Source: Clostridia bacterium
GTDB lineage: Bacteria; Bacillota; Clostridia; Peptostreptococcales; Acidaminobacteraceae
Assembly (NCBI GenBank): GCA_014859095.1
Contig: JACUUV010000006.1
Coordinates: forward strand, 1-64,000
DNA: 64,000 nt
Direction of reading: 5' to 3'
Shown: piece by piece, positions 1 through 64,000 of the stretch
Position numbering within the stretch: the first letter of the stretch is position 1
Layout: every line of letters begins with the position of its first letter
Program-made: the position numbers and the translations under genes
The notes under the pieces: generated by a model
Told to the model about the DNA's origin: nothing
Databases searched by the model: none
The model's input: the letters and a program-made list of their open reading frames with translations, nothing else

Positions 1-24
1 ATCCCTTAGGCACGAAGAAACAGA

Positions 25-50
25 GGTGACCAGCCTCTCGGCTGGTCATC
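25..50 (-). terminator. Hairpin after atpC
   Basis: An 8-bp perfect stem (28-35 with 40-47, loop TCTC) extended by a few weaker pairs lies just after the atpC stop. The run of T on the minus strand is poor, so this may be a 3' stabilising hairpin or a weak terminator of the atp operon. Confidence 0.55.
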
Positions 51-59
51 CCTAGTTTC

Positions 60-473
60 TTACTTACGAATTTCTCTAAGTTTGATACGATTGATGGCGC
101 GCTCAAGTGCCGCTCTGGCTCTGACAACATCTACTTCCTTGTCATTGCCCTCATATATGCGGGCTTCAGCTCTCCGTTTTGCCTCAAGTGCACGATCCAT
201 ATCAATTTCATCCACCCATTCGGCTGAATCAACCACCATTGTGACGACCGAATCGTTCACAGTGACAAATCCTGCAGAACAAGCTGCCCATCTAATGGTC
301 TGGTCATCTTGCCTGATGCGGAGACTGCCAACTCGTAAAGGAGCTACTAGAGGTTCGTGGTCATATAAAATTCCTATATCGCCTTCAGATGTCCGCATAA
401 TGACCATATCCGTCTCGCCCGAAAAAAACGAACGGTCTGGCGTGACTACTTCAAGCTTGAATTTATTGCCCAT
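60..473 (-). CDS. atpC: ATP synthase epsilon subunit
   Basis: Epsilon subunit of the F1 central stalk, 137 residues, the usual length. It couples rotor and catalytic head and can inhibit ATP hydrolysis. The N-terminal beta-sandwich is recognisable (FKLEVVTPDR near the start, then SEGDIGIL) and is followed by the charged two-helix C-terminal domain rich in Arg, Glu and Ala. A GGAGGTG ribosome site precedes the ATG. It is the last gene of the atp operon, 13 bases after atpD, and ends at a hairpin. Assignment is secure from sequence and position. Confidence 0.97.
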   Translation of the reverse strand: MGNKFKLEVVTPDRSFFSGETDMVIMRTSEGDIGILYDHEPLVAPLRVGSLRIRQDDQTIRWAACSAGFVTVNDSVVTMVVDSAEWVDEIDMDRALEAKRRAEARIYEGNDKEVDVVRARAALERAINRIKLREIRK

Positions 474-486
474 CTAAACACCTCCA

Positions 487-1902
<1,416 letters not shown>

Positions 1903-1911
1903 TTATATACA

Positions 1912-2772
1912 TTATTTTAGTGCTTCAGCACCGCCAACAATTTCTGATATTTCTTGCGTAATAGCCGCTTGTCTCGCTTGGTTGTAGAAAAGTACCAATT
2001 CATCGATGATTTCCTCAGCGTTATCAGATGCACTTTCCATAGCCACACGTCTAGCCGCCTGCTCAGAGGCGGCCGATTCGATCAGGCCTCCATAGATGGT
2101 GCTTTCCACGTATTTTGGAATGATATATCTGAGCACGTCTTCCGGTGAAGGCTCATAATTGATGAATTCCATCATTTCGTCATTTTCTTCAAATTCCGAA
2201 CGTTCGATTGGCAACAATTGAAGTGCTGTCGCCACTTGAGAAATGGTGCTTGCAAATCTCGTATACACGAGCTGTATGGCATCTACCTCGCCCTTGTTGT
2301 AAAGCTCAATCGCAATTTTGGATATTTGCGACGCATGGATGTGCTCAGGTTTCTCAGAAATGTAGAGAAAACTGTCCACAACATTGTAATCATGTCTGGA
2401 TAGAACATCGTTTCCTCTTCGACCTATAGTCAGAAATTGAGCATTCTCCTTACCCGTTACGTTTTCCAGTGCCTTTTTGATGACATTCGCATTGTAACCT
2501 CCACAAAGTCCACGATCTGACGTGATGACGATGTATAGGGTTTTTACAATCTCTTTGTCCGAAATGTAACGGGTCTTGATGCTTCGGTCAGAACCGAGAA
2601 TATCCGTTACGGCAGATTGGATCGTGTCAAAATAAGGTTTGGTGATATCCATCCTGTTACGAGCTCTTTTAAGCTTTGCGGTAGAGACAAGTTCCATCGC
2701 TTTTGTAATCTGCATGGTACTGTTGACGCTTCTGATTTTCCTTTTTATATCGCGCGTACCGCTACCCGCCAT
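1912..2772 (-). CDS. atpG: ATP synthase gamma subunit
   Basis: Gamma subunit, 286 residues, the rotating shaft inside the alpha3beta3 ring. The conserved N-terminal helix (IKRKIRSVNSTMQITKAM) and the C-terminal helix ending near NQARQAAITQEISEIVGGA are both clear. The middle holds the usual SDRGLCGGYN motif. A GGAGGG ribosome site lies ahead of the ATG at 2772. Located between atpA and atpD as in most bacteria. Confidence 0.97.
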   Translation of the reverse strand: MAGSGTRDIKRKIRSVNSTMQITKAMELVSTAKLKRARNRMDITKPYFDTIQSAVTDILGSDRSIKTRYISDKEIVKTLYIVITSDRGLCGGYNANVIKKALENVTGKENAQFLTIGRRGNDVLSRHDYNVVDSFLYISEKPEHIHASQISKIAIELYNKGEVDAIQLVYTRFASTISQVATALQLLPIERSEFEENDEMMEFINYEPSPEDVLRYIIPKYVESTIYGGLIESAASEQAARRVAMESASDNAEEIIDELVLFYNQARQAAITQEISEIVGGAEALK

Positions 2773-2794
2773 GTTATCCCTCCTATGCGGAAGT

Positions 2795-4852
<2,058 letters not shown>

Positions 4853-4865
<13 letters not shown>

Positions 4866-5386
4866 CGCGTTTCACCTACTTCACTGATGAACTTATTGAT
4901 AAGCTCCTTGTGATCGGCTTCATTGAGGTCTTTTTCAACCACTCTCGACGCAGCCATGATCGTAAGATGTGAAATCTGATCTTTTAACTCATTAACAGCT
5001 TTAACTCTTTCTCTTTCAAGTTCTCGATGGGCATTGAGCTTCATGCTTTCAATATCCGATTCCGCGGCTCTTATGATTTCAAAAGCTCTGTTTTCAGCGC
5101 GCAGAGTGTGTTTTTTGACAATCTCCTTGCCTTCTTCTTCAGCCAGGGCGAGTTTGCCCTCGTACTCAGCTTTATGGCCCAGTGCGATGGCGTCCATGTC
5201 CTTTGCGTGTTGGATTTGATCTTTGATCTCGTTTTCACGAGTCTGCATGAATTTTGTTACTGGCCCAAATAAAAACTTTCTAAGAATTAAATATAGGATG
5301 AGCGTATTGATCAGCTGGAATGCAAAAGTCCAGTTAATTTCTACAAGTCCCAATCTAAGACTCGCAGTTGTCAAGTCCATACTCAT
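4853..5386 (-). CDS. atpF: ATP synthase subunit b
   Basis: Peripheral stalk subunit b, 177 residues. One N-terminal membrane helix (about residues 15-36) is followed by a long charged amphipathic helix with the typical Glu/Ala/Lys pattern (EYEGKLALAEEEGKEIV). The start ATG at 5386 has an AGGAGG site 6 bases upstream. Only one b-type gene is present, so the stalk is probably a homodimer. Confidence 0.96.
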
Positions 5387-5421
5387 GTAAATCCTCCTTT
5401 AAGGGATTATTTCCTATATTT

Positions 5422-7018
<1,597 letters not shown>

Positions 7019-7029
<11 letters not shown>

Positions 7030-7438
7030 TAGGTTCATCCTCCTTTCTCTTAAAAATGTTTTTGTAGTAGGTCTTGTCATTGAAAAGATTTGTTGCAAAA
7101 ATTATCAGTTTTATTGTAAGCAATCCCATCACGGTGCCTATGATGTTGATATAAGGTGCCACAATCGAAATATAAATGACAATTGCTGTGATGACATATC
7201 TTATGAAATATTGTGTAACCGCAAAGGTTTGTGCTTTTCCCGGATGCATCTTTACCGCCCGATTCAAGGTGTTTGCGAGCTGGAAAAAATTAAGGGCGCT
7301 TATGGCAGAGCCGAAAATCAGTCCCATCATGAAAGGAACAGGCTCCTTCAAAAACACAAAACCCAATATGCCGAGGACGGCAATAACTGCGGCAAGCGCT
7401 TTGACCACAGTGATTTGAGTCTGTCTAACTGAATTCAT
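7019..7438 (-). CDS. atpI: ATP synthase subunit I (UncI/AtpI-like)
   Basis: A 139-residue protein with four predicted membrane helices and a charged C-terminal tail (FKRKEDEPNGR). Size, topology and position directly ahead of atpB match the ATP synthase protein I family, which helps assemble the c ring and possibly brings Mg2+. It starts 4 bases after atpZ. The family is variable, so identity rests mainly on context. Confidence 0.88.
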
Positions 7439-7442
7439 TTAG

Positions 7443-7733
7443 TCACTTCCGTTTCTTTTTACGTACTTCCTTCTCAAATCTCTGAACATAACGTTCTGGC
7501 GTTTCAGAATTCTTATAATCCTTACTTTGCCTTATGGCAAGGACATAGAGATTCCTGAAAGCGGCGCCCACTCCGAGGAGCAGACAGATGATCATGAACA
7601 TGCTACCATCTCCGAACTTTCTATCCAGCCAATTGCCTATGAAAACACCTCCAATGATCGGTACGATCATCATGATGCCCACTTGTGACAAAAGAGCGAG
7701 ATTTTGTAGAACATTCTTTTGATTTTTCTTCAT
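7443..7733 (-). CDS. atpZ: AtpZ-like F-ATPase accessory protein
   Basis: 96 residues, two membrane helices, with a basic C-terminal end (KKKRK). The stretch GGVFIGNWLDRKFG is typical of the AtpZ/ATPase gene-1 family, small proteins that form a Mg2+/Ca2+-linked complex with AtpI. It is the first gene of the operon, preceded by an extended -10 promoter. Confidence 0.88.
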   Translation of the reverse strand: MKKNQKNVLQNLALLSQVGIMMIVPIIGGVFIGNWLDRKFGDGSMFMIICLLLGVGAAFRNLYVLAIRQSKDYKNSETPERYVQRFEKEVRKKKRK

Positions 7734-7765
7734 AGTTTTGTCCTCAATTTAATAATTACTAAGTT

Positions 7766-7774
7766 ATTATATCA
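7766..7774 (-). promoter_or_regulatory. Extended -10 promoter of the atp operon
   Basis: On the minus strand TGATATAAT gives TG-n-TATAAT, about 33 bases ahead of atpZ. No good -35 hexamer is seen (best CTGAAA, 16 bases upstream), which is usual for extended -10 promoters. Confidence 0.65.
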
Positions 7775-7809
7775 TACTTCATTAAAATTTCAGCACAATT
7801 ATTACGAAG

Positions 7810-7842
7810 AAAAGGGTGCAATTATCGCAATCGCACCCTTTT
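7810..7842 (-). terminator. Terminator after wecB
   Basis: A 10-bp perfect stem (7810-7819 with 7833-7842, AAAAGGGTGC) overlaps the wecB stop codon and ends in TTTT on the minus strand. It separates wecB from the atp promoter. Confidence 0.85.
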
Positions 7843-8959
7843 AGCCTTTGAATTTCCACATTTTGATAAATTTGACAATCCTTTCACAAGCCTTGCCATC
7901 CCCATAAGGGTTCACCGCTTCTGACATTGCCTTATAGTAATCCATATCTGAAATAAGACGTGATGTCATCTCTATAATTATGTCTTTTTCAACGCCCGCA
8001 ACAATTACCGTCCCAGCTTCTACGGCTTCAGGACGTTCGGTTTCAGTTCTTAGGACGACAACAGGTTTGCCCAGAGCAGGTGCTTCTTCCTGAATACCTC
8101 CTGAATCCGTCATGATCAGATATGATTTCGCCATAAGATTGGCAAAAGGCTCATATTCGAGTGGTTCGATGAGGTGGATTCTGGAATGTCCCGCAAGATA
8201 TTCGCTTGCGGCAGATCTTACTTTAGGGTTGAGATGAACTGGAAATACGACTTCAACATCCGGATAATTTTCCACAATGGTTCTGATCGCACTGAAAATC
8301 TGCACCATGGGTTCCCCAAGGTTCTCTCTTCTATGGGCAGTGACAAGAATTACTTTCTTGCCATTATAGTCAATGCCATCCAAAATAGCATCCTTGAACT
8401 TATAATCCGGCTTGATCACTGAAATCAACGCATCGATGACTGTATTTCCTGTTTTTACAATTTTTTCCTTATCAACACCTTCACGGACAAGGTTCGACAC
8501 ATTGCCTTCAGTCGCCGCAAAATGAATTGTGGCGAGTCTCGAAGCAAGCATGCGATTCATCTCTTCTGGATAAGGACTGTATATGTTGCCGGTTCTAAGT
8601 CCAGCCTCCACATGTCCGACCGGGATTTGTTCATAGAAAGCGGCGAGTGCTCCTGCAAGCGTCGTCGTCGTATCACCATGCACGAGAACAATATCCGGTT
8701 TTTCGGACGAAAGGACAGTCTGCACACTTTCGAGAACGCGCGCAGTGATTTCAGTAAGAGTCTGACCATGTTGCATCAAATTGAGGTCATGATCCGGTAC
8801 GATTTTAAATACATCTAGAACCTGGTCGAGCATTTGTCTATGTTGGGCAGTGACGCAAACAACAGAGTCAATTTCAGGATCCTGTTCCAGGACTTTCACA
8901 AGTGGAGCCATTTTGATGGCTTCAGGCCTAGTTCCGAATAGTGTGAGTACTTTTATCAT
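7841..8959 (-). CDS. wecB: UDP-N-acetylglucosamine 2-epimerase
   Basis: Non-hydrolysing epimerase, 372 residues, interconverting UDP-GlcNAc and UDP-ManNAc for cell-wall polysaccharide or teichoic acid linkage units. The start FGTRPEAIKMAPLV, the HVEAGLRTG motif and the TDSGGIQEEAP motif are all present. It lies 3 bases downstream of tagO, so the two probably feed the same surface polymer. It is also known as mnaA in Gram-positives. Confidence 0.95.
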   Translation of the reverse strand: MIKVLTLFGTRPEAIKMAPLVKVLEQDPEIDSVVCVTAQHRQMLDQVLDVFKIVPDHDLNLMQHGQTLTEITARVLESVQTVLSSEKPDIVLVHGDTTTTLAGALAAFYEQIPVGHVEAGLRTGNIYSPYPEEMNRMLASRLATIHFAATEGNVSNLVREGVDKEKIVKTGNTVIDALISVIKPDYKFKDAILDGIDYNGKKVILVTAHRRENLGEPMVQIFSAIRTIVENYPDVEVVFPVHLNPKVRSAASEYLAGHSRIHLIEPLEYEPFANLMAKSYLIMTDSGGIQEEAPALGKPVVVLRTETERPEAVEAGTVIVAGVEKDIIIEMTSRLISDMDYYKAMSEAVNPYGDGKACERIVKFIKMWKFKG

Positions 8960-8962
8960 GGT

Positions 8963-9988
8963 TTACTCCAATGTGTTCTTTTTTTCAAGCCAAAGCGATC
9001 GGTTGATGGGAATGATGACAACAACAACCGCTATCCCAAGCAATATGCCTGCTGGGATCCAATTCTCTTTGAGCAGTTCAATCGCACCGCCTCCTAAAAG
9101 AGCACTGATCAGATACATGGCGAGAACCGCCTTTTTTTGATTGAAACCCAGCGAAAGAAGCCGGTGGTGCAAATGCCCCCGATCCGCTTCCATGATGGGT
9201 TTTCGATTGATTTTTCTTCTGAGAATAGCAAATGTGGTATCAAATATCGGGACACCAAGAGCGAGGATGGGCACAACCACCGTCATGGCAGTAGCGCCTT
9301 TGAGCGCTCCATCGATGGATACCGCCGAAAGCACAAGACCAAGGAAAAGCGCACCGGCATCTCCCATGAATATTTTCGCGGGATTGAAGTTGAAAGGCAA
9401 AAATCCAATCGAGCTGCCTGCGAGTATGAGTGTGATCATAGCCGCATCATATCTCAGGTTGATCATGGCAATATAACTGAGTGTGATGGCCGCGATTGCG
9501 GAAATCCCCGCTGCAAGACCATCCAGTCCATCAATGAGATTCACAGTGTTAGTGACTCCGACAATCCACAGAATGGAAATAGGCAGAGAAAGCGCACCCA
9601 ACATAATGTAACCTGAGTCCGCAAAATAGTTGGTGAAATATTTGATTTCAAACCCAGCAGTAACAAGTACAATGGCCGCAATGATCTGCATCATCAATTT
9701 GCCTTTTGCACCAAGCGGTTTGACATCATCTACCATTCCTGTAATGAGTACTATAAGGGACGCGATGAACAATCCCATCAATTTGAAAGGTTCAATATTG
9801 GCGAAGAGAACCATGCTCACGAAAAAACCTGTGAAAATGGCCAAACCTCCCCAGAGTGGTATCGGTATTGAATGAACGCGCCTTTCGTCTTTTGGAATGT
9901 CAATAGCTCCGAATCGATGTGCCAGCTTGATCACTTGTGGCGTTAAAAGAAAGCTGATCAAACCTGCAATAATCGCAGGTATATACAT
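8963..9988 (-). CDS. tagO: Undecaprenyl-phosphate GlcNAc-1-phosphate transferase
   Basis: 341 residues with about ten membrane helices, in the MraY/WecA/TagO family. It transfers GlcNAc-1-phosphate from UDP-GlcNAc to undecaprenyl phosphate at the inner face of the membrane. Diagnostic motifs seen are the NLIDGLDGLAAG loop, FMGDAGALFLG and the histidine-rich HLHHRLLSLG. Coupled with wecB downstream. TagO/WecA is preferred over MraY from motif spelling and from the absence of mur genes nearby. Confidence 0.92.
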   Translation of the reverse strand: MYIPAIIAGLISFLLTPQVIKLAHRFGAIDIPKDERRVHSIPIPLWGGLAIFTGFFVSMVLFANIEPFKLMGLFIASLIVLITGMVDDVKPLGAKGKLMMQIIAAIVLVTAGFEIKYFTNYFADSGYIMLGALSLPISILWIVGVTNTVNLIDGLDGLAAGISAIAAITLSYIAMINLRYDAAMITLILAGSSIGFLPFNFNPAKIFMGDAGALFLGLVLSAVSIDGALKGATAMTVVVPILALGVPIFDTTFAILRRKINRKPIMEADRGHLHHRLLSLGFNQKKAVLAMYLISALLGGGAIELLKENWIPAGILLGIAVVVVIIPINRSLWLEKKNTLE

Positions 9989-10002
9989 AAAACACCTCTA
10001 CT

Positions 10003-10632
10003 TTATTTTGTACCGAACAAACGGTCACCTGCATCACCAAGACCTGGTACAATGTATGCATGGTCGTTCAATTTTTCATCAATATGTGCGATATAGATAT
10101 CCACATCCGGGTGCATGGACTGGACTGCCTTGATGCCTTCAGGACAACCGATCAGACAGACAAATTTGATGTTGATGGCGCCTTGCGCTTTAATGAACTG
10201 GATAGCCGCATTTGCAGACCCGCCTGTTGCAAGCATCGGATCGAGAACAATCAGGTCTCTCTCACTGACGTCCGTAGGGAGTTTGCAATAATATTCAACT
10301 GGCTCAAGGGTTTCAGGATCACGGTAAAGTCCTACATGACCTACTTTCGCCGCAGGCAAAAGATTTAAAAAGCCATCAACCATTCCGAGTCCCGCTCTTA
10401 AAATAGGAACAATCCCTAATTTTCTTCCAGAAAGCATCTTTGTTTTCGTTTTGCAGATTGGCGTCTCGATCTCAACATCCTGAACCGACAAATCTCTAGT
10501 CACTTCATATGCGAGAAGCATTGAAATCTCTTTTACAAGCTCTCTGAATTCCTTGGAACCCGTATTCTTGTCTCTGATCAGACTCAATTTATGCTGAATT
10601 AATGGATGATTCATTTCATATACTTTACTCAT
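10003..10632 (-). CDS. upp: Uracil phosphoribosyltransferase
   Basis: 209 residues, making UMP from uracil and PRPP in pyrimidine salvage. The PRPP-binding loop [15 protein letters not shown] and the C-terminal [11 protein letters not shown] signature are intact. It follows rpiB by 11 bases and leads into tagO by 14 bases, the order often seen between sua5/rpiB and atp in Clostridia. Confidence 0.97.
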
Positions 10633-10643
10633 TTTGCACCCCT

Positions 10644-11090
10644 TTACAGATATTTGGCTTCAATCGCCTTGATTTTATTCACGCGTGTTTCATGTCTTCC
10701 ACCTTCAAAAGTTGCTTCAAAAAAAGTGTCTACTATTTTTAGTGCGAGTCCCTCACCGACAACACGTTCTCCAAGAGCGAGAATGTTCGCGTTGTTGTGA
10801 CATCTTGCCATTTCAGCACTGAATGTATCGCTGACCGGTGCTGCTATGATTCCTTTTACTTTGTTTGCCGCAATAGAGATGCCCAGTCCCGTACCGCAAA
10901 CCAAAACGCCGAGTTCGCACTCGCCAGACGTTATGGCTTCAGCCACTTTGAGGGCATAATCCGGATAATCCACCGACTCCATTTTTTCCACACCAAAGTC
11001 CACTACCTCAAAACCTTTTTGTTCGAGATGGGCCTTAATCGTCAACCTGAGCTTAAATCCGCCATGATCCGAACCTAGAGCAACTTTCAT
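10644..11090 (-). CDS. rpiB: Ribose-5-phosphate isomerase B
   Basis: 148 residues from the chosen ATG (11090), which has a GGAGGTG site at normal distance; a slightly longer reading frame lacks one. RpiB/LacAB family: [10 protein letters not shown] start, active-site cysteine in VCGTGLGIS, and the [14 protein letters not shown] segment. It interconverts ribose-5-P and ribulose-5-P. Between sua5 and upp, probably in one operon. Confidence 0.95.
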
Positions 11091-11161
11091 CAGACACCTC
11101 CACACATTTATTAGACTTAATTTCCCTATACATTATAATGATTTGGTCCCTAAAAATCAAA

Positions 11162-12259
11162 TTAAATTTTGAACACACGTCCTTCGGATGCTTTATCCAG
11201 CCGATTCATAATGGCATGCCCAAGCTCATTTTCACTGACTCCGTGTACCAAAACGATGTCAGCGCCGAGTTCATCCAATTTTCTTAAATCTTTGAAAAGA
11301 TTTCTTGCAAATGTGTCCAAGTCTTTTGAACTGCCCTCTTTCATGAAATGCACTTTTTCACGATGACGTTTGTAGACAGCATCGTCCTCAAGCAATCTTT
11401 CAAGAACCAAAGCATCCTCCTCAAAGAACATGATTCCTATGCTCCCGCCCGATTCGACTACTTCTATTATTCTACCATAGAAAGTTCTGATCACAGCCAT
11501 AATATCTCCAGAATAAACACTCACTTCAGCATCAGGGGCGTAGTGTCTGTACTTCATTCCCGGTGACTTTGGCACGAGATCCTGCCGACTTTTGTCAACA
11601 AGTGCGGGATCGACCTCACAACCACCAACACACTTCGCAATCATTTCTCGCGTGATCTTACCTGGCCTTAGTATGACCGGAACTTCACCTGTCACATCAA
11701 GCACCGTGGATTCAAGTCCGACATGGGAATCCCCACCATCTACGATGCAATCCACACGGCCGTTCATATCTTTCAGGACGTATTTGACATCCGTGGGACT
11801 TGGCTTGCCGGATAGATTTGCTGAAGGTGCTGCAACGGGAACTCCTGAAAGCTCGATAAGCTTGAGAGCCACAGGATGGTTCGGCATTCTCACACCTACC
11901 GTTTCGAGTCCTCCTGTGACCTTATATGGCACATGGTCTTTTTTTTTGACTACAAAAGTGATCGGTCCCGGCCAGAAAGCTTCCATCAGGATTTTCGCGT
12001 AAGGCTTGACTTCCCCGGCGAGTTCACCCAGCATATCCAGTCTGGCTATATGCACGATCAAAGGATTGTCCGACGGTCGCCCCTTCGCTTCATAAATGGC
12101 ATCCACTGCCGATTCACTTAGCGCGTTTGCGCCAAGTCCGTAAACCGTTTCCGTAGGAAATGCGACCGTCTTTCCGGCTGCGAGCATTTTACCAGCCACA
12201 ACGAGTTGCTCTTCCATGATTTCCGGGTCGATTTTTATAATCAATGTCTCTTTTCTCAT
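11162..12259 (-). CDS. ywlC: Threonylcarbamoyl-AMP synthase
   Basis: 365 residues, Sua5/YwlC/YrdC type with the extra C-terminal Sua5 domain. It makes L-threonylcarbamoyladenylate from threonine, bicarbonate and ATP, the first step of t6A tRNA modification. Visible motifs are AFPTETVYGLGANA, KGRPSDNPLIVHI and SANLSGKPSPT. The ATG at 12259 is favoured over a GTG 9 bases upstream because of the GGTGG site 5 bases before it. Confidence 0.94.
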   Translation of the reverse strand: MRKETLIIKIDPEIMEEQLVVAGKMLAAGKTVAFPTETVYGLGANALSESAVDAIYEAKGRPSDNPLIVHIARLDMLGELAGEVKPYAKILMEAFWPGPITFVVKKKDHVPYKVTGGLETVGVRMPNHPVALKLIELSGVPVAAPSANLSGKPSPTDVKYVLKDMNGRVDCIVDGGDSHVGLESTVLDVTGEVPVILRPGKITREMIAKCVGGCEVDPALVDKSRQDLVPKSPGMKYRHYAPDAEVSVYSGDIMAVIRTFYGRIIEVVESGGSIGIMFFEEDALVLERLLEDDAVYKRHREKVHFMKEGSSKDLDTFARNLFKDLRKLDELGADIVLVHGVSENELGHAIMNRLDKASEGRVFKI

Positions 12260-12284
12260 TCGTTCCACCTTTACCCTAAAACAA

Positions 12285-12306
12285 AAGCAGTCTATTAAGA
12301 CTGCTT
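12285..12306 (-). terminator. Terminator after the CPA2 antiporter
   Basis: A 9-bp perfect stem (12285-12293 with 12298-12306, loop ATTA), followed on the minus strand by TTGTTTTA. It lies between the antiporter stop and the ywlC start. Confidence 0.8.
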
Positions 12307-12325
12307 CTAGAATTGAAAAATTAAA

Positions 12326-13483
12326 TTATGTCGCAGTTTTGACTCTTGTGAAAGTCCATTTCAAGAGGGATGGTGTCATAAGTGTCGTTACGAGTACCAT
12401 CAACACCGCAGCGGCCATTTCCTTCTCATTCAGAATTGCCATCTGCAGACCCAAATTGGCCACAATGATGGCGACTTCAGCTCTAGGCACCATACCGGCT
12501 CCGATCTGAAGCGATTGACTGGTGTCAAAACCTGAAAGTCTGGCTCCCATTCCGCAACCGATGATTTTACCCAGCACACCTGCGACAATCAATATCGAAC
12601 CTACACCCACGGCTGTGAGTGCGGCTTTAAGATCGATGTCCATGCCTATGCTGACGAAGAAAACCGGTGTGAACAAAAAAGTGGCAACTTTGTTCACGTC
12701 GTGCGATACACGGTGTTTGAAAGAAGTCATTGAAAAAATGATTCCTGCAAAATAAGCACCCGTGATGGCGGCGACACCAAATTCTTCCGACATGAAAGCC
12801 AGTACAAAACAGAGTATGATGGAAAGTGTGATGATCTTGTCATCGCTATCGGTATCGATATCCATTTTTTTCAGTATTTTGATCGCAACGAATCCGACAC
12901 CATATACAATGGCAAAGAAAGCTACGATTTTAAGCGATACTATGGCAAGAGAACTCGAAGCACCTGGTTTGACAAGTCCTACAAGCAGAGTCAGCAAAAT
13001 GATTCCAGCGACGTCATCGATGATGGCGGCACCAAGGATCATAAGCCCCTCTTTGGTTCTCAGTTTTTTAATTTCTCTAAGCGTCTGCACCGAGATGCTG
13101 ACGGAAGTGGCTGTTGATACGATACCCAGAAACAATGCCACAATCATGGACTGATTCGGATAAAATACCATAATGCCGACAAACACAAGTACGGCAGGAA
13201 CAATGATCCCTCCAAGTGCAATCAAGGAGGATGACTTTATGGATGCCATAAGTTCTTTGACATCCGTCTCCAGTCCCGCGATAAACATGAGGAACACGAC
13301 CCCTATTTGTGCGAATTGCTCAATCAACTCTGTTTTATCCATCAAACCCGCTCCAAAGATCAAACCCACAAGAATTTGACCCATGACAGCGGGCTGTTTT
13401 AATTTTTCACTGATTATGCCGGCAACATGTGCTGCAAAGAGTACAATCGCCAGTTGTAACATAAAGAAATAACTTGATTCCAT
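12326..13483 (-). CDS. CPA2-family monovalent cation/proton antiporter
   Basis: 385 residues with about twelve to thirteen hydrophobic helices, of the NapA/KefB type without C-terminal RCK domains. The paired acidic motif of helix five is present as IIDDVAGI, expected for electrogenic Na+/H+ exchange, and there is a conserved FLMFIAGLETD segment. It has its own promoter and terminator. Given the Na+-type ATP synthase upstream, export or exchange of Na+ is plausible, but K+/H+ exchange cannot be excluded. Start ATG at 13483 with a GGGGGA site. Confidence 0.88.
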   Translation of the reverse strand: MESSYFFMLQLAIVLFAAHVAGIISEKLKQPAVMGQILVGLIFGAGLMDKTELIEQFAQIGVVFLMFIAGLETDVKELMASIKSSSLIALGGIIVPAVLVFVGIMVFYPNQSMIVALFLGIVSTATSVSISVQTLREIKKLRTKEGLMILGAAIIDDVAGIILLTLLVGLVKPGASSSLAIVSLKIVAFFAIVYGVGFVAIKILKKMDIDTDSDDKIITLSIILCFVLAFMSEEFGVAAITGAYFAGIIFSMTSFKHRVSHDVNKVATFLFTPVFFVSIGMDIDLKAALTAVGVGSILIVAGVLGKIIGCGMGARLSGFDTSQSLQIGAGMVPRAEVAIIVANLGLQMAILNEKEMAAAVLMVLVTTLMTPSLLKWTFTRVKTAT

Positions 13484-13518
13484 AACGTCCCCCATTCAAG
13501 TGGTTAATCCACTGAATC

Positions 13519-13547
13519 AGTATACTCCTGTAAATCTGTTTTTTCAA
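13519..13547 (-). promoter_or_regulatory. SigA promoter of the antiporter gene
   Basis: TTGAAA (13542-13547), a 17-base spacer, and TATACT (13519-13524) on the minus strand. An imperfect palindrome with arms AGTGG/CCACT lies just downstream in the early transcribed region and might be an operator or a leader hairpin. Confidence 0.8.
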
Positions 13548-13558
13548 GGGTATTTTTT

Positions 13559-14629
13559 TTACTGAGCTTCCAACGTTTTTAAAGCTTCCGCCTGGAAAAA
13601 TGTACTGAGTTCATCAATCATCTCGTCGATTTCACCGTCCATGAAATGCTCAAGTTTATAAAGTGTGATGGGGATTCTGTGGTCAGTGATGCGAGCTTGC
13701 GGGAAATTATACGTTCTGATTTTCGCACTTCTGTCCCCTGTACCGACCTGGCTTCTTCTTTGTTCGGCGATTTCATCGTTTTGCTTGTTCAGTTCCATCT
13801 CATAAAGACGTGCTTTGAGCACTTGCATCGCTTTATCCTTGTTCGTGAGTTGAGATTTTCCATCCTGGCAACTGACTACAAGACCTGAAGGCAAATGCGT
13901 GATTCTTACTGCGGAATCGGTAGTGTTTACACTCTGTCCACCGTTACCCGAAGATCTGAAAACATCTATCCTGAGATCGTTTTGTTTGATATCGATTTCA
14001 ACGTCATCCACTTCCGGCAATACCGCAACAGTTGCTGTGGATGTGTGGATTCTACCTCCGGATTCCGTTTGTGGAATTCTCTGTACACGATGTGTGCCGC
14101 TCTCATATTTCATTTTGGAGTACGCACCAGCGCCTTGGATCAACACAGAGGCTTCCTTGATGCCACCCACAGCGGTTTCATTGGTGTTGAGCACTTCTAC
14201 TTTCCAGCGTTTGCGCTCGGCATAGCGGAGATACATTCTGAGGAGTTCCGCTGCAAACAGTCCTGCCTCGTCACCACCAGCACCGGCTCTCACTTCTAGG
14301 ATGACGTCACGCGAATCATTCGGGTCTTTTGGAAGCAGCAGCTTCTTCAAATCGAATTCAATAGTCTCAATGGTACTTTCGAGGTCGATGAGTTCCAGCT
14401 TTGCCAGTTCCCTCATGTCCTCGTCACTTTCCCTGAGCATCTCTTTCGCTTCTTGGATGCCTTGCTTCACAGCTTTAAGTTCTTTGTATTTTGTCACGAT
14501 CGGCGTCATGTCCGAGTGTTCTCTCATCAGCTTTTGCCAAGTGTTTTGGTCACTGATCACTTCGGGATCGGACAGCTTGTGTCCAAGCTCTTCGTATTTT
14601 TCTTCAATAAATTCTAACTTATCAAACAT
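13559..14629 (-). CDS. prfA: Peptide chain release factor 1
   Basis: 356 residues. RF1 recognises UAA and UAG; the codon-recognition tripeptide here reads P-Q-T within [14 protein letters not shown], and the catalytic GGQ is in [10 protein letters not shown]. The chosen ATG (14629) has GGAGG 7 bases upstream and overlaps the prmC stop by 8 bases. An open frame extends further upstream without support. PrmC, encoded just before it, methylates the GGQ glutamine. Confidence 0.96.
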
Positions 14630-15485
14630 TTTCATGCCTCCATAATACTTTCTTACCATATATAAAACGTGGTACGCCACATAAATCACTGAAATGATTC
14701 ACGTCCTCATAACCTGCCGAAACCATAATGGCCTCAATGACATCCGCTTGGTCATGACCGGCCTCAAAAATCAGTATGCCCCCATCCTTCATATAGGATA
14801 AGGCCTCCGGTATAATTCTTCTATAAAAATCCAGTCCGTCTTCACCACCGAAAAGTGCGAGATGCGGTTCGTAAAGTGCTACTTCCCTTTGCATCCCATT
14901 GACCTCACCGGCAGGTATATACGGCGGATTGGAAACAATCAGATCAAAATCCTTCTCCGAAACATCCACAAAAAGATTGCTTTCAAAAAAACGGACTCTG
15001 CCTGATACGTTGTTGTTCACAGCATTCTGTTTGGCTTTTTCAATAGCAGATGAAGAAATATCCGATGCGAAGACGTCTGCCCAGGTGTTCTGATAGGCTA
15101 TCGAGATGGCAATGGCACCACTTCCGGTGCCTATGTCGAGAACTTTGGGGCTCTTGATGTCTTCGATCCGCTCAAGCACCCATTCCACAAGCACTTCCGT
15201 CTCAGGTCTTGGTATGAGCACACTGTCATCCACTGAGAAATCAAGTCCCATGAAGGCCTGCTTCCCAAGAATATATTGCAGTGGCTCATTGGCAAGTCTT
15301 CTTACTGCAATGGCTTCAGCCATTTCAACTTTTTCATCAGGCACTTCTTTTTCTTTATCCATGATTAAATCCACAGTAGATATGCCGAGTACCTCGAGCA
15401 AAATGATTTTTGCTTCATGAACCCATGATTCAGTGACTTTTTCAAGTACTTTTTCAAGGCGTGATTGTAATTCCCTAAGCTTCAT
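14622..15485 (-). CDS. prmC: Release factor glutamine methyltransferase
   Basis: 287 residues, class I SAM-dependent methyltransferase that N5-methylates the glutamine of the GGQ motif in release factors. Motif I is [14 protein letters not shown] and the catalytic NPPY is in IVSNPPYIP. The N-terminal helical substrate-binding domain is present. It overlaps yqhQ by 11 bases at its start and prfA at its end, a tightly coupled set. Confidence 0.96.
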
Positions 15486-16416
15486 TTATAGGTTCATCCA
15501 TTTCTTCAAGAACACGATTGAATGCGGCTATAGCCACCTCAAGTTGTCCATCATCCGGTTCCCTTGTGGTCAATTTCTGCATCATGAGTCCTGGCGCACT
15601 AAGCGCTCTGACCACAGGATGGTTCGACTTTCCGGCAAGCCTGATCATTTCATAGGAAAGACCCGCAACGACAGGAAACAGTAAAAGTTTGGTGAAAATC
15701 CGCACCAAAAGACTTTCCCAACTGAGGAAAGTAAACAATATGATGCTGATGGTCAAAACATAGAAAATGAAACTCGTTCCACATCGAGGGTGGAGCGTTG
15801 TAAATTTTCTTGCGTTTTCAACAGTGACTTCCTGACCGCTTTCATAGCAGTGGATTGTTTTGTGTTCAGCACCGTGGTATTCAAAAACACGTTTGATATC
15901 TTTCATTCGTGAGATCAAAGCTATATAAGTAACGAACATAACGATTTTCATCACACCTTCTAGTGCGCTGAGCAACCATTGTGTCTCAATAAAATTCTTC
16001 ATAAATCCGACTATGCCGGTGGGTAAAACGCCGAACAACAGCATCGCAAACACAAATGCAAAAGCGATCGAGAATCCTAGAATGATATCATCTGCGCGTT
16101 TGCCGAACTTTTCATAAAGCATCAATTCAAACTTTCCTTTTTCCTCACCTTCACCTTCAACGAAGAATTCAGCTGAGTAAGTCAATGCTTTCACGCCTAC
16201 AATCATGGATCCGATCAATGCGAACATGCCTCTAAGCAGTGGCAATTTGGCTATTTTGTACTTTTCGAATGATAACGCTTTTTCCATTTTCATTTCTATG
16301 TCGCCATCAGGTTTTCTGACAGCTATTGCTATTTTATCTTTTCCGCGCATCATAACACCTTCAATCAGTGCCTGACCACCTATGCTGTTGGGGACAACAG
16401 GTCTGTATTCACTCAT
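15475..16416 (-). CDS. DUF1385 membrane protein (YqhQ-like)
   Basis: 313 residues, four to five membrane helices, recognised by the N-terminal GGQALIEGVMMRGKD and the central YHGAEHKTIHCYE motif. This family sits next to rpmE, prmC and prfA in many Firmicutes. Its biochemical role is not established. It overlaps tdk upstream by 4 bases (ATGA) and prmC downstream by 11 bases. Confidence 0.92.
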   Translation of the reverse strand: MSEYRPVVPNSIGGQALIEGVMMRGKDKIAIAVRKPDGDIEMKMEKALSFEKYKIAKLPLLRGMFALIGSMIVGVKALTYSAEFFVEGEGEEKGKFELMLYEKFGKRADDIILGFSIAFAFVFAMLLFGVLPTGIVGFMKNFIETQWLLSALEGVMKIVMFVTYIALISRMKDIKRVFEYHGAEHKTIHCYESGQEVTVENARKFTTLHPRCGTSFIFYVLTISIILFTFLSWESLLVRIFTKLLLFPVVAGLSYEMIRLAGKSNHPVVRALSAPGLMMQKLTTREPDDGQLEVAIAAFNRVLEEMDEPINEA

Positions 16417-17006
16417 GCCTTTTCCTCTTCCTTAAGTTGAAAGTAACAATGGGCACAGAGGGATTCATATTCCACATGACCACCGCCATCAATCACCACT
16501 TGCTCACCTTCAAAGACAAATTTCCCATCAATTTTTCTACCATTCAATATGGCTTTTTTACCACATCTGCAAATAGTCTTCAACTCCTCAAGACTGTGCG
16601 CCAGCAGCAATAAACGTTCCGACCCCTCGAATCCCCTCATGGAAAAATCCGTTCTTAGACCATAGCAAATGACCGGTATGTTCTGCCTCACAGCAATCTC
16701 AAAAAACTGATCGATCTGCTCCGCTTTTAAAAATTGTGCCTCATCTACCAAAATACAATGAATCTTGCCGTTTTGGGCAAGCCAAGCCTTTATTTCATCC
16801 ACTATGTTTTCGTCCGGCTTCACCATCAGATCCACTTCTCTGAAAATTCCGAGTCGAGATACGACCCTATTGCCACCCTTTGTATCCGTATAAGGTTTGA
16901 TGACCATAGCTTTGAGCCCACGTTCGTGATAGTTGTGGACAACTTGCATGAGCGCGGTGGATTTTCCACAATTCATAGCACCATATCTAAAATATAATTT
17001 AGCCAT
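16413..17006 (-). CDS. tdk: Thymidine kinase
   Basis: 197 residues, type II thymidine kinase that phosphorylates thymidine in salvage. P-loop GAMNCGKST at residues 9-17, DEAQF motif with the catalytic base nearby, and zinc-site cysteines in CRCGKK and CAHC. The ATG at 17006 has a GGGGG site. It comes right after the rpmE terminator and starts the tdk-yqhQ-prmC-prfA run. Confidence 0.95.
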   Translation of the reverse strand: MAKLYFRYGAMNCGKSTALMQVVHNYHERGLKAMVIKPYTDTKGGNRVVSRLGIFREVDLMVKPDENIVDEIKAWLAQNGKIHCILVDEAQFLKAEQIDQFFEIAVRQNIPVICYGLRTDFSMRGFEGSERLLLLAHSLEELKTICRCGKKAILNGRKIDGKFVFEGEQVVIDGGGHVEYESLCAHCYFQLKEEEKA

Positions 17007-17022
17007 ATTGACCCCCCATAAA

Positions 17023-17053
17023 CAAAAAAGGCTAGGATTACCCCATCCTAACC
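17023..17053 (-). terminator. Terminator after rpmE
   Basis: A stem of 9 pairs with one mismatch (17030-17038 with 17045-17053) is followed by TTTTTTG on the minus strand, 12 bases past the rpmE stop and 17 bases before the tdk start. Confidence 0.85.
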
Positions 17054-17065
17054 TGATCATAGCAA

Positions 17066-17266
17066 CTATTTAAGATTGTATTTCTCTTTGAATTTCTCTG
17101 CTCTACCGCCACGTTCTACTGACTTTGCAGTTCCTGTGAAAAACGGATGACACTCTGAACAGATTTCGATTCTAATCTCGTCTTTTGTAGACCCAGTCTC
17201 AAAATTATTGCCACACGCACAGTGTACGTTTATTTGTTTGTAATTAGGATGAATTCCTTCTTTCAT
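17066..17266 (-). CDS. rpmE: Ribosomal protein bL31, zinc form
   Basis: 66 residues from the ATG at 17266 (GAGGTG site). Four cysteines (16, 18, 36, 39) in CAC and CSEC pairs identify the zinc-binding bL31 form, as opposed to the zinc-free paralogue that replaces it during zinc starvation. A zinc uptake operon with its own Fur-family regulator is at 44-47 kb. Own promoter and terminator. Confidence 0.97.
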
Positions 17267-17332
17267 TTTGTTCACCTCACTCCTCATTTTTGTTTTATAT
17301 CAAAATACGATAATCAAATTTCAAGCCTTATC

Positions 17333-17361
17333 ATTGTAACACAATATAAAAATACTTTCAA
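17333..17361 (-). promoter_or_regulatory. SigA promoter of rpmE
   Basis: TTGAAA (17356-17361), a 17-base spacer and TGT-TACAAT (-10 at 17333-17338) on the minus strand. The rest of the rho-rpmE gap has no clear rho terminator. Confidence 0.8.
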
Positions 17362-17371
17362 TAACATTTTG

Positions 17372-18760
17372 TTAATTATTTGAGTCTTTGTTGATGAGGT
17401 CGATAAGTTCTTTGTTGGAATCCGTTGAGATCAAAGTGTCTATGAAGCGCTCTATAATCTCGGTGTTGTTGAACTTGTCGAAATTGCGTCTGATTTGCCA
17501 CACAGCCTCAAGTTCTTCGGGGTCAAAAAGGAACTCCTCACGTCTCGTGCCCGATTTACGCAAATCAATGGATGGGAAAATGCGTTTTTCAGACAATTTA
17601 CGGTCTAGAAGAAGTTCCATATTGCCAGTACCCTTGAACTCTTCGAAAATGACATCGTCCATTCTGGATCCTGTCTCGATGAGCGCTGTGGCGAGAATCG
17701 TGAGTGACCCTCCCTCTTCAATGTTCCTTGCCGCTCCGAAGAAGCGTTTCGGTCTGTGGAGAGCATTTGGATCGAGCCCACCGGAAAGGGTTTTCCCGCT
17801 TGAAGGGATAACCAGATTGTAGGCTCTTGCCAACCTTGTGATGCTATCGAGCAATATGACGACATCCTTCTTTTGTTCCACTAGTGCTTTGGCTCTGCTG
17901 AGCACCATCTCCGCCACTTTTATATGATGCGACGGAAGTTCGTCAAAGGTGCTGTAGATGACGTCTGCATTGATGGACCTTTTCATATCGGTGACTTCTT
18001 CAGGTCTCTCGTCGATCAACAAAACAATCAATTCGACTTCAGGGTAATTGTTGGATATGGCCTTCGCAATCTTTTGAAGCAAAATTGTCTTGCCTGATTT
18101 CGGAGGTGCAACTATGAGTCCACGCTGACCTTTGCCAATCGGCGAAACAAAATCGATGATTCTCATCGCATGTTCATCCGAACTTCTTTCCAGCCTGAAT
18201 CTCGATTTGGGATAAAGGGGTGTGAGGTCCTCAAACTTTGGTCTTTTATAATCCGACCTTGGACGATCCCCGTTGATCTTACCTACCCGTAATAATGCGT
18301 TGAAACGTTCTCCCGCATTTGGTGGTCTGGTCAATCCGGAAATCTTATCCCCTGTTCTCATGGAAAACTTTCGGATTTGAGATGGTGAGACGTACACGTC
18401 CCTCTCACTTGAAAGGAAATTCTCAAACCTCAAAAAACCATACCCCTGCTCGATGATTTCCAGAACACCTTCCACTTCTTCCTGTGGATTGTGCTTTGGT
18501 CTGATTTTGACTTCATCTTCCAGTGACCTGAGCACTTCAGGATATTCCTTATATTCAATTGAAGAAAAAGACAATTCATCGTTTTCGTTCTCACGTCCGG
18601 CGTCCTCTGCCACCTCTTCTTCAATGGTATCGGTGTTTCCGTTGACAATCAAATCGATCAGTTCATCTTTTTTATATTGCGTGATGTGTAAAAATCCCAT
18701 TGCTTTAGCAATTTCCCTTAAATCTGCAACTTTTTTCAGCCTCAGTGTTTCAATTTCCAT
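17372..18760 (-). CDS. rho: Transcription termination factor Rho
   Basis: 462 residues, hexameric RNA helicase for factor-dependent termination. Order: SAP-like N-terminal helices ([10 protein letters not shown]), an acidic insertion rich in Glu and Asp (about residues 40-80), the cold-shock-like RNA-binding fold (GYGFLRFEN), and the RecA-type motor with P-loop [12 protein letters not shown] and the [13 protein letters not shown] segment. The ATG at 18760 has a GGAGGCG site. The acidic insertion is a lineage feature rather than damage. Confidence 0.96.
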
Positions 18761-18840
18761 TTTCGCCTCCGGTGCATATATTAAATCCACGCAACAATTC
18801 AAATCTGACGTTTAAGTATTTTCATTTTGTGATATATTCT

Positions 18841-18869
18841 ATTATAAGGTTAATTCAATATTATCACAA
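18841..18869 (-). promoter_or_regulatory. SigA promoter of rho
   Basis: TTGTGA (18864-18869), a 17-base spacer and TATAAT (18841-18846) on the minus strand, about 80 bases ahead of rho and in the divergent gap with the 18901 gene. I could not define a clear promoter for the plus-strand gene. Confidence 0.7.
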
Positions 18870-18900
18870 TTCAATCCCTTAATCAAACGGTGGTGAGACA

Positions 18901-20736
18901 ATGACAATGAAACTCAAATTATATATGATCTTTATGTTCGGTTTGATGATTTTCTTGATCTCACCGGCTACTTTTTCAAATACCCTTTCCCCGTCAACGG
19001 GAGGCGAAATAGAGAATGTGGACTTGTTCCTGTCCGATGGCGAAGCGCCTTTTACGCTTTCTTCCTTTATCATCAATGATGAGATCATGGTTCCTGCGAA
19101 ATCGTTCTTTGATACTATAGGCGCACAAGGTTATTGGTTCGAGGACAGCATGGAATTCGTAAGCTACAAAGACAACACCTTCTCAAAATTCAAAGTCGGT
19201 AGCGATTTTGCCATGATCAACGGCAGAGCTGTCGCTTTGCCCGTCCAAATTCTGATCAGCAGCAAAGAGGTGTTCATTCCTTTAAGTATGCTCACCGCAG
19301 CTTATGATTTGACCTTTTCACATGATAAACTGAAACAAACAGTCACGATGAATTACCGGGATGATGTGGCGCAATATCGTGAAATCGGATTTTATCATTA
19401 TAAAAGGGTTCGAATACCGGATTTCGGCATCAGTTTCTACATGCCTGAATTTTGGGTGCCCATCGAGAATCAAATCGCCACTTACGGATTCGTCACCCAA
19501 TATGAGCATTATCTGCTGAATGTCAAACTGCTCCCGCTCGATGAAAACTTCACTAGCGCTATACTGCTTGGCAATCTGATCGAAAACCTACAGTTTGAGT
19601 ATGGTGACGCCCTCAGTATCACAGGTTCAAAGAATATTCAGGCAGGAGATTACCACGCGAACAGTCTTTACTATTCACTGACAACCGGAAATGAGGTCCT
19701 TCATCAGATTTTGTACGTCTTCTTTCAGAATAATATAGCTTATGTTTTTACCGCGACCCACACGGATGTCAACGATGTCGTAGAAAGCCGTGAGATCTTC
19801 GACACAGTCATCAGCACATTTGAAATCAACAGATTGTCCATCAATACAATCAATGAGCACTATGTCGAGTTCGACAGTTTTTTCGAATACGATCTCCATT
19901 TGAATACAAATCTTTATTCCAACGTCCAGGTCGAAAATCAATTTCGTTTCAGCGGCACTTTGGATTCAAAGGAAAAAGTTGAAGGCTTTTATATCTCTGT
20001 CACAAAGGATTCGGAAAGGACCGACTATTATGTTCCTGTCGTTTCCAATACTTTTGACGCAATGATTTATACCCCGTTTGGCCTAGGAAAACACAACATC
20101 AGGGTATTTTTGGATGTCACCGGAGAACCGGATTCTGTCATTGATATCATAGGGTCTCTTGAAACCGAGTCGAATCTTTCTCTGGACAATTTCATTGATT
20201 TCGCTCTTCTCGGCATTCGCAGCGTCAATACCAGCAAACCTTTGATGCATTTCAGTGTGATCAACATTTCAAGCGATACCATCAAGAACCTTTTGCCTTC
20301 GGAGTTCATCGATTTTGACAGACCAGAAATTTACGCGCTGACCACCAGACTCACTTACAATCTGACCAGTGAATATGCAAAAGCACGCACCATCTATGAA
20401 TGGATTTACGATAACTACACACTGTCTGACAAGACTTTCGAAGGCGGCTTCCTTTCTCTCTATGAACTGATTGAAACGACTTCGGCCAACGAAGTTGAAA
20501 TATGCATGCTCTATGCCGGTCTGCTCAGGGCCAATGATATTCCTGCCAGAATCGTCAGAGGCTCATTTGAGGAGAAATCGGATTACTGGGTGGAAACCTT
20601 CATCAACGGAAAATGGCTCATCGCAGATCTTGCACTGGACATCACCGAGCGCGATGACAGTGGACCAAAACGTTTCAATCTCTCGAGGAGCTCTCATTAT
20701 TCGAATTTCCTAAGTACGGAGATATTGCCTTTTTAA
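18901..20736 (+). CDS. Secreted protein: copper-amine-oxidase-N-like plus transglutaminase-like domains
   Basis: 611 residues. A signal peptide (about 1-27) is followed by a domain like the copper amine oxidase N-terminal fold (about 40-155: INDEIMVPAKSFFDTIGA, INGRAVALP, VFIPLSMLTAAYDL), a long unassigned middle, and a C-terminal transglutaminase-like domain (about 480-605). The nucleophile Cys535 is present in EICMLYAGLLRANDIPAR. The usual HAW histidine is replaced: Asp561-Tyr-Trp. It is therefore likely a non-catalytic or altered member acting outside the cell on the wall. Monocistronic, ending at a strong two-way terminator. Confidence 0.8.
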   Translation: MTMKLKLYMIFMFGLMIFLISPATFSNTLSPSTGGEIENVDLFLSDGEAPFTLSSFIINDEIMVPAKSFFDTIGAQGYWFEDSMEFVSYKDNTFSKFKVGSDFAMINGRAVALPVQILISSKEVFIPLSMLTAAYDLTFSHDKLKQTVTMNYRDDVAQYREIGFYHYKRVRIPDFGISFYMPEFWVPIENQIATYGFVTQYEHYLLNVKLLPLDENFTSAILLGNLIENLQFEYGDALSITGSKNIQAGDYHANSLYYSLTTGNEVLHQILYVFFQNNIAYVFTATHTDVNDVVESREIFDTVISTFEINRLSINTINEHYVEFDSFFEYDLHLNTNLYSNVQVENQFRFSGTLDSKEKVEGFYISVTKDSERTDYYVPVVSNTFDAMIYTPFGLGKHNIRVFLDVTGEPDSVIDIIGSLETESNLSLDNFIDFALLGIRSVNTSKPLMHFSVINISSDTIKNLLPSEFIDFDRPEIYALTTRLTYNLTSEYAKARTIYEWIYDNYTLSDKTFEGGFLSLYELIETTSANEVEICMLYAGLLRANDIPARIVRGSFEEKSDYWVETFINGKWLIADLALDITERDDSGPKRFNLSRSSHYSNFLSTEILPF

Positions 20737-20784
20737 AAATAAGAAGGATTTGGCAGAGAAACTGCCAAATCCTTCTTATTTTTT
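20735..20784. terminator. Two-way terminator between convergent genes
   Basis: A 22-bp perfect stem (20735-20756 with 20762-20783, loop AGAAA) with A and T runs on both sides. It serves the plus-strand secreted protein and the minus-strand kce, whose stop codon lies in it. Confidence 0.93.
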
Positions 20785-21592
20785 ACATCCCTAGTATAGC
20801 TCTAGCCTCATCCGGTGTTGCGACTTCTCTACCAACTTCCTTAGCGATGCGGACAATTCGTTCCACAAGCTGGGCATTTGAAGTTGCAAGTTCACCTTTG
20901 CCATAATAGACGTTGTCCTCAAAACCAACTCTGACATGTCCACCGAGTACGATGGCCATAACAGCGAGTGGCAATTCGCTTCTACCGATCCCCGCTACGG
21001 TCCAAGTGGAACCGGCAGGCAACTGAGCGATCATGAACATGAGATCTTCAGGTGTTCCCGGACATGCTCCAGGCACTCCAAGCACCAGGTCAAAATGAAG
21101 TGGTGCCTTGACCAAACCCTTTTTGACCAATTTCTTGGCATTTTCGATCATACCACGTTCGAACACTTCAATTTCAGGTTTGACACCGTGATCGAGCATA
21201 CGCTTTGCAAATTTCTCCATATATTCTTCCGTATTCATGAACACATCGGGACCAAAATTGCATGTGCCCGCACTGAGTGTCGCCATTTCCGGCTTGAGTT
21301 CGACAGGCTGAAGTCTTTCTTCTGGTGTGTGCCATACGGCTCCTCCTGTAGAGGGTTGAAAAATGATATTGCATTTTGATTCAATGCTTTCCTTGATTGC
21401 GCGGTAAGCTTCAATATCCTGCGTCGGATCGCCTTTTGCGTCTCTCGCATGGACATGCACTATAGACGCGCCCGCTTTATAACATTCATATGCCGCTACT
21501 CCGATTTCTTCGGCTGTCAGTGGCAAATTAGGTTGTTGTTCCCTTGTGACTTCCGCTCCGGTGAGCGCTGCGGTGATGATCAATTTATCCAT
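20783..21592 (-). CDS. kce: 3-keto-5-aminohexanoate cleavage enzyme (BKACE family)
   Basis: 269 residues. It condenses 3-keto-5-aminohexanoate with acetyl-CoA to give acetoacetate and 3-aminobutyryl-CoA in lysine fermentation. The zinc histidines are His46 and His48 in VHVHARD, with the family acidic ligand probably Glu225 in VGFEDN. Glu14 is in the position thought to hold the substrate amine in the characterised Kce. The BKACE family has many substrates, but the adjacent kal gene makes this one likely. It follows kal by 22 bases on the minus strand. Confidence 0.88.
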   Translation of the reverse strand: MDKLIITAALTGAEVTREQQPNLPLTAEEIGVAAYECYKAGASIVHVHARDAKGDPTQDIEAYRAIKESIESKCNIIFQPSTGGAVWHTPEERLQPVELKPEMATLSAGTCNFGPDVFMNTEEYMEKFAKRMLDHGVKPEIEVFERGMIENAKKLVKKGLVKAPLHFDLVLGVPGACPGTPEDLMFMIAQLPAGSTWTVAGIGRSELPLAVMAIVLGGHVRVGFEDNVYYGKGELATSNAQLVERIVRIAKEVGREVATPDEARAILGM

Positions 21593-21614
21593 TCCGGACC
21601 TCCAAATTCAATCG

Positions 21615-22004
21615 CTATTTGTTTCTTTGCTTGTTTTTAGGAACCACACAGGTTCCTACCGCTCTACAAACAACAATCGGTTCTTCGAGCACGTCACATG
21701 CGGACTCATTGATGTCCGGTCTTGGAACGATCACTTTTCTTGCTTCGAAAGTCATTTTTCGAGAGCTGTTTCCCAACTTGGTGATTTCACCAACAGCTTC
21801 GATATAATCTCCTGCATAAACAGGTGCCAAAAATTCGACACTCTCATAAGCGGCAAAAAGACCCTCATCGCCATCTTGACGAATCAATAGTTCTGTTGCC
21901 ACATCGCCAAACAGGTTGAGCATTTTTGCGCCATCCACCAGGTTGCCGCCGTAATGGGCGTCATGCATGCTCATTCGCATTCTAATCATAGCTTTTTCTG
22001 ACAT
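21615..22004 (-). CDS. kal: 3-aminobutyryl-CoA ammonia-lyase
   Basis: 129 residues, hot-dog fold. It removes ammonia from L-3-aminobutyryl-CoA to give crotonyl-CoA, the step after Kce. Recognised from [19 protein letters not shown], the [11 protein letters not shown] strand, and the kce neighbour. GGAGGG ribosome site. The other lysine-pathway genes (kamA, kamDE, kdd) are not in this window, so the pair may stand apart from the main cluster. Confidence 0.9.
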
Positions 22005-22073
22005 AAAATCCCTCCGAAATAATTTTATTTGGTCCCTCTTACATCTCTTATTCTACATCATCTGACGCCTGAA

Positions 22074-23678
<1,605 letters not shown>

Positions 23679-23691
23679 TCAAAAAAACGCC

Positions 23692-23743
23692 CAAAAATAA
23701 AAAAAGAGTGAGAAAGCTCCCAAAAGGATGACTGACCACTCTT
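23692..23743 (-). terminator. Leader terminator (attenuator) of pyrG
   Basis: On the minus strand AAGAGTG (23743-23737) pairs with CACTCTT (23710-23704), followed by a T-rich run down to 23692. It stands between the pyrG promoter and its start codon, so it must be bypassed for expression. Confidence 0.8.
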
Positions 23744-23785
23744 GTTCTAAGGTTCTAGTTGCCACCCCACAGGGTGATACTGACC
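23731..23785 (-). promoter_or_regulatory. Possible antiterminator switch in the pyrG leader
   Basis: Hairpin 1 (23751-23785) pairs GGTCAGT with ACTAGAACC around a CACCC/GGGTG core. A second copy of GGTCAGT (23737-23731) lies inside the terminator region and could pair with the same ACTAGAACC, leaving the 5' arm of the terminator in the loop. Hairpin 1 and terminator together, or the alternative pairing, would exclude each other. The ligand or protein is unknown. Confidence 0.55.
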
Positions 23786-23808
23786 GATTCAATTAACAAT
23801 ACTTAGAT

Positions 23809-23837
23809 ATTATATCCACATTGACAAACCGAGTCAA
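23809..23837 (-). promoter_or_regulatory. SigA promoter of pyrG
   Basis: TTGACT (23832-23837), exactly 17 bases, then TATAAT (23809-23814) on the minus strand. The predicted start near 23802 gives a leader of about 135 bases. It does not begin with the GGGC run used in Bacillus pyrG attenuation. Confidence 0.88.
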
Positions 23838-23844
23838 CTCTTTT

Positions 23845-25659
23845 CTATTTGCCTGTAAAGGTTATTTTTGTCGCTTCAAATATCTGATCCGTAAGCGCTT
23901 GTCCTTCAGCATAAATCACATCTCCGGCATTGTAATCCAATATGGAAAGTCCTGAACCGAGTGCAAATACCAAAGTTCTCGTTCTGCCTTCCTTATCTGT
24001 GACAATCAAAATATTGGAGGATTCAAAAACCTGGGTGACAGTGAATAGGTTTCCAGTCTCCACAACGACGATTCTTCTTCCGGTATCGATCCGGACAATT
24101 CCTCCGATTCCGGTACTCACAGAAACTTCCTGATCGAGCCTCAAATCATATATGTCTAGAGTATTGTTACCCGTCTCATCCAATATCAAAGCCCCTCTTG
24201 CAAGTGGGTGTGTCTCATAGACATTATCGTATAGCCTGACTGTCAATTCCGGTCTGGCCTTAATGTTGATTCCAAAGATTCTACCTGTGAACATATGCGC
24301 TTTTCCAATATTTTCTACAGTTGAGACATTGCCATAAAGCATAGTTACCTTCACGATGTCACCCACTTGAAATCCCTCTTCAAAATCAATTTCAAAAGTC
24401 ACGCCGTATTCCATCCTGAGTCGAATCCGTGAATTTACCACTATTTCCTCGACCATGGCACTGAAATCGTAAACTTCTGAGTAGGTGGTTATACGCTTCG
24501 CATCATAACCGTCAAACCATACTTTCAGCTTATAATCAGGTTTGAGATCCGAAGGCTTTGCAGAAATCCCATTGATTGTGATGAGCGTATTGTCATAGAC
24601 CCTCTTGAAATCATAATTCCCATTATTCAGCTTCACTTTCATGGAACGGAAATTGAGCGCTTCACTGAATACTTCAGAGATTGAAACCATTTCGCCTTCA
24701 ACGGATTCAAAGACACGGTCCAGCTCCACTGACGCGACTGTCCCATTTTTGATGGTCACATCCGCATGCAAATTTTGGATCAACGCATCAAATCCGACGT
24801 CAACACCCAGATGTGTTATAGTCGCAGACTTTATGTCCAGTGTTGTAAGTTTACCTGTGGGTTCCTGGAGTATTATGGTTTTATTGTTGTCATTGACCTT
24901 CTGTATGATTCCTGAAATGGTTTTTTCAGATTCAATGATCGGTTTGATGTCGACTTGCTCCACAACAGGCCGCCCCTTCGTATACGGTTCGATCGCATCA
25001 AGGAATCCATGGACCATGGTCGCCATGATCATCCGGTTCACCTCACTATCGGGATTGAAGTTGCCACTCGAATCACCAAGACTGGAAAGAACACCTTCTT
25101 CGATCAAAAACATGAGATGTTTTCTGGATGCCGGATCGATCAGGGCATCGTCCTTGTACTGAAGAATGATGATTTTGTTCAGATTCTCGTTTTTATAGTA
25201 ATTCAATGCCTTCGACTGATAAACGGCAAATTCAATTTTTTTCAGTACTACAGGTTGATTGTTGATCATCAATGTATCCAGTTCTTCAATTGAGATGATG
25301 TTCTTGTCAAGAGCATATGCAATGGCGGGATAGACATCTTCTCCATAACCGGAATGCACTCTTGGGATTCCCGTTGAGACAAATCTTGGTTCATAGTCCG
25401 AAACTATGGCTGCCAACTCCTCATCCACTATCAGTCCACCAACTTTCACCGAACGATAAATCACAAGCAGAGCCTCGATTTTGGTCGTCAACCTATTCGG
25501 ATAGAAATTCCCAAACGCATCCCTTGTCATTATGCCTTTCTGGGTGACACTGTCAATATGTGATTTTGCCCAGTGCCCTTCCGGAACATCCATTGAAAAG
25601 GATGCACCTGAACTCCATATAAAAGCCAACAATAAGATGGCCATGACCGCTTTCTTCAT
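23845..25659 (-). CDS. SLH-domain surface protein
   Basis: 604 residues. Signal peptide (1-22), then S-layer-homology repeats (about 23-215; GHWAKSHIDSVTQKGIM and GNFNPDSEVNRMIMATMVHGFLDAI are clear), then about 380 residues of short beta-rich modules with repeated 'TLDIKSATITHLG' and 'KVTMLYGNVSTV' style segments that I cannot assign. SLH domains bind pyruvylated wall polymer, so this is an exported wall-attached protein. Single gene upstream of pyrG with no clear terminator between. Confidence 0.85.
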   Translation of the reverse strand: MKKAVMAILLLAFIWSSGASFSMDVPEGHWAKSHIDSVTQKGIMTRDAFGNFYPNRLTTKIEALLVIYRSVKVGGLIVDEELAAIVSDYEPRFVSTGIPRVHSGYGEDVYPAIAYALDKNIISIEELDTLMINNQPVVLKKIEFAVYQSKALNYYKNENLNKIIILQYKDDALIDPASRKHLMFLIEEGVLSSLGDSSGNFNPDSEVNRMIMATMVHGFLDAIEPYTKGRPVVEQVDIKPIIESEKTISGIIQKVNDNNKTIILQEPTGKLTTLDIKSATITHLGVDVGFDALIQNLHADVTIKNGTVASVELDRVFESVEGEMVSISEVFSEALNFRSMKVKLNNGNYDFKRVYDNTLITINGISAKPSDLKPDYKLKVWFDGYDAKRITTYSEVYDFSAMVEEIVVNSRIRLRMEYGVTFEIDFEEGFQVGDIVKVTMLYGNVSTVENIGKAHMFTGRIFGINIKARPELTVRLYDNVYETHPLARGALILDETGNNTLDIYDLRLDQEVSVSTGIGGIVRIDTGRRIVVVETGNLFTVTQVFESSNILIVTDKEGRTRTLVFALGSGLSILDYNAGDVIYAEGQALTDQIFEATKITFTGK

Positions 25660-25689
25660 ATTTCCGTCCTCCGAATTTTTTCTTAACCC

Positions 25690-25698
25690 ATTATAACA
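25690..25698 (-). promoter_or_regulatory. Extended -10 promoter of the SLH protein gene
   Basis: TG-T-TATAAT on the minus strand (TATAAT at 25690-25695), about 31 bases ahead of the ATG. Confidence 0.6.
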
Positions 25699-25770
25699 CG
25701 TACACTATTGTTCCATCATTAAATTTTCTTTAAGCTAAATCAAACCTTCTATTACTTTCATGTGCTTTTA

Positions 25771-25779
25771 TGATAAAAT
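25771..25779 (+). promoter_or_regulatory. Extended -10 promoter of the hydrolase operon
   Basis: TG-A-TAAAAT (TAAAAT at 25774-25779). A start near 25786 would make a GTG at 25785 unusable and supports the ATG at 25818. Confidence 0.55.
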
Positions 25780-25817
25780 AAGGAGTGATAAAAATAGTCG
25801 ATTTGAGAGGTTTATTT

Positions 25818-26576
25818 ATGCCAACTTTTGAATATAGGGATTTAAATATCAACTATACCCGCTCTGGTAATGGCAAGACATTGCTTTTTCTTCACGGTTG
25901 GGGTGCCAATCTGGACAGTTTCAAAGTTTTGACCGATGATCTGGTCCGTTCTTACGAAGTCGTAGCCATTGACTTTCCAGGCTTTGGGCTTTCAGACACT
26001 CCGCAGGTCCCATGGAATTTGACCGATTATACTGAAATGACAGTCGCCTTCATAAAGCATCTCGAACTGAAGTCATTCATTCCCATCGGCCATTCATTCG
26101 GTGGACGTGTGGCGATCAGGCTCACAGAGCATATCGGGTTCGACAAGTTGGTTCTGATCAGCAGCGCGGGAATCAAACCCTCCAGAAAACCGGAATACTA
26201 TTTTAAGGTATACGGTTATAAAGCGTTTAAATACCTCGCCAAACTACCCGTTTTGTCCTGGATTTTGGAGGAGCCACTGAAAGCCTACAGAGACCGTTAT
26301 TCCAGCAGCGACTACAAACAAGCTTCAGACATTATGAAGCAGGTGCTTTCCAAAGTGGTGAACGAAGATTTGAGGCACTTGCTGCCAAAGGTAAAAGCTT
26401 CCACTCTACTGATGTGGGGTGATCAGGATACGAGCACTCCACTTAACGATGCCAAACTGATGGAATCCCTGATTCCTGATGCCGGACTTGTCGTATTCGA
26501 AGGCGCCGGTCACTTTTCATATTTGGAGCAATCGGCACGTTTTCTGACAATCCTAAAGACATTTATCGGAGGCTAA
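25818..26576 (+). CDS. Alpha/beta-fold hydrolase
   Basis: 252 residues from the ATG at 25818 (GAGAGG site). Catalytic triad candidates are all visible: Ser in GHSFGG, Asp in WGDQDTSTP and His in GAGHFSYLEQ, with an oxyanion HGWG motif near the N terminus. Substrate unknown. It starts an operon with a membrane Mur ligase (3 bases downstream) and ddl, which suggests a wall- or envelope-related ester or peptide, but that is inference from context only. Confidence 0.87.
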   Translation: MPTFEYRDLNINYTRSGNGKTLLFLHGWGANLDSFKVLTDDLVRSYEVVAIDFPGFGLSDTPQVPWNLTDYTEMTVAFIKHLELKSFIPIGHSFGGRVAIRLTEHIGFDKLVLISSAGIKPSRKPEYYFKVYGYKAFKYLAKLPVLSWILEEPLKAYRDRYSSSDYKQASDIMKQVLSKVVNEDLRHLLPKVKASTLLMWGDQDTSTPLNDAKLMESLIPDAGLVVFEGAGHFSYLEQSARFLTILKTFIGG

Positions 26577-26579
26577 AGT

Positions 26580-28181
26580 ATGTGGATCAAAAGTTTCGTT
26601 TTAATACTTGCAATTATTTTCACATGGGTGAAAACCCATACGGATGTCCATCGATTTCAACTGATCGGTTATTTTAATGGTCATTATCTCAAATGGGTTT
26701 CAGAAGACATAAGAAGATTGGTGAAGCCACATGAGTCCCTTTATGTTATCGGCATTCTTCTCGTTTTCTTAAGCGGTGTCACATGGTTGCAACTGCTCGG
26801 CCTATTGCTCATCGCCATAGATTTTTACTTCTTCCATTTGATCAAAACAACTTATCCCCAAAAGAAAAAATTGGTTTACACGCCGCGTGTGAAACGATTA
26901 CTGATCACAGACCTGATTATAGTCTGCTCGCTCGGACTGGCAATAGGATTTATGCCTTCTCCATTTGACATGGCCGGAGTTATGCTTGTTTACATTTTCA
27001 GTTTCCTCTGGCTCACACTATCAAACATCATCAATAAACCGATTGAATCCGCCGTCAACAATTATTATTACAACGATGCAAAAAGACTGTTGGCCAAAAA
27101 CCCCAACATGACTGTCATAGGCATCACTGGAAGTTATGGAAAGACCAGCACAAAAAACGTTCTTCACGCCATGCTTTCAAAGGACTTCAACGTGCTTATG
27201 ACTCCGGAAAGCTTCAATACAAAAATGGGACTGACCAGAACCATCAGGGAGGGGCTCAAACCGACCCATCAAATCTTCATTGCTGAGATGGGTGCAAAGG
27301 TGGTGGGAGAAATCAGGGAGCTGATGGAGTTCGTCCATCCTACGATGGGCATCATCACCTCCATCGGACCACAGCATTTGGAAACGTTCAAAACTTTCGA
27401 AAACATCGTCTCCACAAAAGGCGAGATGTTCCAATATTTGGAATCAAATGGCACGGCATTCGTCAATGTCAGTGACCCCAACATAGTTTCACTTCCCAAA
27501 AGAGATGACTTAAGTTACATCTATTTTTCGGTTGAGGACGAACTCCCTGAAAATTTGGAAATCACACCTGATTACAGGATTGAATCCATTGCCATGAACA
27601 ATTCCGGTTCAAGTTTCACACTCGTTCACACCCCGACTGGCAAAAAAGTCAGACTGGGCACGGGACTTCTTGGAAGACACAACCTTTCCAATGTGGTCGC
27701 AGGAGCGGCAATATCGCTTTCACTCGGTGTTCCGATGGAACGACTTCCATCACTTACAGCTGATTTGAAGCCGGTGGAGCATCGTCTTTCGTACAGAAGA
27801 GTCAATGATTTTTACACCATACTCGATGACGCTTTCAACTCCAATCCAGTAGGATCCAAAATGGCTCTTGAAGTCCTTGCTCAATTTGAAGGCAACAAAA
27901 AGATTGTCATCACCCCAGGGATGATTGAGCTCGGAGACAGACATTTCGAACTCAACAAGGCATTTGGAGAATCCATTGCAGATGTCTGTGATTTTGTCAT
28001 TTTGGTCGGACAAAACCAGACCAAACCGATCCAGGACGGTCTCACTTCCAAACATTATGATGAGAACAAACTGTATATAGCAAAAAACATTTCTGACGCC
28101 TTTTCAAAATTGTCGGAAATCATTGAACTGGGTGACGTCGTATTGCTGGAGAACGATTTGCCGGACACATTCAACGAATAA
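26580..28181 (+). CDS. Membrane-anchored Mur ligase family protein (MurF-like)
   Basis: 533 residues. The first ~160 hold four to five membrane helices instead of the MurF N-terminal UDP-sugar-binding domain. Then come the Mur ligase ATPase core (P-loop GITGSYGKTSTKN, EMGAKVVGEI, SIGPQHLETF) and the C-terminal ligase domain (LDDAFNSNPVGSKMALEVL). This resembles MurF more than MurC, D or E. It lies next to ddl, whose product D-Ala-D-Ala is the MurF substrate, so a role in adding D-Ala-D-Ala or a related group is plausible. True substrate unknown. Confidence 0.82.
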   Translation: MWIKSFVLILAIIFTWVKTHTDVHRFQLIGYFNGHYLKWVSEDIRRLVKPHESLYVIGILLVFLSGVTWLQLLGLLLIAIDFYFFHLIKTTYPQKKKLVYTPRVKRLLITDLIIVCSLGLAIGFMPSPFDMAGVMLVYIFSFLWLTLSNIINKPIESAVNNYYYNDAKRLLAKNPNMTVIGITGSYGKTSTKNVLHAMLSKDFNVLMTPESFNTKMGLTRTIREGLKPTHQIFIAEMGAKVVGEIRELMEFVHPTMGIITSIGPQHLETFKTFENIVSTKGEMFQYLESNGTAFVNVSDPNIVSLPKRDDLSYIYFSVEDELPENLEITPDYRIESIAMNNSGSSFTLVHTPTGKKVRLGTGLLGRHNLSNVVAGAAISLSLGVPMERLPSLTADLKPVEHRLSYRRVNDFYTILDDAFNSNPVGSKMALEVLAQFEGNKKIVITPGMIELGDRHFELNKAFGESIADVCDFVILVGQNQTKPIQDGLTSKHYDENKLYIAKNISDAFSKLSEIIELGDVVLLENDLPDTFNE

Positions 28182-28199
28182 AGGTTAAGGGGAATAATT

Positions 28200-29366
28200 A
28201 TGATCAATATTGGTGTTTTTTTCGGTGGGACAAGCGTGGAACACGAGGTGTCCATCATCACCGCACAACAAGCCATCGCTCAACTTATGAACATGTCCGA
28301 TTACACGGTGGTGCCTATCTACATCTCCAAACAGAACCGATGGTACACAGGGGATTATCTGCTCGATGTGGAACATTACAAAGACCTCGATAAGGTCATA
28401 AAAAATGCTCAGGAAATTCAAATGGTCAAAGGAGAGCGCTCTGCAGTATTGATCAAACATCCGATCAAGCGTTTCAAAGACTCGTTTATGACCACTGTGG
28501 ACATAGGATTCCCGATTATTCACGGTACAGGTGGTGAAGATGGGACACTTCAAGGCTTCCTGGAACACATGGATATTCCTTATGTAGGATGCAACGTCCT
28601 AGCTGCATCGCTCACCATGGACAAGATCTCCTCAAAATTATTTTTGAAGAGTTCGGGAATCCGTGTTGTGGAGGGAGAATGGTTTTATACCCATCATTGG
28701 CTTTCCTATAAAGACGCCATCATTGAGGATCTCGAACAAAAACTCGGTTACCCGATGATTGTCAAACCCTCCGATATAGGTTCAAGTGTCGGCGTCACAC
28801 CAGCCAAAAACCGCAGCGAACTCCTCGACGCCATCGAGTTCGCCCGCAACTTCACATCTCGTATGCTCGTCGAAAAAATGCTTGTTGGCATGAGGGAAAT
28901 CAACATCTCCGTAGTAGGCGACAGTGAGAAGCTGGAGCTTTCTGTATGCGAGGAACCTATCTCAGCGAATGATTTCCTCACTTATGAGGAAAAATATGTG
29001 AATTCGGGTCAGACCAAAGGCATGTCGGCATCAAAACGTCAAATCCCTGCACATATCACAAAAGATATGCGTGATGAAATTGAACGCATGGCCGCAGAAG
29101 CTTTTATCGCACTGGATTGTGCCGGTGTCACAAGAATCGATTTCATGATCGACAAAGTCACTGGACTTCCACACATCAACGAATTCAACACCATTCCAGG
29201 TTCTCTCTCCTTCTACCTTTGGGAGGCAACCGGAAAACCATTCTCCAAAATGCTTGAAGACATGATTGATGCGGCTCATAGGACATATAGAAGAAAAAAA
29301 TCACTCAACCGCTCAAATACCATAAACATACTCTCAACAGCCGACTTAAAAGGCCTAAAAAAATAA
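28200..29366 (+). CDS. ddl: D-alanine--D-alanine ligase
   Basis: 388 residues, ATP-grasp enzyme making D-Ala-D-Ala. N-terminal FFGGTSVEHEVSIITA, ATP-grasp core VKPSDIGSSVGVT, metal and substrate motif HINEFNTIPGS. The omega loop reads YEEKY, with the Lys-Tyr found in ordinary D-Ala-D-Ala ligases; D-lactate-type ligases usually differ there. It is a little longer than most, with a basic C-terminal tail. It follows the Mur ligase by 18 bases. Confidence 0.94.
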   Translation: MINIGVFFGGTSVEHEVSIITAQQAIAQLMNMSDYTVVPIYISKQNRWYTGDYLLDVEHYKDLDKVIKNAQEIQMVKGERSAVLIKHPIKRFKDSFMTTVDIGFPIIHGTGGEDGTLQGFLEHMDIPYVGCNVLAASLTMDKISSKLFLKSSGIRVVEGEWFYTHHWLSYKDAIIEDLEQKLGYPMIVKPSDIGSSVGVTPAKNRSELLDAIEFARNFTSRMLVEKMLVGMREINISVVGDSEKLELSVCEEPISANDFLTYEEKYVNSGQTKGMSASKRQIPAHITKDMRDEIERMAAEAFIALDCAGVTRIDFMIDKVTGLPHINEFNTIPGSLSFYLWEATGKPFSKMLEDMIDAAHRTYRRKKSLNRSNTINILSTADLKGLKK

Positions 29367-29381
29367 CCACCTGAAAGGTGG
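29367..29381 (+). promoter_or_regulatory. Small hairpin before the response regulator
   Basis: CCACCT-GAA-AGGTGG, a 6-bp perfect stem whose 3' side ends 1 base before the GAGGAGG ribosome site. It could separate ddl expression from the two-component genes or affect initiation. Confidence 0.45.
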
Positions 29382-29394
29382 CGAGGAGGCAACA

Positions 29395-30084
29395 TTGTCC
29401 ATGGAAAAAATACTCATTGTAGAAGATGATCTGCAAATTCAAACGCTTCTGAAAGACTACATCAATGCCTCCGGTTACATAGCTGTCACAGCATCCGACG
29501 GTGAAGAGGCATTGATGAAGTTTGAAACGGAACAACCCCAATTGGCCCTGCTCGATATCATCATTCCAAAAATTGATGGCTTTGAACTCTGCAGAAAAAT
29601 CAGAAACGAATCCAACATTCCAATTATCATGCTCAGCTCAAAGAAGGAAGACACCGACAAAATCTTGGCGCTGGGACTTGGGGCGGACGATTATGTGGAA
29701 AAACCTTTCAGCCCCAGAGTGCTTATAGCTAAAATCCAATCGCACTTCAGACGTGTGAAAGAACTTTCAGGCGCACCCGCTACTGATGTGATGACGTTTA
29801 AATCACTTGAACTGGACGTAAAAGCTAGAACCGTCAAAGTAGAAGGCAAATACGTTCCATTTTCAGTCAAGGAATTCGAGATTCTTCATTATCTGATGTT
29901 GAACAGCAATCAGGCACTGTCCCGCGAGAAAATATTCGATGAGATCTGGGGGTATAACGAATACGGTGACATCAACACCGTAACGGTCCATGTTAGAAAA
30001 ATCAGAGAAAAGATTGAAGTCGATCCCTCCCAACCTGAATTCATAGAAACTGTTTGGGGCATCGGTTACAAATTCAAAGGATAA
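29395..30084 (+). CDS. OmpR-family response regulator
   Basis: 229 residues. Receiver domain (LIVEDD acidic pair, phospho-acceptor Asp in LALLDIIIP, Lys in VEKPF) and winged-helix DNA-binding domain (VPFSVKEFEILHYL ... VTVHVRKIREKIE). Start is either TTG at 29395 (5 bases from GAGGAGG) or ATG at 29401 (11 bases). Pairs with the kinase 3 bases downstream. Target genes unknown; the envelope genes just upstream are candidates. Confidence 0.93.
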   Translation: MSMEKILIVEDDLQIQTLLKDYINASGYIAVTASDGEEALMKFETEQPQLALLDIIIPKIDGFELCRKIRNESNIPIIMLSSKKEDTDKILALGLGADDYVEKPFSPRVLIAKIQSHFRRVKELSGAPATDVMTFKSLELDVKARTVKVEGKYVPFSVKEFEILHYLMLNSNQALSREKIFDEIWGYNEYGDINTVTVHVRKIREKIEVDPSQPEFIETVWGIGYKFKG

Positions 30085-30087
30085 ATT

Positions 30088-31167
30088 ATGACAGCTAAAA
30101 AACGCTTTCACATCAATTTGAGAAGTATCATCATTCTATTCGTACTGAGTATGGTACTTTTCACGACCGCCTTCATGGTCTACATATTTTTCAAATACAA
30201 CTTTGATCTGATGGAGGACCAGACGATCATCAACAGCCCTTACCTATTGCTTGCGCTATTGATCACTGTGCTGATCATCTACTTCATGGTCATGATGCTA
30301 CTCATCAACAAATATATTTTCACACCCATCTCCGAAATGAAACGGGCGGCTGAGAACATCCAATCGGGCAACCTCAACTATCCCATAGCATATCAAGGGG
30401 ACAATGAAATCGGTGAGTTCTGCAGGGAATTCGACAAGATGCGGATCAGACTTAAAGATACAATCCTCGAGCAGCATGAGATCGAAAAACGCAGAAAACG
30501 TCTCATCGCAAGCATCACTCATGATCTGAGGACCCCGCTGACATCCATAAAAGGATACATCGAGGCCATTCAAGACGGTATTGTAAAAGATCAGGACACT
30601 TTTGATCTCTACATCGACACCATTGTGGAAAAGACTGATTTTCTGAATCATTTGATTGATGACCTATCCGTATATACCAAGCAGGAACTTGGCGAGTTTT
30701 CGCTCAATTTGGAACGCGTGAATTCGGGACAAATGATGAGCAACTACTTTGATCACAAAATTACTGAGTTTAAACACTCTCCAATAAAGCTTGTATTAAA
30801 AAGGCCTTTTATATCCACATTCATTCTTGTGGACCCTTATAGATTCAATCAAATACTGGACAACCTGATCGGCAATGCCAAAAAATATGCGAAATCTGAA
30901 ATAACAGTCTCTACCAAAGTTGTCCATTATCATCTTCAAATAGGAATACATGACGACGGGGATGGCATCCCCCAAGATGTGCTCAACAATATTTTCGATC
31001 CTTTTTTCATGGTCAACAAAGTCAAAGACCAAGTGGAAAAAGGTGGATCTGGACTCGGTCTTGCCATTGTCAAACAACTGACAGAGAGACATTCGGGAAA
31101 GATCGAAGTCACCAGCGAACTCGGTGAAGGCACGTGCTTCACCATTGATATACCACTTGATCGATAA
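30088..31167 (+). CDS. Sensor histidine kinase
   Basis: 359 residues. Two membrane helices near the N terminus with a very short outer loop (about 15-80), HAMP domain, HisKA with SITHDLRTPLTSIKGY, and HATPase (DNLIGNAKKY, HDDGDGIPQD, GGSGLGLAIVKQL). The short external region is typical of intramembrane-sensing kinases that watch the envelope. Cognate of the preceding regulator. Confidence 0.93.
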   Translation: MTAKKRFHINLRSIIILFVLSMVLFTTAFMVYIFFKYNFDLMEDQTIINSPYLLLALLITVLIIYFMVMMLLINKYIFTPISEMKRAAENIQSGNLNYPIAYQGDNEIGEFCREFDKMRIRLKDTILEQHEIEKRRKRLIASITHDLRTPLTSIKGYIEAIQDGIVKDQDTFDLYIDTIVEKTDFLNHLIDDLSVYTKQELGEFSLNLERVNSGQMMSNYFDHKITEFKHSPIKLVLKRPFISTFILVDPYRFNQILDNLIGNAKKYAKSEITVSTKVVHYHLQIGIHDDGDGIPQDVLNNIFDPFFMVNKVKDQVEKGGSGLGLAIVKQLTERHSGKIEVTSELGEGTCFTIDIPLDR

Positions 31168-31185
31168 ACGGAAGGGAGAATACGT

Positions 31186-32496
31186 ATGAAATGTCCAAAC
31201 TGCAGTTTCGTCAACCCGGATGCGTCGGAAATTTGCAAAGTATGCGGTTATGAACTCATAGCGATTTCCACAGAAAAGCCGGAACCACCGATTTCCAAGG
31301 CTCCTCCTAAAATAAATCACACTGACCATGCTGATGATCATGAACTCGATTCGGCCCTCAAAACACTATTTGGTTCCGATTTTGATGATGATTCCGATAT
31401 TATCGACATCGAACTGACTGAAAATGATCCGGAACTGGATTATTATGAAGAACATTCATCCATAAAACCTTTTCTGATCCTTGGTGCCTTGGCTCTATTG
31501 GTCATCGTGTTGTTTATGTTCCTGAAATCCAATTGGTCCGATTTCCCTTGGTCATATGAATCCAGTGCCGATCAACCGGGACAGACCATAGAAGTGCCAG
31601 GACCGACAGATGAAACTAAAGATAAGACGGCACAGGATAGTGTGGACCAATTTTTCACTCTTTTGCCCACTTTTGTGAATCAAGGCAATATCTCGATTTT
31701 AACGCTGTTTTCGAACAGCGAGGACGCACTCGAAGCGCTAATGGACTTTTCAGCAAATGGCACTTTCGAACAACTGAATCAGTACGATGTCAAACTTGTC
31801 GAAGAAGACCCCGAAGCCATGAGATATTCAGTGACCACTGAAATGGAACGCACACTGGATGACAAGAAATTTGAGGAGCAAATGCATTGGGATTTCAGAG
31901 TCATTAGAGCGGATGACGCGTGGACTATTGAGTATTTTTCAGTTGAAGTGCTCTCAGGTGATCCGGTGGCTACTGAGCCGGCACCATCAGATCCGGCGGC
32001 ACCGGCACCAACTCCAACGCCTACGCCTCAACCTAAACCAGAACCTGCACCTGTTGAACCTGAAATATCCGGAGAGATTCCAGAAGGGTTTTTGGAATCC
32101 GGTACATTTTCAGGAGGTAAAATAACGGATGGACAAGACGTAGCAACCGCAAGATATGGAAGACATGAGGATTTTGAACGCATTGTATTTGACATCTACG
32201 GTTGGACGAGCTTCGAACCTACAGAAACAGTTGATGAAATTGGAGTTTACGAAGCCACTATTTCAGGAGACGGCAAAAGCATCACCGTGATTATAAACGG
32301 TGCCAGAGGTGCCTATGCCAAAAAGAGCGGAATAGACCTCAAAGAAAGCTCAACCGTCTCTTCTGTTGAGTATTTCTTCCCAGGCAGCGACAGCGCTGTT
32401 GGAATCACTATCACACTCAATGAAAAAGGCGCCTTCAAAGTGTTCTCGCTGAAGGAACCTGCAAAATTGGTGGTCGACTTTCTCGTTACGCAGTAG
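31186..32496 (+). CDS. Zinc-ribbon membrane protein with AMIN-like C-terminal domain
   Basis: 436 residues. N-terminal zinc ribbon with Cys3, Cys6, Cys17, Cys20, an acidic stretch, one membrane helix (about 97-112), an outer region of about 140 residues, a Pro-rich linker (PTPTPTPQPKPEP) and a C-terminal domain like AMIN (VFDIYGWTSF ... AVGITITLNEKG ... KLVVDFLV). So it seems to have a cytoplasmic metal-binding head and an outer wall-binding end. Possibly works with the sensor kinase 18 bases upstream. Function unknown. Confidence 0.72.
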   Translation: MKCPNCSFVNPDASEICKVCGYELIAISTEKPEPPISKAPPKINHTDHADDHELDSALKTLFGSDFDDDSDIIDIELTENDPELDYYEEHSSIKPFLILGALALLVIVLFMFLKSNWSDFPWSYESSADQPGQTIEVPGPTDETKDKTAQDSVDQFFTLLPTFVNQGNISILTLFSNSEDALEALMDFSANGTFEQLNQYDVKLVEEDPEAMRYSVTTEMERTLDDKKFEEQMHWDFRVIRADDAWTIEYFSVEVLSGDPVATEPAPSDPAAPAPTPTPTPQPKPEPAPVEPEISGEIPEGFLESGTFSGGKITDGQDVATARYGRHEDFERIVFDIYGWTSFEPTETVDEIGVYEATISGDGKSITVIINGARGAYAKKSGIDLKESSTVSSVEYFFPGSDSAVGITITLNEKGAFKVFSLKEPAKLVVDFLVTQ

Positions 32497-32510
32497 CCTG
32501 AAAAAATCAA

Positions 32511-32549
32511 ACACCCTTTGACATTTCCCTGTCAAAGGGTGTTTTTTTT
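32511..32549 (+). terminator. Terminator of the ddl/two-component run
   Basis: A 13-bp perfect stem (32511-32523 with 32530-32542) followed by seven T. It also lies at the 3' end of the convergent gene at 32556. Confidence 0.93.
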
Positions 32550-32555
32550 ACATCA

Positions 32556-32888
32556 TCAGGTAACGATTTTGAATATCACAAAAATAATCAATAAAGGGAT
32601 GGCAAGCACTGTCACCAGGGCGAATGCGATACCAATCGCTCCGAAAACCAGACCGACGACTCCCCCGATCAGTCCAAAGACCAAACCTATAATTCCTCCT
32701 ATGAGTCCTCCGATGCCTCCAATGATACCACCGATCAATTTGAACGGCAAAGCCAAAATTGGACCGATTGGAATGAAGAAAGTGATGGCACCAGCCACCA
32801 AAAGATAAGGAATCATCTTTTCAAAACTGTAACCCTTTTTGCTGAGTATCAAAGCAAACGCTCCCATTGCAACTAACGAAAACAACAT
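32556..32888 (-). CDS. Small glycine-zipper membrane protein
   Basis: 110 residues from the ATG at 32888 (GGAGG site). Three to four hydrophobic segments; the central stretch has regular Gly-Gly pairs (IGGIIGGIGGLIGGIIG and on to GLIGGVVGLVFGAIG), a glycine-zipper pattern suited to tight helix packing. No family recognised; it might form oligomers in the membrane. Single gene with a divergent gap of about 100 bases to etfA that shows nothing else clear. Confidence 0.6.
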   Translation of the reverse strand: MLFSLVAMGAFALILSKKGYSFEKMIPYLLVAGAITFFIPIGPILALPFKLIGGIIGGIGGLIGGIIGLVFGLIGGVVGLVFGAIGIAFALVTVLAIPLLIIFVIFKIVT

Positions 32889-32996
32889 ATTTACCTCCAT
32901 CTATCTTAGACCTCTGTCTGTTTTTTCTAAACTTATCATACCTCAGATAAATATAAAAAGCGTTAGCCAGAGATTAGAATCAGGTAAGAATGATAT

Positions 32997-34016
32997 TTAA
33001 TCTTCGATTTGTTTTGAAGCGTTGATTTTTTTTAGCTCTTCAACGACGAAAGGTAAGATCTTATGCACATCACCAACGACACCAAGATCTGCGACTTCAA
33101 ATATCTTCGAATTCTTATCTTTGTTGATGGCGATGATAAGTTCTGCCTCTTCCATACCTGCCACATGTTGGATTGCTCCGGATATGCCACAAGCGAAGTA
33201 AAGATCGGGTCTTACGGTCTTTCCTGTCTGTCCGACCTGTCTGTCGTGATCCATCCAACCGCTGTCCACTGCTGCTCTTGAAGCGGACACCATTCCACCG
33301 AGTTCATCCGATAACGCATAGAGCGATTTGAAGTTTTCTGCGGAGCCCACACCTCTTCCTCCGGAAATCAGAATCGTTGCTTCTTGAATATCTTGTCTGG
33401 CTTCGGTCTCTTTTTCAAAAGACAACACTTCGACAAATTGTCTGTTTTTCTCAATGGTTATAGGCATGGTGACAATCTCACCCGTTCTGTCGGATGATCT
33501 TTCCATTTTTGTCATAACACCCGGTCTTACAGTGGACATTTGTGGACGATGGTCTGGGCAGATGATTGTCGCCATGATATTTCCACCAAATGCTGGACGG
33601 GTCATCAAAAGCATTCTGTCCTCTGAGATATCCAGTGAAGTACAATCCGCTGTGAGTCCTGTCTTGATTCTTGCAGAAACCCTAGGTGCCAAATCTCTAC
33701 CTATGGATGTCGCTCCAACCAATACCACTTCAGGATTCGTCTCACGAATCGCTTTGACCACGGCCTGGGTGTAAGGCTCTGTTGTATAACTCTCAAGCGC
33801 CACATCATCCACGAGGATGACCTTGTCAGCGCCATATTCCACAAGTAATCTTCCGTGTTTGTCCACTTGATGTCCTGGAAGTACCGCAATGAGCTGAACA
33901 CCGAGTTCATCTGCTATTTTTCTGCCTTTTCCGAGCAGTTCAAGTGAAACGTTTTGGACATGATTTGTCCTTTGTTCAATAAAAACCATTACACCACTAT
34001 ATTCTGAAATATTCAT
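32997..34016 (-). CDS. etfA: Electron transfer flavoprotein alpha subunit
   Basis: 339 residues. FAD-binding C-terminal half with GRGVGSAENF, VGQTGKTVRPDLYFACGISGAIQH and INKD motifs. With EtfB and the acyl-CoA dehydrogenase it should form the Bcd-Etf complex that reduces crotonyl-CoA to butyryl-CoA, in Clostridia commonly coupled to ferredoxin reduction by bifurcation. Bifurcation here is inference. It starts 10 bases after etfB. Confidence 0.95.
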   Translation of the reverse strand: MNISEYSGVMVFIEQRTNHVQNVSLELLGKGRKIADELGVQLIAVLPGHQVDKHGRLLVEYGADKVILVDDVALESYTTEPYTQAVVKAIRETNPEVVLVGATSIGRDLAPRVSARIKTGLTADCTSLDISEDRMLLMTRPAFGGNIMATIICPDHRPQMSTVRPGVMTKMERSSDRTGEIVTMPITIEKNRQFVEVLSFEKETEARQDIQEATILISGGRGVGSAENFKSLYALSDELGGMVSASRAAVDSGWMDHDRQVGQTGKTVRPDLYFACGISGAIQHVAGMEEAELIIAINKDKNSKIFEVADLGVVGDVHKILPFVVEELKKINASKQIED

Positions 34017-34026
34017 TGGATCCTCC

Positions 34027-34809
34027 CTAAACGATAAATTTCTCTTTTAATTTGTCCACGATTGCGTTTGCCAGTTCCTTTGGTGTGCCCTCAATAATTT
34101 TTCCAGCTTGTTTGGCACCCTTGGTAAATGATTTGTTCACTTTCGTAGGCGAACCTTTGAGACCCATTTTGAGTGCATCGGCATCTATATCAGCGTAAGT
34201 CCATGTTTCGACTTCAAGTTCACGATGAGCTGCAATTATGCCTTTCACAGACATATAACGGGCTTCATTCATTTCACTGAGCGTTGTGATCAGACATGGA
34301 TAGTTGACCTTTATCTTTTGGAATCCGTCTTCAAAAATTCTTTTGACTATGGCATGGTCGCCATGATGCTCAAATACCGAGACATAAGAGATTTGTGGCA
34401 AACAGAGATGCTCTGCGATTTGTGGCCCCACTTGAGCAGTATCTCCGTCAATCGCTTGTCTGCCTGTAATCACGAGGTCATATTCTATTTTTGAAAGTGC
34501 CGCTGCAATTGTAGTGGATGTCGCAAGGGTGTCCGCACCAGCGAAAACTCTATCTGTCAATAAGATAACTCTATCCACACCCATCGCATAGGCTTCCTGC
34601 AAAGCGACTTTCGCTTGTGGCGGTCCCATGGTCAGAACTGTGATATGCGCACCAAACTCATCTTTAAGTCTAAGTGCTGCCTCAAGACCTGCTTTATCAT
34701 CGGGATTGATGATGCTTGGAACCCCTTCTCTGATCAATGTGCCTGTTTTAGGATCCAATTTAACTTCATTTGTATCTGGAACTTGCTTTATACATACGAC
34801 AATCTTCAT
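34027..34809 (-). CDS. etfB: Electron transfer flavoprotein beta subunit
   Basis: 260 residues, starting with the typical VCIKQVPDTNEVKLD and containing LKDEFGAHITVLTMG and the ITGRQAIDGDTAQVGP motif. Partner of EtfA; carries the second nucleotide or FAD site. Between bcd (14 bases upstream) and etfA. Confidence 0.96.
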   Translation of the reverse strand: MKIVVCIKQVPDTNEVKLDPKTGTLIREGVPSIINPDDKAGLEAALRLKDEFGAHITVLTMGPPQAKVALQEAYAMGVDRVILLTDRVFAGADTLATSTTIAAALSKIEYDLVITGRQAIDGDTAQVGPQIAEHLCLPQISYVSVFEHHGDHAIVKRIFEDGFQKIKVNYPCLITTLSEMNEARYMSVKGIIAAHRELEVETWTYADIDADALKMGLKGSPTKVNKSFTKGAKQAGKIIEGTPKELANAIVDKLKEKFIV

Positions 34810-34823
34810 CGTTCAATCCTCCA

Positions 34824-35963
34824 TTACTTGAGTTCGGCAGCGGCAATGACCATCTTTTGGACTTCACTCGTGCCTTCATAGATTTCTGTGATTTTAGCGT
34901 CTCTCATCATTCTTTCCACAGGATAATCCCTTGTGTAACCATATCCACCATGCAATTGAACCGCTTTTGTAGTGACTTCCATAGCCACTTCCGATGCCAT
35001 CAGTTTGGCCATTGCGGCTTCTTTGGCATAAGGCAGTTTTTTACCTTTCAAATAAGCGGCATGGTAAACGAGCATTCTTGCAGCTTCGATTTTGGTTTTC
35101 ATATCCGCTATTTGGAATTGTGTGTTCTGGAAGGCTGCAATCGCTCTACCGAATTGTTTTCTTTCTTTGACATATTTCACAGTCTCATTGTATGCACCTT
35201 GAGCAATTCCAAGCGCCTGTGCGGCGATTCCAATACGGCCGCCATCAAGTGTCATCATTGCAATTTTGAATCCTTTTCCTTCGCTTCCGAGTAGATTTTC
35301 CGCAGGAACTTTGCAATCTTCGAAAATTAGTTCGCAGGTACTTGAGCCTCTGATGCCCATTTTTGCTTCCTTTTTTCCGATACTGAACCCTTCGAATCCT
35401 GCCTCGACAATAAACGCAGAAATCCCTTTGAGACCTGCTGCACGATCTGTCATGGCAATAATCACATAGACATCCGCGTATCCGGCGTTGGTAATGAATA
35501 TTTTGCTGCCGTTTAATATATACTGATCGCCATCTTTTACCGCTATGGTCTGTTGACCGGCTGCATCTGTACCTGCATTCGCCTCTGTCAGTCCGAAGGC
35601 ACCAATTTTTTCACCTTTTGCGAGTGGCACGAGGTATTTCTGTTTTTGTTCCTCTGTACCAAATTCATAAATCGGAGCAGCACATAAAGATGTATGTGCG
35701 GATACGATCACCGATGATGCGCCACATGCCACACCAAGTTCTTCAACAAAGTTGATGTATTGCCAATACGTACCACCTGAACCACCATATTCGACCGGAA
35801 ACGGGATGCCCATCATCCCAAACCTAGCCATTTTTTTAACATTCTCAACTGGAAATTCTTCTTTTTCATCAATCTCTGCCGCTATTGGTTCTACTTCGTT
35901 CTTCGTGAATTTCCTGAACATTTCCCTCATCATGAGGTCTTCACTTGTCAGTTCAAATATCAT
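34824..35963 (-). CDS. bcd: Acyl-CoA dehydrogenase (butyryl-CoA dehydrogenase type)
   Basis: 379 residues from the ATG at 35963 (GGAGG site). Short-chain acyl-CoA dehydrogenase: FGLTEANAGTDAAGQQT FAD/substrate segment, KMGIRGSSTCELIFEDC, and the catalytic base Glu within IYEGTSEVQ. Reduces crotonyl-CoA with EtfAB. Crotonyl-CoA is also the product of Kal at 21.6 kb, so the enzymes could work in one lysine-to-butyrate route. Exact chain-length preference is not certain. Confidence 0.92.
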   Translation of the reverse strand: MIFELTSEDLMMREMFRKFTKNEVEPIAAEIDEKEEFPVENVKKMARFGMMGIPFPVEYGGSGGTYWQYINFVEELGVACGASSVIVSAHTSLCAAPIYEFGTEEQKQKYLVPLAKGEKIGAFGLTEANAGTDAAGQQTIAVKDGDQYILNGSKIFITNAGYADVYVIIAMTDRAAGLKGISAFIVEAGFEGFSIGKKEAKMGIRGSSTCELIFEDCKVPAENLLGSEGKGFKIAMMTLDGGRIGIAAQALGIAQGAYNETVKYVKERKQFGRAIAAFQNTQFQIADMKTKIEAARMLVYHAAYLKGKKLPYAKEAAMAKLMASEVAMEVTTKAVQLHGGYGYTRDYPVERMMRDAKITEIYEGTSEVQKMVIAAAELK

Positions 35964-36090
35964 TTGCCTTCCTCCGTTCGTTAAATTATTAACCATTTGT
36001 TGCAAAAAAAATAAAACGATCCCCATGACAATATTTTAACACTCATTTGTTGAAATGCCTAGAGGATAATTTTATAGAAAGCAATGTTCA

Positions 36091-36492
36091 CTAAAATTTT
36101 ACAAACTTAAGCAGTGTAAATACAGCGAGCAAAACCAGTCCCAAAAGAAAATAGTTTCTCCCTCTGATATATTTCTGATTCACCTTGTATTTGTCTTTAT
36201 AGAGCGCTTTATTTTTATAGCTCAGATCCAAATCAAAAACATGATAAGTTTCTATCGGTGAGTCAATGACCTCTTTCGTAAGGTCGTGAAACAAATCCCA
36301 TGCCACATCAAAATCCTTGAGAGGCACCCAAATGGAATACCCCCTTGAATCCTCCAGAGGTACGATTTTCGAACGAATACCGAAGTGCATCAATTTTAGC
36401 TCTTCGTTCATATAGCAGGATTCTTCGTAATCGCCTTTTTTCTCATCGAGCAATTTCCACTTATAAAGATGTTCCAATCTTGAATCTCCCAT
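36091..36492 (-). CDS. Unknown protein with C-terminal membrane anchor
   Basis: 133 residues. Mostly charged soluble part with many aromatic residues, then one membrane helix at the very C terminus (about 114-131). The middle (SIWVPLKDFDVAWDLFHDL) loosely recalls small DUF2007-like signal-transducing proteins, but that is weak. It follows the ABC permease by 11 bases and may belong to that operon. Confidence 0.55.
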   Translation of the reverse strand: MGDSRLEHLYKWKLLDEKKGDYEESCYMNEELKLMHFGIRSKIVPLEDSRGYSIWVPLKDFDVAWDLFHDLTKEVIDSPIETYHVFDLDLSYKNKALYKDKYKVNQKYIRGRNYFLLGLVLLAVFTLLKFVKF

Positions 36493-36503
36493 AACTTACC
36501 GCC

Positions 36504-37274
36504 TTAATTCATTTTTTTGAGCAGGTGTTTGGATAATTCGTCAAGCACTATGGAGATGATGATGGTGACCATTGCCAGAGCGAGCACTTCACTGGTGTCA
36601 ATATTCATACGAGCGATTTGAAACGATCTTCCAAGAGAATTTTGGGTCTGACTCAGCACTTCAGATGCGATGACCACTTTGAGTCCAAGACCACCAATTG
36701 CCAGCACACTCGACTGAATGTATGGTTTGATGGAGGGGAATAACACGGTTCTCAATTTTTTGATCAAATTGAACTTGTATACATCCGCGAGTTCAATGAG
36801 TTTCTCGTCAATGCGTTTATAACCTTCAAGAACATTGCCGTAAACCACTGGAAATGTAATGAGAATCGTCACGAAAATCGGAGCAAGAACCCCGGACATC
36901 CAAAGAACGACGTATACGATCAGAACAATAGTAGGAACCGTCTTGATCAACAAGACAAGTGGTGAGAGCAAATGCTCAAGCACTGTGAATCGACCCGACA
37001 AAATCCCAAAGATTATTCCTAGAAAAGTACTGACCGCCACAACACTCAAAACCCGCAAGAGTGTATAAAAAAGTGCCAGATGAAAGGATCTGCTGAAGAC
37101 CAAATCTATAAAGGCTTCCATACTTTCCAGAGGTGTGGGCAAAATGTAAGGCTTTTCCAGTGCCAATGCGGACAAATGCCAGATTAATACCAGCCCGATT
37201 GTTGAAATGGTGATATACAGATTTTTTTTCCTGTCAATTGTTTGCCGATCATCTTTTGAAGTAAAAATCTTCAT
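36504..37274 (-). CDS. ABC transporter permease, NitT/TauT type
   Basis: 256 residues, six membrane helices, with the EAA-like loop region around GYKRIDEKLIELADVYKF. SsuC/TauC/ThiX class permeases move sulfonates, nitrate, taurine or thiamine precursors; the substrate is not decided. It overlaps the binding-protein gene by 26 bases. Confidence 0.88.
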   Translation of the reverse strand: MKIFTSKDDRQTIDRKKNLYITISTIGLVLIWHLSALALEKPYILPTPLESMEAFIDLVFSRSFHLALFYTLLRVLSVVAVSTFLGIIFGILSGRFTVLEHLLSPLVLLIKTVPTIVLIVYVVLWMSGVLAPIFVTILITFPVVYGNVLEGYKRIDEKLIELADVYKFNLIKKLRTVLFPSIKPYIQSSVLAIGGLGLKVVIASEVLSQTQNSLGRSFQIARMNIDTSEVLALAMVTIIISIVLDELSKHLLKKMN

Positions 37275-38286
37275 CAGGCATTTTTCCTCCTATGGCTTCC
37301 GGGGAAAACGTATAAAGCATCTTATAAAACGACTCCAACTTTTCTTTGTTCGAAAAAGCGTCCTCATGACGGATGTTGAGTCCTTTCACCGCATTCACAA
37401 AAACGGGTACGGGTATGCCAAGCTCAAGTTGTTCCGAATAACCACCGGCCAAATCCGGAAACTCATTCAACCAGACGGAAGACTCCGAAAGACGATCTGC
37501 AAAGGCTACAACCAAATCCGGGTAAACCTCCGCAATGGTGTTTCTGACTATGAGCCCCGCTTGTGGGAAACCACCTTCAATTCCGGACATCTTTTCATAC
37601 TCCTCTTGCAGATCGAAAAGCATGTTATACGGAATACCTTTTGCTTCCAACGTTGAGAGTACGGGTTCAGGCATGATTGTGACTGTTGATTTACCTGAAA
37701 TATATGTCGGTCCTACTTCCGCTGTTCCAGCCAAATATATGATGTTCAGATCTTTTTCAGGATCGAGTCCGTTTGCCTCGAGCAATGCCATGAAAATCAG
37801 GTCCGGTACCAGACCTTGGCCGATCATATAGACATCTTTGCCTCTCAGCGAGTCCCACGAGTCAATATCTTCAGATGTGATCATATAAAGATTGCCATGG
37901 GTGTTGATGCTCACAAACTTATATGGGACCCCTTTATTGTAGAGTTTGATGGCAAGATTGGTCGGGACAAGTGCGAAATCCACTTTTTCAGCGATGATTT
38001 CAGAGGCCAACAAGTCAGTGGAGTTGATGCTTTCATATTCCACAGTCACGTTTTTCATCAGTTCGGGTTGTTCGTAGATCATCTTGAGCATGGCAATGGT
38101 AGTCGCTCCTTCAGGAGTCAATGCCCTTACATACAGTGGCTCTTCCGGGGTGGATGTCACAGGCATATCAACCACATCACCCGATGGTTCCTCGATGACC
38201 ACCTCAGGACCATCCACATTTTGTGAGCAGGCGCTCACTATTGATATCATCATTATAAGCAAAACCAAGTACAACGTTTTTTTCAT
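37249..38286 (-). CDS. ABC transporter substrate-binding lipoprotein
   Basis: 345 residues from the ATG at 38286 (GGGAGG site). Lipoprotein signal with lipobox ending SACS. The fold matches the NMT1/SsuA-like class: repeated 'DLLASEIIAEKVDFALVPTNLAIKLYNKG' style segments that choose small anions or thiamine-pyrimidine-like ligands. No thiamine riboswitch is seen upstream. Start overlaps the ATPase stop by 4 bases (ATGA). Confidence 0.87.
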   Translation of the reverse strand: MKKTLYLVLLIMMISIVSACSQNVDGPEVVIEEPSGDVVDMPVTSTPEEPLYVRALTPEGATTIAMLKMIYEQPELMKNVTVEYESINSTDLLASEIIAEKVDFALVPTNLAIKLYNKGVPYKFVSINTHGNLYMITSEDIDSWDSLRGKDVYMIGQGLVPDLIFMALLEANGLDPEKDLNIIYLAGTAEVGPTYISGKSTVTIMPEPVLSTLEAKGIPYNMLFDLQEEYEKMSGIEGGFPQAGLIVRNTIAEVYPDLVVAFADRLSESSVWLNEFPDLAGGYSEQLELGIPVPVFVNAVKGLNIRHEDAFSNKEKLESFYKMLYTFSPEAIGGKMPDEDFYFKR

Positions 38287-38969
38287 ATGCTTTCCTCCCA
38301 ATAGGTCTTAATAGTGTTTTTATATCGAATCACATCGTCCACAGAGAGCGCTCTCGGATTCTCGATACTGAAAATATCAAGAAGGCCCTTCGGATGCTTT
38401 GCGAGTAGCGCGATTCTGTCCGCGGTCCACAGCGCCTCATCCATGTCATGTGTGACGAACAAAACTGTGATCTCAGTCTCATTCCATAGCCTCAACAGAG
38501 CATCGATCATCTTGGCTTTCAATGAATAATCCAAGGATTTGAAAGGTTCATCCAGCAACAAAAGATCCGGTTTATAGGCAAAAGCTCTCGCAATTGCCAC
38601 TCTCTGCCTCATACCGCCGCTCAACTCATGAGGCATCTTGTCTTTATCGATCAAAAGTTCCATCTCTATGAGCAAATGGCTGATTTCCAAGTGGGTCAAA
38701 GCATCATTGACGACTTTGATGTTGTCTTCCACATTCATCCATGGCAATAGCCGATCCTCTTGAAAAACATAACCGATGCGTTTTGCATCATTGACCATAT
38801 TTCCATCGTAGGAATCCATGATCCCCGCGACAATATTGAGTAATGTCGATTTCCCCGCACCTGACGGACCGAGGATGCAAAATATCTCACCGGGCTCGAT
38901 GCGCAGGTTCAGGTCTTCAAGTATCTTCTGATCTCTATAAAATTTACCCAGGTTCTTAAGCTCCAACAT
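38283..38969 (-). CDS. ABC transporter ATP-binding protein, NitT/TauT type
   Basis: 228 residues with Walker A GPSGAGKST, Q-loop GYVFQEDRLLPW, signature LSGGMRQRV and Walker B LLLLDEPFKSLD. The 'QEDRLLPW' spelling is typical of SsuB/TauB-type ATPases. First gene of the transporter operon. Confidence 0.92.
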   Translation of the reverse strand: MLELKNLGKFYRDQKILEDLNLRIEPGEIFCILGPSGAGKSTLLNIVAGIMDSYDGNMVNDAKRIGYVFQEDRLLPWMNVEDNIKVVNDALTHLEISHLLIEMELLIDKDKMPHELSGGMRQRVAIARAFAYKPDLLLLDEPFKSLDYSLKAKMIDALLRLWNETEITVLFVTHDMDEALWTADRIALLAKHPKGLLDIFSIENPRALSVDDVIRYKNTIKTYWEESI

Positions 38970-38999
38970 AATTGATCTCCGATGTCATTTGTCCTCTCA

Positions 39000-39028
39000 A
39001 TTTTATCATAAAAAAAACCATGCAACAA
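39000..39028 (-). promoter_or_regulatory. Promoter of the ABC operon inside the upstream terminator
   Basis: TTGTTG (39023-39028) in the loop of the terminator, a 17-base spacer that includes the T run, then TGA-TAAAAT (-10 at 39000-39005). Terminator and promoter share the same bases. Confidence 0.55.
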
Positions 39029-39039
39029 TGTGCATGATT
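39016..39039 (-). terminator. Terminator after the methyltransferase-like gene
   Basis: A 9-pair stem with one wobble (39016-39024 with 39031-39039), followed by eight T on the minus strand, 2 bases past the stop. Confidence 0.8.
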
Positions 39040-39040
39040 A

Positions 39041-39514
39041 TTACGACCAGATCATCCGACCCAATTTTTCATTCTCGAGTTTTATAACTTCAAAATACAT
39101 CAGATCGTTTTCGACGATGATGTTCTTATCGATCAACAAATCGGAATTATTGATGATTTCGGCAACTTGATCCATGGACCACCTGGATTTTGTCCTGAGC
39201 CTCGACAACCATTTCGATACGACACCGATTTCCTCATCGTGATAGAAGGATAAGAAAATTCTTCCGTTTTTCTTTAGAACGCGCTTTGCTTCATATATGA
39301 CCACTTCAGGATTGATGTCGAAATATCTGTTGCAATGTATGATGACCTTGTCGACAGATTCGTCCTCCAAAACAAGTTTACTCAAACAGTATTCAATTTT
39401 TTTTGACTTACAGTCATTGCCAACCATACGAATGCCTTCACTTCTCCACTCCAGTATGATGTCCACTGGAGAAAATGCGGTAGGATTGAGCAATTTTATG
39501 TAATCTATGGTCAT
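39041..39514 (-). CDS. Methyltransferase-like protein lacking SAM motif I
   Basis: 157 residues (ATG at 39514; a GTG 12 bases upstream is possible). It has the later class I methyltransferase strands (LVLEDESVDKVIIH ... EAKRVLKKNGRIFLSFY) but no GxGxG SAM-binding motif. It could be a truncated remnant or a diverged small family. No missing half is seen in the 340 bases upstream, which hold the Mn2+ switch on the other strand. Confidence 0.5.
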   Translation of the reverse strand: MTIDYIKLLNPTAFSPVDIILEWRSEGIRMVGNDCKSKKIEYCLSKLVLEDESVDKVIIHCNRYFDINPEVVIYEAKRVLKKNGRIFLSFYHDEEIGVVSKWLSRLRTKSRWSMDQVAEIINNSDLLIDKNIIVENDLMYFEVIKLENEKLGRMIWS

Positions 39515-39666
39515 AATTCTTTTCACCTGGCTTCATAGTTCGATATTGTGTATTAAAAATACCATACAGCCCTTACAAATACAATAAAATCGATGTTACG
39601 AAAGTAGGTCATTTTATTAATAATTATCTGAATGTTTTTACTCTTTGGCAATATATTGAGGAGTCA

Positions 39667-39695
39667 TTGACATCATATTTTATTTGTGATAAATT
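39667..39695 (+). promoter_or_regulatory. SigA promoter of the riboswitch transcript
   Basis: TTGACA (39667-39672), a 17-base spacer ending in TGA, and TAAATT (39690-39695). The start is expected near 39702, exactly where the aptamer begins. The bases from 39527 to 39666 show nothing else. Confidence 0.85.
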
Positions 39696-39701
39696 TGTTG
39701 T

Positions 39702-39797
39702 GTTAGAGGGAGTAACTGCCCATAAGTGGAATCCATGCCGTCAGAACGGACTTTGTCCCGGTTTGGATGATTTTCATTAAATCGTGTGAGACTCTAC
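39702..39797 (+). ncRNA. yybP-ykoY (Mn2+) riboswitch aptamer
   Basis: Recognised from the conserved parts of the manganese-sensing yybP-ykoY class: GAGGGAGTAAC near the 5' end, the loop GTCAGAACGG in the middle, and GTGAGACTCT at the 3' end. The closing stem P1 is TAGAG (39704-39708) with CTCTA (39792-39796). The same 3' strand is also the 5' arm of the terminator, so metal-stabilised P1 would prevent termination and turn the downstream exchanger gene on. Confidence 0.9.
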
Positions 39798-39826
39798 AAT
39801 TCGCGGGTGAATTGTAGGGTTTTTTT
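39791..39826 (+). terminator. Regulated terminator of the Mn2+ riboswitch
   Basis: A 12-pair stem with one wobble (39791-39802 with 39809-39820), followed by a T run. It overlaps the P1 3' strand of the aptamer, giving a two-state switch 40 bases before the CaCA start codon. Confidence 0.9.
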
Positions 39827-39866
39827 ATTGCATTCGTTCCCCGATCAAAACATATAAGGAGATATC

Positions 39867-40877
39867 ATGGACGAACTCATTTTAGGGTTATTAACCCCGC
39901 TATCCACATTTTTATTATTCGCAATCATTGCCATCACACTTTATACCCTTGGAAAAGGCGCTGACATTCTGATTGATGAGGCAGTGGCCATTTCAGCACA
40001 TCTACGGATCCCTAAAGCCATTATCGGCGCAACCGTCGTGTCACTTGGAACCACACTTCCTGAAGTGTCTGTTTCAGTCTTGGCCGCAATCAACGGCAAC
40101 CCGGATCTCGCACTAGGAAACGCTGTCGGTTCAATTATTGCGGATACCGGACTTATTGTCGGTATAGCGGCACTGATCAGCCCGATCGTCATCGACTACA
40201 AGTCCATCCGCGTCCAAAGTTGGATCCAGCTATTGGCCGGTATTCTTCTGGTCGTATTCGCTCTTCCCGTTTTTTCAGGTTCAAGTTCGGGTGTGATCAC
40301 CCAAGGTATGGGATTTGTACTACTCTCTTTCCTCGGTATTTATCTCTATTGGTCTTTCAAGCACTCCAGAAAAGAACAATTGGATGAAATTGAAGGTGAA
40401 ATCAAGGAACATGAAAAAGAAAGTCTGATCAAGCAGTTTTTATTCATGGCTACGGGCATGACCCTTGTCATTCTGTCATCAAAAGTTTTGATTCCTGCAG
40501 TGGAGATCTCAGCCATCCGTATCGGAGTGCCTCAGAGCATCATCGCCGCGACACTGGTCGCATTTGGCACAAGTCTGCCTGAATTAACGACAAGTATAAA
40601 ATCTGTACTTCGTGGCCATGGGGATCTCGCAATAGGCAATATCATCGGAGCCGATATACTGAACGTGCTGTTCGTTGTCGGTGCTTCCGCAGCTGCGACA
40701 CCTCTCGGACTTGCAGTGCCGAAGAACTTCTACTCACTTCATTTTCCCGCAATGCTTTTGATTTTGTTCACTTTCAGAATTTTTACCCTTAACAAGGGGC
40801 ATACACTGAACAGAAAAGAAGGCGCATTGCTTGTGTCCTTTTACCTTGTATATCTTGTGCTCAATTACGTGGGCTGA
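39867..40877 (+). CDS. CaCA-family cation exchanger (YrbG-like)
   Basis: 336 residues with ten or so membrane helices and the two inverted alpha repeats of the Ca2+/cation antiporter family (VVSLGTTLPEVSVSV ... GNAVGSIIADTG and LVAFGTSLPELTTSI ... GNIIGADILN). The family is known mainly for Na+/Ca2+ exchange. Control by a Mn2+ riboswitch suggests Mn2+ efflux, or release of both ions, as its job here; that is inference. AGGAG ribosome site before the ATG. Confidence 0.9.
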   Translation: MDELILGLLTPLSTFLLFAIIAITLYTLGKGADILIDEAVAISAHLRIPKAIIGATVVSLGTTLPEVSVSVLAAINGNPDLALGNAVGSIIADTGLIVGIAALISPIVIDYKSIRVQSWIQLLAGILLVVFALPVFSGSSSGVITQGMGFVLLSFLGIYLYWSFKHSRKEQLDEIEGEIKEHEKESLIKQFLFMATGMTLVILSSKVLIPAVEISAIRIGVPQSIIAATLVAFGTSLPELTTSIKSVLRGHGDLAIGNIIGADILNVLFVVGASAAATPLGLAVPKNFYSLHFPAMLLILFTFRIFTLNKGHTLNRKEGALLVSFYLVYLVLNYVG

Positions 40878-40881
40878 CAAT

Positions 40882-40930
40882 AAAGGATGTCTCGATCATT
40901 TTTATTCAAATGATCGAGACATCCTTTTTT
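40882..40930. terminator. Two-way terminator between CaCA and MATE genes
   Basis: A 20-bp perfect stem (40882-40901 with 40908-40927, loop TTATTC) with T runs on both sides. The genes converge here. Confidence 0.93.
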
Positions 40931-42296
40931 ATTGATCTATAAATTCTTTTTGAGTCTTAAGCAATCTTTCAAACCAAATGTAGACGATCGTTCCTTTGAA
41001 GACACTGCTGATGCTGATACTCCACCAGATGCCGTTGAGTCCCAAAAATGTCATCTGACTGAAATAGAGTGCCATGGGGATTCTGAGTATATTGAAAACA
41101 ATACTGGTGATTGCGGCAGGTTTTGTGCGACCGATTCCATTGAATGCTCCGGAAATTGTGATTTCAATGCACATGAAAAGTTGTGAGAGTCCTAGAATCC
41201 TGAGATAATCCACACCCAGTGTTATCGCTTCAGGTTCTCTGATGAAGATCATAAAAAGATATTTCGCTCCGAAAAACAAAAGCAAAGTATTGAATATGCC
41301 CAGAGAAAAGGCCAGTCTCATGGCCGTCCGGTATCCTTTCACCACCCTGGCATATTGCTTGCCACCATAATTTTGACCCACAAAAGCGCCTAGTGCCACC
41401 GCAAGTCCTGTGGCTGTCATCCAGGTGATGGATTCTATCTGTGAACCGACCTTTTGGACCGCAATAGGAAGCGGACCGTATACAGCGATGATTCTTGCGA
41501 TCACCATGGATATGAATGTGAACAGACCGCTCTGTACAGCCGGGGGTCCACCAAGTCTCATTATATCTGACAACGTCACCCATTTGATGGGTTTGATGAG
41601 CGTAAAATGTTCAAAGAGCGTATGTTTAAACTTGATGTTATAGACAAAAATGACAAAGACGACGAACTGTGCAAATACAGTCGCAAGCGCCGCTCCTGCA
41701 ACCCCCATTTCCGGAAACGGACCAATGCCGTTGATCAAGATGGGGTCTAGTACGATATTGATCACCAGTCCCACAGCGTTGAACATGAATGGGGTTCTAC
41801 TGTCTCCACGCCCATTGAATATTCCAGTGAATACCTGATTTGCAAATGGGAACAGAATGCCGATGGCGATAATGGACAGATAGCCGATGGCGTTTTTTTC
41901 CACCTCCGGACTGCCTGTGTTAAAAAATGAAATCAGACCGGTTTTAAACACCAGCAAAAATGTCATGTACCCCATCGCAAGAAAGAAAATCAAATGGAGA
42001 CCACTTCTTGCAAAGTGTTCGGCACGCGCTTCATCTTTTGCTCCGGATGCCTGGGCGACCCTTATTTCAGTACCCGTTTTGCTCAGCATGATGAACATGT
42101 TCGCGAACCACACAAAGAATCCAGCGATTCCAACTGCGGCCACAGCATTTGAACCGAGGAATCCAATCCAAATCATATCGGTCAGATTATAAGCCATCTG
42201 CATAAAACTGGTACCCATGATGGGCAGTGCCATTTTGAGCAGACTGGACAGTATATCGCCTTCGGTCATATCTATCTTTTTGTTTTTAATTGCCAT
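40929..42296 (-). CDS. MATE-family efflux transporter
   Basis: 455 residues, twelve membrane helices, starting with a short soluble N terminus then PIMGTSFMQMAYNLTDMIW, the usual MATE entry segment; the two-fold repeat recurs at about residue 235. Exports cationic drugs or metabolites with Na+ or H+; the substrate is unknown. Extended -10 promoter upstream (TG-T-TATAAT on the minus strand, near 42334-42342). Confidence 0.9.
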   Translation of the reverse strand: MAIKNKKIDMTEGDILSSLLKMALPIMGTSFMQMAYNLTDMIWIGFLGSNAVAAVGIAGFFVWFANMFIMLSKTGTEIRVAQASGAKDEARAEHFARSGLHLIFFLAMGYMTFLLVFKTGLISFFNTGSPEVEKNAIGYLSIIAIGILFPFANQVFTGIFNGRGDSRTPFMFNAVGLVINIVLDPILINGIGPFPEMGVAGAALATVFAQFVVFVIFVYNIKFKHTLFEHFTLIKPIKWVTLSDIMRLGGPPAVQSGLFTFISMVIARIIAVYGPLPIAVQKVGSQIESITWMTATGLAVALGAFVGQNYGGKQYARVVKGYRTAMRLAFSLGIFNTLLLFFGAKYLFMIFIREPEAITLGVDYLRILGLSQLFMCIEITISGAFNGIGRTKPAAITSIVFNILRIPMALYFSQMTFLGLNGIWWSISISSVFKGTIVYIWFERLLKTQKEFIDQ

Positions 42297-42428
42297 TTCA
42301 ACCTCTTCTAATGAATTTCAAATCCAATATATTATAACACAATTGTTTTGTATTGTTTATAATTTTGTAATACGCCTGTAAGCTTAATGGGTTATAATTA
42401 AAGAGTTAACAATCGAAAGGAGAACTTT

Positions 42429-43988
42429 ATGACAAAAAAGCCAAATGCTTTTTGGGCACTCAAATCCATAGTTGTTTTATTGGCTATCACTATAATCACA
42501 CTAAGCGTTCCAGTATCCTTCGCAGTCACCTTCAATGACGTCTCTGGGCACTGGGCGGAAAAAACCATCAGCAACGTCAGTGAATACGGCGTCATTTCAG
42601 GATACCCCGATGGAAGTTTCAAGCCCGATTCCACAATCAAGCGGATTGAATACCTGGTTCTGGTGATTAAAGCACAGTCCATTGAAGTCCGTGAACGTGT
42701 TGGAACGGAATATTGGGGAAAACCGTTCATCGAAGCGGCAATTGAAGCAAACTATATAAAAGCGGACGAGTTCGGCAGTACAGATCTCAGCGTATATGAA
42801 AAACCGATCTTAAGACAAGAAATGGCCAGCATCATAACAAAAGCTTACCTGGCAACCGGTGCTACCGTCACAGGTGAGGCAATCGCTGAAGCCAGTCAAA
42901 AGCTGACCGACTACAATACCGTTTCAAACCGGTATCTTGACTCCGTCATTACATCAGTTGCCATTGGCATCATAAACGGATATCCGGATTCGACTTTCAA
43001 ACCCATGCTGAACGCCACCCGTGCGGAATCATCGGTAGTACTCGAAAAGTACCTGGCCACTCTGAACAAGATCGAACTTGTTACTGACAATCTGGATGCT
43101 TCAGGTTATTCTGCTGGTCATGCGTTTGCCACCTTGTCCACACCATTTTCAGTCAATGATATCGAAATCGGTGATTCATCAGTGACGGTCAAAGAGATTT
43201 ACGGGGACCCCGTAAGAATCGATGACAGTGCCTATGGATTCAAATGGTGGGTCTATCACGACAATTATAAGGATTATTTCTTAGTGGGAGTAAGCAATCA
43301 AAAAGTGGTTGCACTCTTCACCGCATCCGATTTGCTCAAATCTTCAACAGCTCTTGCCATGAACCAGAGCAAGGCGGCTGTGACAAAGGCACTTGGCAAT
43401 CCTATCAACAGCATATTCAAAGGTGCGGATGAATACATTCAAATGAACAACCAGGAATCTGCCGTATACCTTAAGAACAATATATATCTGACCACTTATT
43501 TTGACAATCATGATTCTGGAAGGCTTTTCTCAATCATGTTGATCGATTCCGCTGTTGAAAAGGGTATGACCTCTCAATATGGCAACTTGACGGATGCCGT
43601 CAGAATAAGTTTTGAAAAACAGATTTTTGATCTGAACAACGTTTTTAGACTCGAACATGGCAAACCAATCCTCAGATGGAGCGAACCGATTGCCAATGTG
43701 GCGCGTAAACACAGCAGAGACATGGCCGTCCGCGACTTCTTCGATCATATCAACCCAAGTGGACAGTCGCCGTTTGATAGAATTGCTGCTGATGGTATCG
43801 ACTTCAAATTGGCCGCTGAAAACATCGCCGCAGGTTATCTCAACGCTTTCGGAGCGCATGCGGGTTGGGTCAATTCATACGGTCATCGCGAAAATCTCGT
43901 CAGAACCATTGATTACCTTGGTGTCGGAGTCTACTTCGGTGGTCCGTTCGGCACATATTATACACAAAATTATTTCACACCACTTTAA
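42429..43988 (+). CDS. SLH-CAP secreted protein
   Basis: 519 residues. Signal peptide (about 1-34), two SLH repeats (about 36-220; GHWAEKTISNVSEYGVISGYPDGSFKP is unmistakable), a CAP-associated N-terminal domain (about 235-380; INDIEIGDSSVTVKEIYG) and a CAP/SCP domain (about 400-519; NVARKHSRDMAVRDFFDHINP, ENIAAGY, YGHRENL, YTQNYF). The His, Glu and Asp/His pocket of CAP proteins is largely kept. An exported wall-bound protein; role unknown, YkwD-like. Confidence 0.9.
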   Translation: MTKKPNAFWALKSIVVLLAITIITLSVPVSFAVTFNDVSGHWAEKTISNVSEYGVISGYPDGSFKPDSTIKRIEYLVLVIKAQSIEVRERVGTEYWGKPFIEAAIEANYIKADEFGSTDLSVYEKPILRQEMASIITKAYLATGATVTGEAIAEASQKLTDYNTVSNRYLDSVITSVAIGIINGYPDSTFKPMLNATRAESSVVLEKYLATLNKIELVTDNLDASGYSAGHAFATLSTPFSVNDIEIGDSSVTVKEIYGDPVRIDDSAYGFKWWVYHDNYKDYFLVGVSNQKVVALFTASDLLKSSTALAMNQSKAAVTKALGNPINSIFKGADEYIQMNNQESAVYLKNNIYLTTYFDNHDSGRLFSIMLIDSAVEKGMTSQYGNLTDAVRISFEKQIFDLNNVFRLEHGKPILRWSEPIANVARKHSRDMAVRDFFDHINPSGQSPFDRIAADGIDFKLAAENIAAGYLNAFGAHAGWVNSYGHRENLVRTIDYLGVGVYFGGPFGTYYTQNYFTPL

Positions 43989-43997
43989 GCGCTTAAA

Positions 43998-44043
43998 AGC
44001 CCCACACAAACCTTCATTTTATTTAGGTTTGTATGGGGCTATT
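43998..44043. terminator. Two-way terminator between SLH-CAP and zur
   Basis: 15 of 16 positions pair (43998-44013 with 44025-44040), with T-rich ends on both strands. The genes converge. Confidence 0.85.
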
Positions 44044-44469
44044 TTATTCTTGGCATTTGGGGCAAATTCCCAAAATCTCCAGGTGATGCTCCAATATTTT
44101 ATAATGTGTCGATTCACTGAGTCTTTTCTCGTAATCACTCAGTGGACAGCCCTTGATAGGGACAATACTGTTGCATTTAACACATACGAGATGGTGTCTA
44201 TGCTCCATATGGTTCATCTCATAGGTGGACTTGCCATCTGCCTGCAGATTGGACTTCAGCACCAATCCCTTTCTCGTGAAAAGATCGAGAATCCTATATA
44301 CTGTCGACAGATTCATCGATTCGCTCTCAGTCTTAGTCAGTTCCATGTAAATGTACTCAGCCGAAATCGGTGCAGATTCCTTTAAAAGAAAGTTATAAAC
44401 AGCTTGTCTTTGAACCGTATTCTTAATTCCGCATTTTTTGAAAACTACCTTTAAATCTTTTGATAACAT
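44044..44469 (-). CDS. zur: Fur-family regulator, probably Zur
   Basis: 141 residues from the ATG at 44469 (GAGGTG site). Winged-helix N-terminal half (NTVQRQAVYNFLL, NLSTVYRILD), metal-site histidines in MEHRHHLVC and the structural zinc cysteines CVKC and CPKC. It is the last gene of the zinc uptake operon, 20 bases after znuB, which is why Zur is preferred to Fur or PerR. Confidence 0.88.
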   Translation of the reverse strand: MLSKDLKVVFKKCGIKNTVQRQAVYNFLLKESAPISAEYIYMELTKTESESMNLSTVYRILDLFTRKGLVLKSNLQADGKSTYEMNHMEHRHHLVCVKCNSIVPIKGCPLSDYEKRLSESTHYKILEHHLEILGICPKCQE

Positions 44470-44489
44470 TTCTTCACCTCTTTTGTGTG

Positions 44490-45317
44490 TCAAGAACGTA
44501 CAAACCGCTTGTATCCCATCATGACGATGAATACTGCGGCATTGATCATCACGATACTGGCTCCCGACGGCAAGTTGTACACATAAGACCCAAGGACCCC
44601 CACAATGACTGAAAACACAGAAATCATTGAGGAAATCACAATAGTCGACTTAAAGCTCTTTGAGATCTGAAGGGCGGCCACCGTTGGAAATATGATCATA
44701 CTGGAGATCAGCATCGTTCCCACGACTCTTATTCCGAGCACTATGGTCACAGATGTCAAAGTGGCAATCAGATAATTTCTTCTCTTTGTGGGAATGCCGA
44801 TGACACTTGAGAATGCCTCATCATGTGTGATCGCAAACAAATCGTTGTAAAAGAAGATCACAGTGAAGATAACGCCAGCCGCCAAAAATACAGACAACCA
44901 AAGATCGGACTTTTGAATGGACAAAATGCTTCCGAACAGATATCCGAACAAATCCACATTGAATCCGCCAGCGACACTGGATAGGAGTACCCCGAGCGCG
45001 ACCGAAAAAGAGGAGACAAGTCCAATGGCGGCATCTCCGTGAATTCCCGCTTTTTCATTGAGTTCCATGATCAAAATCGAAGCCACAATGACTATCGGAA
45101 TCGATATGAGCAGTGGCGATGCATTTAGGAAAAGTGCGATGGCTACGGTGGCAAAGCTCACATGTGCCAGCCCGTCCCCGATCATGGAGTATTTTTTAAG
45201 CACCAGAAATATGCCAAGCATGGCGCTGCTGAGTCCGATCAGTACGCCAACAATGATGGCTCTTTGCATGAAACCATATGAAAGTGCTTCTTTTATCGTA
45301 TCAAAAATCATGTTCAT
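44490..45317 (-). CDS. znuB: Zinc ABC transporter permease
   Basis: 275 residues, seven to eight membrane helices, ABC-3 family (VLIGLSSAMLGIFLVLKKYSMIGDGLAHVSFATVA is the family start). Moves Zn2+ (or Mn2+) inward with ZnuC and ZnuA. Overlaps the znuC end by 17 bases. Start at 45317 is tentative because ribosome-site spacing is long. Confidence 0.92.
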   Translation of the reverse strand: MNMIFDTIKEALSYGFMQRAIIVGVLIGLSSAMLGIFLVLKKYSMIGDGLAHVSFATVAIALFLNASPLLISIPIVIVASILIMELNEKAGIHGDAAIGLVSSFSVALGVLLSSVAGGFNVDLFGYLFGSILSIQKSDLWLSVFLAAGVIFTVIFFYNDLFAITHDEAFSSVIGIPTKRRNYLIATLTSVTIVLGIRVVGTMLISSMIIFPTVAALQISKSFKSTIVISSMISVFSVIVGVLGSYVYNLPSGASIVMINAAVFIVMMGYKRFVRS

Positions 45318-46032
45318 GATTGTGCATCCCCTTTGCTGTGCCAAAATTCAAATCAAATTCTCCCGAAGGACCAAAGTAGACCAGTTCTCGATCGAGTAGC
45401 ATCATTTTCCTGGTATACCGCTTGATGCTGCTAAGGTCATGTGATACAAGGACTATGCTCGTCTGGTCGACTTTGTTTATTTCCTCAATCAAGTTGAAGA
45501 AGTCCGCCCTCACTCTTGGATCCAGGGCACTGGTAGGTTCGTCCAGAATCAGCAGTTTCGGATGTGAGACCATGGCTCTGGCGAGCAGGACCCTTTGTTG
45601 CTGACCACCTGACAAATCTCCGATTTTCTTATGCTTAAGTCCGATGATTCCCAGTCTGTCCAAAATCGTATCCACTTTCAAGTGGTCCTCTTTGGTCAGT
45701 CTCTTAGGGAATTTTTTTTGGCCCAAAAGTCCAATCCCTACAATCTCTCTCACTTCAGCTGGAAATAACGTGTTGCCTGTGACAGCGACTTGAGGCAGAT
45801 ACCCTATGCCATGCTCAAATTTGTTCAGATTGTTATAGACGATTGTACCTTTTTCAAGAGGAACAAGTCCCAATATGGCCTTCACGAGTGTTGATTTTCC
45901 CGATCCATTGGCACCTACAAGACCGATGTAATCCCCCTTTTCAATGGCGAAGCTGATATCGGTCAAGACAATATTGTTCCCATATCTCACTGTTATATTT
46001 TTTGCTTCAATTAATTTATTCATCGTATCCAA
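45301..46032 (-). CDS. znuC: Zinc ABC transporter ATP-binding protein
   Basis: 243 residues with Walker A GANGSGKST, signature LSGGQQQRV and Walker B LLILDEPTSALD. Metal-type ABC ATPase of the ZnuC/MntB class. Overlaps znuA by 17 bases. Confidence 0.93.
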   Translation of the reverse strand: MDTMNKLIEAKNITVRYGNNIVLTDISFAIEKGDYIGLVGANGSGKSTLVKAILGLVPLEKGTIVYNNLNKFEHGIGYLPQVAVTGNTLFPAEVREIVGIGLLGQKKFPKRLTKEDHLKVDTILDRLGIIGLKHKKIGDLSGGQQQRVLLARAMVSHPKLLILDEPTSALDPRVRADFFNLIEEINKVDQTSIVLVSHDLSSIKRYTRKMMLLDRELVYFGPSGEFDLNFGTAKGMHNHEHDF

Positions 46033-46984
46033 GTCCTATCTTCAATCTCTCAAGATTTTCTTTCATAAAGGTGATATAAGATTTTCCTGCCTCGAACTCT
46101 TCTTTCGTGACATTGTGTGCGCCATGCAATAAAAGCATTTCAATGCCAGTTTCCTCCGAAATGACCCTCGATACCTTCGGATCAATCAGTTCCTCATAAA
46201 ATATAGCTCTAGCATCGGTTTCTTTGATGGTCTCTATCAGAGCCGCTATCCTTCTTGGTGTAGGTTCCGCATCGGGTGAAAATCCCTCATAAGGGGACAT
46301 ATGCTCAAGTCCATATCGCTCCACGAAATAACCGAAAGCGAAATGCCCACCGGACAGAATCGTTTTTGAGGTGGTTTTCGAGAGGGTTTCTCTGATTTCA
46401 AGATCGAGGTCCATCAATGCTTTCTTTAAAGTGTTGGCGTTTTCTTCATAATATTCGGCATTTTTTTCATCGATTTCCTTTAGGGAAGATAAAATATTAT
46501 CCACCATGACAATGGCCAAATTCGGGTCTGTCCAAATATGCGGATCCATCAGTTCATCATCATGCTCATCTTCATCTTCATGTGCATCAAGATCCATCAA
46601 TTCTATTCCTTCACTCAAATCGACAATTGTAGCATTGATGCTCCCTGTGAGTCTATAGGCCCATGGCTCCATTTCTTTTCCTGTATATAGAAACAAATCT
46701 GAATTCTGAAGCATGACCATGTCCTGGGGTGTCGGTTCGAATGAATGCGACTCAACACCTGGGGGTAATATCAAAATCACGTCCGCTTTATCCCCAACTA
46801 TGCTTCTAGTAAAATCATATTGTGGATAAAGTGAGGTGATAATGCTCAATTTCTCTTCTGGTTCTACTTCCTCACCTGTAATTTCTTCATTTGCTGCGAC
46901 CACGTTCTCAATATTCGATTCACAACCACTTAGGGCAAAAACCAGCATTATCGCTATAACAACAGTTAATAATTTTCTCATCAT
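46016..46984 (-). CDS. znuA: Zinc-binding lipoprotein of the ABC transporter
   Basis: 322 residues from the ATG at 46984 (AGGAGG site; a second ATG 3 bases on is possible). Lipobox ALSGC; cluster A-I solute-binding protein with metal ligands HSFEPTPQD, a His/Asp-rich flexible loop (DAHEDEDEHDDEL), HIW, and GGHFAFGYF. The His-rich loop favours zinc over manganese. First gene of the operon. Confidence 0.92.
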   Translation of the reverse strand: MMRKLLTVVIAIMLVFALSGCESNIENVVAANEEITGEEVEPEEKLSIITSLYPQYDFTRSIVGDKADVILILPPGVESHSFEPTPQDMVMLQNSDLFLYTGKEMEPWAYRLTGSINATIVDLSEGIELMDLDAHEDEDEHDDELMDPHIWTDPNLAIVMVDNILSSLKEIDEKNAEYYEENANTLKKALMDLDLEIRETLSKTTSKTILSGGHFAFGYFVERYGLEHMSPYEGFSPDAEPTPRRIAALIETIKETDARAIFYEELIDPKVSRVISEETGIEMLLLHGAHNVTKEEFEAGKSYITFMKENLERLKIGLGYDE

Positions 46985-47004
46985 TTTGCCTCCTTTTGTA
47001 TATT

Positions 47005-47016
47005 CACTAAGTATAT
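47005..47016 (-). promoter_or_regulatory. Candidate regulator site near znuA
   Basis: ATATACTTAGTG on the minus strand, a near copy of the element inside the znu promoter. Its core ACT-T-AGT is palindromic. It could sit between the -35 and -10 of a weaker second promoter (TTTTGT, 17 bases, TATACA). Confidence 0.45.
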
Positions 47017-47032
47017 ACCACAAAATTAAAAC

Positions 47033-47071
47033 AATAAACGCAAATGCAACTGATTTGCATTTGCGTTTATT
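47033..47071 (-). terminator. 17-bp palindrome: terminator of rluF-like gene and possible znu operator
   Basis: A 17-bp perfect inverted repeat (47033-47049 with 47055-47071) followed by a T-rich stretch on the minus strand. It lies right after the pseudouridine synthase and overlaps the -10 and start of the znu promoter. The centre reads TGCAA-n5-TTGCA, which recalls Fur/Zur-type 7-1-7 operators. Confidence 0.75.
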
Positions 47072-47097
47072 TTATCACTTAGTATATTTTGTGTCAA
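47069..47097 (-). promoter_or_regulatory. SigA promoter of the znu operon
   Basis: TTGACA (47092-47097), exactly 17 bases, TAAAAT (47069-47074) on the minus strand. The spacer holds ATATACTAAGTG (47076-47087), the partner of the repeat at 47005. The -35 overlaps the end of the pseudouridine synthase gene. Confidence 0.82.
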
Positions 47098-47795
47098 GGT
47101 TTGAGAAGCGATTTCAATTCTTGTTCTGTTAGGTCACGCCATTTGCCTGTTTTGAGATGATTCAACTCAATGTGCATGATCCGTGTCCTTTTAAGAGTGA
47201 CCACTTCATACCCTAATGCCGAACACATTCTTCTGATTTGCCGGTTAAGACCTTGATTGAGAGTGATTCTAAACATTTTAGGTTTAACAAGTTCCACTAT
47301 GCAAGGTTTTGTGACCGTGTGCTTCTTTTTAACCGGATTGAAGATCTTAACCCCTTTTTTCATATTGGCAATGAATGCATCATCAATGGGCTTATTCACT
47401 GTGACCAGATACTCTTTGTCATGTTCATTTTCCTCTCTGAGAATGGTATTTACAATACTGCCGTCACTTGTCAGCAAAATGAGACCTTCAGAATCCTTAT
47501 CCAATCTTCCAACCGGAAAAATACGTTCTTTGTGATTGATGAAATCAATGATGTTTCCCTTGATATGCCGCTCAGTTGTGCAGGTCACTCCTACGGGCTT
47601 GTTGAATGCGATATACACGTTATCTTTTTTGGGACGTACTGGCTTTCCATCCACTACCACTTTGTCTCCAGGTCGGACGCTTTCGCCGAGTCCGGCAATC
47701 TTTCCGTTGATTTTTACGCGCTTCATCTGAATCCATCTGTCGGCTTCTCTTCTTGAACAGATTCCCGAGGCACTGATGTAGTTATTTAATCTCAT
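47094..47795 (-). CDS. 23S rRNA pseudouridine synthase, RluF/RluB family
   Basis: 233 residues from the ATG at 47795 (AGGAG site). S4 RNA-binding domain (RLNNYISASGICSRREADRWI) then the catalytic domain with the active Asp in FPVGRLDKDSEGLILLTSDG and the GLNRQIRRMC motif. It most resembles RluF, which modifies 23S rRNA near position 2604. Overlaps the end of the HD-GYP gene by 14 bases. Confidence 0.92.
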   Translation of the reverse strand: MRLNNYISASGICSRREADRWIQMKRVKINGKIAGLGESVRPGDKVVVDGKPVRPKKDNVYIAFNKPVGVTCTTERHIKGNIIDFINHKERIFPVGRLDKDSEGLILLTSDGSIVNTILREENEHDKEYLVTVNKPIDDAFIANMKKGVKIFNPVKKKHTVTKPCIVELVKPKMFRITLNQGLNRQIRRMCSALGYEVVTLKRTRIMHIELNHLKTGKWRDLTEQELKSLLKP

Positions 47796-48996
47796 GTGAA
47801 CTCCTGTTTTTGGATACAAATGTATCATTATACCTTTCATACGAAGAAGGGATCTCCTGCGAATGTGCATGCAAATCGCTATATTCATTCATGAGCACTT
47901 CGCGTTCCTCATCTGAATCGGCTTGTTCTATTGCGATGTGTCTGATCTCCTCCAGACAAACCACAAATGCGTCTACCACATCCGGGTCAAACTGCATCGA
48001 CTTGCCCTTTAGAATCATTTCTACGGCAACCTGGTGCGTATACGGCGGCTTGTAGATCCTTCTGCTCACCATTCCGTCATAAACATCCGCAACTGTGATG
48101 ATCCTTCCCGATAGAGGAATTTCACTTCCCTTGATGCCTCTTGGATAACCAAGACCATCCCAACGCTCATGATGGGTATATGCCATTTCCTTGGCCAGAT
48201 GTAGGAATGCGAGCTCTCCCAAATCCCTTTCAACGGATTCTATCGCATTTTTCCCGAAAGTGGTATGTTTTTTCATGATTTCAAATTCATCCGAATTCAA
48301 CTTGCCACCTTTTTTTAAAATGGCATCCGGAACACCCACTTTACCGATGTCGTGAAGTGGTGATGATTGTACCAGCAAATCTATATATTTTTTGTTGATC
48401 ATGTTTTGGTATTTGGGATTTTTCATCAATTCTTTCGCAATGGTGTGAACATATTCCTTGATTCTTTTGATATGGCCGCCCGTGTCCAAATCCCTATACT
48501 CAGCGAGACTGGCAAAACTCATTATCGCAGCTTGCTGCGTCAACATGAGTTCTTTTGTACGCTCCTCAACTTTGATTTCAAGAATCTCATTCTGATTCTG
48601 GAGTGCTTTTTGAGCAAGTGAAAGCATAAGATGCGTTTTGACGCGTGCCCTGACTTCTTCGATATTGAAAGGCTTGACGATATAATCCACGGCACCCAGC
48701 TTGAAACCTGTGGTTTTGTTTGCAATATCAGAAAGGGCAGAAATAAATATGACCGGAATATTTTCCGTGATCGCATTTTCTTTCAGTTTTTCAATGACTG
48801 TATACCCATCCATGATGGGCATCATAATATCGAGCAATATGAGATCCGGTCGGATATTTTCTATCGTATCAAGTGCTTCCTGACCGTCCATCGCCACAGA
48901 CACTTCATAATCGTCACCTAGAATATTGACCAATATGTCTATGTTTATTCGCGTGTCATCCACTACCAAAATAGTGCAATCCTTAAGGGTATTCAT
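47782..48996 (-). CDS. Response regulator with HD-GYP domain
   Basis: 404 residues from the ATG at 48996 (GGAGG site). Receiver domain with phospho-acceptor Asp56 and an HD-GYP domain (HDIGKVGVPDAIL, HHERWDGLGYP) that by family knowledge degrades cyclic-di-GMP. Paired with the PAS kinase upstream, whose gene it overlaps by 14 bases. Output is therefore probably c-di-GMP level, not DNA binding. Confidence 0.93.
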   Translation of the reverse strand: MNTLKDCTILVVDDTRINIDILVNILGDDYEVSVAMDGQEALDTIENIRPDLILLDIMMPIMDGYTVIEKLKENAITENIPVIFISALSDIANKTTGFKLGAVDYIVKPFNIEEVRARVKTHLMLSLAQKALQNQNEILEIKVEERTKELMLTQQAAIMSFASLAEYRDLDTGGHIKRIKEYVHTIAKELMKNPKYQNMINKKYIDLLVQSSPLHDIGKVGVPDAILKKGGKLNSDEFEIMKKHTTFGKNAIESVERDLGELAFLHLAKEMAYTHHERWDGLGYPRGIKGSEIPLSGRIITVADVYDGMVSRRIYKPPYTHQVAVEMILKGKSMQFDPDVVDAFVVCLEEIRHIAIEQADSDEEREVLMNEYSDLHAHSQEIPSSYERYNDTFVSKNRSSHEIK

Positions 48997-50872
48997 TGAA
49001 AATCCCTCCTTGAAGGCTCTTTGCCAAAATAAGTGCCTCATCAAATTTGTAGTTCTTGATTTGTACCTTGATTGTGCTCATGACCTCTTGGTCTTCTGTT
49101 CTAAGAAAATAGATTTCCAATTTTTCCAAAGCATCATAACTTTGCTTGGGCTTATGGGCTTTAAGTGCATCAATCAGTTGGCTTATGAGTTTCTCCCTCG
49201 TTTTCACCTCAATAACCTCTGGATCAGTGCGTCGTCGAAGGGGTACTTTCAAGAGAACTCTCTTTGTTGTTTCCGTTTTGCTCGAATCATATATCCATGA
49301 ATCCAGAGCATCACCCTCTATAAATTCCAGTGGAATCATCACCTTGAAATTGCTTCCCTTACCAGGATGGCTGTCCAGTGAAACCGTACCCCCCATCATT
49401 TGAACCAAATCCTTTACGATAGCAAGACCAAGTCCGGTTCCCCCATATTGCCTCGTGACGCTGCTGTCTGCCTGTACGAAAGGACTAAAGACGCTTTCAA
49501 TTTGAGCTGGATCCATACCGATTCCGGTATCCGTTATTTCGAAAATGAACCAAGCACTGTTCTCATCAATGGCTTCACCCATTTCAACTTTGATGCTCAC
49601 CTTGCCTTTTTCCGTAAATTTCACTGCGTTGCTCATCAGATTGATCAGAATCTGTCTGATCCTTAAGCTATCTCCAATCAGGCATTCAGGTACATTTTTG
49701 GGGATGGTCACTGTAAGTGAAAGTCCTTTGTCGAATATCGCCGGTGAGACAATCGCGGTGGCCTCCTCAACGATTTTATGAAGTTCGAAACGCGTCTTTT
49801 CAAGTTTCAGCATTCCCGCTTCTATTTTCGAGAAATCGAGTATATCATTTAGGGTATGCAACAACAGTCTTGAGAATTCAAGAGCCTTGTCCAGATAATC
49901 CTTCTGTTTCTGATCGAGGGTGGTCTTATGCAATAGCCCCAACATTCCGATTACACCATTGAGCGGGGTTCTGAATTCATGGCTCATATTCGCGAGGAAG
50001 TTCCCTTTTACTTCATTGGCCAATAAAGCTTCTGTTTTTGCCTTGACCATCTCATTCTCGTGAATTTGCTTCTCAATGACGTTGGTGAGCAACAATGCCA
50101 AAACTTTCAATAAGGTAGTCGATTCGTCCTGCCATTTTACATCTTTTGAATAAACTTCAAATCCAACATGACCAAGACAAGATTCTTCATGAGAAAGTGG
50201 TAATTCCATACGATTGATATCGGTTGGAGCTTTTGGCCTGACCACACCCGGGTTGTTCCATTCGTTCGTCAGTTTGTCTTCGCTCAGTTCATCATTTCTA
50301 AGGAGATAGGCACGATCCACACCATACATCTTCCCCACCATCTCAAGCGTTTGATCGATGGCTTCGTCCATCCGATCTTCACTTATATTGACAAAACCTA
50401 TCGCCAGATTCATCATGATTGCCTGAAACCGACTTAAGGCTTTGACTTTCTTCTCGTTTTCAACTCTTTTCATATATTCATTCTCAGCTCTTTTGCGAGC
50501 AGAGATATCCCTTAAGGCACTCTGAATGAACAGAGGCTTGTCATCACGTGTTCTCACAAGCACAGCATTGATTTCCACAGGAATGATAGAGCCATCTTTT
50601 CTTTTGAACAGACTTTCATAGATGGGCAAAGTCCCTTCTCTCATTAAAATGCCCAAATTATCCCGGCTGCTGTCCACTTTCATGGAAACATCCTTATAGG
50701 AAAGTTTAAGCATTTCGTCTTTTGAATATCCAAACATTTCACAGGCTCTTTGATTGACTTCCAAATGATTGCCTTCAAAATCGAGCAAAAAAACAGCGTC
50801 ATGAGTTTGTTCAAACAGGGCATGAAATCTCAATTCATAATCAGCCAATGCCTCTTTTATCTTATCACTCAT
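48983..50872 (-). CDS. PAS sensor histidine kinase
   Basis: 629 residues from the ATG at 50872. PAS domain (about 8-125), a GAF-like region (about 140-270), HisKA with NMSHEFRTPLNGVIGM and a HATPase domain (NLMSNAVKF, GTGLGLAIVKDL), then a ~110-residue tail of unknown type rich in charged residues. No membrane helix, so cytoplasmic sensing. Works with the overlapping HD-GYP regulator. Confidence 0.92.
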   Translation of the reverse strand: MSDKIKEALADYELRFHALFEQTHDAVFLLDFEGNHLEVNQRACEMFGYSKDEMLKLSYKDVSMKVDSSRDNLGILMREGTLPIYESLFKRKDGSIIPVEINAVLVRTRDDKPLFIQSALRDISARKRAENEYMKRVENEKKVKALSRFQAIMMNLAIGFVNISEDRMDEAIDQTLEMVGKMYGVDRAYLLRNDELSEDKLTNEWNNPGVVRPKAPTDINRMELPLSHEESCLGHVGFEVYSKDVKWQDESTTLLKVLALLLTNVIEKQIHENEMVKAKTEALLANEVKGNFLANMSHEFRTPLNGVIGMLGLLHKTTLDQKQKDYLDKALEFSRLLLHTLNDILDFSKIEAGMLKLEKTRFELHKIVEEATAIVSPAIFDKGLSLTVTIPKNVPECLIGDSLRIRQILINLMSNAVKFTEKGKVSIKVEMGEAIDENSAWFIFEITDTGIGMDPAQIESVFSPFVQADSSVTRQYGGTGLGLAIVKDLVQMMGGTVSLDSHPGKGSNFKVMIPLEFIEGDALDSWIYDSSKTETTKRVLLKVPLRRRTDPEVIEVKTREKLISQLIDALKAHKPKQSYDALEKLEIYFLRTEDQEVMSTIKVQIKNYKFDEALILAKSLQGGIFNEYP

Positions 50873-50915
50873 ATCCATTCCCCATTTCTATTTCAGTTAC
50901 GAATATTATAACATA

Positions 50916-50955
50916 CAAAAAAATCTCTCACATCCAATTTATGGACATGAGAGAT
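50916..50955 (-). terminator. Terminator after the 50965 acetyltransferase
   Basis: A 13-pair stem with two wobbles (50923-50935 with 50943-50955) and a run of T on the minus strand. Confidence 0.85.
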
Positions 50956-50964
50956 CATCGATGA

Positions 50965-51690
50965 TCAATTTTGACAGAACTCTTGTGTATAGTGAATGAG
51001 ATGGCTTTCCTTATGAAGTTTATAGCCCACATAACCACTCTCTATCAATATCTTTTGTTCTTTGATTTTTTCCATTTCCAGGGCTTCATACCTGCTGGGA
51101 TTGTTGATGCATTGACTCGTGATGTCCTTGTGAAGGATAAATCTCCACAAACCGTCATCTTCTCCAGGTGTGCCATACTTCTTTTTTAAGGCCTTGATGT
51201 TCAGCCCGGCCTTCATTATGTTGTTGAGGCTGAAGTAATTGTACGGTGAAACCGTACAAAGCATATGTTTATAACCGAATGGGACCACCCACTCAAGCGC
51301 TTTTTTAAGAGTCAAGCCTTGAAGACTGTTGCCTCTGTAGTCCGGATGTACCAAAGTCGTTTCCAAGTGGACAACATCTTTGAATTCAGACTCATGGAGA
51401 CCGATGTCAAGACCCAGATTATATTCGGATTCACCGGGAAAGCTTATATAGCGGTAAGCGATCATTTGTTTCGCGTGATTGAATACGCCTATGATTCTGC
51501 CACCACGTTCGATTTCAAACAAAAGCATCTCTTTGGGATCTCTGTAGAATATTTCTTTGTTTGGCAACAATTCATAAATATGATCTTGTAATGAAACGAC
51601 CTGATCAATCTCTTCAGGCATGATAAATCGCATGATATATGGCTCCAAAATTGCTTTGTTTTTCATGATATAACCTTTGCTTAAAATCAT
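50965..51690 (-). CDS. GNAT-like acetyltransferase
   Basis: 241 residues from the ATG at 51690 (AAGGAGG site). GNAT fold suggested by VHLETTLVHPDYRGNSLQGLTLKKALEW (motif A with R-G-N-S-x-x-G) and the flanking strands and helices. Substrate unknown. It stands alone with its own promoter, terminator and a group of repeated TGACAAC elements, so it is probably controlled by a dedicated regulator that is not next to it. Confidence 0.72.
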   Translation of the reverse strand: MILSKGYIMKNKAILEPYIMRFIMPEEIDQVVSLQDHIYELLPNKEIFYRDPKEMLLFEIERGGRIIGVFNHAKQMIAYRYISFPGESEYNLGLDIGLHESEFKDVVHLETTLVHPDYRGNSLQGLTLKKALEWVVPFGYKHMLCTVSPYNYFSLNNIMKAGLNIKALKKKYGTPGEDDGLWRFILHKDITSQCINNPSRYEALEMEKIKEQKILIESGYVGYKLHKESHLIHYTQEFCQN

Positions 51691-51725
51691 ATAAACCTCC
51701 TTCCTGAAATTAAAAAAAATATTTT

Positions 51726-51757
51726 CTGACAACTTGTGATAGATGATAAGTTGTCAG
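51726..51757. promoter_or_regulatory. Inverted-repeat operator candidate
   Basis: CTGACAACTT (51726-51735) and AAGTTGTCAG (51748-51757), a 10-bp perfect inverted repeat with a 12-base gap, just downstream of the promoter. A further TGACAAC half-site (51778-51784) lies between -35 and -10. Confidence 0.55.
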
Positions 51758-51767
51758 CTTGTAACAT

Positions 51768-51797
51768 AGTATAACACTGACAACTCCATCTTGTCAA
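51768..51797 (-). promoter_or_regulatory. SigA promoter of the acetyltransferase gene
   Basis: TTGACA (51792-51797), 18 bases, TATACT (51768-51773) on the minus strand, with operator-like repeats in and around it. Confidence 0.75.
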
Positions 51798-51920
51798 TAA
51801 GGTTGTTAGCCTTTTTACAAAGGATTCACACAAAATCTAAAAATCATTCCCAAATATGTCTGGAGTGATGTTATAATAACTAAAGATGAATAGCTATTGA
51901 TATAGATGTGGAGGATCATT

Positions 51921-52619
51921 ATGGGCGAACCTAGAAAAAGAGTCAAAGCACCTGAAATCAAATTGGACAATGACACCTACCTGAGAATTCCAATTAAAAC
52001 GCACGTCGTTATGGAAAATGACCAATTGATCGATGTGGTTAAAAAATATACTGAAGAATTTATCAAACCGGGTGATCTTTTGTTTGTGACTGAAAAGATA
52101 GTCGCCATTACTCAAGGTCGTGCCATACCTGTGAAGGACATCACACCGAGACCTCTTGCAAAACTACTTTCTACTTTTGTGATGAAGACTCCTGCGGGAA
52201 TAGGACTTGGAATGCCTGAAACTATGGAGATGGCTCTTAGAGAGTGCGGAATACCCCGTATACTTTGGGCATCCTTTGCTAGTGCCGTTACAAAATTGTT
52301 AGGCAAAAAAGGTGTTTTTTATAAAATTGCAGGCTACAAGGCTTCTTCAATAGATGGTCCGACACCAAATACCCTTCCTCCTTACAATCAGTATGTAGTT
52401 CTAGGGCCTGACCGACCGGATTCAGTCGCAAAGGAACTTAGTGAACTCTATGATGACATACAGGTTGCGGTTGTGGACATCAATGATCTGGATGGTTCTG
52501 TACTTGGTGTGTCCCATGCCAGCATGAACCGGGTAAAGATCGCCAAAATATTGAAGGACAATCCTCTCGGTCAGGATCATGAGCAGACGCCGCTCGGCAT
52601 CATTAGAAAAACAAGCTGA
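51921..52619 (+). CDS. CofE-like F420 gamma-glutamyl ligase family protein
   Basis: 232 residues from the ATG at 51921 (GGAGG site). It matches the F420-0:gamma-glutamyl ligase fold: DVVKKYTEEFIKPGDLLFVTEKIVAITQGR, then PTPNTLPPYNQYVVLGP and VAVVDINDLDGSVLG. No other F420 genes (cofC, cofD, fbiC) are in the window, and most Clostridia lack F420. It may therefore ligate glutamate to something else. Single gene ending at a terminator. Confidence 0.75.
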   Translation: MGEPRKRVKAPEIKLDNDTYLRIPIKTHVVMENDQLIDVVKKYTEEFIKPGDLLFVTEKIVAITQGRAIPVKDITPRPLAKLLSTFVMKTPAGIGLGMPETMEMALRECGIPRILWASFASAVTKLLGKKGVFYKIAGYKASSIDGPTPNTLPPYNQYVVLGPDRPDSVAKELSELYDDIQVAVVDINDLDGSVLGVSHASMNRVKIAKILKDNPLGQDHEQTPLGIIRKTS

Positions 52620-52623
52620 TAAA

Positions 52624-52662
52624 AAAGGATGTATTCGATTGTCAAAATCGATTACATCCTTT
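52624..52662. terminator. Two-way terminator between cofE-like and busR-like genes
   Basis: 16 of 17 positions pair (52624-52640 with 52646-52662) with A/T ends on both strands. Confidence 0.85.
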
Positions 52663-52682
52663 AACTTATTCCATACTTTGAT

Positions 52683-53342
52683 TTATTCCGTACTTTTGAC
52701 AAACTTGTTGACCCGTTCCGAATTTCCCGGGGAATTTCCGACATAGAAGACCACATCTCCCTCAAAAAAAACCAGCTTAGGGCCAGGAGACAACACGAGC
52801 TCACCCGTTCTGTTGACTCCAATAATTGTCGCTCCGGTATGTTCCCAAAATCTGATGTCACCAATGGAACGTCCAATCAAAGGGCTACCTTCCAGAATTT
52901 TGAACTCCAACGGATAGATGATACCCACGTTTTTAAGCAGAACAGCTTCTTCTATCAACTTGTCGAGCTTTTCCAGCATATTGTCTTCAATCAGTCTTTT
53001 TTCTTCAATCATTTTTGCTATGTTCTCACGTAACGATAGCACATGATCCTTGGATCGGTATTCCTTTATGTAGGCTACGGCTGCTGTTTTGGATTTGATC
53101 AACATTCCCTTTTTTTCAATCACCTCTACGACATTAAGTTCTTCGAGCAGTTTTAGTGCCCTTCTAATTGTTTCTGGGGAAACGCTGTATTTTCCAGAAA
53201 GTGTCGATCTGCCTTTGATGATATCTCCTATTTTCCACTCGTCATTGACAATACTGTACGCAATATCCAGAGCTATTTTCTCATATTTTGAGGTTTTGTT
53301 GTCTGTTTCCTGTTTTTTATTTGGATTTTCAACTGGATTCAA
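52683..53342 (-). CDS. GntR-type regulator with RCK_C domain (BusR-like)
   Basis: 219 residues. N-terminal GntR winged helix (KGRSTLSGKYSVSPETIRRALKLLEELNVV), a coiled helical linker (RENIAKMIEEKRLIEDNMLEKLDKLI), then an RCK_C domain (GSPLIGRSIGDIRFWEHTGATIIGV). This is the architecture of BusR, whose RCK_C binds c-di-AMP to repress osmolyte uptake. Likely start is a TTG at 53342 with AAGGATGG upstream; no ATG fits. No transporter lies next to it, so its target is unknown. Confidence 0.85.
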   Translation of the reverse strand: MNPVENPNKKQETDNKTSKYEKIALDIAYSIVNDEWKIGDIIKGRSTLSGKYSVSPETIRRALKLLEELNVVEVIEKKGMLIKSKTAAVAYIKEYRSKDHVLSLRENIAKMIEEKRLIEDNMLEKLDKLIEEAVLLKNVGIIYPLEFKILEGSPLIGRSIGDIRFWEHTGATIIGVNRTGELVLSPGPKLVFFEGDVVFYVGNSPGNSERVNKFVKSTE

Positions 53343-53441
53343 AGCTTACCATCCTTATTATTTATATTTCTCAGTATAAACTATTCTATATGCTTTTCAA
53401 TCAGAATTCAATGTTTAAAAAATGTTGTAACAGGGTATAAA

Positions 53442-53456
53442 TGATAATAGTTATCA
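53442..53456 (+). promoter_or_regulatory. Fur-box-like palindrome
   Basis: TGATAATAGTTATCA agrees with the 7-1-7 Fur box TGATAATnATTATCA in all but one position, and lies 8 bases before the ribosome site of the 50-residue gene at 53476. Confidence 0.5.
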
Positions 53457-53475
53457 ATAACATGGAGGTGCTTTT

Positions 53476-53628
53476 ATGGAAAAGACAAAAGAACTGGAAA
53501 AATTGGGCTCAAGTGCTACTGAAGCATGGGCAGAGAACGACAAGGAAATTAAGGATACTAAAGTGACAATCCCTTCAGAAGACACTGTACAAGAAGCAAA
53601 AGAATGGGTTGAGGAAAATGAAAAATAA
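53476..53628 (+). CDS. DUF3787-type small protein
   Basis: 50 residues, too short for a standard cutoff. GGAGGTG at 53464-53470 and a following terminator mark it as a gene. The middle and end (TEAWAENDKEIKDTKVTIPSE ... EAKEWVEENEK) match the DUF3787 family of Clostridia, described as spore-surface-linked (CDIF630_02480-like). Family call from memory of the pattern, moderately sure. Divergent from the BusR-like gene. Confidence 0.75.
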   Translation: MEKTKELEKLGSSATEAWAENDKEIKDTKVTIPSEDTVQEAKEWVEENEK

Positions 53629-53633
53629 CTATG

Positions 53634-53665
53634 AAATAGGAAGATGACCTCTTCCTATTTTTTTT
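53634..53665. terminator. Terminator after the DUF3787 gene
   Basis: An 11-bp perfect stem (53634-53644 with 53650-53660) and eight T on the plus strand. The stop of the convergent GNAT-CHAD gene lies in it. Confidence 0.88.
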
Positions 53666-55214
53666 CGTCCATATACTCACTCATTGCTTTGCACACCTCA
53701 AGATAAGCTTCATCAGAGGCCTTTGAATAGTAAGCGTGATCCTCAATAAGTTTGACAATCAAGGGTTCGTCGTCGAGCTCATATTTTCCGACAAATCTCA
53801 AGTTGACACATGTGTCATGCAACAATTTCGCATGCGATTGAAACACTTCCAACTTATTGTTTATATTTTGAAGTTCAACATGGTCAGGCATGAGAATTTC
53901 ATGCACGTACTTCATTTTTTTTGCAAGCATTCGTTTGGAATGAATGTACTTCTCTTCATAACCCAGCAATTGATCATCTTTTTCTATGAACTTTCTGAAC
54001 AATTCGCATTGTCTACCCCAATCGCATCCTGGTTTCTGTTTGTTTTCTGCATGCATCAGTTTGACCTTTGTGCTCGAAAACCTGAAGGTCGACATGCGCT
54101 TGGCATCCAAGATCAGTCTTGCACGAAGGGGTTGTTTGAGCACAGAAAGCCGCTTCAGGACAGAGTCGTTCATGATATCGCCATAACCGTGTTCAAACAC
54201 ATCAATTTCACGAATCATCGAGGTTTTATCAAAATACCTTTTGGAATGCGTGTCGAAAAAACGATAATCTCCAGGTCTCATGAAAGGCATGAAAAAGAAG
54301 AGTAAAGCCCTGAAACGGCGAATGCTTTCTCTATAATCGTGGATACTCAAATGATTGAAATCCTGGTTGATCATACTTTTCAGTTTTTCGTCCATTGCTT
54401 CCAAATGTCTGTCAAAAAGCGTCGATAGTTGGTCTTCACTTAGCACGGCACCCCTCCTGCTCTCGAGATAACGGTTTTTTATACCAAACCATACGACCTC
54501 GCTATGACGTTTGAATCCCAAAGACTCTGCAAGTGCGATCGATGGTGCGTTTTCTATCCAAATATGCAAATATGGCAGTTGATTTTTCTTGAGTATGCTA
54601 TTGATCAAATGTTTACAAAGCCATTCTCCAACGCCTCTTCTTCTGTGACCTTCCAGTGTGTACATGATTCCCATGGAACCATCTTCACGCTGGACTACCC
54701 ATGAAACCGCTTCACCACACAATCTGGCACAAAAAGTGGTTTCGTTTTTTATAATGCCTTCAATATAACCGATGCCATCGTCTTTAAATGCATAATTTTC
54801 AAATACCATATCTAGATCATCAAAATTGAGACAGTCGATTTCGTAGATTGCTTCATCAAAACTGTAATGGTCTTCAATATTCGCATATGGTTCTCCATCA
54901 TAATAATACAACCAACAAAACTCTGACCATTCTTCTTTATACTTTGTCGTCAACAAATCAAATTGTCTTCTGGGCACACCTGCAAAGTTAAACTCGGTAT
55001 GTTTGACATCGGATTTACAGTATTCTTCAAAATGATGAATAAACTTCTCTGGACTTTCATCTGATGGCACTATGAACCCGCCTTGTTCCATGACAAAAAA
55101 ATCTTCTTTGACATACCAGGATACATCAAGTGTTTGGTTGATTGTGCGACCTATGATGTTGCTATATTTTATCGGATCCCCGTTCAAAATCTTTTCAATT
55201 TCAATTGATTTCAT
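53655..55214 (-). CDS. GNAT-CHAD fusion protein
   Basis: 519 residues in two parts. The N-terminal half (about 1-248) has a GNAT acetyltransferase fold with the acetyl-CoA loop EGHRRRGVGEWL (188-199) and a following IENAPSIALAESLGFKRH. The C-terminal half (about 258-519) is a CHAD domain: signature HDYRESIRRFRALL with His292, Arg295, Arg299, Arg300, Arg302, and a second weaker repeat near LLHDTCVNLRFVGKY. CHAD domains bind inorganic polyphosphate. I know of no described protein with this pair. Function unknown; a polyphosphate-linked acyltransferase is one hypothesis. Confidence 0.8.
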   Translation of the reverse strand: MKSIEIEKILNGDPIKYSNIIGRTINQTLDVSWYVKEDFFVMEQGGFIVPSDESPEKFIHHFEEYCKSDVKHTEFNFAGVPRRQFDLLTTKYKEEWSEFCWLYYYDGEPYANIEDHYSFDEAIYEIDCLNFDDLDMVFENYAFKDDGIGYIEGIIKNETTFCARLCGEAVSWVVQREDGSMGIMYTLEGHRRRGVGEWLCKHLINSILKKNQLPYLHIWIENAPSIALAESLGFKRHSEVVWFGIKNRYLESRRGAVLSEDQLSTLFDRHLEAMDEKLKSMINQDFNHLSIHDYRESIRRFRALLFFFMPFMRPGDYRFFDTHSKRYFDKTSMIREIDVFEHGYGDIMNDSVLKRLSVLKQPLRARLILDAKRMSTFRFSSTKVKLMHAENKQKPGCDWGRQCELFRKFIEKDDQLLGYEEKYIHSKRMLAKKMKYVHEILMPDHVELQNINNKLEVFQSHAKLLHDTCVNLRFVGKYELDDEPLIVKLIEDHAYYSKASDEAYLEVCKAMSEYMDEKK

Positions 55215-55273
55215 TGTGTTCCCCTAAATTTGGTTTTTATATATTATATCAAAAAAATAGCCTCTAAGGTGAA

Positions 55274-55310
55274 AAAGAATGGAGACCCTGAATATATCTC
55301 AGAATCTCCA
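55274..55310 (-). terminator. Terminator after hemolysin III gene
   Basis: A 12-pair stem with two wobbles (55280-55291 with 55299-55310) followed on the minus strand by TTCTTTTTC. Confidence 0.75.
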
Positions 55311-55318
55311 AATTGGTT

Positions 55319-55966
55319 TTATGAAATTGCGATCAAATAGCGATGAATCAGTATGAAATGTGCCGCACTTCCAGCAAGTATGAACAGATGGAAAATCTCG
55401 TGAAACCCAAAACTACCCAGTTTGATCTTTTCTGATTTGGTGGCATAGAATATTGCACCGACAGTATAGAACAAACCTCCAATAATCAACCAAATAAAAC
55501 CATTGGTCGGCAGTGTTTTTGAAAGTGGATAAATGAAGGCCACACTGATCCATCCCATGAAAAGGTACATACCTGCAGACAACCACCTGGGCATATGGAT
55601 GAAGATAACTTTAGTCACCATTCCAATCAAAGCCAGCGACCAGATTCCAATCAAAAGACCGTAGCCAAGAGGTCCTCTAAGCGCAATAAGGCAAATGGGT
55701 GTATATGTGCCTGCAATCAATACGAAAATCATTGCGTGATCCAGCTTTTTAAGTCTCAGAATGATTTGGTCGCTACCATTGTACCCATGGTAAATGGTTG
55801 ATGCGGTATAGAGCAATATCAAACTGATACCAAATACAATCCCGCCTGCCAATGAGACAGGACTTTTTTTCATGACAGCGGTGATGATCAAAGTAATCAA
55901 AGCCGCAAAGGATAGTACGATACCTATAAAATGTGTCCATGTGTTGAGTGGTTCTCTGATTTTCAT
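55319..55966 (-). CDS. Hemolysin III / PAQR-family membrane protein
   Basis: 215 residues, seven membrane helices. The family start (EPLNTWTHFIGIVLSFAALITLI) and the conserved YHGYN, DHAMIFVLIAGTYTP and HEIFHLFILAGSAAHF segments are clear; the histidines are expected to hold zinc. Related to YqfA and to animal PAQR receptors. The real role in bacteria is unsettled; haemolysis in particular is not implied. Confidence 0.92.
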   Translation of the reverse strand: MKIREPLNTWTHFIGIVLSFAALITLIITAVMKKSPVSLAGGIVFGISLILLYTASTIYHGYNGSDQIILRLKKLDHAMIFVLIAGTYTPICLIALRGPLGYGLLIGIWSLALIGMVTKVIFIHMPRWLSAGMYLFMGWISVAFIYPLSKTLPTNGFIWLIIGGLFYTVGAIFYATKSEKIKLGSFGFHEIFHLFILAGSAAHFILIHRYLIAIS

Positions 55967-56046
55967 AACGAGCTCCTAACGTAGTATCGAATACTACTTA
56001 AAGTTATATCGATATATTATCACATGTTCCCAATATTTGCAATACA

Positions 56047-56055
56047 TGCTATAAT
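56047..56055 (+). promoter_or_regulatory. Extended -10 promoter of the DUF1836 gene
   Basis: TG-C-TATAAT (TATAAT at 56050-56055), 29 bases before the ATG at 56084. Confidence 0.55.
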
Positions 56056-56083
56056 AACTTTATAATTGGTACAGGAGGTTCAT

Positions 56084-56596
56084 ATGTCATCACTAAAAGA
56101 ATCACTTTATTACGAAGATCCACCTTTTGACAAATTGCCCGACATCAAACTTTATATGGATCAGATGCTAGATTATCTGAAAATCAATCTTGAAGTCCTC
56201 ATGAGATCTGACGAGGATTCCGTCTTCACAAAAACCATGATCAACAATTATGTGAAGTCAGGAATCATTGAAGCCCCTACTAAAAAAAAATACCCAAAAT
56301 CCACAGTAGCAGACCTTGTGCTGGTCTATCATCTGAAGCAGTGTTTTTCCATGGAAGACACCCATACCATTCTGGATATCTTAAGGCTTGAATCCTCCTA
56401 TTATACGGAATTCACCAAGCTGCATAAGATCATCCGCGCCTCACAGCAGTCTGAATTGCCTTCGGATCTCGATGATCTTAGTCCTGAGATGGCCAAGGCA
56501 CTTTTGATGCAATACGCTATTGAGGCCAGCGTCAAAAAAAGAATGGCCGAGCTTCTGCTCGACCACCTGAATTTAAATAAAATTGTAAAGCCATAG
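56084..56596 (+). CDS. DUF1836 protein (probable regulator)
   Basis: 170 residues from the ATG at 56084 (AGGAGG site). DUF1836 proteins have an N-terminal helix-turn-helix; here FTKTMINNYVKSGIIEAPTKKKYPKSTVADL fits a MerR-like helix pair. Role unknown. Its end overlaps the end of the opposite gene by 24 bases, so no terminator lies between them. Confidence 0.8.
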   Translation: MSSLKESLYYEDPPFDKLPDIKLYMDQMLDYLKINLEVLMRSDEDSVFTKTMINNYVKSGIIEAPTKKKYPKSTVADLVLVYHLKQCFSMEDTHTILDILRLESSYYTEFTKLHKIIRASQQSELPSDLDDLSPEMAKALLMQYAIEASVKKRMAELLLDHLNLNKIVKP

Positions 56597-58387
56597 CCAA
56601 ATTGTGAGCATCACGCTTAAAATCAGCTGGATCCTAAAAATGAAATTCATCATTCCAGACCACCTGAAGTCCGTTTTTGCCCTGTTGAACATCACTATTG
56701 CCGGAACAATCAACAGCGCGTTCAAATATCCTAAAATCCTGATTGCAGATAATCCATTTGAACCACCATAAATCACATCCCAGAGCGAATACTGTGCGGA
56801 TACAAGCAAAATGAACCCCAGAAGTGTGGTCATCACAAGTGTGTGGATCATCAATACGACCCTTGGTGTGTCATGGATGCGATTGACCCGCATATTTGAC
56901 CATTTGGTGATGAGCACCAACCACGCAAGCAAGTTGAAAAATGCAGAGAAAACAAGCAATCCCATTTCCACATATATACTTCTGAAGAAAGAAGCTCTCG
57001 TATAGACATTATTGCCTATGATGAGGGCTTTTAATTTTCCCGACTCGTCTGTTTTGAACTCTGCGTATACATTATCTTCTGCGTTGTAAAATACTGTCTC
57101 TGAAATTGGCACATATTCCACTTTATCGATCAGAAGCACTTGTCCTTGGTTGACAACACGCAACTGATGAATGATTTTCGTCAGTTTTTCTATGGACTCC
57201 ATCGAAGCGTTCACAGGTGAATAAACGCCTACAAATCGCTCAAGCGCGTCCGCTTCATAAAGATTATGAACCGTTATGGAATCATATCCTGGCAAAATTT
57301 CCTCGAAAATGGATTTTGTGATCTCATCTCTGGCATTGAGCAGATTGGAATTGTAAGTTATGAACACTGATGTATTGCTTTCGGGAACAAACAACAGTCT
57401 GGAGTTGGATCCCGGTATTCCTCCGTCTTGAATGAACACCTCATACTTTCCATACTGTGTTTTGGACAAACCAAAACTTCTTCCAGAAAAACTGCCCGCC
57501 TGTCTGGTGAAAAACGCTTTTTTCATCTCATCAGAGACGCTCTCACCGGTCATGAAAGTCATGAATCGCGAAATTTCTGAAGCTGTGGTCAGAAAATCAT
57601 CCGATGGCAAATAAAGTGTTCTATAATTGCCAAGGGCTTCATGTCTCCCTCCTGAAACCGCATAATTTTGAATCAACTCTATGTTGCCAACGGTTTCGCC
57701 CGACACCATACTGGCACTCATATTCATGCCAAAAGACGATTTGAGCAAATTGGACATCGCTTGCTCATAGGTTAAACCACTTAGGGATTCAATCAACACT
57801 CCGGCAAGCAAACTATTGACATTGGACAATAGAATGAACTCATCTTTTTCTATGACCGGTTTCAGTTTATAGTTACTGAAAAATTTATTTGCTTCCACGC
57901 CAAATGAAGGTTTGTACATGGTGATTGGCGACTCACTGACAGCGGAGTCTGCTTTTAATGTGGCTATTCCAGTGGTATGGGTCAGAACGTTTCCAAATGT
58001 CAACCCGATCAGCGATGGCTTGTCTTTGATGTTCTGAGGCAAATAGGATTCGATGGCCTCTTCAACGTCTATTTTTTTTCGCTCCATCCAATGAAGCAAA
58101 AGATACGATGTGAAAACCTTTGATATCGATCCAGTCTGAACAACGGATCGATCAAGGCTCATGGCTTGATTTCTCATGATATCCGCTTGACCAAGAGCCG
58201 TATCAAAAAGTACTTTGCCCCCTTGCACCACTATCACTTCCAAGCCAGGTAAATTGTTGTTCACCATGGCACGATTGACGATTTCATCCATAGAGGATTC
58301 ATTTATATCAAGAGCCTCCGAAAAAACAAGGCCATTCGTTATCATTAGACAAAAACCCAAAGTCAGGGCCATAAATTTCCTTTTCAA
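56573..58387 (-). CDS. Beta-lactamase-fold membrane protein with altered active site
   Basis: 604 residues. Signal peptide, then a serine beta-lactamase/DD-peptidase-like domain (about 30-370), a small linker domain, and four C-terminal membrane helices (about 465-604). The nucleophile motif is kept (Ser87-x-x-Lys90 in TGSISK), but the YxN tyrosine is replaced by Leu187 (LSN) and the HxG-type motif reads QDGGIPG. Activity is therefore doubtful. Likely start is TTG at 58387 with GAGG upstream. Downstream of walJ. Confidence 0.78.
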   Translation of the reverse strand: MKRKFMALTLGFCLMITNGLVFSEALDINESSMDEIVNRAMVNNNLPGLEVIVVQGGKVLFDTALGQADIMRNQAMSLDRSVVQTGSISKVFTSYLLLHWMERKKIDVEEAIESYLPQNIKDKPSLIGLTFGNVLTHTTGIATLKADSAVSESPITMYKPSFGVEANKFFSNYKLKPVIEKDEFILLSNVNSLLAGVLIESLSGLTYEQAMSNLLKSSFGMNMSASMVSGETVGNIELIQNYAVSGGRHEALGNYRTLYLPSDDFLTTASEISRFMTFMTGESVSDEMKKAFFTRQAGSFSGRSFGLSKTQYGKYEVFIQDGGIPGSNSRLLFVPESNTSVFITYNSNLLNARDEITKSIFEEILPGYDSITVHNLYEADALERFVGVYSPVNASMESIEKLTKIIHQLRVVNQGQVLLIDKVEYVPISETVFYNAEDNVYAEFKTDESGKLKALIIGNNVYTRASFFRSIYVEMGLLVFSAFFNLLAWLVLITKWSNMRVNRIHDTPRVVLMIHTLVMTTLLGFILLVSAQYSLWDVIYGGSNGLSAIRILGYLNALLIVPAIVMFNRAKTDFRWSGMMNFIFRIQLILSVMLTIWLWLYNFI

Positions 58388-58400
58388 TGTATTGCCTCAC

Positions 58401-59204
58401 TTATTTCATTATTTTATAAAGCTTGCCGACCTTGTCCCGGTAGGTGAGATCAAGAACGATATCTTTTCCAGGTATGATCATATTTTCTTCCAATATACCT
58501 CTTACGGCTTCATAAGCCAAATCAGGGAAATTGTTTTCTTTGCTGAGGTGGGCCAAAATGATATGCTTGGTCACACCGTATCCGATGATTTCCTTGGCGA
58601 TGAATCCCGCATCCTCATTGCTCAAGTGGCCGAATTCACTGAGTATTCGTCTTTTTAACACCATGGGATAAGAACCCGTCTTGAGCATCTCAATATCATG
58701 GTTGGACTCAATCATCAACAAGTCACAGTCCTTGAATTTCTCGATGACCTCATCCGATACGGTTCCAAGATCCGTTGCGATGCCAATTTTTGTGTTTTCA
58801 TTGATAAAGGCATAGCATCTTGGATCGACTGCATCATGAGTGATCTTGGCACTCTGGATTCTGATGTCTCCGATCTCAATATTATCAATTTCCTCGTAAA
58901 CGTGCAATAGACTTGGGTCCACTGCACCAATTTTTGGTTTTACAGCTTCCCAAGTCTTTTCAGTCACATAAAGTGGCATTTTATACCTTCTCATCAACAC
59001 ACCCAGTCCACTGATATGGTCTGAGTGTTCATGGGTTAAAAGTATACCGCTTATGGTTTCAATTCTAACATCGATATTATCAAGGGATGTCTTGATATAC
59101 TTTCCGCTCATCCCCGCATCCACTAACAATCTTGTGGTTTCTGATGCCACAAGTTGACAATTTCCAGAGCTCCCGCTTGCAAGTGAACAAAACGACAACG
59201 CCAT
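58401..59204 (-). CDS. walJ: Metallo-hydrolase WalJ (YycJ)
   Basis: 267 residues, metallo-beta-lactamase fold with the metal motif LTHEHSDHISGLG and further His/Asp ligands (NHD, HLSKEN). In Firmicutes this gene closes the walRK-yycHI-yycJ cluster; it is linked to wall and DNA metabolism. It follows yycI by 14 bases. Confidence 0.92.
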   Translation of the reverse strand: MALSFCSLASGSSGNCQLVASETTRLLVDAGMSGKYIKTSLDNIDVRIETISGILLTHEHSDHISGLGVLMRRYKMPLYVTEKTWEAVKPKIGAVDPSLLHVYEEIDNIEIGDIRIQSAKITHDAVDPRCYAFINENTKIGIATDLGTVSDEVIEKFKDCDLLMIESNHDIEMLKTGSYPMVLKRRILSEFGHLSNEDAGFIAKEIIGYGVTKHIILAHLSKENNFPDLAYEAVRGILEENMIIPGKDIVLDLTYRDKVGKLYKIMK

Positions 59205-59218
59205 ATGTTTACCTCTTC

Positions 59219-60079
59219 CTAAGGTGTCTCGACCGCTTGAACATAATGAATTTTTCCTTGATCCGTCATAAATCTATAATAGGGCAACGCTTCACCGGAA
59301 ATCAAATCACTGACTTGAAAACTCTGGTCATTCAATTTGTACACAATTGAGATGCCTTGAATGTTGTCGCCCTCTTTAAAATTGACCATGACGGAATATA
59401 GAGCACGATCTACACTGATTATATCATAATTTGTCACATCAGAAGAGCCGATATTTACTGGCCATGACTTTTTGAATCCAACAACCTCTCCACCATGAAT
59501 CCAATAGATTTCTTTCGCTTCTTCAATGACCAAATTGTTTCTCATATGTTTCATTGTCACAATCTGATAGTGCCCAAGAGTCTTCACTTCAATATTCTCA
59601 AATGCGCTGTCGAAACCACCTGCCAATTTGAAAGTATTGATAATCTCCATAGTTTCTTTCAAGGCATCAGGATCTGTGACAGGTTCAAACCATCTGAGAT
59701 TCTGTTCATCATCACTTGAAACCCTGCTATAATGCGGTTGTTTCGACCATACGATTTCCATTTCATCCAGAATGACAATTTCATTATCCCAGGTATATTT
59801 TTCTCCGTCATACATGAATCCAGGACCTAAAAGATCACTGACCATAGTCTCCGGGATTCTCTCGAAATCCAGTTGAATGGATGAGATCTCATCAGGAAAA
59901 TGAAATTCATCCTGCATCAAATTAATTTCATTCACATCATAAAGCTGCAATATATCCTGAAGATTGGAGGCATTTGCCTGTCTATAAAGTGCCTGATCTT
60001 CAATAATGATGAATCCAAGCATCAAATTGGTGGCAATCAACAGTACAATCAACACATTCTTAATTTTTGGCCAATCCAT
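59219..60079 (-). CDS. yycI: YycI-type WalK regulator
   Basis: 286 residues, one N-terminal membrane helix (about 8-28) and an outer domain of YycI/YycH type (the ending PYYRFMTDQGKIHYVQA is typical). By family knowledge it restrains the kinase WalK through membrane contacts. In order after yycH. Confidence 0.82.
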   Translation of the reverse strand: MDWPKIKNVLIVLLIATNLMLGFIIIEDQALYRQANASNLQDILQLYDVNEINLMQDEFHFPDEISSIQLDFERIPETMVSDLLGPGFMYDGEKYTWDNEIVILDEMEIVWSKQPHYSRVSSDDEQNLRWFEPVTDPDALKETMEIINTFKLAGGFDSAFENIEVKTLGHYQIVTMKHMRNNLVIEEAKEIYWIHGGEVVGFKKSWPVNIGSSDVTNYDIISVDRALYSVMVNFKEGDNIQGISIVYKLNDQSFQVSDLISGEALPYYRFMTDQGKIHYVQAVETP

Positions 60080-60091
60080 AATCTACCTCAT

Positions 60092-61549
60092 TTAGCGATA
60101 CGTTTTTATTAGAGACCCTGTATAGGCATTGAAAAGGTAAGTTCGCCCACTGATCACGACCTGCCATGTCGGCACCATAAAAGCGCTACCACTTTGCCCT
60201 TCAATGGAATAACGCATATCAATTTTTGTGATCTCACTTCTGATCGGAAAATAATACTCGATATTGTCCAGTGCAGAATCATATATATTGTTGTCCTGGA
60301 GGTAATAAACACTTACTTCCAAGAAATTGTTCGAAATGCACTCATCAATGGAATACAAACGGTCCATCTCTTGGGCATCGACCAGTTCAGCCTGTTGTTT
60401 GATGTTTTTGAAGATGTCGACAACTTGATTGCCTTTTATTTCCACTCGAATAGGATGTGCATCCGGAGTGGTTTCAGCCAAAGAATAATTATTGATTTTA
60501 TAACCAAAATAGAACACGTGCGTAGTAACTGTGCCGCTTTCAAACACGTAATCCGCCAAATAAATTCCAGACGGGTAGAGACCGAAATTTTCGATTTTTC
60601 CCGCTGCTATTGAAAAGGCCTCTTTAAAGTTTAAATTTGAAGACAATGAAGCATCAAATCGTTTATGATAGAGCACCTCACCGCCTGGCGAGAGGGTCAA
60701 GACCTTCTCGCCATAGCCATACATCAGTATTGTAGATCCGTTGGCATCTTTCAGACGCTTGACAAAATCCATTCGATTTCCAAATACGGATCCTGAAATC
60801 CTCTGAACATCACCGATCATTTCACCATCCACAAATTCGATTTCACTTCTAAAACGGACTTTGGGAACGACATAATTGTATTGAAAAGGAATCAACTCAT
60901 AATTCAATCGGTCATAACTCTCATCCACAGTGCTTTCCAAACTGAATCGGGTGCTGATTTTTCTATATTCAATATAAGGTGATAGTTTGACAATCTTGAC
61001 CAATGCTCCGATATCGTGAATTTGGAAATTGTTTTTAACTAAATAATACTGCTCCGTTTTCCGATCATGGATATAAATGCTTCTTGAATCATTCCCGCTC
61101 AGCAAGTATTCATATGGGGTGATTTCCGAAATGGAATCCTCTACGGCATTCGATGAAAACAAACTGTAAAATTCTTCCACAGTCAATTCCACGGGCATTC
61201 TCAGCACCATACTCTCATCAGAGAAAGCCTCAATATACGATTCACGTGTTATAATCTCCACACTGTCATATTTCTCAAAACTGTTCAGCACTACAGGTCT
61301 AATTTCACTCCAGATTCGCTCTTGAAGCATGACGTCATAGACACGGGTATAAGATATACCCCCAAAGCTAACGAAATAACTTTGGGGGCTAATATACGCG
61401 GACAGTTTAGTTGAATTGATCTCAATATCGCTGCTGTCGATATCCGAGGCAAAAAGGTCATCATACATGACCCACTGCATCAATAGCAAAGCGGTCAAGA
61501 ACAATCCGATGATCAGTACGGATTTCATTCTTTCTCTTAATGAAACCAT
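60092..61549 (-). CDS. yycH: YycH-type WalK regulator
   Basis: 485 residues, one N-terminal membrane helix (about 10-28) and a large outer domain ending in FMVPTWQVVISGRTYLFNAYTG, a YycH/YycI-like beta module. It works with YycI to control WalK. Sequence conservation in this family is low, so position supports the call. Confidence 0.8.
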   Translation of the reverse strand: MVSLRERMKSVLIIGLFLTALLLMQWVMYDDLFASDIDSSDIEINSTKLSAYISPQSYFVSFGGISYTRVYDVMLQERIWSEIRPVVLNSFEKYDSVEIITRESYIEAFSDESMVLRMPVELTVEEFYSLFSSNAVEDSISEITPYEYLLSGNDSRSIYIHDRKTEQYYLVKNNFQIHDIGALVKIVKLSPYIEYRKISTRFSLESTVDESYDRLNYELIPFQYNYVVPKVRFRSEIEFVDGEMIGDVQRISGSVFGNRMDFVKRLKDANGSTILMYGYGEKVLTLSPGGEVLYHKRFDASLSSNLNFKEAFSIAAGKIENFGLYPSGIYLADYVFESGTVTTHVFYFGYKINNYSLAETTPDAHPIRVEIKGNQVVDIFKNIKQQAELVDAQEMDRLYSIDECISNNFLEVSVYYLQDNNIYDSALDNIEYYFPIRSEITKIDMRYSIEGQSGSAFMVPTWQVVISGRTYLFNAYTGSLIKTYR

Positions 61550-61565
61550 ACGACTGCTCCTTGAA

Positions 61566-62375
61566 TTAATTGGTTATATTTAATGGAACCATTGGTATGA
61601 TGGTTTTTTCCTTATCAATGATTCTAAATGTCATTTCTTTTACAAGTCGCATCTCACTATTTAAAAATCTCAGTTTGTAAGTGCCGTTCGACAGATATCC
61701 GATTTCCTTATAAAAACTCATGTTTTTGATGGTATCATTGTAAATATGTTTTTCAAACAATGACAAATAATCAATCATCGCAAGAGAATATGATTTTCTG
61801 AGTGTATTGAGTTCCGATCTGATTGTGGACCACTTTTTATAATCCTCATAAACAGATGGGTCGAGTTTTGACAGTTCTTCAAGCCGATCTGCAATCAAAT
61901 CAAAATGATACTGTTTATTGAGTTCTGTATACGCGCTTTGCTTTATGGCAAGTGCGTCTTTGATTTCGAAGAAATGGTTGATGATTTTGGTTTCTCTTAC
62001 CAAGCCTTCAGAAAAAGTAGGCTGTTGATTTGCATAAACCCTACTGAGGGCAGTACTTTTATCCATACTTGCCGCACCAGAATTAAGCCTCATCACAGAG
62101 ACATTCAGCCCATCACCCAGTTCATTCCCAAAAGACAGTTGTCTGTCCACTTTCACAAGGGAAACCGAAAGAGGGTTGTCGACTATTCTCGTGTTGTTGA
62201 TATTCACGTTGATGAATATCAAATTGTCATTTGTGATGCTCTCACTCATTGGTTCACCGATGATGATCTGATCCGGTGCTATGGGTGAGGCATTTGAATT
62301 TTCAAATGCAAAGGCGGTATTTCCTGTTGTGAAAATCACCAAAGCCAATATCATTATAAGTCCTTTACGGAACAT
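61566..62375 (-). CDS. Unknown secreted protein in the wal operon
   Basis: 269 residues from the ATG at 62375 (GGAGG site). Signal peptide ending near NTAFAFEN, then about 240 residues without a family I can name: an early beta-rich part (LIFINVNINNTRIVDNPLSVSLVKVDR) and a helical part (about 130-215) with many charged residues. It lies between walK and yycH, where Bacillus and Staphylococcus have nothing, so it may be an extra outer regulator or target of WalK. Confidence 0.6.
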   Translation of the reverse strand: MFRKGLIMILALVIFTTGNTAFAFENSNASPIAPDQIIIGEPMSESITNDNLIFINVNINNTRIVDNPLSVSLVKVDRQLSFGNELGDGLNVSVMRLNSGAASMDKSTALSRVYANQQPTFSEGLVRETKIINHFFEIKDALAIKQSAYTELNKQYHFDLIADRLEELSKLDPSVYEDYKKWSTIRSELNTLRKSYSLAMIDYLSLFEKHIYNDTIKNMSFYKEIGYLSNGTYKLRFLNSEMRLVKEMTFRIIDKEKTIIPMVPLNITN

Positions 62376-62476
62376 GAGGATCCTCCAAAATTGTTTTGAT
62401 CGAAAACTACATTCAATCTCTATATCATTATACACATTATTTGTTACAGAAGCATTACGCAGTATTTAAATCAAAA

Positions 62477-64000
62477 TTACACCTCATGAATTCCATAGGG
62501 CAAAATGATCGTTACCTTGGTGCCCACTCCATACTCCGAATCAATTCGAATATCGCCACCATGTGCCTCCGCAATCTCTTTGGCGATTGAAAGTCCGAGA
62601 CCTGTTCCCCCGAGTTCTCTCGATCTTGCCTTATCCACACGATAAAATCTTTCAAAAATTCTGTTCAAGTCCTGGTCCGGTATACCAATTCCACTGTCTG
62701 TCACCACGAGTTCAAAATGATCCTCATCCGAACCTTCTCTCAAATCTATGATGATCTGAGAATCCTCATTTGAGTATTTGATGCCGTTTGACAATATATT
62801 GAGCACCAATTGTTCGATTTTGTCATAGTCAATCAAGGCATAAATTTTAATATCTTTATAATGATTCACCATTTCTTGTCTCTTTTGATCCGCGGTTGCC
62901 TTGACTTTTAGGACACAAGTGTCGAGGAGTGAGTTGACTTCATATCTTTCACGTTTAAGACGAATGGTATCCGAGTCAAAATTGCTGAGTTCAAGCAAAT
63001 CGCGCACCAGTCTTGCCATACGGTCCGCTTCGGTGTTGATGACTTCCAAAAATGTCTTTTGCATTTCTGGATCATCCACAGCACCATCCAAAATGGTCTC
63101 AGTATAACTTTTGATGCTCGTAAGAGGTGTCTTGAGCTCATGCGAGACATTGGCTACGAATTCTCTTCTCATATTCTCAAGCCGTTCCTCTTCGGTGATG
63201 TCTTGGAGTACAAAAACCACGCCCATTTTTTTCGAAGACTCATCTAAAAATGGTGCAAAATTCACTTTCAGGATCAGCAAATTGTATGAAATACTTTTTG
63301 ATCCAATGCCATTGTTGAGTTTTCCGGAACTGTAGATTGATAACAGATCACCAATGATGTCATCGTTAAAGACACCGTCCGTAGTCAATAATTTCCCGGC
63401 TTTCGGATTGCAATGAATGATCTGCCCTTCAGCATTTATGGCTATAAGGCCATCTTCCATGTAATTGATGATGGCTTCAAGTTTGCTTTTTTCACTGGAT
63501 ATTTCAGAAATGTATTTCTTGAGCTCTCCCGTAAGAAAGTTAAATGTCTTTGAAAGAGCACCGATTTCATCCTCCGATCGGACTTCAACGATTTGATTGA
63601 AATCGCCCTCGGCGAGTTTTGCAGCTTTGAGTGTGACTTCATTGATCGGATCCGTGATGCTCTTTGACAACAAGAATCCTATGATGATGGAAAGTACAAG
63701 ACTCATCGCCACAGCTTGCAAGATGATCCTTCTGGCCCGATTGAGCGTACCATATATGTCATTTAGATCATATCGCAAATAAATCAGACCAATTTGCACA
63801 TTTTTACTATAAACCGGATAAACCTTGTCTTTGGTACGGACATTGCCGGAAAGTTCGAAATTCTTTTCCACGGTCTTTCCGATCAACCCTTCGACAACAA
63901 GTCCTGTATTGAGCACTTCAGATACTGGCCGATCAACATTTTCAGTACTCGTAGCCAATATCTTCTGTGATTTTTGATCGATGATATAAATCTCTTCTCT
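62477..64000 (-). CDS. walK: WalK-type sensor histidine kinase (5' end outside window)
   Basis: At least 508 residues, cut by the window edge: the frame stays open to 64000. Visible order: part of the outer sensor (IYIIDQKSQKILATSTEN), a membrane helix, HAMP (about FLLSKSITDPINEVTLKAAKLAEG), PAS (YMEDGLIAINAEGQIIHCNPKAGKLL), HisKA (VANVSHELKTPLTSIKSYTE) and HATPase (GTGLGLSIAKEIAEAHGG). Following yycH and yycI identify it as WalK/YycG/VicK, the essential wall-homeostasis kinase. The walR gene would be just outside. Confidence 0.9.
   Translation of the reverse strand, partial: REEIYIIDQKSQKILATSTENVDRPVSEVLNTGLVVEGLIGKTVEKNFELSGNVRTKDKVYPVYSKNVQIGLIYLRYDLNDIYGTLNRARRIILQAVAMSLVLSIIIGFLLSKSITDPINEVTLKAAKLAEGDFNQIVEVRSEDEIGALSKTFNFLTGELKKYISEISSEKSKLEAIINYMEDGLIAINAEGQIIHCNPKAGKLLTTDGVFNDDIIGDLLSIYSSGKLNNGIGSKSISYNLLILKVNFAPFLDESSKKMGVVFVLQDITEEERLENMRREFVANVSHELKTPLTSIKSYTETILDGAVDDPEMQKTFLEVINTEADRMARLVRDLLELSNFDSDTIRLKRERYEVNSLLDTCVLKVKATADQKRQEMVNHYKDIKIYALIDYDKIEQLVLNILSNGIKYSNEDSQIIIDLREGSDEDHFELVVTDSGIGIPDQDLNRIFERFYRVDKARSRELGGTGLGLSIAKEIAEAHGGDIRIDSEYGVGTKVTIILPYGIHEV

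Follow-up and report, generated by a model that had tools for sequence, protein, structure and literature searches.

In one order of Clostridia, the gene for CTP synthase (pyrG) is preceded by a conserved leader that, judged from its sequence, forms a switch between termination of transcription and read-through. The leader carries four arms (A-B-C-D), which can pair as A:B (the first hairpin), as C:D (the terminator) or as B:C (the antiterminator), and the probability that they act as a transcription attenuator with competing arms, controlling read-through into pyrG, is put at about 0.6. CTP synthase catalyzes formation of the last pyrimidine nucleotide, and for Gram-positive bacteria the textbook account of its control is built on the GGGC start of Bacillus. 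The clostridia of this order lack such a start but have retained a different switch in front of pyrG. Since this switch is conserved at pyrG, it very probably adjusts CTP production by a route other than the Bacillus one.

Organization of the pyrG leader

The leader was first noticed in a 64-kb stretch of clostridial DNA, the whole of which is referred to here as the window. On its minus strand, a strong promoter is followed by a leader of ~135 nt and then by pyrG, with the four arms and a U-tract lying between promoter and gene (Table 1). Upon re-reading of the sequence, the coordinates and letters that an initial annotation had given for the leader elements proved correct, and so did its statement that a good promoter lies ahead of pyrG. 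According to a comparison of leaders, most relatives have a G at the position 7 nt past the -10 element, with UAUU or UUAUU next to it. Most leaders of this kind conserve these first transcribed bases (GUAUU or GUUAUU; window about 23802-23790, minus strand), and some pyrG promoters of the order that have no switch also begin with GUU. Immediately following pyrG in the same orientation (window 20783-22004, minus strand) are two lysine-fermentation genes, encoding 3-aminobutyryl-CoA ammonia lyase and 3-keto-5-aminohexanoate cleavage enzyme.

Table 1. Positions of the promoter, the leader elements and pyrG in the window.
Feature	Position	Strand	Basis or remark
Promoter TTGACT-N17-TATAAT	23809..23837	-	TTGACT 23837-23832, TATAAT 23814-23809; 11/12 consensus matches
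Predicted transcription start (G)	23802	-	7 nt past -10
Arm A, GGTCAGTATCACCC	23772..23785	-	CCC invariant in 41 aligned leaders
First GGTCAGT	23785-23779	-	Sequence
Arm B, GGGTGGCAACTAGAACC; partner is A or C	23751..23767	-	Pairing tests and covariation
GGGTG of antiterminator anchor	23767-23763	-	Sequence
ACTAGAACC	23759-23751	-	Sequence
Terminator	about 23741-23706	-	C:D stem, followed by T7
Arm C, GAGTGGTCAGTCATCC; 5' arm of terminator and 3' arm of antiterminator	23726..23741	-	Pairing tests and covariation
Second GGTCAGT	23737-23731	-	Sequence
CATCC of antiterminator anchor	23730-23726	-	Sequence
Arm D, GGGAGCTTTCTCACTC; 3' arm of terminator	23706..23721	-	Pairing test and covariation
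U-tract of terminator (T7)	23699..23705	-	Sequence
pyrG (CTP synthase), gene governed by the leader	22074..23666	-	NF003792, E=7e-264

Taken alone, the window leader is unremarkable: its fold shows no significance (z = -1.4), and a strict scan for terminators called none, presumably because the C:D stem is bulged. The significance of the leader therefore rests on its relatives.

Distribution among relatives

Upstream regions of pyrG were taken from relatives, and the layout was first sought by pattern. This revealed the four arms in 51 relatives' regions (one of which is the same contig counted twice), most commonly in the form GCACCC-loop-GGGTGCCCTGCC-spacer-GGTAGGTCACCC-loop-GGGTGACCTCTCACTTTTTTT. 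With an alignment of 41 leaders and a covariance model, 345 genomes of the same GTDB order were then searched, of which 65 gave a match above 35 bits, one per genome. In 63 of the 65, pyrG follows shortly after the match; of the other two genomes, G014 has the leader and pyrG at two contig ends, and G095 has the leader and no pyrG. In the class and phylum samples outside the order, no match exceeded 33 bits and none was convincing. The matches of 27-33 bits found there, which have no pyrG nearby, were rejected as instances of the switch and look like terminators with a single hairpin of GCACCC-GGGTGC type.

The window leader itself scores 61.5 bits with a model that includes it (R1), and its genome holds one strong copy. 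A second model (R2), built without any sequence from the window's own family, recovers the leaders of that family (from E=3e-11 down), and its sole match in the 64-kb window is the pyrG leader (17 bits, E=0.032). Together with the pairing tests described below, the comparison of sequences shows the predicted arms to be mutually exclusive, conserved and linked to pyrG, and the switch so predicted is conserved before pyrG across one clostridial order.

Several departures from this pattern were also observed. The leader of the genome in which no pyrG was found (L187; G095:C29:124200-126200) is intact at 78.5 bits, and the ORF that follows it presumably encodes an MBOAT acyltransferase, a name given from reading the translation. 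In L050, from a relative with a complete genome, the pyrG leader seems to retain nothing but the terminator hairpin (TTAGGTCGCCC...GGCGGCCTAAC). Many genomes of the order (e.g., G042, G048, G073, and G089), including near-complete ones and a single-contig genome of 4.3 Mb, gave no CTP synthase (PF06418) in a search that was positive in 14/14 control genomes.

Pairings under selection

The antiterminator and the terminator both covary. In B:C, 89% of cells are paired and 21 double changes occur vs. 10.3 in shuffles, with 0/500 shuffles as high, and sliding the arms out of register lowers the paired fraction to 34-54%. In C:D, 86% of cells are paired and 13 double changes occur vs. 5.0 in shuffles, again with 0/500 as high; as the leaders are related by descent, the shuffle counts for both pairings are not to be read as probabilities. 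A:B is paired in 91% of cells and is nearly invariant, which is why its covariation is weak. An alignment-free test on 23 dereplicated leaders compared cognate with non-cognate duplexes, and each arm prefers its own partner over a foreign one in A:B (p=0.02), B:C (p=6e-4), and C:D (p<1e-4). The negative control, A:D, gave p=0.97 in this test and a covariation count that 192/500 shuffles equaled or exceeded. An alternative ON fold, in which A:D closes around B:C, lies within 2 kcal/mol in 17/47 leaders, yet it has no comparative support and was for that reason left out. RNAalifold, applied to the whole alignment, returned part of A:B only, as is expected of folds that are mutually exclusive.

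Individual leaders illustrate these constraints. For instance, L052 has a telling paired variant, GGGTGGCTGCCTAA with TTAGCAGACCATCC, and in L196 arms A and B are altered together (GCATCC, GGATG). Family f3, on the other hand, counts against the switch explanation, as its terminator forms a perfect stem of 12 bp and its B:C pairing is weak. The initial annotation had described a complete layout of mutually exclusive terminator and antiterminator at pyrG and had proposed to look for conservation of the pairing in related pyrG leaders; this comparison has now been made, and the idea survived it in 63 genomes of the order, with covariation in B:C and C:D and a preference for cognate pairing.

The antiterminator had been annotated as GGTCAGT paired with ACTAGAACC. 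That B and C pair is upheld, but the pairing is longer than claimed and is anchored by GGGTG:CATCC, and beyond this anchor the register in relatives differs from GGTCAGT:ACTAGAACC. Members of the window's family (e.g., L005 and L009) conserve an antiterminator made of GGGUGGCUA and UAGUCAUCC, in register with the order-wide GGGUG:CAYCC. Both registers are possible in the window itself, where GGGUGGC:GUCAUCC plus ACUA:UGGU amounts to -10.8 kcal/mol. The duplication of GGTCAGT, which had been presented as a feature of the switch, does not stand as such: the exact repeat is species-specific, and two congeners differ from it (GGTTAGT then GGTCAGT in L003; GGTTAGT then GGTCGGT in L004). The repeat is a by-product of the requirement that two arms pair with the same partner.

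Proposed mechanism of the switch

If A:B forms together with C:D, transcription would stop at the terminator; if B:C forms, RNA polymerase would reach pyrG. In the commonest form of the leader, the 3' tail of B (CCUGCC) is free in A:B and offers a possible toehold, which could pair with the portion of C that is transcribed first (GGUAGG) and allow branch migration to displace A. Terminated transcripts would dominate when CTP is plentiful, and more read-through would occur when it is short. This direction (termination at high CTP and read-through at low CTP) is quite probable, given the gene served and the known regulation of pyrG.

Free-energy estimates suggest where the decision falls. With the polymerase at the end of C, B:C and A:B are about even (median -0.7 kcal/mol, B:C being favored in 24/47 leaders; in the window leader, A:B is favored by 2.5 kcal/mol), and once D has been made, the terminated state is favored in 32/47 leaders. 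The outcome therefore hinges on events between C and the U-tract. As the terminated state is the thermodynamic default in most leaders, some influence is needed to release arm B.

The favored, though tentative, candidate for the sensor is RNA polymerase itself, which may slow at C-runs when CTP is scarce. At low CTP, the polymerase would slow at the C-runs of the arms and B would have time to capture C, while the C-poor transcript before arm A would let synthesis proceed there at normal speed. The composition of the leaders fits such a polymerase-speed sensor: the C content is 6.5% before arm A vs. 12.6% after the terminator (Wilcoxon p=6e-6), the post-terminator stretch of the same leaders being the control for composition, and the first C-runs of the transcript lie in the arms. 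However, the C-poor stretch could serve to prevent mispairing with the G-rich arms, and a slow polymerase could equally favor the more stable terminated state. It is somewhat doubtful that the leader is a nucleotide sensor devoid of aptamer, protein and ribosome, in which the speed of the polymerase over C-runs decides a folding race and CTP is gauged in the course of elongation instead of at the start site. If CTP is sensed in this manner, an RNA of ~60 nt would be enough to serve as a nucleotide sensor; if a protein or ligand is involved, the switch would depend on that further partner. The natural variants found across the order make either idea amenable to a simple transcription assay.

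Alternative explanations

A protein bound to arm A or to the A:B hairpin, either CTP synthase itself or another nucleotide-sensing RNA-binding protein, might set the balance instead. Arms A and B are nearly invariant (CACCC...GGGUG), beyond what pairing needs, and a factor that frees B would be useful where the default energy favors termination. The invariance is also explained by the need of B for two partners, and such a protein is regarded as unlikely. PyrR itself looks an improbable candidate: a search of the window's genome for the PyrR RNA family (RF00515) gave weak but gene-appropriate matches, below gathering score, upstream of pyrB and of carA (L235 and L236), and the pyrG leader is absent from its matches. 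Control of UMP synthesis thus appears to be separate from that of pyrG.

A riboswitch, in which a small ligand (CTP, UTP, or other) binds the leader RNA and stabilizes one fold, would account for the strict tie to one metabolic gene, the strong sequence conservation and the terminator platform. Nevertheless, no conserved unpaired nucleotides occur in the 41 leaders, whose loops and spacers vary freely in length and sequence, and the shortest members (L045, L034, and L039; about 60 nt) consist of the four arms and loops of 3-7 nt only, which leaves no room for an ordinary aptamer. Searches of the window and of the pyrG loci of 20 relatives with Rfam 15, T-box included, gave no match at gathering score, in agreement with the initial annotation, which had recognized no T-box, PyrR or riboswitch family; a rerun at E<=10 produced nothing relevant. 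A riboswitch is improbable.

It is more improbable still that the leader holds a plain terminator, which lowers pyrG transcription with no regulated switching. The terminated fold is more stable in most leaders and the fold of the single sequence is unremarkable, as this explanation would have it, yet it makes arm B superfluous, and B:C covaries and prefers its cognate pairing.

Leader-peptide attenuation, in which arm B would be released by a ribosome sitting on arm A, shares its pairing logic with trp-type attenuators but is largely excluded, as no conserved short ORF over arm A was found in the pyrG leaders: many lack any ORF that starts ahead of arm A and spans it, the ORFs that exist vary in frame, length and context, and some leaders have only 9-10 nt ahead of the CCC of arm A. 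The mechanism of Bacillus subtilis pyrG, reiterative transcription from a GGGC start, concerns the same gene and the same CTP logic but is hardly credible here, since GGGC occurs at the predicted start in 0/52 leaders, most of which begin with GUAUU, GUUAU or GUUGU. The initial annotation, too, had set the leader apart from the Bacillus type. The check works, as GGGC follows a -10-like site, by a looser pattern, in 52/80 pyrG loci of other Firmicutes.

Comparison with known systems

A 2024 survey by Narunsky et al. (PMC11109978) names a "pyrG motif", shown in its Supplementary Figure S5, as an example of an RNA whose mode of action is not readily predicted. This motif is named after the same gene and may be the same RNA as the clostridial leader; if the two are identical, the RNA has already been described. 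The PyrR-type pyr attenuators (RF00515) likewise place pyrimidine genes under terminator/antiterminator control, and the pyrG leader differs from them in sequence and structure.

In topology, the leader is a classical 1:2, 2:3, 3:4 attenuator, identical in its four arms to those of the trp and similar operons: 1:2 and 3:4 are exclusive with 2:3, and a U-tract follows 3:4. Unlike trp-type attenuators, the clostridial leader has no conserved leader peptide over arm 1. The pyrG attenuator of B. subtilis operates through CTP-sensitive reiterative transcription (Meng et al., 2004, as cited in PMC4448216). The clostridial leader resembles it in having a terminator in the leader, a presumed CTP logic and no need for a known protein or riboswitch. 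In contrast to B. subtilis, it does not start with GGGC, and the strand that forms its antiterminator is a templated arm rather than added G residues.

Follow-up and report, generated by a model that had tools for sequence, protein, structure and literature searches.

A predicted GLYAT-like acyltransferase joined to a CHAD domain in one clostridial genus, with a candidate inner translation start kept at the junction

Few modules are known to bind polyphosphate. CHAD is among them, and its reported partners are mainly enzymes that metabolise polyphosphate. One gene of an Acidaminobacteraceae genome raises the question of what an acyltransferase would do on such a module, and whether the two are truly joined. 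The gene lies in the window, the 64,000-nucleotide stretch of DNA that was analysed, at positions 53655-55214 of the minus strand, and reads as a single ATG-started open reading frame of 519 amino acids without interruption. A sequence-only reading had described it as a GNAT acetyltransferase fused to a CHAD domain. Pfam searches of the whole chain placed the GNAT family FR47 at residues 162-242 (E 6.9e-16, 58.5 bits) and CHAD at residues 267-470 (E 3.9e-6, 27.4 bits), both above the curated cut-offs of 22.1 and 25.6 bits, respectively. Both folds are also seen in an AlphaFold2 model of the whole chain (32-row alignment; mean pLDDT 91.7), in which the domains themselves are predicted with confidence and the relative placement of the two halves is uncertain (pTM 0.56). 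The fusion in one reading frame was thereby confirmed, and the sequence details given for it were right wherever they were compared, with the acetyl-CoA loop RRRGVG located at residues 191-196 and the CHAD signature HDYRESIRRFR beginning at H292. A CYTH match was absent from the whole chain in Pfam up to E 1, and L070 does yield one. The features of the locus are collected in Table 1.

Table 1. Positions of the features of the fusion gene and its flanks, in window coordinates
Feature	Position	Strand	Extent, basis or remark
GLYAT/FR47-type GNAT N-acyltransferase half (predicted)	54465..55214	-	residues 1-250; Pfam, structure match, dN/dS
CHAD half, two helix bundles	53658..54449	-	residues 256-519; Pfam, structure comparison, mapped CtCHAD residues
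Junction/linker	54429..54473	-	residues 248-262; pLDDT falls to 63 in block 251-260
Inner Shine-Dalgarno AGGAGG (candidate)	54453..54458	-	present in 3/3 fused genes, same spacing
Inner in-frame GTG start, V257 (candidate)	54444..54446	-	AGGAGG-N6-GTG, at the stand-alone CHAD start position
Putative own promoter, extended -10 TGATATAAT, without a good -35	55243..55251	-	read from sequence
Terminator-like hairpin, 13 pairs and T tract	55280..55310	-	closes the upstream HlyIII/TrhA gene
Terminator-like hairpin, 3' end of fusion gene	53634..53660	-	also scored on the + strand

Two checks had been proposed for the C-terminal half, an HMM search for CHAD and a structure prediction, and the assignment came through both. 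Pfam finds CHAD there, at 30.5 bits when the half is scanned alone and in all 13 members of a subfamily alignment (best E 1.6e-12), and in the model the half folds as a CHAD bundle. Residues 256-519 of the whole-chain model matched five CHAD entries, including the polyphosphate complex 6qva, at Z 18.0-19.0. When the half was modelled alone (mean pLDDT 92.1, pTM 0.88), CHADs took ranks 1-6 of the structure comparison, five with Z scores of 18.3-18.9 across 236-259 residues and the sixth, ygiF of E. coli, at Z 12.3, with the next unrelated bundle at 12.1. A chance match to CHAD was rejected on the structure comparison together with the CHAD matches in 13 of 13 relatives. The second CHAD repeat that had been proposed is likewise present: nine helices form two bundles, with an H-x2-R-x3-K motif at residues 425-432 in the second of them, and the arrangement, judged from the model and the Z scores, fits the two four-helix bundles of CHAD, which are related by pseudo-twofold symmetry.

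Mutations have shown that His253, Arg256, Arg260, Arg296, and Arg418/Tyr419 of CtCHAD, the Chlorobium protein, take part in polyphosphate binding (Lorenzo-Orts et al. 2019, PMC6537752). The first four map to H292, R295, R299, and R335 with identical spacing (+3, +7, and +43), and Arg418/Tyr419 map to K435/Y436, of which K435 is a conservative change, so that the residues expected in the central pore of a CHAD are found and the basic residues earlier noted in the signature belong to a conserved set of polyphosphate contacts. On these grounds the CHAD half is predicted to bind polyphosphate. The host would be expected to make this polymer, because it has genes for PPX and PPK1, which are clustered with a second CHAD protein elsewhere in its genome (L047:1645-6384, G000 contig C92). 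That the subfamily now binds another anion or a protein in place of polyphosphate appears improbable, although it is this second CHAD, and not the fusion locus, that the polyphosphate enzymes adjoin. The same alternative draws on the distance in sequence from the solved CHADs, which is large (profile E 0.18), and on a net charge near neutral to acidic: the half carries +1 (pI 7.8) and its relatives -9 to +2, often slightly acidic, which is unlike the charge expected of a strong polyphosphate binder, though the contact residues are retained. It is opposed by the pore residues that were tested by mutation, all kept or conservatively changed, with H292, R295, R299, R335, and Y436 invariant in 13 of 13 rows and only position 435 varying.

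The acyltransferase half has a tandem-GNAT layout, with a degenerate N-terminal half (residues ~1-120) followed by a catalytic half (residues ~121-247). In structure comparison, model residues 1-248 aligned with bovine glycine N-acyltransferase (GLYAT, 7pk0/7pk1) at Z 22.9 (rmsd 2.9-3.0 over 237-243 positions), the two-GNAT-domain fold of GLYAT extending across the whole acyltransferase half, and residues 1-252 aligned with the Drosophila FR47-type protein 1sqh at Z 22.9 (rmsd 2.9-3.0); a profile of this half also matches GLYAT by sequence (E 4.9e-8). Membership of the GNAT superfamily is indicated by the fold and by the CoA loop, RRRGVG being of the form (Q/R)-x-x-G-x-(G/A). From the sequence alignment, the catalytic His263 of GLYAT corresponds to H217, a position occupied by His in 18 of 21 relatives, whereas Glu226, the other member of the catalytic dyad, and the glycine-binding Arg228 are not kept, S180 and G182 standing in their places. 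Because of these two replacements the half is classed as GLYAT-like and is not assigned as GLYAT, and its chemistry or its acceptor is predicted to differ from that of GLYAT. It is quite unlikely that the half senses CoA without catalysing a reaction, or that it is a dead domain: the missing Glu and Arg would fit such a role, but the CoA loop, H217, and the family-invariant D178, N222, and S225 are all present, and the dN/dS of this half among the fused genes is only 0.11-0.13. The proposal that a protein or a carried molecule is acylated stands in part. Since the nearest fold is that of GLYAT, a small amine or amino-acid-like acceptor is, as a guess by analogy, at least as likely as a protein.

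Within the genus, the fusion was found in three of the four genomes compared (G000, which is the host, G022, and G023), and the three proteins are all 519 amino acids long and gap-free in alignment, those of the two other genomes being 81-83% identical to the window protein and the three differing pairwise at 12-20% of residues. An assembly or sequencing chimaera was ruled out on the two other genomes with a gap-free linker; although the host genome is a draft of 134 contigs and the fourth genome, described below, shows that one base decides between the two states, a junction that is equally gap-free in three genomes so far diverged leaves an artefact that joined two genes with next to no probability. 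Outside the genus, 37 genomes from the rest of the family had no GNAT-CHAD fusion, nor was a further one found in a sample of the order (297 genomes), and the CHAD proteins of a 398-genome sample of the phylum lacked a GNAT partner, being joined to CYTH, to SixA, or to nothing recognised. Elsewhere, proteins related to the GNAT half have no CHAD attached. A widespread architecture was rejected on these three samples. Four weak matches from the phylum sample (L078-L081) were set aside as unlike CHAD by eye, L078 appearing to be a histidine kinase, L079 a CRP-type regulator, and L081 a radical-SAM methylthiotransferase.

The fourth genome of the genus, G024, carries the two parts as adjoining genes, for a GNAT (52-53%) and a CHAD (53-56%), that overlap by 4 nt (TTGA). 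Its junction measures 74 nt against 75 nt in the fused genes, a net difference of a single base, and in a check of the frame only, a sixth G added to the GGGGG run gave a frame that stayed open throughout. Ten genomes of the family from outside the genus encode an unfused CHAD, again close to the HlyIII/TrhA gene. In one of the ten (G015, locus L041), a frameshifted GNAT remnant was found at 5056-5469, ~1 kb upstream of the stand-alone CHAD and flanked by genes for a radical-SAM protein and an aromatic-acid exporter; because of this broken GNAT near a CHAD, the link between the two may predate the genus. The order favoured by parsimony is separate genes followed by fusion; the alternative is the reverse, with G024 either derived from a fusion that later split or carrying a base error in the GGGGG run.

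The junction itself holds what appears to be the former start of the CHAD gene. Each of the three fused genes has an in-frame AGGAGG-N6-GTG at codons 253-257. GTG257 falls where the stand-alone CHADs of L041, L042, and L045 have their ATG, 13 codons ahead of the conserved His270, and the counterpart in G024 is AGGGGG-N9-TTG, one codon further on. A scan of the host coding sequence (69 kb) for AGGAGG followed after 4-10 nt by a start codon in frame returned one other such site deep inside a gene (ORF 11162-12268), and the remaining sites, near gene starts, are probably real starts. Between G000 and either relative, codons 248-262 have a dN of 0.315 and a dS of 0.233, compared with a dS of 1.2-1.8 in the two domains, so that with a dN/dS above 1 between G000 and the other two the linker is unconserved as protein. 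Third-position identity peaks, among all 13-codon windows of the gene, in the one at codon 251 (12 of 13, against a mean of 0.50), and with 54% of its amino acids conserved this window is among the least conserved as protein. A plain binomial on third-position identity over codons 248-262 gave p = 0.019, uncorrected and for a site chosen after it had been seen, and the rank among windows is the stronger evidence of the two. Because the sites are few and the binomial reaches only this level, selection on the junction nucleotides as a translation start is suggested, not overwhelmingly, by these comparisons. In RNA folding, the inner ribosome-binding site was not consistently open across the three fused genes. 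As the ribosome-binding site and start codon that served the CHAD gene are still there, a dual product, with the full-length protein made alongside CHAD alone through use of the inner start, is plausible. The gene has the look of two neighbouring genes recently joined by read-through, with the inner start retained, a feature that the sequence-only reading had missed.

Whether the join matters to function can be approached through selection. Among the fused genes, dN/dS is 0.03-0.06 for the CHAD half, compared with the value given above for the GNAT half, from which purifying selection is seen to maintain both halves and CHAD most strictly. A passive fusion, in which a small frame change removed the stop, the halves work as before, and the tether is idle, would account for several observations, namely the net single base that separates G024 from the fused state, the linker whose protein sequence is not conserved between G000 and G022 or G023, the retained inner start, and the domain interface that is not confident in the model. 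It is nonetheless considered doubtful, as the frame has stayed open over a divergence of dS >1 in three genomes, and the overlapping genes of G024 and the decayed GNAT near the CHAD of L041 argue for a lasting functional link. The preferred reading, held with a probability of roughly 0.55, is that an active GLYAT/FR47-type N-acyltransferase is tied to a polyphosphate-binding CHAD, is located on polyphosphate or switched by it, and is one of two products of the gene. An old stand-alone CHAD gene would have come first; a GNAT gene would then have been placed directly upstream of it, and the GNAT reading frame would have run through into CHAD to give one shared frame. With the CHAD ribosome-binding site and start codon still in place, a full-length anchored enzyme and CHAD alone would both be made, and polyphosphate would carry the acyltransferase to itself, possibly on granules, or switch its activity. 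A more tentative extension of this reading is that free CHAD from the inner start might compete with the anchored enzyme for polyphosphate, the ratio of the products and the amount of polyphosphate setting the degree of anchoring. On this extension, the gene would represent a polyphosphate-addressed acylation system at an early stage after its fusion.

Comparison with known systems places the fusion beside the CYTH-CHAD proteins, such as ygiF of E. coli and TTM-CHAD of Ralstonia eutropha, which likewise have an N-terminal enzyme and a C-terminal CHAD. In those proteins the partner is a (poly)phosphatase with a triphosphate-tunnel domain, whereas here it is a predicted acyltransferase, and the N-terminal CYTH that marks the CYTH-CHAD polyphosphatases is lacking. 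The CHAD of ygiF raises enzyme activity, and the CHAD proteins of R. eutropha are located on polyphosphate granules (PMC6537752). The stand-alone proteins CtCHAD and S. chartreusis PptA have the same fold as the CHAD half (Z 18.0-19.0), and CtCHAD, SsCHAD, and PptA have polyphosphate-contact residues in common with it; they are enzyme-free, whereas the CHAD of the fusion is joined to an enzyme, is near neutral in charge, and has K435 for Arg418 of CtCHAD. Bovine GLYAT (7pk0-7pk2) and the FR47-like family resemble the other half in the tandem-GNAT fold over residues 1-248, the CoA loop, and the His at the His263 position, but GLYAT has Glu226/Arg228 against Ser180/Gly182 here, and only here is a CHAD attached. 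Other enzyme-type halves joined to CHAD, which are not acyltransferases, were seen at two loci. L075:1354-2676 (minus strand), from another family of the phylum sample, encodes a fusion of a SixA-type histidine phosphatase to CHAD, and the second CHAD protein of the host, at L047, has 389 amino acids, of which the C-terminal part matches CHAD and the N-terminal part includes an HD-like stretch (HDLGRSH) without a Pfam match.

Enzyme-CHAD fusions are therefore already known. Architectures were compared in the genome samples, and the pairing of CHAD with a GNAT or acetyltransferase was not found in the open-access literature, which agrees with the earlier remark that no described case was known; as far as that literature shows, an acyltransferase-CHAD protein is new. 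An acyltransferase partner, if confirmed, would link polyphosphate to acyl-CoA chemistry, and the fusion would show in nature what has been proposed for engineering, an unrelated enzyme directed to polyphosphate. The retained inner start offers a test case for how fusions keep an old product alive.

The fusion gene is probably transcribed on its own, because it has a terminator-like hairpin upstream, a TATAAT of its own, and a hairpin at its 3' end. TATAAT is found at the same place in G000, G022, G023, and G024, in the window ~30 nt upstream of the ATG, and is preceded by TG in G000, G023, and G024; a two-hexamer promoter scan did not flag this site. The stem and T tract of the HlyIII/TrhA terminator can also be read in G022 and G023. 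Elsewhere in the window, at 52683-53342 (minus strand), lies a gene for a 219-amino acid regulator in which a GntR helix-turn-helix is combined with a TrkA_C (RCK_C) domain, the arrangement found in the c-di-AMP-responsive regulator BusR, and a gene that looks similar is located downstream of CHAD at L037-L040 and L046, in several genera. The plus strand at 51906-52619 encodes a 237-amino acid protein with a partial match to F420-0:gamma-glutamyl ligase (PF01996, E 9e-11), and genes resembling it occur in the same neighbourhood in several genera.
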